This document shows positions 1 to 27,808 of a stretch of DNA of 27,808 nucleotides, one piece after another. The number at the start of each line of letters is the position of its first letter. The first letter of the stretch is position 1. Made by a program: the position numbers and the translations under genes. The notes beneath the pieces are model-generated. The model saw only the letters and a list, made by a program, of their open reading frames with translations, was not told the origin of the DNA and ran no database searches. This stretch comes from Halichondria panicea (Eukaryota; Porifera; Demospongiae; Suberitida; Halichondriidae): contig NW_026986599.1 of assembly GCF_963675165.1 (NCBI RefSeq), positions 1 to 27,808 of the forward strand. The letters are read 5' to 3'.

Positions 1-478
1 CCTTGCTCTACGTACATAGGGCTGAGATAGAGGTAATAAAACATACATGGAAAAAAGAACAAGTGAGTCCACAGGTGGCTGACTACCATGCATCCTCCAC
101 AATTTCTTGCTCTTTGATTTGCAGTTTATTCTCAACTTCGCCAGGAAAAGTTCTTGATAACAAAGTGCATGGGCTGCGGCTGCTGCTTGTATTCTCAGTA
201 GTATATGCTCAGCCTATATGAATGCATGCATGCATGTGCTGTGACAGTGTATACAATGGCTATGTGCTGCAACACTGTAACGTAGGCCTTATTTTGCACA
301 TAATTATGGCTGCCTTATACTGTTATCGTCAGTGACCAAGCAGCACAGATTATAGGCTAGTCTGTATTGGAGTTTAGATCTACATAAACATTATAGCCAT
401 TGATTCTCAACTCAACCTCCTATTACTGTTGTGCTGGCTTGACTCCACTGCTCAGAATAGACTTCTCTAGGGGGGCCC
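1..478. other. Left flank, no gene recognised
   Basis: Host or older repeat sequence outside the large transposon. The one long open frame here has no recognisable domain and no convincing splice context. A short ATGCATGC run lies near 221-235. The last bases before the transposon are G-rich (about 470-478). Nothing else is supportable. Confidence 0.5.
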
Positions 479-480
479 TA

Positions 481-512
481 CACAGATAAAAACTTTCAGT
501 AAATATGACAGG
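481..512 (+). repeat. Left terminal inverted repeat of the large transposon
   Basis: Starts CACAGATAAAAACTTTCAGT and continues to a TGACA block. It aligns to the reverse complement of 8518-8550 with a few small gaps. The flanking TA at 479-480 matches TA at 8551-8552. Confidence 0.62.
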
Positions 513-571
513 AAATGTATGTTGTATTGATGCAGATCTCCTGACAGGTTAAATACTGTTGTTTTGACATA

Positions 572-1075
572 GGAGAAATATGTTATATTAGCATAGACTT
601 TAATGTCAGGGTAACAGGGATCATTTGTAAAGATAACAGGTGAGTAGTGTATATAACAGCAATGTACGTTATAAGAGCATTGACTTTTATGTCAGTGTTA
701 CAGGGACCATTCGTAGACAGAACATTGAGTATAGTGTATATAACAGCAATGCACGTTATATTAGCATAGGCTTTTATGTCAGTGTTACAGGGACCATTCG
801 TAAACAGAACATTTCAGTATAATGTATATAACAGCAATGCACGTTATATTAGCATAGGCTTTTATGTCAGTGTTACAGGGACCATTCGTAAACAGAACAT
901 TTCAGTATAATGTATATAACAGCAATGCACGTTATATTAGCATAGGCTTTTATGTCAGTGTTACAGGGACCATTCGTAAACAGAACATTTCAGTATAATG
1001 TATATAACAGCAATGCACGTTATATTAGCAAAGACTTAAATGTCAGTGTAACAGGGGGCACTTGTAAAAACAACA
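572..1075 (+). repeat. Left subterminal tandem array, 88-bp unit, about 5.5 copies
   Basis: The landmark TGTATATAACAGCAATG recurs with starts near 648, 735, 823, 911 and 999, giving 87-88 bp steps. The middle copies are nearly identical and the outer copies are degenerate. Each unit contains TGTCAGTGTTACAGGG or a variant. The array lies between the left terminus and the 3' end of the SAM-domain gene. Such arrays in CACTA-type elements commonly bind transposon-encoded proteins; that role here is inference. Confidence 0.9.
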
Positions 1076-1210
1076 GTTTTGTATGTTACTTTCATGTACC
1101 CATGCAGTTCAATATAATTATGCAGTGATGGAGGCAACAAATTCAACTGGTATTATAACATACACTGAGAGCCAACAAAAGAGTCACAAGTATATAGGCA
1201 GAGTCATAGT

Positions 1211-4087
1211 TCAATCCTCTTCCTTGAGGAAACACTGAGCAGCAGACGTCACGCTCAGGTACGTAGGACTCTTCTTGTCACACGAGGGACTAATATTGGC
1301 TATTTTGTGTTCGATAAATAGGTAAAAATCGGTTAGACGTGGATGATATCGAATGTTAAACACGTAGTGGGCTGCAAACAGTGCAAGGACAGATTCGATC
1401 AGGTTGCTACATTCGACGAGCAATTCCTGCTCAATCACAAGGAAGAATTGTGGAGGAACGTCATCACTTGTGTCACTCAGCTGGACAATGAAGGGTTGGG
1501 TATTAGCTGCATCCACACACTCACTGGGAGGAGTTCCACGCTAAAATTAATTATGCATGTGTGAGAGAAGAAGATAAGATTTAATGCCCGCATAATAATT
1601 ACTGATATATATATTTTCCTTACAGGTTTGTCCCAAAGAATGAAGGGGGTGTCCACCCATGTCCCAACTACATCCTTTCCCTTTTTTTTGGCTGTAAGGA
1701 AGTGGGCCCAGCAACGAAGTGACGTTAGATCTGTGACAATAAATAGGAAAATATGCACACATTATAAATACCTATACAAGTCATATGATTACTTATGCTA
1801 TGAATATCGCCGCATAATTATATACCTTTATTATCACATTGTCGCAATGCCTGTTGTACACCGGTCGGAGGGGATTTAATGGCCTTAGCATACTCAACAA
1901 TAGCTTCCCCCCATTTCTTCCAACTGGACACAAAGATTTCCTTAAACTGTTCGTCCTTCTTCATTATAGTGATAAACTCCATAACCACCTACACAAAACA
2001 CAAAAACTGGTTACAACTAATTACTTAGTGGAGTACGAGTAGTCAATATTATTATATGTACTTACAAAACTAAATTTCTTTAACAGAGGCCATTCCAGAC
2101 ATATTGAATTAACAGTTTTGACATCCTCGTTAAGGATCCATTTTCTTCGAGAGACACTTGTTCGCTTCATTAAGTCCACTAGACTGTCTTTTTGTGGGCG
2201 AGTTTTTGTCAACTCGCTGTCAAGAAGAGCTTTGTTGCGTTTGTCACTAACATCATCGTTACCCATGTCATCTAGGCCTGGATAAGCATGTTTATTAACA
2301 TCAATTGTTTTTGAGCGCTTGGACTTCGGGGCATCAGAGCCATCAAAAACATGTTTCGTTCCAGGCGTGCGATTAATGTTCTGGCACTTTGTGTATAGAA
2401 AGTGTTGCCAGGAGTGCTGCAAGTGAGAGATGAATTGATTTGGCTCAAGCAAGATCATGCAAACACACATTAGCATACATGTAGGATAAAGAAATTACTC
2501 ACAGCTTCTGACAAAAACGGATATTTTCGAAGAAGAGCCTCCGCAACAAGCTGACAGTCCCTCATTGAAGCTCTTTCTAGGTGAGCACAGATGACATGTC
2601 CCAACACAGATATTATGTGTCTCCTGTCATCGTCAGCTACTTTTTTTTTGTCTAAATTGTTTTGTGTGTACTTTCTAAACATCGGTATAGGGAAAGGATT
2701 TGGAAGACTCTTCTTAATCTGCAAACAAACATCAGTATACAGCCAACATCAAACACAAATACAACTAACCCTAGATGACTTTGGAGTGGTGCCTGGTTTG
2801 GATTCCTGTGGAAAGAGTACACTAACAGGCAGCTGGAAATAATTCTATAGTGCTTACGCTAGAAGCACCAGATCCAGGGGATTTAATAGGCACAGTGGAG
2901 GCCTGTGGAGAAGTTGCGTGTAACTAATGCAGTTCATTAATTCTATTATATTATAGTGCTTACGCTAGAAGCACCAGATCCAGGGGATTTAAAAGATACA
3001 GAGGGCCTTTGGCTGAATTCCATGAGACTGGAGGCCTGTGTGGAGAAGTTGCGTGTACTATGGCATGCAGTTACTATTTACATAGAAAAATGCTCGACAG
3101 GACATTACCGTACAGCGTCGTGTTACACACGAAAATTAAGTATTTCACATGCAAAGTATTTCACATGCGGCATTGAAACGCAAATGTTAGAACCGAAAAA
3201 ATGTTCTGCTGAGGGCAAATAGCGGGTTCCGCTATATACAGTACTTACAGGACTGGATCCATAATATTCAGAAGAAGCACCATCCTCCTGAATGAGGTAT
3301 CGTATACGTTTAGTACAGCATTTTCCACAAAAACTTCCATATAATAAACATATAATAAACATGTGTGACAATTATGGTTGAGAAAACGCCAAACCGTATT
3401 ACGCCTATTCACAAGGTATTTATTTATTGACTTACCCGTTGAATTGGGGACGTTGGCTTATCAATTAGACTTTCCTCCTGAAAAAATGCCATAACTATAA
3501 AGTCTCTAAGTCATAATTGTTGTGCTATATACCTCTTCTTGAAAAGCTGATTTAATTGCGTGGTAAACCTTTAAGCGCAGTCCAAGAGCAGGTACTACAC
3601 CTTTGAAGCAGTCGGGCCCAGGGCAACTGGAAAGAGCCATTTGGAGGGCCTCTCCATCCATCTCTTGATCTGCACAAATTAAACGATGGCACTCTATAAA
3701 ATTCTTGAGCAACAGCCTTAATTATTAAAATAATTATGTATACCTTCGAAGGCGTTCACTACTTGTTGTTTGAATCCTTTGCCCTTCATCCAATAACCAA
3801 CTTCCAGAACGTCCATGGAAGCTAGAGATTCCATAACTCGCTGAATATGCCTTTGTTGTAAACCGTTCTTGCTAGAGCTGTACTGAAATGAAGACAATAA
3901 AACGCACATGGCCAACCCACGTGAGCAAATTTATTTGAAGACCACCACTAGGCATATCGCGCATGGTGACAAGGGAATGGAAGTGGTTTCCATAGATCCA
4001 GTACAGTGTCGAGGTGTACAGTGTGGCCGGAGGATGCAGATGCAAAATTAATGTGTATTGCATAATTGGTACCTGGGATGAGCTCAT
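1211..4087 (-). CDS. SAM-domain protein, SAMD3-like, second protein of the transposon
   Basis: Thirteen exons in plus coordinates, 5' to 3' on the minus strand: 4087-4073, 3882-3744, 3669-3533, 3477-3436, 3287-3249, 3035-2964, 2902-2858, 2805-2770, 2718-2503, 2416-2066, 1988-1826, 1730-1624 and 1540-1211. All introns are GT..AG, phases agree, and the sum is 1,692 nt (563 residues plus stop). Residues about 33-95 fit a sterile alpha motif: W36, then GKGF, VVNAFE, DQEMDGEAL and VPALGLRLKVYHAI. Residues about 98-175 form a Ser/Pro-rich linker made of tiny exons. Residues about 176-563 resemble the C-terminal region of metazoan SAMD3-like proteins, including LLRKYPFLSEA, SWQHFLYTK, a WPLLKKFSF segment and, near the end, HYVFNIRYHP followed by FIEHKI. 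The family's function is unknown to me. A role as an accessory DNA-binding or assembly factor for transposition is inference from position. Further in-frame ATGs exist upstream (to 4162), so the protein could be longer. Confidence 0.75.
2847..3056 (-). repeat. Tandem duplication of a small exon in the SAM-domain gene
   Basis: Exons 2964-3035 and 2858-2902 both end by encoding KSPGSGASS, share the same GTAAGC donor and begin GCCTCC after a similar acceptor. The duplicated block repeats at an offset of about 106 bp, with an internal deletion in the 2858-2902 copy. Both copies keep phase 0, so either can be included or skipped without a frame change. This lies in the Ser/Pro-rich linker. Confidence 0.82.
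4073..4087. promoter_or_regulatory. Overlapping divergent start codons in one palindrome
   Basis: ATGAGCTCAT at 4078-4087 is its own reverse complement. Read on plus it starts the transposase (ATG AGC TCA TAC); read on minus it starts the SAM-domain protein (ATG AGC TCA TCC CAG, then a GT donor). An in-frame TAA at 4063-4065 just upstream fixes the plus start if that transcript is not spliced upstream. Each promoter would therefore lie inside the other gene: the plus promoter in the first minus-strand intron (3883-4072), the minus promoter within the first plus exon. Confidence 0.55.
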
Positions 4088-7000
4088 ACTACTGTAACAA
4101 TTGCTCTTTCTGCTGTGAACAATGGAAAACATATGTGAGACATTGCTTTGAAGCTCATGCAAGTGAATTCAACTTCAGTTTTTCATGCAGAATAGACAGC
4201 TGCCCTAGGTCCTTTAACACACTCTCTAGTTTTCAATCACATGTTTTAAGAAAGCACCCAAATTCACAACCTCCCCCTGTTCCAATAAATGTACTGGACG
4301 AAGAAGGAGATACTGGTAGATCCTCCCAATCTGATACTGAAGATTTATCCGACGGCCAGCAAGATACTCCGACCGACTCGGAAGATACTGACTCAGAAGA
4401 TCCCCTAGATTCTGTAAATCCAGGCCCACACTCGTATGATGGCGCACAAAAATCGGCAGCCTTGTTCTTGTTAAGGATGAAAGAGCAGCACCGACTCACT
4501 CAAGTCTCTATAGACTTTGTCGTTTCCCATATGAATGGCATAATCTCAAGTGTCATGCAGAGCACACAGGAAAAAGTTTGTGATAGCATTCGAGGACAAC
4601 TTACAGATGTTCAAATGGAAACAGATCCACCAGATGTTTCAAGTTGCTTTGCACCTGTCAATCCATTTGAAGGCCTTGAAACAGAGCATAAACAGCTAAA
4701 ATTCTATCGGGACCACTTCAACCTTGTGGTAAGTCTTGAGTCTTCAATTATTTTTTTGTAGTGAGATACTCTGCCATGGTGCGATACATTTAATATATTA
4801 TAATGAATATTTCTTTTAAGGAGCCAGTGACTGTTGAACTTGGAATAATCCAAAGATATAGGCAGAGAGGTTTTACTTCTACTCTTGTGGATCAGCCAGA
4901 AAACTTTCAGTACGTCCCTTTGATCGAGGGTCTGAATGCTTTGTTTGATAATGAGGAATTTCTTGATGAGGTGAGTAGTAGACATGCATGTACACAACGA
5001 AGGAATTCTTAATTATGTATACATGCATATGGGTATAGCGCCTCACACTGCCTCACACTGCATGCATGGAGGTTAATGCAGCCTGTCTGGTAGAATTCCA
5101 TGGTGCCATTTTGCAGGTTCTGCAGTCTCATTCAAGATCTGATGGCTATATTTCTGATTATTGCGATGCTACATTTTTCAAATCTCATGAGATGTTTCGT
5201 AAAAATAATAATGAACTGCAGTTAATCATGTATTTCGATGAAATCGAGGTATGTAATCCTCTCGGAGCACAAAGAGGGATTCATAAATTAGGTATAACTA
5301 ATTGTACAGTTATGTAAGTATTACACTCGGAAAGTATAGCGCACTCAATATCTATTGTTTGGAGGCTTGCATGAGTTTTATGGTTGCTCGTAAAAGTATG
5401 TACATGTATATATACTCCACATGAATATACCTGTATATATACAATGAACATGTACAGTATTATGTGACGCTATGTCTTTTCTATCCTGTTTAGGTATGTT
5501 CTATTACATGCTAGGGAATCTAAGACCGGAATTAAGAGCGACTCAGCGGTCTGTTCAGCTGATTGCGTGTGTTACTAATAGTAACATTGTGAAGTATGGA
5601 TTCGAACCTATTCTCAAACCGTTTATTGATGACGTCAAAAAACTTTCAGAGGTACTATACATGCACGTATACATTAGATATAAAATTAATTACATGGCAT
5701 GCTGACTTAACACATTTGCACTTCTGTTAAATAATTTGTTATTGTCTTATTGTAGGAAGGTATTACTATTAAAGGACGAACACTTCACGGTACAGTCCTC
5801 TCACTACTGGCAGACACTCAGGCGGCGCATGCCATTGGTGGCTTCAAAGTGGGTGTAGGATGGGCTTTAAGGAATTGTAGGATCTGTATGGCCACAAAAG
5901 AGCAAAGTCAACAAATGGTATTTAGTGATTACAATGGTGTACACTAAATAAAACACTTTACGTACATATATGATTATGTGCATATTTATCTTCGCCTTTC
6001 TCTTTACAGTTTCATGACGATCATTTTCAGCGAAGAAACCCTTCATCTCACAATCTCCAATGTTCTCTCCTTAATGGCCCCCATAGTACCGCTGACTCTA
6101 CAACGTATGGAATTAATGAACGTAGCGTACTCAACGATATTCCATACTTTCATGTTGCGAAACCTATGTTACCTCAAGATGTAATGCATCTATTGTTTGA
6201 AGGCGTAATTCCGTGGGAAGTTAAACTTATGTTGACGAAGTTCATAAAGGAGAAGCACTACTTCAAATTAGATGAACTGAACGGAAGGATTCAAAATTTT
6301 GCGTATGGGCGATCTGAATCTAGGAACAAACCCCCCCATACCTTTGAACCAAATCACATTTTTGAAAGTTCAAAACTCCCTGTCTCTGGTGAGTATGATT
6401 ATAGTAATAATAGTGTTGTAAACTTCCCGACTCAAGGGAAAGGTATCGTTTACACTTTGAGGTTGTGCTAATTGTTACTATAATATTTTTACCTGAGTGC
6501 TTCCTGCAAGTATAACTGATGCTTTTTATGCAGCTAGCCAAATGTGGACCTTGGCCATATTCCTACCCTTAATGATTGGAGATAAAATCCCTGAGGAAGA
6601 CCCACACTGGCAATGTTTTCTCCTTCTTCTGGAGATTATCAAGTTTTGCACAGCACAGACAGTGTCTGAAGCTTACTCTAAGTGTTTAGCTGCTTATATT
6701 GAGCAGCATCATCTGGAGTTTCGCCGTTGCTACCCGTCAATATCAATGATTCCAAAATCTCACTACATGGTTCACTTTCCACAGCAAATGCTTGAGTGAG
6801 CAAATCTATAAAATGGATGCGTGATTATGTCAGTAACTATTACTAGTTATAGTTGTCACGTCATAATTTGCACTTAACACTTTATGATACAGACTTGGTC
6901 CTTTAGTGACTAGTTGGTGTATGCGAATGGAAGCAAAGAATGCCTATTTTAAGAGAGTTGCACAGATAGGAAACTTCAGAAACGTGGCATACTCCGTAGC

Positions 7001-7836
7001 GAGACGGCATCAGAGGCTTCTTTGTGGATATTTACATGGACAATTCTTCACCTATCATGAATTGCAATGTGGCCCTTGTAAGTATATATAACACAATAAT
7101 TATAGCTGCACGTAACATGCAGTTAATCGCTTTGTGCATGGGATTGCTAGACACCTTAACATTAACTGCTCAAGGTTAATTAAACGTTAGGGAGACTTAT
7201 CGCAATCACAGACTCGACTCACCTGTCCTGCATGCCTATACTTGTTTTTCTTATTCCCAGGTAAAGCACATACCACCACAGTGCTGGGAGAAGATTCCCT
7301 AAAAGATGATGTTTTGTGTGTTTTGCCAGAGACAGATGCAAGTAACAAAGTATCGAGGTAATGAATGGATGTAACCAATGTACTCCTGTTTTCTTTTTAC
7401 AATACCATAAAGTTACATGTAGTATATAATTCACCGTCGTTATAGTGTGCTCTATTTAAGTGTACCAATTTTATCTGCATATTATACTATTAATTAGTTC
7501 CTTTTCTTCTACAGACCTAACTGGATAAAATCATATGGCCAAGAGTACCACAGGTCCTCCTTTGTTCATTGTGGGTGGCAAACTACCGATGATTTACCAG
7601 TATTCGCCAAGATTTGTGACATTTTGGTAATTGTTAACTGTCCTCTTCTATATGTTGAAGTGTTTGATACTGAAGGGATGAATAATCATTTGTCAGCATA
7701 CGCAATAGTCCGCACACTCAGAAAAAAAGTTATTCACCTTCCCACTTGTGCCAACAAACAAGTTTATTATTCACATACTTCTCAAGGTGATAGGAGACTA
7801 TACATTGCTGTACGTTCTTTTGTGGCACAGACATGA
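4078..7836 (+). CDS. C2H2 zinc-finger DDE transposase, CACTA/Tnp2-like
   Basis: Ten exons: 4078-4728, 4821-4970, 5117-5291, 5494-5651, 5756-5917, 6010-6388, 6534-6795, 6893-7077, 7261-7357 and 7515-7836. All introns are GT..AG, phases agree, and the total is 2,541 nt (846 residues plus stop). Two N-terminal fingers are visible: C6-x2-C9-x12-H22-x4-H27 and C37-x4-C42-x12-H55-x4-H60. An acidic Ser/Asp-rich stretch follows. The core carries YFDEIEVCNPLG (D308), LLADTQAAHA (D398) with a nearby CRIC knuckle (C419, C422), and LPQDVMHLLFEGVIPWEV (D489, H492, E496). By analogy with Tnp2-type transposases, D308, D398 and E496 are the likely catalytic triad. Later segments (IPKSHYMVHFPQ, WCMRMEAKNAYFKR, ARRHQRLL) match conserved parts of this family in animals. 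The expected role is nuclear cut-and-paste transposition, with the fingers probably binding element ends. Splice sites are inferred, not observed. Confidence 0.83.
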
Positions 7837-8120
7837 TCTATTTTTTGTAATGTTTGCTGATGTGTTATATTGCGTTCGCTATATATAGTTAAAGGGCATG
7901 TCCAAATAATTGTGGGAAGTGCTAGATGGCGTACGCGTCTATATAATGAGCTCGTGCATATTCACATGCAAAAGTATCCTTTACCTTTTTTTGCTTATAT
8001 TTCATGACGCAGGGACGCAGGGGGTAACTCTTTAGCGTCACAAGAGTTTGTACTTGCTTGTCTGTTATATTTAAAGTAACGTATAGGGCATGTCAAATGT
8101 ACAAATTTTGTTGTAATTAT

Positions 8121-8350
8121 TACAAAGCCAGCTTAAAGTACAACATATCCTGTTACTATAACAAATGAATATGTTATCATTACAAAGCCAGCTTAAAGTA
8201 CAACACATCCTGTTACTATAACAAATGAATATGTTATCATTACAAAGCCGGCTTAAAGTACAACATATCCTGTTACTATAACATATAAATGTGTCATCAT
8301 TACAAAGCCAGCTTAAAATACAACATCCTGTTACAATTACATATGAATGA
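8121..8350 (+). repeat. Right subterminal tandem array, 60-bp unit, about 4 copies
   Basis: TACAAAGCCAGCTTAAAGTA recurs at 8121, 8181, 8241 (one G change) and about 8301, exactly 60 bp apart for the first three steps. The last copy is degenerate. Each unit contains CCTGTTAC, whose reverse complement GTAACAGG matches the GT(A/T)ACAGG core of the left 88-bp array. The array sits between the transposase stop codon and the right terminus. Confidence 0.9.
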
Positions 8351-8517
8351 TCATAGCAACTACGTGAACTGTTACCTTAACTATCGTTTGTTTCTTCTAC
8401 AGAACGTTGGTACATGTTACAGCGGTATGTTTCTGAAACAGTATGTATCTGTAGAGAACACAGTGCTATGTTTCCTTTACGTTCACATGTACTGATAACA
8501 ACATGTTAAAATAACAA

Positions 8518-8550
8518 ATATGTCAGAATAACGAAGTATTTCTTTCTGTG
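8518..8550 (-). repeat. Right terminal inverted repeat of the large transposon
   Basis: Read on the minus strand it starts CACAGAAAGAAATACTTCGT and continues to CTGACA, aligning to 481-512. TA follows at 8551-8552. A TGTCAGAATAAC motif here resembles TGTCAGGGTAAC in the left array. Confidence 0.6.
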
Positions 8551-8560
8551 TATAATCACT

Positions 8561-8600
8561 AAGGGGGGCGTATACCGCTAGTGCAATGGGGCCCCCCCTT
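8561..8600. repeat. G/C-run hairpin beside the insertion site
   Basis: AAGGGGGGC at the left and GCCCCCCCTT at the right can pair around a 20-base loop. More G and C runs follow to about 8660. A similar G run (AGGGGGGCCC) lies just left of the transposon at 469-478, so the element may have inserted into or next to an older GC-rich repeat. Confidence 0.5.
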
Positions 8601-8695
8601 ACACCCCAAATTGTAGCGTTTTAGGGCCGGGGGCCCCAAAATAATGGGGGGGCCCATATCGCTTCTACACCGGTCAATTCCAGAGGAGGGTGGAC

Positions 8696-9359
8696 CAGAG
8701 GAGGGAGGACATGATTAACCTTAGCTCTAATTAGCTAATTATCGCGACCTTTTAATTACATTCTTTGAACGATTCATCTTTTCTTTCTTTATAACCTCTA
8801 CATATTGGGTAGAGCAAAGTAAGCCTTTTCTCCTACTGGAGGTACCCCTATGGCCAAGTTGTCAGGACCTGAAGGTAATAGGACCCCTATAAGAAGCACC
8901 TCAAGTACTCCTATCTCTAAGATCCCTGTAAGAAGCATCCCAGGCACTCTGATCTTGTCTCTGTGAGAAGCACTCTTGATCCTGGAGACAGGATCCCTAT
9001 GAGGAGCACCACAGGCACTCCTGTCTCCAAGATCCCTGTGAGCACCCCAGGCACTCCTGTCTCTGTGATAAAGCTGCAACATGGAATTGTTTAGTTCAGA
9101 GTGTCTCCAACATGAAGAAAATCAATGACACTAACAGTCTCAGCTTCTAGCACCCCTTTATTTGTATGGTTTGCTCTAGCTGTGGCCTGTGCCTGCAAGA
9201 ATTGCCTGTCACTCATACTATATACTACAGTACTGTTCTGTGTGTCCCAATATGTAGAGGTTATAAAGAAAGAAAAGATGAATCGTTCAAAGAATGTAAT
9301 TAAAAGGTCGCGATAATTAGCTAATTAGAGCTAAGGTTAATCATGTCCTCCCTCCTCTG
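8696..9359. mobile_element. Foldback MULE-like non-autonomous element, 664 bp
   Basis: Arms 8696-8809 and 9246-9359 appear to be perfect 114-bp inverted repeats beginning CAGAGGAGGGAGGACATG. The 9-bp sequence AGGGTGGAC flanks it on both sides (8687-8695 and 9360-9368). A 9-bp duplication with long arms is typical of Mutator-like elements, but the family is not proven. The interior (about 8820-9080) contains degenerate repeats of a GATCCCTGTGAG...GGCACTCCTGTCTC unit. No transposase is visible. Identical arms imply recent movement or arm homogenisation. Confidence 0.85.
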
Positions 9360-9368
9360 AGGGTGGAC

Positions 9369-9781
9369 AGGGTCAAAAGGTCACTAATGAATCATCACGT
9401 GAGCTTATGTTTTGTGCAGTAAATTTGCAAGTTTGACTGCACATCCCGCCCTGATTCTTGTGATAACATATCAAAACATGGCAATGTCAAACGTCAAATG
9501 AAAATTTTTACCCCCACTCAATATTTGTGACGTTTTTTTGTCATTCCTTGTCATAATTTGTCATTTCCTCTTCATGTATATTAAGCCCATGCAGTATGTA
9601 GGACTGAAGCTGCGCCCCAAGTACTTTCTACATACATGCATATATATGCATGCATGCATGCTTATGGCATTAAAATTTAAGTTGAAGTAAACTGGTAAAA
9701 ATCGCGAATTCCCAGAGAGAGGAAGTAAAATAAATTTGTTCGTGGAACTAAATTAGTTTTATTGCACCTGCATTATTGTAG
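9369..9781. other. No gene seen; probable intron or spacer
   Basis: AT-rich sequence with an ATGCATGC cluster at about 9635-9661. It ends in a pyrimidine-poor but plausible AG acceptor at 9780-9781 for the Death-domain exon. No coding exon was recognised. Confidence 0.4.
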
Positions 9782-10123
9782 GACCAGCTGCTAATCGATC
9801 CACTCTCCAAGATCTAGTGAGCAGATACAGTCTGACTGACAAGCAGCTCAATAGTGAAATAGGGGACTCAGATATTCTCTACGTGGCCGAATATTTCGAC
9901 GGGTCGAAAATCTATGCGAATGCAATGGGACTAACTCCTGCAGAACAGGCCGATGTGAATGAGTTGTACCATAAAAATGGAACTCAAGTAGCCATGACTG
10001 AATGCTTGATTATCTGGAAAAGACACAATCCTTACGCAGCAACTTACAAAGCTGTACTGGAGTTGTTACTGAGACTGAGAAAAGACAAGATAGCTGATGA
10101 TATCTGTCAGCACTTGACTCAAT
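9782..10123 (+). CDS. Death-domain exon (partial gene)
   Basis: An open exon of 342 nt between an AG acceptor (9780-9781) and a GTGAGT-type donor at 10124. Both boundaries are phase 1, so it is a symmetric, shufflable exon. The translation shows six-helix Death-fold hallmarks: DILYVAEYFDG at the start, a GLTPAEQADVNEL helix pair, then MTECLIIWKRHNPYAATYKA with the usual tryptophan, and LLRLRKDKIADDICQHL at the end. Death domains serve as protein-protein adaptors in apoptosis and innate signalling, and are expanded in sponges and cnidarians. No other exon of the gene was recognised. If not spliced, the frame runs on to a stop at 10171-10173. Joining to the next apparent acceptor at 10923 would create TGA immediately, so this may be the last domain of the protein, or an orphan exon. 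Confidence 0.7.
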
Positions 10124-10251
10124 GTGAGTATAGAATCAATACTATAATTATTATTATAGTTTTAGTGATGTAAATGCTTATAATTATACCACAAACATGT
10201 ATTATTGTCTTGTGTTGGGTACATGCCATTATTCTAGATTGTACTGGTGTT

Positions 10252-10879
10252 CAGGGGCGTAGCCAGGATTTGAGATAGGGGGGTGCTTGATGAACGAATT
10301 ACCAATGGGGGTGGGGGCACTCCCCCAGAAAATTTTTGTTGTTATATGCTCTGAGATTGATTCTAACGCAATCTGGCTAAAGAAATGAGGGTACTGCTGC
10401 TTTGAGGGTACTGGTGGTTAAGCCACATCTTCATTTGAAGATATCCTATAAAATGCATTGTTTTGAGTTGTGACAATTAAATCATGCAGCTGCTAACCAG
10501 GTTCTGCTTGTGAATTAGTAGGACAGGGTGGCAAGCCACTTGCAGTTGCAGTGCTGCTCTGTGAAAACTGGGCTCAACGGAAAAATACTCATGATGATGA
10601 TGGTGATAGCTGCTGAACATTAACCATCTGCAACTCTGTGGGGGACCTTGGTCTGCTCAGCACGTGGCTTTGCGCATGTGCACTGACTGGAATGAATATT
10701 TGGAGGTGGAGCTAGATAGTTAGAGGTGGAGTTGATCGTGCAATTATAGAGCTCTAGTTACTCTCGATCTCATATCAGCTAGCTAGCTTAGCTAGTTAGT
10801 AAAATGAACTTGTGGAGCAGAGTCTGAGGCCAGAGGGGGGTGCTGGAGCACCCTCTGCCCCCCTCTGGCTACGCCACTG
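10252..10879. mobile_element. hAT-like MITE, 628 bp
   Basis: The left end reads CAGGGGCGTAGCCAG and the right end, reversed, reads CAGTGGCGTAGCCAG. The flanks share ACTGGTGTT with register ambiguity: 10243-10251 before the left CAG, and overlapping CACTG at the right end. An imperfect 8-bp duplication (CTGGTGTT / GTGTTGTT, 6 of 8) is the alternative. CAG..CTG ends with GGCGTAGCC are common in animal hAT MITEs. No coding capacity is seen. It lies between the Death-domain exon and the next apparent acceptor, so it may be intronic. Confidence 0.7.
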
Positions 10880-11193
10880 GTGTTGTTATCAAACGATGAT
10901 TGTCTCTATTCTTATTGTACAGGAGAGGTGTCACTGTGTGTCATGTGTGGAGATTACATTGGTGTACAGGAATGTTAACACTAGCTTGCTCAATAGTATT
11001 ACTACTCACCTTATTACTCACAATTTAGTTTGTTAGTAGCTTCATTAATTAATAAATTAATTATTATTGTGTAGTAATTATAATACGTTAAAATTTTACC
11101 ATCCAAGAATATAATTTTTTTATTCTGTTTCTATAATTATGCACTATATTTTTGTAGTTCTTTTATTAACTTATTATTGACATTATAATTATA
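10880..11193. other. Spacer with one possible exon start, no gene supported
   Basis: An acceptor-like TTGTACAG precedes 10923, and the following sequence is open in one frame to 11036 without a recognisable domain. The rest is very AT-rich. Confidence 0.3.
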
Positions 11194-11230
11194 CAGTAGA
11201 CTCTCGTTGATCCAGTTACCCTTGGGACCA
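11194..11230 (+). repeat. Solo terminus resembling a pogo/Tigger-type TIR
   Basis: TA followed by CAGTAGACTCTCGTTGATCC resembles the CAGTAGACTCTCGTTAA-type ends of Tc1-mariner/pogo elements. I found no matching opposite end nearby, so this is a remnant at best. Confidence 0.35.
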
Positions 11231-11543
11231 TGCAGCTTGGCCGGAAGCGAGGTGGCTGTATCTCAGGAAATAGCCGCGGCTTACCTCGATTCTAATGAAT
11301 TATTTTGCGGTTCTTGTCTCGAGGATAATGAAGGATAATGTTTATTTGCTAAACCACACCCAAAAAACGTCATATCCGGCCGTAATACACGTATAATTAT
11401 ATGATTATATTATACCTTACTCATAATTATTATACCTTACTCAGAGCACTAGTACTGGCCCTGGTAAACGGAATAGCGAGTGGCCGTATACGTACTTAGT
11501 AATTTGATGTCCTCACTCCTATGCAATTCTGCATGGCATGCTT

Positions 11544-11635
11544 TAGCCTCGATCCCAGGCTGAGTTTTTGCTTTTATAACGGTTAGGCGCGCTGCGCATG
11601 TGTCAAATTTTCATTGTGTTGTGTGGTAGACTCGC
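11544..11635 (+). repeat. Solo arm of the TAGCCTCG MULE-like family
   Basis: Starts TAGCCTCGATCCCAGGCTGA and then follows the same order as the other family arms (CTTTTATAACGGTTAGGCG, then TGCGCATG, then TCAAATTTTCATTGTG). No matching right arm was found before the unrelated copy at 14904, so this copy is truncated. Confidence 0.75.
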
Positions 11636-12324
11636 AAGCCACTACCTTTTCTGATTGGACGGGGACGGGAGAAAAGGGACTGGTGACTCTGGGCTATAGC
11701 TTCTGTCTCTACCAGAATTTGGGTAGAAATTATTCATTGATTTTTCCACGTGATCCAAAAATTGCGTGAGGTTAAGTAGAATTGCGTAGCCTGCAAAAGC
11801 GATCGCGGGCTTCTTAGCTACAGTTTGAGAATGGATGCTAGTGCTAGAAAAGACAATTAAGGATGATGTAACATTCTTTCAACAAACAACACCTCCGAAT
11901 AAAGTGTGACAAACATCAAAAGGCCCTATCACTTGGTATAATCAGATCAAAGTTATGGTACGCAAAAAAGTGATGACCATGCATGCCAGTGCACGCTAGG
12001 GTGTCATACAGGGGGAGGATATTCAATTCCCTCCTAAAGTTGCATTCATGCAGGTACTATAGCTATAGTTGTATGACTGAGGGAAGCTAATGAGTCGTCC
12101 TCAAGCATCCTCCACGATGTCACCTTGTATTGTACGCAGTAACTCGTCCATCATCTGCAAATTCTAGTACGCAATGAAGTAGGTCTAACTGCACGTTAAA
12201 AACATTTTTATAGTGACGAGTATCTTTATCACAGAAGCTTCTCTGATTATACCATAATTATGTTGATTGCCACCCATCAAAAGCATGCATCCTATACACT
12301 AGCTCCACTGATTCCTTGTCGATC

Positions 12325-12507
12325 ATGACTAACCACTCACTTGTAGTCGCTGCGATGCTCTTTGCCACATTATCTACTGCCACTAGCTATTTACTGGAGT
12401 ATCCCACAATTCCCGAGCCTTGCGGAAGCTCCTATAGGGATCGCCAAACAATCGCTTTTTCCCTCACCAGCCATCCACTATTTTTTCTGTGTGGGTGTGT
12501 ATGGTAA
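12325..12507 (+). CDS. Possible secreted first exon (weak)
   Basis: From the ATG at 12325 the peptide begins with a signal-peptide-like stretch (SLVVAAMLFATLSTATS) followed by a Pro/Cys-containing segment. A GTAAGG donor-like site overlaps the end of the frame at about 12503. No downstream exon or family match was recognised, so it may be a chance open frame. Confidence 0.15.
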   Translation: MTNHSLVVAAMLFATLSTATSYLLEYPTIPEPCGSSYRDRQTIAFSLTSHPLFFLCGCVW

Positions 12508-13520
12508 GGATCATCAAAACTATGGAACAGCTTTCTTCCTTGTTTTATAATTAATTATAATACGCTTATATAAAATTATAATTACGCTTCGATCAAGTCC
12601 AGCTCATGCAGTAACGATTGGTCTATAGATACAATATATTTAATCTGCTATAATTTATTTATACCTTTTACAGGAAGCTAGAATTATATTAGCTGTTCCT
12701 GGTATAACTGCATGATCACCCTTGCTGAATGGAATTAACCTCATGCACAGACTGTCAGAGCTTTGCATGGTCCAGTGATAGCTATACATACACGAGCTGA
12801 TAGCACCAGATATTCTGTGATGGCAGTCCTAATTGGCCACTTTGGTCCACTGCGCATGCACTGTGTAAAAGCTCATAGCCATGGCAGCAGAACCTAATTT
12901 CATATACGCACCAGATTTTAAATTGAAGTTGGCCACTTTGGTCCACTGATCCATCAGCAATTATGTATACCAGGTCTAAGATTTGTTGATTCACCTTATA
13001 GCTGCTACAATACCATGCATATGCACCCTCAATAGCCTTCACTCCTTTTTAAGACTTATTGTATCCAATATGAATGGAAGTGTTAGAACTAATGGTTCTT
13101 AAGAATACTCCAGGTAATAAAGATAGAGAAAGAAAGCAAAGCAAATCTGAGTACCTGAGTTTCTTTAAAGTGGTTTGTCAGATATTATGATACTGTTGAA
13201 ATTGGTGTATATAGGACACTATCAACAAGAAACGATAATCTGTCGTTTAATGCAATTATTAGTAAAACCAGTAGGTTTTACATAGGATTGGCAGTGGGTT
13301 TGCCCGTGTTTAGCAATATTTCAATTATTTTGACTCATGTTCAAACTGTTCTATCTCTGCAGGGAAAGGCCACATCAAGAAACTGGCTGAACAGATAGTT
13401 TATTTAGCCTTTTCTCTCTTTGTATCTCTCATTTCATAATCCATAAACATTTTAATGAATGAATATTTTCATTTTAAAAATTGCACTATTTCGACTTTTC
13501 ACCGCTCTTTGTCTGACTGA

Positions 13521-13553
13521 CTAAGTAGTAAGTGAGTAAGTAAGTAAGTAAGT
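13521..13553 (+). repeat. (GTAA)n microsatellite, imperfect
   Basis: About seven GTAA-like units with one GTGA and one GTA interruption. Confidence 0.85.
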
Positions 13554-14111
13554 TTCTTGCCCAGCATTTACTCCAAGTACAGCCATCTCCAGGACATTCT
13601 GCACAGGGTTTCCAAACGACTACAACCTGGATTACAAAGCGCTTCTTCAGATTTTCGATTGCTTCCACGAGGCAGATGACCTCTCAGTCTCTATTTCTCT
13701 TACCTAGACAATTCCGCCATCTTTAATGACTCAGCAATTGCGTTTTGGCCAATAATAATAGATAGGCGTGGCTAATAAACCGTGCGCCTAAAATCAGTGC
13801 AGCAGTGCTTTTCCAGAGCCTGAGGTGTTCCTTTTCTTCACACTGTTCAGCTCTAGCTCCCTTTCTCTGACAGGCATGCTATATGCACTGGCTAGATATC
13901 CTGCTTTTAAAATGGCTGTCATTTAATACTGATTCGCAAATTCAACATAATTATCAAGCAATAAAATAATTATTACTCATTATACTATAATTATTAGTCC
14001 AGAGATATTTAAGAAGATATCTGATTAGTCCTGTCTTCTCTTCTTGTACTGCCTCTTGACGTTCCACTTATGCATGTCATGATACGTAAACTGTACTGAA
14101 AAAGAAAGGGA

Positions 14112-14671
14112 ATCCGACTAGAAAAACAATTGCAATGTGAAAAATTGCTAGGATTGGCCAGGGGAACCACAAAAAAGCGTGGGAACAAGAAATCAGACGA
14201 GAGCATAACTCCAATCCGTTACAACGTCATGAACATGTACAATACATAGTATATTAAATAATAGACTGTGTTCCAGATCCACCTATCAGCTTCCATCCAC
14301 CACATCATTCCATGCAGTCACCAGTACGGTCCGTGCATGTTACTACGCATGGATGGACTGTGTGTGCCTGTGCTCAACACTGCATGTATTAGGAACATCA
14401 ATTCATCACAAATCATCATGATTATGTGCCCCACATTCTAAAATGGATGTATAATAAATATATATAGGGATTGGTCATCACTCCACCAGTAAAAATTGCG
14501 TGGCATATTGGCTGGGAAAACATAGGAAAACTACCAGTATATATACATGTGATTGACGTTGTAACGGATTGGAGTTATGCTCTCGTCTGATTTCTTGTTC
14601 CCACGCTTTTTTGTGGTTCCCCTGGCCAATCCTAGCAATTTTTCACATTGCAAATGTTTTTCTAGTCGGAT
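14112..14671. mobile_element. Foldback element with 118-bp arms
   Basis: Arms 14112-14229 and 14554-14671 are inverted copies differing at about one site, with outer ends ATCCGACTAG / CTAGTCGGAT. The 324-bp loop has no recognisable coding sequence. I could not find a convincing target duplication, so the true termini may differ and the superfamily is unknown. Confidence 0.7.
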
Positions 14672-14903
14672 ATAATTATATACACATGCAAGGATAATAA
14701 TTATCGGCAACTACTAAAGCTATATAGAAATCCTGGTAAGACTGCAATGTTATGCTATATTTTTAGCTCATAAAATTAATGTTCACTCTGGAATAATAAA
14801 TTGTATAGTAACTGAACTCTAAACTCGTTGAACCTATTATTTTACTTATAAATTATTATTATGTATATTTTATCCTCACGTGATTTTTGTGTTTATGCCA
14901 TGC

Positions 14904-14962
14904 TAGCCTCGTTGTTCGCCTAACTGTTATAAAAGCGAAAACTCGGCCTGGGATCGAGGCTA
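14904..14962 (-). mobile_element. 59-bp micro-copy of the TAGCCTCG MULE-like family
   Basis: Starts TAGCCTCG and ends CGAGGCTA. It is flanked on both sides by the perfect 9-bp ATGCCATGC (14895-14903 and 14963-14971). It keeps about 50 bp of one arm but only 8 bp of the other, with no interior. The intact duplication shows that both ends are the original termini, so the element lost its interior before or after insertion. Confidence 0.88.
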
Positions 14963-15043
14963 ATGCCATGCATGTGTTTTCTGAAATAAGATTTAATTTG
15001 TCACTGGTGTCTCAGAACTAACTATATATAGCTAGCTAAAGCT

Positions 15044-16302
15044 TAGCCTCGATCCCAGGCCGAGTTTTCACTATAACGGTTAGGCGAACAACTATAGGCC
15101 TGGTCCTATATAGTTGTCAGCGCATGCTTAAAATTTTCATTGTATTTGTGTCGGCTAATTAACCAATAATACATTGTATAGAAAATTCACAGATACCGTA
15201 TGCCGGTGGAAAATTTCGAGGTGTTTTTTAATTTCGCGTTTTTTGTGGGTGGCTGCATGCAGAACACGAAAATTAGAACCCGTGGAAGGCTTCATATGCG
15301 CATGCAAGATAGGTGCCACAACACCCTACTACCCGCGAAATGTTCTAAATATTGAAAATTTTCCACCCGTATGGTACGTATAGTATACACATTATAGGGA
15401 GCTGCTTCACAAGGAGAGTTGCCAGTTGTGCTGCAGCATGATTATAGTGACCCAGCTAGGGCATGTAACTTCATGGATGATGATTGAATGCCTCAAATTA
15501 TGAAGGTTTAGCAGGCTGCTGGACCTCTCTGATATTCTAGACCTCTATTTGTAACTCATAATTATTTTATGTTTGAGAAAGGTAGATTCTCTTCATGGCT
15601 CTGAGCTGCCAGAAACAACACTCGAATGAACAGGTATACATATACACTCCAGTCCTGTGAGTATAGGAAAGATTACCAAAGACAAAAAGAGGGTTTCAAC
15701 CTTACCTCACACTGTCCAGTCTCCTCCCTTAGTAGAAAAGAGGAGCACTGTTGGGATAGCTGGATATTACCATTGCTCTTGTGCAGAGAAGTATAGACAT
15801 TCTATTAATATAATGTGTACATGCGATGTAAATTAAATGTGTCGTATTAAACAGGTCATTGTCAATCCCTCTGATGATGGCACCACCAAGTCCTCTAGCT
15901 CACATGCACTCTTCACTTCATCCACCATAAGATAATTATACCAATGATGGATCTATAGACTGATCTTTCCAAACAAAAATGACAATGATATGATAGAACC
16001 ACACAACAAATCTGACCTTGACGAGCTTTAATTGTCAAGATTTGTAGCCTCTTCACTTGTTCTTCTGTCTTCAGAATAATGTTTTCTAAATAATAAAGAG
16101 CCATTCCAATCGATTAATGATAAACGGGATACTGACTGCTAGTACGATAGTACACCAATATAAATGTGAACAAAAATATCCATTAGTCTAATTTTTAGTC
16201 TACTTGAATGACTGGCGCATGCATGCGCAGACAACTAGTGCAGGCCTATAGTTGTTCACCTAAACGTTATAAAAGCGAAAACTCGGCCTGGGATCGAGGC
16301 TA
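15044..16302. mobile_element. TAGCCTCG MULE-like element, 1.26 kb, with a nested MITE
   Basis: The left arm begins TAGCCTCGATCCCAGGCCGA and the right arm ends GGGATCGAGGCTA. Interior blocks (GGAGCTGCTTCACAA, GCCAGTTGTGCTGCAGCA, GAGCACTGTTGGGATAGCTG) match the 25452-26530 copy in order. A minus-strand open frame from ATG at 16104 aligns with coding-like sequence in the other copies. Target duplication is not clear (GCTAAAGCT against GCTATAATA). This copy is more diverged than the one at 25.5 kb. Confidence 0.82.
15196..15374. mobile_element. 179-bp TA-flanked MITE nested in the MULE-like element
   Basis: Ends CCGTATG...GGTGGAAAATTT and, inverted, CCATACGGGTGGAAAATTTT, flanked by TA on each side (15194-15195 and 15375-15376). 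The related element at 25452 lacks this insert at the corresponding place and so acts as an approximate empty site. TA duplication suggests a Tc1/mariner-type mobiliser, as inference. Confidence 0.7.
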
Positions 16303-19153
16303 GCTATAATATAAAGCTACGACAATTCAGATGTAGATTAAATCTGGAATGTACCTTGCCATGTCTTGAACATGCACACGCATACATTGCATGCAAAACA
16401 GTTTTTTTATGCATGAGTCTATAATCTATACATGCACACGATTGTATTGGCCGCATCTCATCACGCGGGAAGAAACATCAATGATCATTAACTCTATCTG
16501 CTGCCATTGACTATAAGTTGGACTTACTATTCCTCACGAATACTAAACTATTAATTTTTATCTTTACACTATTATACTTGTAATAATTTATACACTTGTA
16601 CACCTATCCCTGGTGGTGTGTTAATTGTTATTAATTGTTGTAACATGCATGATATTACTACATGTTTTACTTCATTGAAAGATATTTTCCCCGTCTAGCA
16701 TGCAGTATGCAAGGATATCGGGTACACTTACCAGTACTATAGGTTTTGCGTTATTGTTGAGAATTGATTATTATTTTAATAAACTGATTAAATTCGCTGA
16801 TTATAAGCATGTACCGCGAACATTTATATGCAAGATTAACGCATGCATGCATGTATGCTGCAGAAAGGCTGCGCTATTCCGCGAAAATTAAATCTGTGAA
16901 AACCTTTCTATTAAACAGTCATCCTGCGAAGTTTATGTATACCCACTATATACGATGCTCGTAAAAAATTCATTTTTGGTACATGTATATTGAACTGTAC
17001 TTATAGTATATATTTATAATTATGCATGTTAGCTATTCTTTTATGCTCAAGTTAACAGCCTATATTAATTGCCTCCAAAACACGGCATATAGGCCCCATG
17101 TCGTTGCACAAGTAACACAAACTAATAATGGCCATAATTATTTTATGCATATGACCTCTATCTATTAATTCTACAATATATAGGAGATAATTACCCACCA
17201 TGCAGTACTTCCGGGCCTACAAAATATGTTTATACTATAATTATGACTCGTATATTGACCTGTATTTCAAAACCTCCCTATTATTCTAGCTCATAAATGT
17301 TATAAAAGTGACTATTATCAGTGCAATCTGTTGAAGGTGTGCATGCATGTGCTCCATTTATAGGATGCTTATACGGTCTCACCAAAGAAAGTTTTAGGCA
17401 TTATCAAACTGCCCGTGTTGGTGAATCCTGCTGCATGGGTAAAATATTCGTGGTCCGGCTATATACTGTAGCAACTGCTGTGTTGACAATATTTTTGTAT
17501 GTCACGTTCTAAATAGAGGTCAAACTATAGCCTCTAGAGAAACAATGATCAAATTAATATGCAACACCAGCAAGACTTCAACATAATTTTTCAACCTCCA
17601 AAATTAGGCTTTAAAAGTGTCACCTTAGATCGAATAAATATATACGGTATCATCCTTTTGATATTCGTCAAAATATTAATTATGCTTGATCAGAGGCCGC
17701 TCTTGTATAAAGCCCACACTCAAATAGTAGCCTCTAAAATTAATCCCCATCTTCAGTGCGATAAAAGCTGCTCTCAAATAGTAGCCTCAATAAACTTGAA
17801 CCGTAATCACCTCTGAGTCATATTGATACTGCAGTGGTATCTACAGTAGCAGCTTGTTAGTGCAGACTTTCACATGGCAGACTTTGAGTTTGTGCAGGTG
17901 AAAAGAACTTACCTGCTAAACCACTTCCTGTTTGCCTTCAGAAAGGAACTGGTATGCTACTTATCAAAGAGTTGTCCCAGCGTAGAACTAACCACAAATT
18001 ACATTATGCGTGGATGGATGCCAAACATTTGGTCACGACAAGCAGCCATAGATGTGTTTGTAATTGAGTCTGCATGGTAACATTAATAAATAAGCGCGAG
18101 TATTAATTTGTGACTTGTGCATTCTTATCAAAGAAGAGTTATTCCGTGCGTGAGATTCTTTACGCACGGTTAAAAGTAGCCCTTTCTAAAGGCAAAAAAG
18201 GAAGTGGTCTCATTTTACTGGAGCGTTAGTAGACGTAATACTATAATGAACACCTTTCTGGTCTCTCGAATTCTAATTGCTAGCAAAATATCGTATATAG
18301 CTGCAGCCTCTTCTGATCAAGTAGTACGAGTAACAAGCAATGGCAAGGCTTCTAATTGGCCCTTGCCTGTGTTCGTTATGAGTGTTCTTAATCCCTTATA
18401 CGAGTAACCTAATCGTTTATGATGCCGTTCTCAGCAATTTTAATAATATTATTTTTAGCCGCAGCTGTTGTTTGAACCCTGTGCAAATACTGATCCGTAT
18501 GTGATACGCTTTTAATTACCCCGGGCGGCCCCGTAAACCCAAACCAGTTAGACCATTATTATGCCTCGGTGCGCATGCATGCGCAAGCGAGGTATACGTT
18601 TGTGTGTCTATGTGTGTGTAGACTGCAATCAAGTGCAAGTAAGAGTTTCTATAGGCTTCTATAGTCATGTTTACTTGGATTTTAATTCGTGGATTTGCAA
18701 AATAATGCTTCGTTCTCGAGTTACGCCTAGTTTTGCTTACTTGGAATGCCATTGCAGTCTTTTCAGAAGCCGGGCACGTAGCCAAACTTATTTACCGAGT
18801 GTTGCTACTCTACTTAGTAGTTAGCTCTGCACTAGAATGCTAGCTATTGGTAGCTGCATTACAAGAGTGAGAAGAGAGCTAGCTGCAAGGCTCTGCTGAT
18901 GCAGCCATTAATTTTAGACTTGAACTTTTGGCATCGATTGTTTTATTGTTTAACAATAATCATGGTCAATCATTACCCACTCTAAGTTTGCATGCAGCAA
19001 AATCAAAATGTTCATCATGTGTATAAAAGCTATTAGTAGCTTTATGTTATGTAGCTTTGGCATCTCCATCGAGGCATCAGCACCTGCGGTGCTTTCATTA
19101 TAGTATTGACTAATTTCATCACATTAAAATTAATTATGGTTGAATTGTTTCAG
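16303..19153. other. Intergenic stretch, no gene supported
   Basis: AT-rich with several ATGCATGC clusters (for example 16837-16858). Sequence at about 16770-16900 has CGCGAA...CGCGAAAATTAAA blocks typical of decayed MITEs. Open frames of 60-90 codons at 17559, 17874 and 18204 show no domain or consistent splice context. TTTTGGCATCGATTG near 18930 could be a decayed start of the integrase core that follows, but that is weak. Confidence 0.4.
18564..18592. repeat. Perfect-stem palindrome, 29 bp
   Basis: CCTCG, a near-palindromic TGCGCATGCATGCGCA core, then CGAGG. It may be a hairpin end of a small repeat family. No partner was found in this window. Confidence 0.6.
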
Positions 19154-19865
19154 ATTCACATCATAAGCTTATTAGATGGAGAATCGTCACTCATGGCTGC
19201 ATTGACAGCTACAGTAGGCTGGTGACTTTCTTGAAGTGTTGTGGCAATAATAAATCGCCAACAGTGTACGAATTATTTTTGTGTGCAGTTCAAAAGCATC
19301 AGCTGCCATCTCGTATATAAGAATGGACCAAGGTGGGGAAAATGTATTGGTCGCACGTCACATGTTAGAAAAAAGAGGACATGATAGGAGGAGTGTGATT
19401 GTAGGAGCCTCGGTCCATAATCAACGCATAGAGCGACTATATGGAGGGACATGCACCGCTGTGACTATTCTCTTTTACAAGCTGTTTTACTTTATGGAAC
19501 AAGTGGATCTATTAGACTGTTTGAATGAGACGCATCTGTATTCCCTTCATTATAATGTGTTCATTCCACGTATTAATCAGGCACTTGCACTGTTCATTGG
19601 TGGATGGAACCATCACTCAATCCGAACTACACACCGTAAGTCTCCACACCAGTTGTTTACAACAGGGGCACTACTTTTGCAGCACTCCGGACTCGCAGCT
19701 TTGGATTTTTTTGAGAATGTGGAGAAAGAATATGGAATGGATATGGAAGGCCCCATCCCGTCTCAGGGACGTTCTATAGTTGTGCCTGAGGTGCCAATAA
19801 GGCTAAGTTCAGAGAATTTTGCTCTCCTACAGCAAACTGTTAATCCGTTAGCATGCACCTTCTGA
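19154..19865 (+). pseudogene. Integrase-core (rve-type) transposase-like protein, C-terminal half, frameshifted
   Basis: After an AG acceptor-like site at 19152-19153 the frame reads HHKLIRWRIVTHGCIDSYSR and stays open to a TAA near 19318. There the homology moves to another frame, beginning RMDQGGEN and running to the stop at 19863-19865. Further hallmarks are [44 protein letters not shown]. The D in RMDQ and the E in RIERL are separated by 34 residues, a D-x34-E spacing typical of integrase-type DDE cores. The upstream part with the first catalytic Asp and the helix-turn-helix is not recognisable here. This resembles the metazoan integrase-core-domain proteins linked to DNA transposons (possibly IS3EU or Ginger-type; I cannot decide). 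The small shift near 19312-19320 and the missing 5' part make it a relic. Confidence 0.78.
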
Positions 19866-20187
19866 TGAGTTTGGCATTGATTTGTATGAACAAGTTTTGC
19901 AGTTTATGTCAACGATTACGGTATAAAACATGACCATGATGACTCTCATAATTTGATGTTATTCTTACATAATTATTATTTTGATGCATGCCATTGTGAT
20001 GCTCAGTAAACAAAGCTCATAATTATCATCATGAAAAATGATTAATGAGAGTATGCATGCAGTACAATAGCTATAAGCCAAAACAATACTATACCTATAT
20101 AATTAAAGGGAGTTATTGTTAGAATTGACGATAATCATAATTATAATTATTATGAACATCCATGAAGGTGATTGATTGAAATGAAGG
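19866..20187. other. Spacer, nothing recognised
   Basis: AT-rich sequence between the integrase relic and the outer 7-bp-duplication element. Confidence 0.4.
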
Positions 20188-20194
20188 ATGACAC

Positions 20195-22657
20195 CATAGA
20201 TAATAGAGACAGGGATTGGAAACGTTCACGTGACCCAGTATACAACCCATGTAGTGACATCTTGCAGCTGTGTCATATGCGTGTCTCGCGGTTACAAGTG
20301 TTAATTGTTTGTTTACTATTCTACTCTTTTGACAATTGGATGGCTATGAATCTGCTTTAGACCACAAAACTGTGTAGCCACCCCCGCAATCATCTTATGT
20401 GTGCTATACCAGTGTTAAATCTCTGTTTTCTGCAGGAAAACCTCTATGAAGAAAGGTTAGTAGAGAGTCAAAGTGTTACAATATACTTGTGGAGTTTTTA
20501 GAACTTTATTAAAGTTTTCTGTACATTTTTAGAAACAAGAGTAGGTTCATTTGACAGCACTGTGTTGCACTGTCCTGTTGATTAGTCCAAATACATGTTT
20601 AAGGACCAGTTGTAACAGTAAATCAGTGCAGAATCATTGGTTGCTGTGTGGAGTTTTCCTGACCTTGCAAATGATTAAGAACAAGTGTTAAGGAGTCTCA
20701 TTTGCTAAGAAGTGGTTGTAGAAATGCATGGTTAATAAAGATTAACATATAAATACTCTGAGAGATCACAACAATAAAATGTCCTGCATGTACATGTACG
20801 TATGTATGTGTAGGTAATACTGATGGAACATAGACAGTTTACGTTTGGTAAATTAAATGTAATAATGCTGAAAGGCACCGACTAGGGTCTTGAAGGCTCA
20901 AAACCAGCCCAACAGTGCACACATACACAATGATCACAATGATTCCGTATCAGAAAAGGTAAACTTAATGGTAACAATTTTGTTATTGCTATTGTTCACA
21001 GGTTCCATCTCTTGCTGACATCCAGTCTAGATATTTATTAGTGCCGTCATACATCGAACAAAGTAGTAATGGTGTTCTTCTCATTTATTTCAATCTTGGC
21101 CAACTCCTGAGCTGCACCTTGAAACATCGATCACAGTTTGAGATTTAAGTCTCCCTGGCCCTGAGCAAGCACTGCCACAATTTTTTTCCACAGATATTGG
21201 TAATCAAGCTCACTTGCTGCAGTACTACCAGTGACTGTTTCTGCCTAGCCTGCGCCTGGAGACTAGCTTGCTGCTTGCCATAGGAATATTAAACCATTGC
21301 CACCTGTCATGTAACTCTATTAAATCATAGATAGTAGAGGGGAGGGATTGGAAACATCTCAGGTGACCAATGTATTTCCCTAGAGAATTCTGACACCATG
21401 CGTGTTGCATTCCGCAAGTATTGATTGCGATTGATTGCGAGACAGCTGCAAAGACAAAAGAGAAGAAACTGAAGAAAACTCCAGTAAGCACTGGCAGAGC
21501 TAGTATGTATGTACATTATCCATAGTAAATGTATGGTTTACATCATTTACCTAATTTATTTGATCATCAGAGGTCCATGTAGCACTATTTTACACCTATT
21601 TAGCTGGGAATTTGAAGGTATGAAACTTTGTGGGGGGATATCTTGAGCTAGGAAGTAGCCATGGTTGCTTGAGAGTGATCACAGTGTAGAGGAAGCATTG
21701 AAATATGCCTTAGGCATAGCTAAGTTGAGAATTAGGCTGTTTATTTTTTAATATTAACATAAAAGTGTGAAAAGAAGAATTCGTAAGTACGTTTGTTTGC
21801 GGGGGAGTTGCTGGTTAACAATACATTGTACATCACTATTGTTCAGGTCTACATATTGCCTAATAATCCCGATGTGCCTTGAGAAAAGTTTTTCCTTGCT
21901 AACCTGTATAGTTTTGGAAATATGCTAATTCAAACTTACCCGTAAATTGCTTTCCCAGGGTACTCAGAACATCTGAGGATCTGCCAAGACCCTTTGGAAA
22001 AGTTTGGCATGCCAATGACAGAGGGAAGGGACACTGTTATTCATTACGATTGGTCGTGCAAAAGCTGTGTAGTGACCAGATGACGGAAATACACCACTAC
22101 CTAAATGTCGTCAGACTTACAAAAATTATGTTTTATGTTTGTAAACATCATCATTTCTCCATGCATCCTTTGTGATTGTGTGTATCATAATGTTAAGAAA
22201 TATAAGTATGCATTCTATAATTATGGTCATGAGCTGTGCCTAGCGCCTAGTACTATACTTTTTTTTGTGGGTGCGCATGTCTTGTTCTTTGAAGGTTTGT
22301 TAAGGTATTTATAATAGGATGTGTAATTCTTCAATGCAACAGAGAAAAGTCTCTTTCTGATGTACAGCAACCAAAGAAACTAGTTCAGATCTATGTATGT
22401 AGTAGCTAGTAGCTACAGTGGGCCAGAGACAGCTAGCTGTTCACTCTCTTTTGGCCCCAATTAAATTAACTTCCTGTCTATTTCCGGTGCAACACGCATG
22501 GGCCGCGTGAAATCCCTGTGTTTCCAATCCCTTCCCTCTACTATCTATGATTAAATCCCCACCATTAATTGGTCACGTGATGGAGACACGCATCTGAACC
22601 AAGAATGCTATGAATATCATTACGTTTCCAATCCCTTTCTGTGCTCTATTATCTATG
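20195..22657. mobile_element. CATAGATA-ended element, outer copy (7-bp duplication)
   Basis: Ends CATAGATAATAGAG and CTCTATTATCTATG are perfect inverses, and the AGGGATTGGAAACGT block inside them recurs inverted. Perfect 7-bp ATGACAC flanks it (20188-20194 and 22658-22664). Subterminal ATGCGTGTCTC / GAGACACGCAT also mirror each other. Removing the nested copy and one duplication leaves about 1.23 kb. No transposase frame was recognised. A 7-bp duplication is unusual; Dada (6-7 bp) and P-like elements are possibilities only. Confidence 0.83.
21326..22549. mobile_element. CATAGATA-ended element, inner nested copy (7-bp duplication)
   Basis: Ends CATAGATAGTAGAG and CTCTACTATCTATG with GGGATTGGAAAC inside both. 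Perfect 7-bp ATTAAAT flanks it (21319-21325 and 22550-22556). It lies inside the outer copy. At 1,224 bp it is nearly the same length as the reconstructed outer element, though I did not see clear interior similarity. Subterminal CATGCGTGTTGCA and TGCAACACGCATG mirror each other. Confidence 0.85.
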
Positions 22658-22664
22658 ATGACAC

Positions 22665-23203
22665 TGAGAGTAAGCTAGCTACACAGCAAAAACACAATTA
22701 TGTTATATGGGATGCATCATCATATTTTAGTGTTAAAATGACAGAAATTTATGTCATTTCTACATTAAAATAATTTCAAATGATGCATTTTATTTGAGAT
22801 GTTTTATGTTATTATAACATAATTATCTGTTTTTACTGTGTATATAGCCAAAACAATTATGACGTGATCAGCACAAATAATTAAACTTAAGAAGTTCAAG
22901 GTCCATTCAGGGAATAGTAACATAATGATAATGACGATACTTAATTAAGAAGTTCATGGTCCATTCAGAAAGAAGTTACAAACAGTTCATTACCCAACAA
23001 AGGTCATTGCCGTTGAGAATTGCCATCCACTTTCCGTGAAATTCGCTATAATTGGCATACGAGATTGGTAGCTTTAGCAAAGCATCACATGTGTTGTGCG
23101 CACAGGGCCTCCTGGCCCACTCAGACGATTGAATTGTACGATGATACTGCTGACAGACAATACACTGCTCCCAGTTGTGAAGTGAAGAAATCGCTGAAGC
23201 AGA
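22665..23203. other. Spacer with decayed coding traces
   Basis: A near repeat AAGAAGTTCA(A/T)GGTCCATTCAG occurs at about 22889 and 22949. On the minus strand, 22985-23200 could be further decayed integrase sequence, but no clean frame exists. Confidence 0.3.
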
Positions 23204-23873
23204 TTAGTCGACATATTGCCAATCAATATCTACAAGATAGTCACCAACACGCTCCTCACGTCCCATTCTTCTCAGCCTTCCACATACCATAATGACTCCT
23301 AACGTCGGGGATTCTGAATGGATTTCCTTCACAATCCTGTTGAGCTCATGATCTGATAAAGTTGTTGCAGAGTCATCCAGCAATTCAAACTCAACTCGTC
23401 TTCTGTATACACAAGATTACTTATGTTTATCAGTCAAAAACTTACCTATATAATAATGGTCATACAAGACACACCAAGCAGGGCCCTAGTTGTTCCTTTT
23501 CAATTTCAAACTTAGATCTTCCTCTTCCAAAGATTCTTCTAGCAGCTTGATACTGGAATTTGTTGGTTTCTAACATCTCTTCATATTGCACCCACTGTCT
23601 GTGTACACTTCTCAGGCACTCTAGTAGATGAGCCAAATTCGATTGAAACTCATTAATTACTAGCTCATCTTCTTCTCCAACTTCAGAACCCCCTTGCAGC
23701 ATTTGATCAGATAGTTGCATGCAAGTACTCAGACAAACTTCTAGTCTTGGCAAAACATAGTCACAAAATTCTCGATTTGCTATTCCACGATGATGTTCTG
23801 TGTTCTCTAGGAATCTGCTGACATCAATAAAGTATTGACTCCATGCTCCAAACAATTCATCCTGCTCAGCCAT
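23204..23873 (-). pseudogene. N-terminal half of an integrase-core transposase-like protein, decayed
   Basis: From the ATG at 23873 a helical N-terminal region runs to GRGRSKFEIEKEQL near 23490. In intact relatives, as I recall, that motif leads straight into a helix-turn-helix. Here the next codons are unrelated and a stop follows at 23460. Homology resumes at 23402 with RRVEFELLDDSATTLSDHEL, then IVKEIHSESPTLG, GRLRRMG and RVGDYLVDID, to a stop at 23204-23206. So the helix-turn-helix segment appears deleted or replaced by about 90 bp of other sequence. An acceptor-like TATACAG lies at 23403-23409, so a spliced form is not excluded. It is the complementary half of the protein type at 19154-19865, on the other strand. 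Confidence 0.62.
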
Positions 23874-24366
23874 CTCTAGCTAGCTAGCAAGCTAAGGCAT
23901 GCAAGGTTGCTTATGCGCATGCGCATATGAAAAGGCAAGGTGATAAGGAAGGCAAGGTCAAGGTTCAAAGTCTCCCTTGGTAGCGATGTCAGACCGATTT
24001 TCATTTTTGCTATTTCTAACTCCTATGTATTACTATCTCTTTTGAACACTCTAGGCAAACCAGAAAAACTTTACTGCACTGGATTTGGTCAAGCGAATGC
24101 AGAGATACAGCGTTTTGAAGAACAGCCAGGGAAAAATTCGTACAAAAATTTACCGCATTTTAATGTACTTGGGCGGGACTTATGAAATTTGTTGTTAATA
24201 CCGGAAATGATCTTAAAGTTAGCATATCTACTGAACTGCTTGGTCTATTCTCTTTTAAAAAAGTATGAAATGGACACTCAGGACTCAGGAGTTAACATTG
24301 TAACCATTTGATATCTATTATGAAGTTTATAATGTTTCTGTAATGTATATCTTTATGATGTCCCTA
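23874..24366. other. Spacer upstream of the N-terminal integrase relic
   Basis: Contains CTAGCTAGCTAGC and TGCGCATGCGCA near 23876-23925 and a motif at 23974-23996 that recurs inverted at 25391-25413. The open frame at 23940-24185 has no recognisable domain. Confidence 0.35.
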
Positions 24367-24371
24367 TAATA

Positions 24372-24559
24372 CATAGGCGTAGGAACCAGGGGGGCAAGGG
24401 GGGCAGTTGCCCCCCTCAGCCAAATATTTTGCTTTTTCGCCCCCCTTAGCCAGCACTGCTCTCTAATTGAAAAAATATTGAATTTTAAATTGTGTCTCAG
24501 TGATATTGGTATAACATATTGTTTGCCCCCCTTAGGTAAAACATCTTCCTACCCCTATG
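24372..24559. mobile_element. 188-bp MITE with CATAGG ends
   Basis: Begins CATAGGCGTAGGAA and ends TTCCTACCCCTATG, flanked by TAATA on both sides (24367-24371 and 24560-24564). Interior G/C runs (GGGGGGCAAGGGGGGC, GCCCCCCTTAG) mirror each other. Non-coding. The mobilising superfamily is uncertain; a 5-bp duplication is unusual for hAT. Confidence 0.65.
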
Positions 24560-24564
24560 TAATA

Positions 24565-25442
24565 GTATGATGTCTCCTGCTTCAGAGAGTTCTTTTGGAT
24601 TTAAAGTAACCATGCTATCTTTTCAGTACATTATTGTATCATGTTTCAGAACTCTCATCAATGTCCACCTTACGCTATCTGTTTCTTGATCTTTATAAGC
24701 AACTTTTCTGTCAATTTCATTTTGTCTAAATAATTCGTTTTTAGTGTGATGTAAATTTAAGGCTATACAACTATAAATCTATGATATACAACTCTGTTGA
24801 CAGCTTCTAATTAATACAGTAGATTACTCTTGTCTTTTTTTGTGTGCAAATTGAATAGTTTTGGTAGATTACATTGTTGTCCCTGGAATTCTCTCCAATC
24901 TTTCTTGTTTCTTTTCAACAGAGGCTTTCAGATTGCTTCAATAATTACTTTCAGTAACTTCTAAGAAATAAATACAGCTATTGGTACACTTGGCTTGATT
25001 TTACTGCATTTCTATTCTCAGCTCCACCCATCTATCCATGCAATATGTGATTCCGCAAGAAATAAAAGCTTATTGTAGCAACTTTTTGCATAATCTGGAG
25101 AGAGTTAGAGATGAAAGACATGCTCACTTGTGTTTTTGTTCATTTTCATGTTTGGTTGCCAAAATGATGATCACCTTTGAGAAAAAATCACACACAAAAC
25201 AAGCATCAAATGCTAAAATCATAAAAAACTGTTATAAAAATCAAATTGTACGCTATTTTTTACCCCTGGGAACAGCTGTTGTTTGCTAGACTCTTCCAGG
25301 GCTTGCGGAAAGCCCTTCTTGTTCACTCACTTTTTGGTCCCGTTTGTTACCATTGAATTACTGTACGAAAATACGCCCACGCACTACTTCCGGTCTGACA
25401 TCTCTACCCTTGGCTACACTACGTACGCCACGTTATAAGGTC
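24565..25442. other. Spacer, no gene supported
   Basis: AT-rich. The open frame at 25038-25289 is Lys/Cys-rich without a domain. A GC-stem hairpin AGGGCTTGCGGAAAGCCCTT lies near 25298. Confidence 0.4.
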
Positions 25443-25451
25443 ACATACGTC

Positions 25452-26530
25452 TAGCCTCGATCCCAGGCCGAGTTTTCGCTTTTATAACGGTTAGGCAAAC
25501 AACTGGGCAGTTGTCTGCGCATGCGTCAAATTTTCATTGTATATTTGTGGTGGGCAAAAATATTTAATAAATCAATAATCGAAATTTGTACACAGAAAAT
25601 GCACAGAGTGAGTACACAAAAGATGCACATAGGGAGCTGCTTCACAAAGGCCTGGGGAGTTGCCAGTTGTGCTGCAGCACAATTACAGTGACCCAGGGCA
25701 ACTTCAGGATGATTGAATGCCTTCAAATTACGTTTCAAAAAGATTTAGCAGGCTGCTGGACTTCTCTGATTCTAGGCCCCAACTCGTAACTCATTGCTTG
25801 AGAAAACGTAGATTCTCTTGATGTCTCTGAGCTACCCAGCAACGCTCGGATGAGCAGGTCATACTCCAGTCCTGTGTCTGTGAGTATAGGACAATATTAA
25901 AAGAAACCAAAGACGGTTAAACCCTTACCTCAAACTGTCCAGTCTCGTCCGTTAGTATAGCCAAGAGGAGCACTGTTGGGATAGCTGGATATTAGCCATT
26001 GCTCCTGTACAGAGAAGTAGACATTTTAAATACGTGTAGATCTATACATATTAAATTTCTCGGTTATAGTGTCATTGTCGACGAGCTGATGATGGCAGCA
26101 CCAAGTTCTCTAGCTCACACTCTTCACTTGATCCACCATATTAATGATGAAACTATAGTCTACCTACATTCTTGCCAAACATGAACAAGACTTGATAGCA
26201 TAGCCGGCCATAGGGCCCACACAAAATATCTGACCTTAACAAGCTTGACAAAGCTTTATACCTCTTCCCTTGTTGTTCAGTCTTCAGAATAAGCTTCAGA
26301 GAAGAGAGAAGCTTCAGCTAAGAGCCATTCCAATAGATTCCAATAATGATAAAACGGGAACTGACTTCTAGTACACGATAGTACACGAATATAAATGTCA
26401 CAAAAGTGAACGAGAATATCCATTCGTCAGAATCTGACGAACGACTGACGCATGCGCAGACAACTAGTACCAGGCCCAGTTATTCGCCTAACCGTTATAA
26501 AAGCGAAAACTCGGCCTGGGATCGAGGCTA
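25452..26530. mobile_element. TAGCCTCG MULE-like element, 1,079 bp, perfect 9-bp duplication
   Basis: Arms of about 85-95 bp begin TAGCCTCGATCCCAGGCCGA at both ends (inverted). Perfect ACATACGTC flanks the element (25443-25451 and 26531-26539). The 9-bp duplication and long arms fit Mutator-like elements. On the minus strand the interior shows exon-like coding traces: AIPTVLLLAILTDETGQFE ending at a GTAAGG donor, then LEYDLLIRALLGSSETSRE continuing to IREVQQPAKSF, and after a one-base shift AFNHPEVALGHCNCAAAQLA. These suggest a captured or degenerate gene; its identity is unknown. Confidence 0.87.
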
Positions 26531-26539
26531 ACATACGTC

Positions 26540-27256
26540 ATGCTATAACTCCAATAAGGTCATGTATGTCATGTTATAACATTCAAACGTCATAACGCAA
26601 TCATTTCTTTATGTTACTGGATTTCCAGGCCTATATTATAATATTATAATAATATTATAATTATATCAACTGGGAATGACTTTCTGTACCTATATCTTCG
26701 TTGTTATACAAGCAATATTTACCATTTTGACTTTGTTGAATAGAGAATTAGGTGAGGAATGGAATGGTGTTGACTGCTAAGTTCTAAGGAAAGTTCACAA
26801 CATGTGATAAAATGGCAAAATTTACCGGAATTTATGTTCACTTTTCCGTACCTCTCTTTGGCTTATAATTTGTCTTGGGTATTTCTATATATGCTTTTAT
26901 ATTGTAGTGAGTACTGTATATTGGGCACCCTTATTTGACTGAACAAAGCCTTATTTTGGCAGTAGCTGTGATGTTTAGTCTACATGTATATTTACAAATT
27001 AACGTACGTACATGTATATACTGGTCATACGTTATTATGTTACTACCGTCTTGTTTACTTACCCATGGGTGATATAATTATACTATAGGGTTGGATAATG
27101 AATACCTGGACGACTGGGATAGGGGGAAAAATCTGTTTCTATAGCCGTAAGGAGCTTAAGACGCTGTAGTGATGCCACAAGGACTGAAGTTTACAGTCAG
27201 GTACGTATATATACAATGTGTATTGTAAACCTAAAACTCCCCTCGTCCCTTTGCAG
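26540..27256. other. Spacer with AT-rich simple sequence
   Basis: A (TAATAT)-like run at 26632-26664. An open stretch around 27087-27140 with acidic/aromatic codons (EYLDDWDRG) may belong with the fragment at 27257. Confidence 0.35.
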
Positions 27257-27336
27257 TCAAATCATTCATTGACATGGTAGGGGACCTGTTCATCCTCCCT
27301 GGCGCAAGTGCCTTTCTGAGTGAGCGAATTGGCTAA
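27257..27336 (+). pseudogene. Esterase-like exon fragment (weak)
   Basis: After a CCCTTTGCAG acceptor the frame reads KSFIDMVGDLFILPGASAF and stops at 27334-27336. The (D)MVGDxxFxxP pattern is reminiscent of the C-terminal part of type-B carboxylesterases, where upstream acidic/Trp residues are also usual (compare EYLDDWDRG near 27100). The two pieces do not join cleanly in frame. Very tentative. Confidence 0.2.
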
Positions 27337-27553
27337 AACCCTCTCGAAGCGTTTAACTACATTTCTATTTGATGCATAATAATTTTTTTACGTGTGATCA
27401 AACAACCATAATTATAATTTTGAATCGAATGAACTATAATACTAAAGAGTGTGAATACACAATACGCTAAAGTGATCAAGCTATTAAATTGTATTTCCCT
27501 CGTAAATCATACATTCATAGCTACAACTTTGTTGCTAAAGTCAGTGCAATTAC

Positions 27554-27808
27554 TAGCCTCGATCCCAGGCCGAGTTTTCGCTTTTATAACGGTTAGGCGA
27601 ACAACTGGGCCTGGTACTAGTTGTCTGCGCATGCGTCAATCGTTCGTCAGATTCTGACGAATGGATATTCTCGTTCACTTTCGTGACATTTATATTTGTG
27701 TACTATCGTGTACTAGAAGTCAGTTCCCGTTTTATCATTATTGGAATCGATTGGAATGGCTCTTAGCTGAAGCTTCTCTCTTCTCTGAAGCTTATTCTGA
27801 AGACTGAA
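27554..27808 (-). mobile_element. TAGCCTCG MULE-like element, partial, runs off the window
   Basis: Begins TAGCCTCGATCCCAGGCCGA and continues as the reverse complement of the right part of the 25452-26530 copy (CAGATTCTGACGAATGGATA, then GTACTAGAAGTCAGTTCCCG, then GGCTCTTAGCTGAAGCTTCT), so it is inverted relative to that copy. The other end is beyond the window, so its duplication cannot be checked. Confidence 0.85.

Follow-up and report, generated by a model that had tools for sequence, protein, structure and literature searches.

The stretch of DNA analysed here (the window) comprises 27,808 nt of the sponge Halichondria panicea, positions 1 to 27,808 of the forward strand of contig NW_026986599.1, and carries a two-gene transposon that lies within a host repeat. 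The initial annotation had placed the sequence in an animal genome, and ten Wnt-family matches above cut-off bear this out. The features of the locus are as follows (window positions).

481..8550, whole transposon, 8,070 bp, CACAG...CTGTG (joined-flank matches and 21-nt junction count)
479..480, left target-site duplication, TA (empty-site and end comparison)
8551..8552, right target-site duplication, TA (empty-site and end comparison)
1..478, left portion of the host repeat entered by the transposon
8553..8674, right portion of the same host repeat
481..510, + strand, left terminal inverted repeat, imperfect (end alignment and CAC/GTG pair scan)
8521..8550, - strand, right terminal inverted repeat, imperfect (end alignment and CAC/GTG pair scan)
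582..1056, left subterminal array, 88-nt unit, 5.4 copies (Tandem Repeats Finder)
8112..8347, right subterminal array, 60-nt unit, 4.0 copies (Tandem Repeats Finder)
4078..7836, + strand, transposase gene, 10 exons, 2,541 nt, with two C2H2-like N-terminal fingers and D308, D398 and E496 (gene model and homology)
Transposase exons, + strand: 4078-4728, 4821-4970, 5117-5291, 5494-5651, 5756-5917, 6010-6388, 6534-6795, 6893-7077, 7261-7357, 7515-7836
1211..3834, - strand, partner gene, 12 exons, 1,629 nt with the stop, SAM-like at the N-terminus and conserved in a C-terminal region (gene model and sister homology)
Partner-gene exons, - strand: 3834-3744, 3669-3533, 3477-3436, 3287-3249, 3035-2964, 2902-2858, 2805-2770, 2718-2503, 2416-2066, 1988-1826, 1730-1624, 1540-1211
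3835..4077, head-to-head interval of 243 bp between the two start codons (gene models; back-to-back layout in L001, L017 and L018)

The insertion boundaries are given by the empty site. We joined the window's two flanks with one TA removed and searched them against the genome, where 17 of 40 rows crossed the junction, aligning 128 or more of the 132 nt with 96–100% identity. In two of them, elsewhere in the genome, the match was 100% and uninterrupted across all 132 nt. The 21-nt empty-site junction was present at 19 genomic places (11 exact and eight with one mismatch), the reversed-pattern control at none. Because the joined flanks match the genome uninterrupted elsewhere, 481–8550 was inserted into a multicopy repeat, at a TA that it duplicated. 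The transposon is real, and its ends are exactly the insertion boundary at 481 and 8550, as initially annotated together with the proposal to look for empty sites. This result also bears on whether the locus holds two domesticated host genes flanked by repeats by chance, as a single intact copy and intron-rich genes might suggest; by the empty site, all 8,070 bp arrived as a single insertion that made a duplication, which led us to reject that reading and leaves it almost no probability.

The same ends could not have been fixed by the inverted repeat alone, since pair scan and shuffles show it to be no better than chance. The earlier claim that the ends match as inverted repeats holds in that both ends share CACAGA and agree at 13 of their first 20 positions, but the repeat is short and imperfect, and when the end regions are aligned locally the score of 27 does not reach the 30 of the best among 100 shuffles. 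Three other CAC/GTG pairs in the same stretch score equal to 481/8550, and of these four top pairs only 481/8550 has a matching duplication. We consequently rejected the terminal repeat by itself as proof of the ends. Both termini begin with CAC (CACAG), and the exact sequence CACTA is absent from them. Inside the termini, the words TATAACA and CCTGTTA are common to the left array and the right end; the ends contain TATAACA 12 times, where the middle would predict 0.2 occurrences, though the tandem arrays inflate such counts. Each gene stops 714 or 730 bp from its terminus, in agreement with the distance of about 0.72 kb first noted. The subterminal arrays, the TA duplication and the finger and SAM-like regions are additions to the initial annotation.

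Short target duplications recur among related elements. A sister family of six copies has the same build as the window element, with CACTG ends and 2-bp duplications. Across four families, nine of the ten insertions scored are flanked by 2-bp duplications (binomial 1.4e-10 at 1/16 each): TA for the window element, F14 and F15, TG for F17, and CT, AA, TG, TT and CA in the sister family. The tenth, sister copy L009, has TT/TA. The count does not include F18, L019/L020, L006, L007 and L008, whose ends were not identified, or F16, whose left end is lost. The sister family, F14 and F17 share the ends CACTG..CAGTG.

The rightward gene encodes, by profile comparison, a DDE-type transposase related to Tnp2/Transposase_21. 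The ten-exon, 2,541-nt open frame of the initial annotation was reproduced, with a single terminal stop and GT-AG at all introns; when the splice junctions were tested by homology, six of nine aligned gap-free to a continuous sister reading frame. Compared with hhalign, a window-family profile of eight rows matched eight Tnp2 open reading frames of the same genome with a probability of 99.8% (E 2.2e-27, 403 columns), against 0.6% for the reversed control and 0.1–0.3% for five column shuffles. The window transposase is 35–52% identical to seven other loci over 199–607 aligned residues, and a six-row alignment has 65 invariant columns. The C2H2-like fingers are weak in Pfam, with a best E of 0.00036, under the Pfam cut-off. 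The Pfam Transposase_21 model had no direct hmmscan match in the window transposase and reached only E 0.012, under cut-off, in the sister transposase.

In the cited part of PMC12730594, the CMC motif between the second D and E is described as C(2)C and H(3-4)H. The window transposase has C419-x2-C422 in this interval, as do five of the six rows compared (L019 differs), and H(3-4)H is replaced by H446-x3-C450, invariant among the compared rows. Since cysteine can replace histidine as a metal ligand, H-x3-C lowers strict membership by CMC motif, not the mechanism. This residue change, the 2-bp duplications and the missing Transposase_21 hit in the window transposase would favor setting the elements apart as a CMC-related superfamily of their own, outside CACTA/EnSpm proper, a step already taken for the fungal ESTA elements with their TA duplications; so would the genome's 30 Transposase_21 matches (25 above cut-off), none of which coincides with window-family rows. 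The strong Tnp2 profile match across the catalytic core and the CAC..GTG ends argue against such a separation, and animal TRC elements are already on record with 2-bp duplications (PMC1636069). We consider a separate superfamily unlikely.

For the leftward gene, initially annotated with 13 exons and 1,692 nt, a model of 12 exons and 1,629 nt is preferable. Neither a 13th exon nor 1,692 nt was reproducible; the introns are GT-AG and the frame has no internal stop. It measures 1,629 nt when started at the first Met (3834) and closed by the stop whose last base is 1211, and 1,677 nt when the first acceptor site is taken as the start. Sister-family relatives match the gene's N-terminus (E 2.4e-7), middle (2e-5) and C-terminus (3.8e-11), and exons 3–7, a linker, are without homology support. 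The N-terminus is weakly SAM-like: the best Pfam SAM E-values, 0.0023 in the sister N-terminus, whose splice was placed by judgement, and 0.042 in the window, are both under the cut-offs (SAM_1, 18.7 bits in the sister against 23; SAM_2, 14.5 bits in the window protein against 20.5). A phmmer search of the PDB with the sister N-terminus gave ten matches up to E 10, the best being L3MBTL3 (E 0.0047); we take all ten to be SAM-bearing proteins.

A partner gene adjoins the transposase in five of the seven lineages examined in the genome, window included, back-to-back in four and on the same strand in one. L001, L017 and L018 have the layout of the window, and in F14 the partner lies downstream of the transposase on the same strand. 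We looked for a partner gene near L008 and L019 and found none; in F18, C-terminal and N-terminal partner matches lie on opposite strands, and the C-terminal one may belong to another element. SAM domains are common among host proteins, and no homology backs the linker exons, so the partner might be thought a captured host passenger outside the transposition machinery. Its place beside the transposase in five of seven lineages despite differing orientation, and the three regions conserved between window and sister, speak against a passenger, which we regard as quite improbable. The 243-bp interval between the start codons is a probable two-way promoter, putatively active toward both genes.

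The question of recent activity was addressed through copies and relatives. Neither a whole-element DNA search of the genome nor a genome search for the 29-nt left end with up to three mismatches turned up another copy with the ends of the window element. The initial annotation had named the lack of other copies sharing these ends as counting against it and, taken literally, that lack is what we found. We rejected the conclusion from the DNA search that the element has no relatives, since gap-tolerant alignment places two of them, C16 and C3, at about 3.5% substitutions; numerous short deletions leave them fragmentary, and the DNA search returns them as broken pieces of 63–89% identity. Their 37 coding changes fall at codon positions in the numbers 13, 11 and 13; lacking a third-position excess, C16 and C3 decayed neutrally, which is silent on present constraint of the window copy. 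In the sister family, the other five copies are 99.69–99.98% identical to the reference copy, so the two-gene design moved recently. The suggestion that this is a recently active copy is thus supported indirectly: insertion stands on the empty site and recent activity of the group on the near-identical sisters and shredded relatives, with no second copy of the element itself found in these searches. A structurally whole but dead or silenced relic would fit the single copy, the two nearest relatives shredded by short deletions and the imperfect terminal repeat, but both frames, the splice sites of 20 introns, the duplication and the arrays are all intact. We judge loss of mobility a serious contender, at somewhat below even chances.

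We conclude that the window very probably holds an autonomous-looking animal CACTA/EnSpm (CMC)-type cut-and-paste DNA transposon; the earlier description as CACTA-like, two-gene and structurally complete is supported by the open frames, empty site and Tnp2 profile match. It is a well-preserved member of a known, poorly described kind and no new superfamily, distinguished by its SAM-like partner, 2-bp duplications and H-x3-C in place of the CMC H-x(3-4)-H. CACTA elements are known mainly in plants; there the ends are organised by a second protein, TNPA. In the mechanism we propose for the window element, the common 243-bp interval would drive both genes, and the partner would be a TNPA-like helper that self-associates via SAM and coats the TAACAG/GTTATA-rich subterminal arrays, bringing the ends together; with its N-terminal zinc fingers as guide, the transposase would bind the CACAG ends and cut and rejoin at a 2-bp staggered site. 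Possible, though rather doubtful, is the broader idea of a distinct animal CMC lineage with CAC[TA]G ends, 2-bp duplications and a C-x2-C/H-x3-C metal site, whose obligatory SAM-domain helper would polymerise on the subterminal arrays to build the transposition complex, unrelated to plant TNPA but doing the same job and kept through changes of gene order. Among the literature matches listed, none described a CACTA element with a SAM-like partner gene, Repbase lying outside that search. An intact animal element with exact ends, an empty site and a conserved, different-looking partner makes it testable whether animals have a two-protein CACTA system of their own; with the near-identical sister copies, a single genome offers several related families for this purpose, and the invariant H-x3-C is a sequence mark for finding the lineage elsewhere.

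Several known systems resemble the window element, each compared here through the cited parts of its source. The hydrozoan and insect elements Spongebob/EnSpm-4N1_HM (so named although no sponge is involved) are animal CACTA elements with 2-bp duplications, but have CCC ends and, in the part cited, no intact transposase frame reported (PMC4298943). ESTA, Plavaka and other CMCT elements share EnSpm-like transposases, C(2)C and CA..TG ends with the window element, ESTA being compared by description; CMCT duplications range from 2 to 5 bp, and ESTA duplicates TA as here, but those described are fungal and discussed for TET/JBP cargo, whereas ours is animal (PMC12730594). The Plavaka Pfam model had no match in the genome, a result that is uninformative because the model matched none of 14 control genomes either. 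TRC elements are likewise animal CACTA-type, with a Tnp2-type transposase (by profile in the window element), 2-bp duplications (in 7 of 14 copies of SmTRC1 from Schistosoma) and insertion into repeats that reveals empty sites; they differ in ends starting CCC rather than CAC and in a single open reading frame with a Transposase_21 domain, where the window element has no match to that Pfam model and a second, SAM-like gene (PMC1636069). Plant CACTA/EnSpm elements share the CAC ends, subterminal repeats, a transposase with a second open reading frame, and multi-exon transposases whose intron number differs among families; their duplications are 3 bp against 2 bp here, and compared with En/Spm the window element has H-x3-C rather than H-x(3-4)-H and a SAM-like partner encoded by a separate, mostly divergent gene (PMC8978399, PMC4158355).

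We searched the 131-Mb genome of Halichondria panicea (39 contigs; ten Wnt-family matches over the cut-off, consistent with an animal) with a 132-nt empty-site query joining left flank 398-480 to the right flank from 8553, with one TA thereby removed. Seventeen of the 40 returned rows spanned the junction at 96-100% identity over at least 128 nt, two of them being 100% identical over 132 nt. The 21-nt junction occurred at 19 genomic places (11 exact, eight with one mismatch), and the reversed control pattern at none. This empty site is the decisive test of the ends, showing that an 8,070-bp element inserted at a TA of one host-repeat copy and duplicated that TA; since the element landed inside that copy, its insertion is the younger of the two. 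The ends proposed in the initial annotation, 481 and 8550, are thus correct by the empty site and not by the terminal inverted repeat, which is weak (13/20 positions match, three chance pairs score equally, and local alignment of the end regions scores 27 vs 30 for the best of 100 shuffles).

Element and host repeat in the window, G000:C20:1-27808
1-480 and 8551-8674: host repeat, multicopy in the genome
4078-7836, + strand: transposase gene, 10 exons, 2,541 nt, one terminal stop, introns GT-AG
1211-3834, - strand: partner gene, 12 exons; the reading frame starting at the first Met has 542 codons

The annotation had also proposed looking for other copies and empty sites. Empty sites were found; a whole-element DNA search of the genome returned no second copy reaching the ends, just broken, diverged pieces, and the first 29 nt had no second occurrence with up to three mismatches allowed. 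A small dispersed repeat inside a partner-gene intron (3130-3243) alone accounts for 21 of the 38 rows of that search.

A protein search gave 70 exon-level matches in the genome. Among the relatives is a sister family of two-gene transposons of the same design, with six copies, the others 99.69-99.98% identical to reference copy L001 over the compared lengths. Its ends are CACTG..CAGTG, with 2-bp duplications in five of six copies; the transposase open stretch is 911 codons in five and 643 in the sixth (C1:2194144). Two of the copies (L004 and L005, G000:C11:2499400-2517100) are similarly oriented and separated by about 7.8 kb; as their duplications differ, TT and CA, these copies look like independent insertions. 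The suggestion of recent activity therefore holds for the group, given the near-identity of the sister copies, and is unproven for the window copy. Of the ten insertions with both ends, nine are flanked by a matching 2-bp duplication (binomial 1.4e-10); for F14 and F17 the ends are the best-scoring repeat pairs, picked without reference to the duplication.

Two further related families in the genome with their boundaries placed
F14/F15 family: F14 10,355 bp, CACTGTAAAAAA, duplication TA
F17 family: 7,182 bp, CACTGTTAAAA, duplication TG

The nearest relatives of the window element are fragments on C16 (L007) and C3 (L006), with 3.6% (56/1,576) and 3.3% (20/607) substitutions in anchored blocks. 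Changes fall evenly over codon positions (13, 11, 13), indicating decay without constraint. Together, over 2,183 aligned positions, they hold 55 indels with anchored sides (41 deletions and 14 insertions, seven of the latter exact tandem duplications) vs 76 substitutions. Short indels are unusually numerous relative to substitutions in repeat copies of this genome, namely these two and L010 (G000:C14), comprising deletions mostly of 5-20 nt plus short tandem duplications. Microhomology at deletions is slightly over random (mean 1.02 vs 0.74). Seventeen host-repeat copies showed 47 deletions and 60 insertions vs 158 mismatches; many of these indels are shared among the 17 and so are probably private to the window copy.

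The 10-exon, 2,541-nt main gene of the initial annotation is correct. Most of the sister transposase lies in one continuous frame, to which six of nine window junctions align gap-free within the stretch compared, giving independent support for the frames. At junctions 2 and 4 the alignment is interrupted by a 2-residue gap at the join or close to it; at junction 1 both the sister and related locus L017 show a stop and gap, as if an intron there were shared. The sister transposase is nearly intronless vs eight introns in window 4821-7836; introns have clearly been lost or gained inside one transposon lineage. Residues D308, D398 and E496 are invariant in all six rows compared, as is H446-x3-C450 in the rows compared; C-x2-C is present in five of six.

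The second gene had been given 13 exons, which was wrong: it reads through with 12, the 13th being unneeded, and alignments to other families place its Met at about the same spot. Its N-terminus is SAM-like, under Pfam cut-offs; in the PDB, the sister N-terminus is best matched by a SAM domain of L3MBTL3 (E 0.0047). We found a partner gene in five of seven lineages (window, sister, F14, F17 and F18). Four of these have it back-to-back with the transposase, and F14 has both genes on one strand; none was found near L008 or L019. In L001, TAACCCTAACCC-type repeats occupy 4503-4573, between the two genes.

Most probably, the DDE transposase would act by cut-and-paste, cutting the CACAG ends with a 2-bp stagger, and the partner protein would help it by acting on the subterminal arrays. 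Gene layout and plant precedent suggest this helper role and a two-way promoter. The array units differ by end (88 and 60 nt); words such as TATAACA and CCTGTTA are common to both ends, these two with 12 and seven occurrences vs 0.2 expected for each (for TATAACA, from the middle), counts that tandem repetition inflates.

Elsewhere in the window, a 100% complementary 114-nt inverted repeat directly right of the host repeat (8696-8809/9246-9359, 436 nt apart) is probably a young short transposon, and a 97% complementary 128-nt one (14112-14239/14544-14671, 304 nt apart) is likely another short inverted-repeat element. At 19254-19865, a 203-codon open frame matching an integrase core domain (PF24764 rva_4, E 1.2e-38) is a remnant of another mobile element; an open frame at 9757-10173 has a weak Death-domain match (E 0.016, under cut-off).

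Pfam Transposase_21 did not match the window transposase and matched the sister's under cut-off (E 0.012); none of its 30 genomic matches (25 over cut-off) coincided with window-family rows. Against eight ORFs fetched from Transposase_21 loci, the window-family profile gave a probability of 99.8% across 403 columns; reversed and shuffled controls gave 0.1-0.6%. Together with the empty site and open genes, this Tnp2-type profile match bears out the annotation's CACTA-like reading: the element is a genuine CACTA-type transposon of an animal, complete in structure, that departs from one strict motif feature. In the literature, CMC transposases are described with C(2)C and H(3-4)H motifs (PMC12730594), the latter differing from H446-x3-C450 here. 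Plant CACTA elements duplicate 3 bp and have subterminal repeats as well as a second ORF (PMC8978399); animal TRC elements duplicate 2 bp and have CCC ends (PMC1636069). In the animal relative Capsaspora, two CACTA families make 3-bp duplications (PMC4007536).
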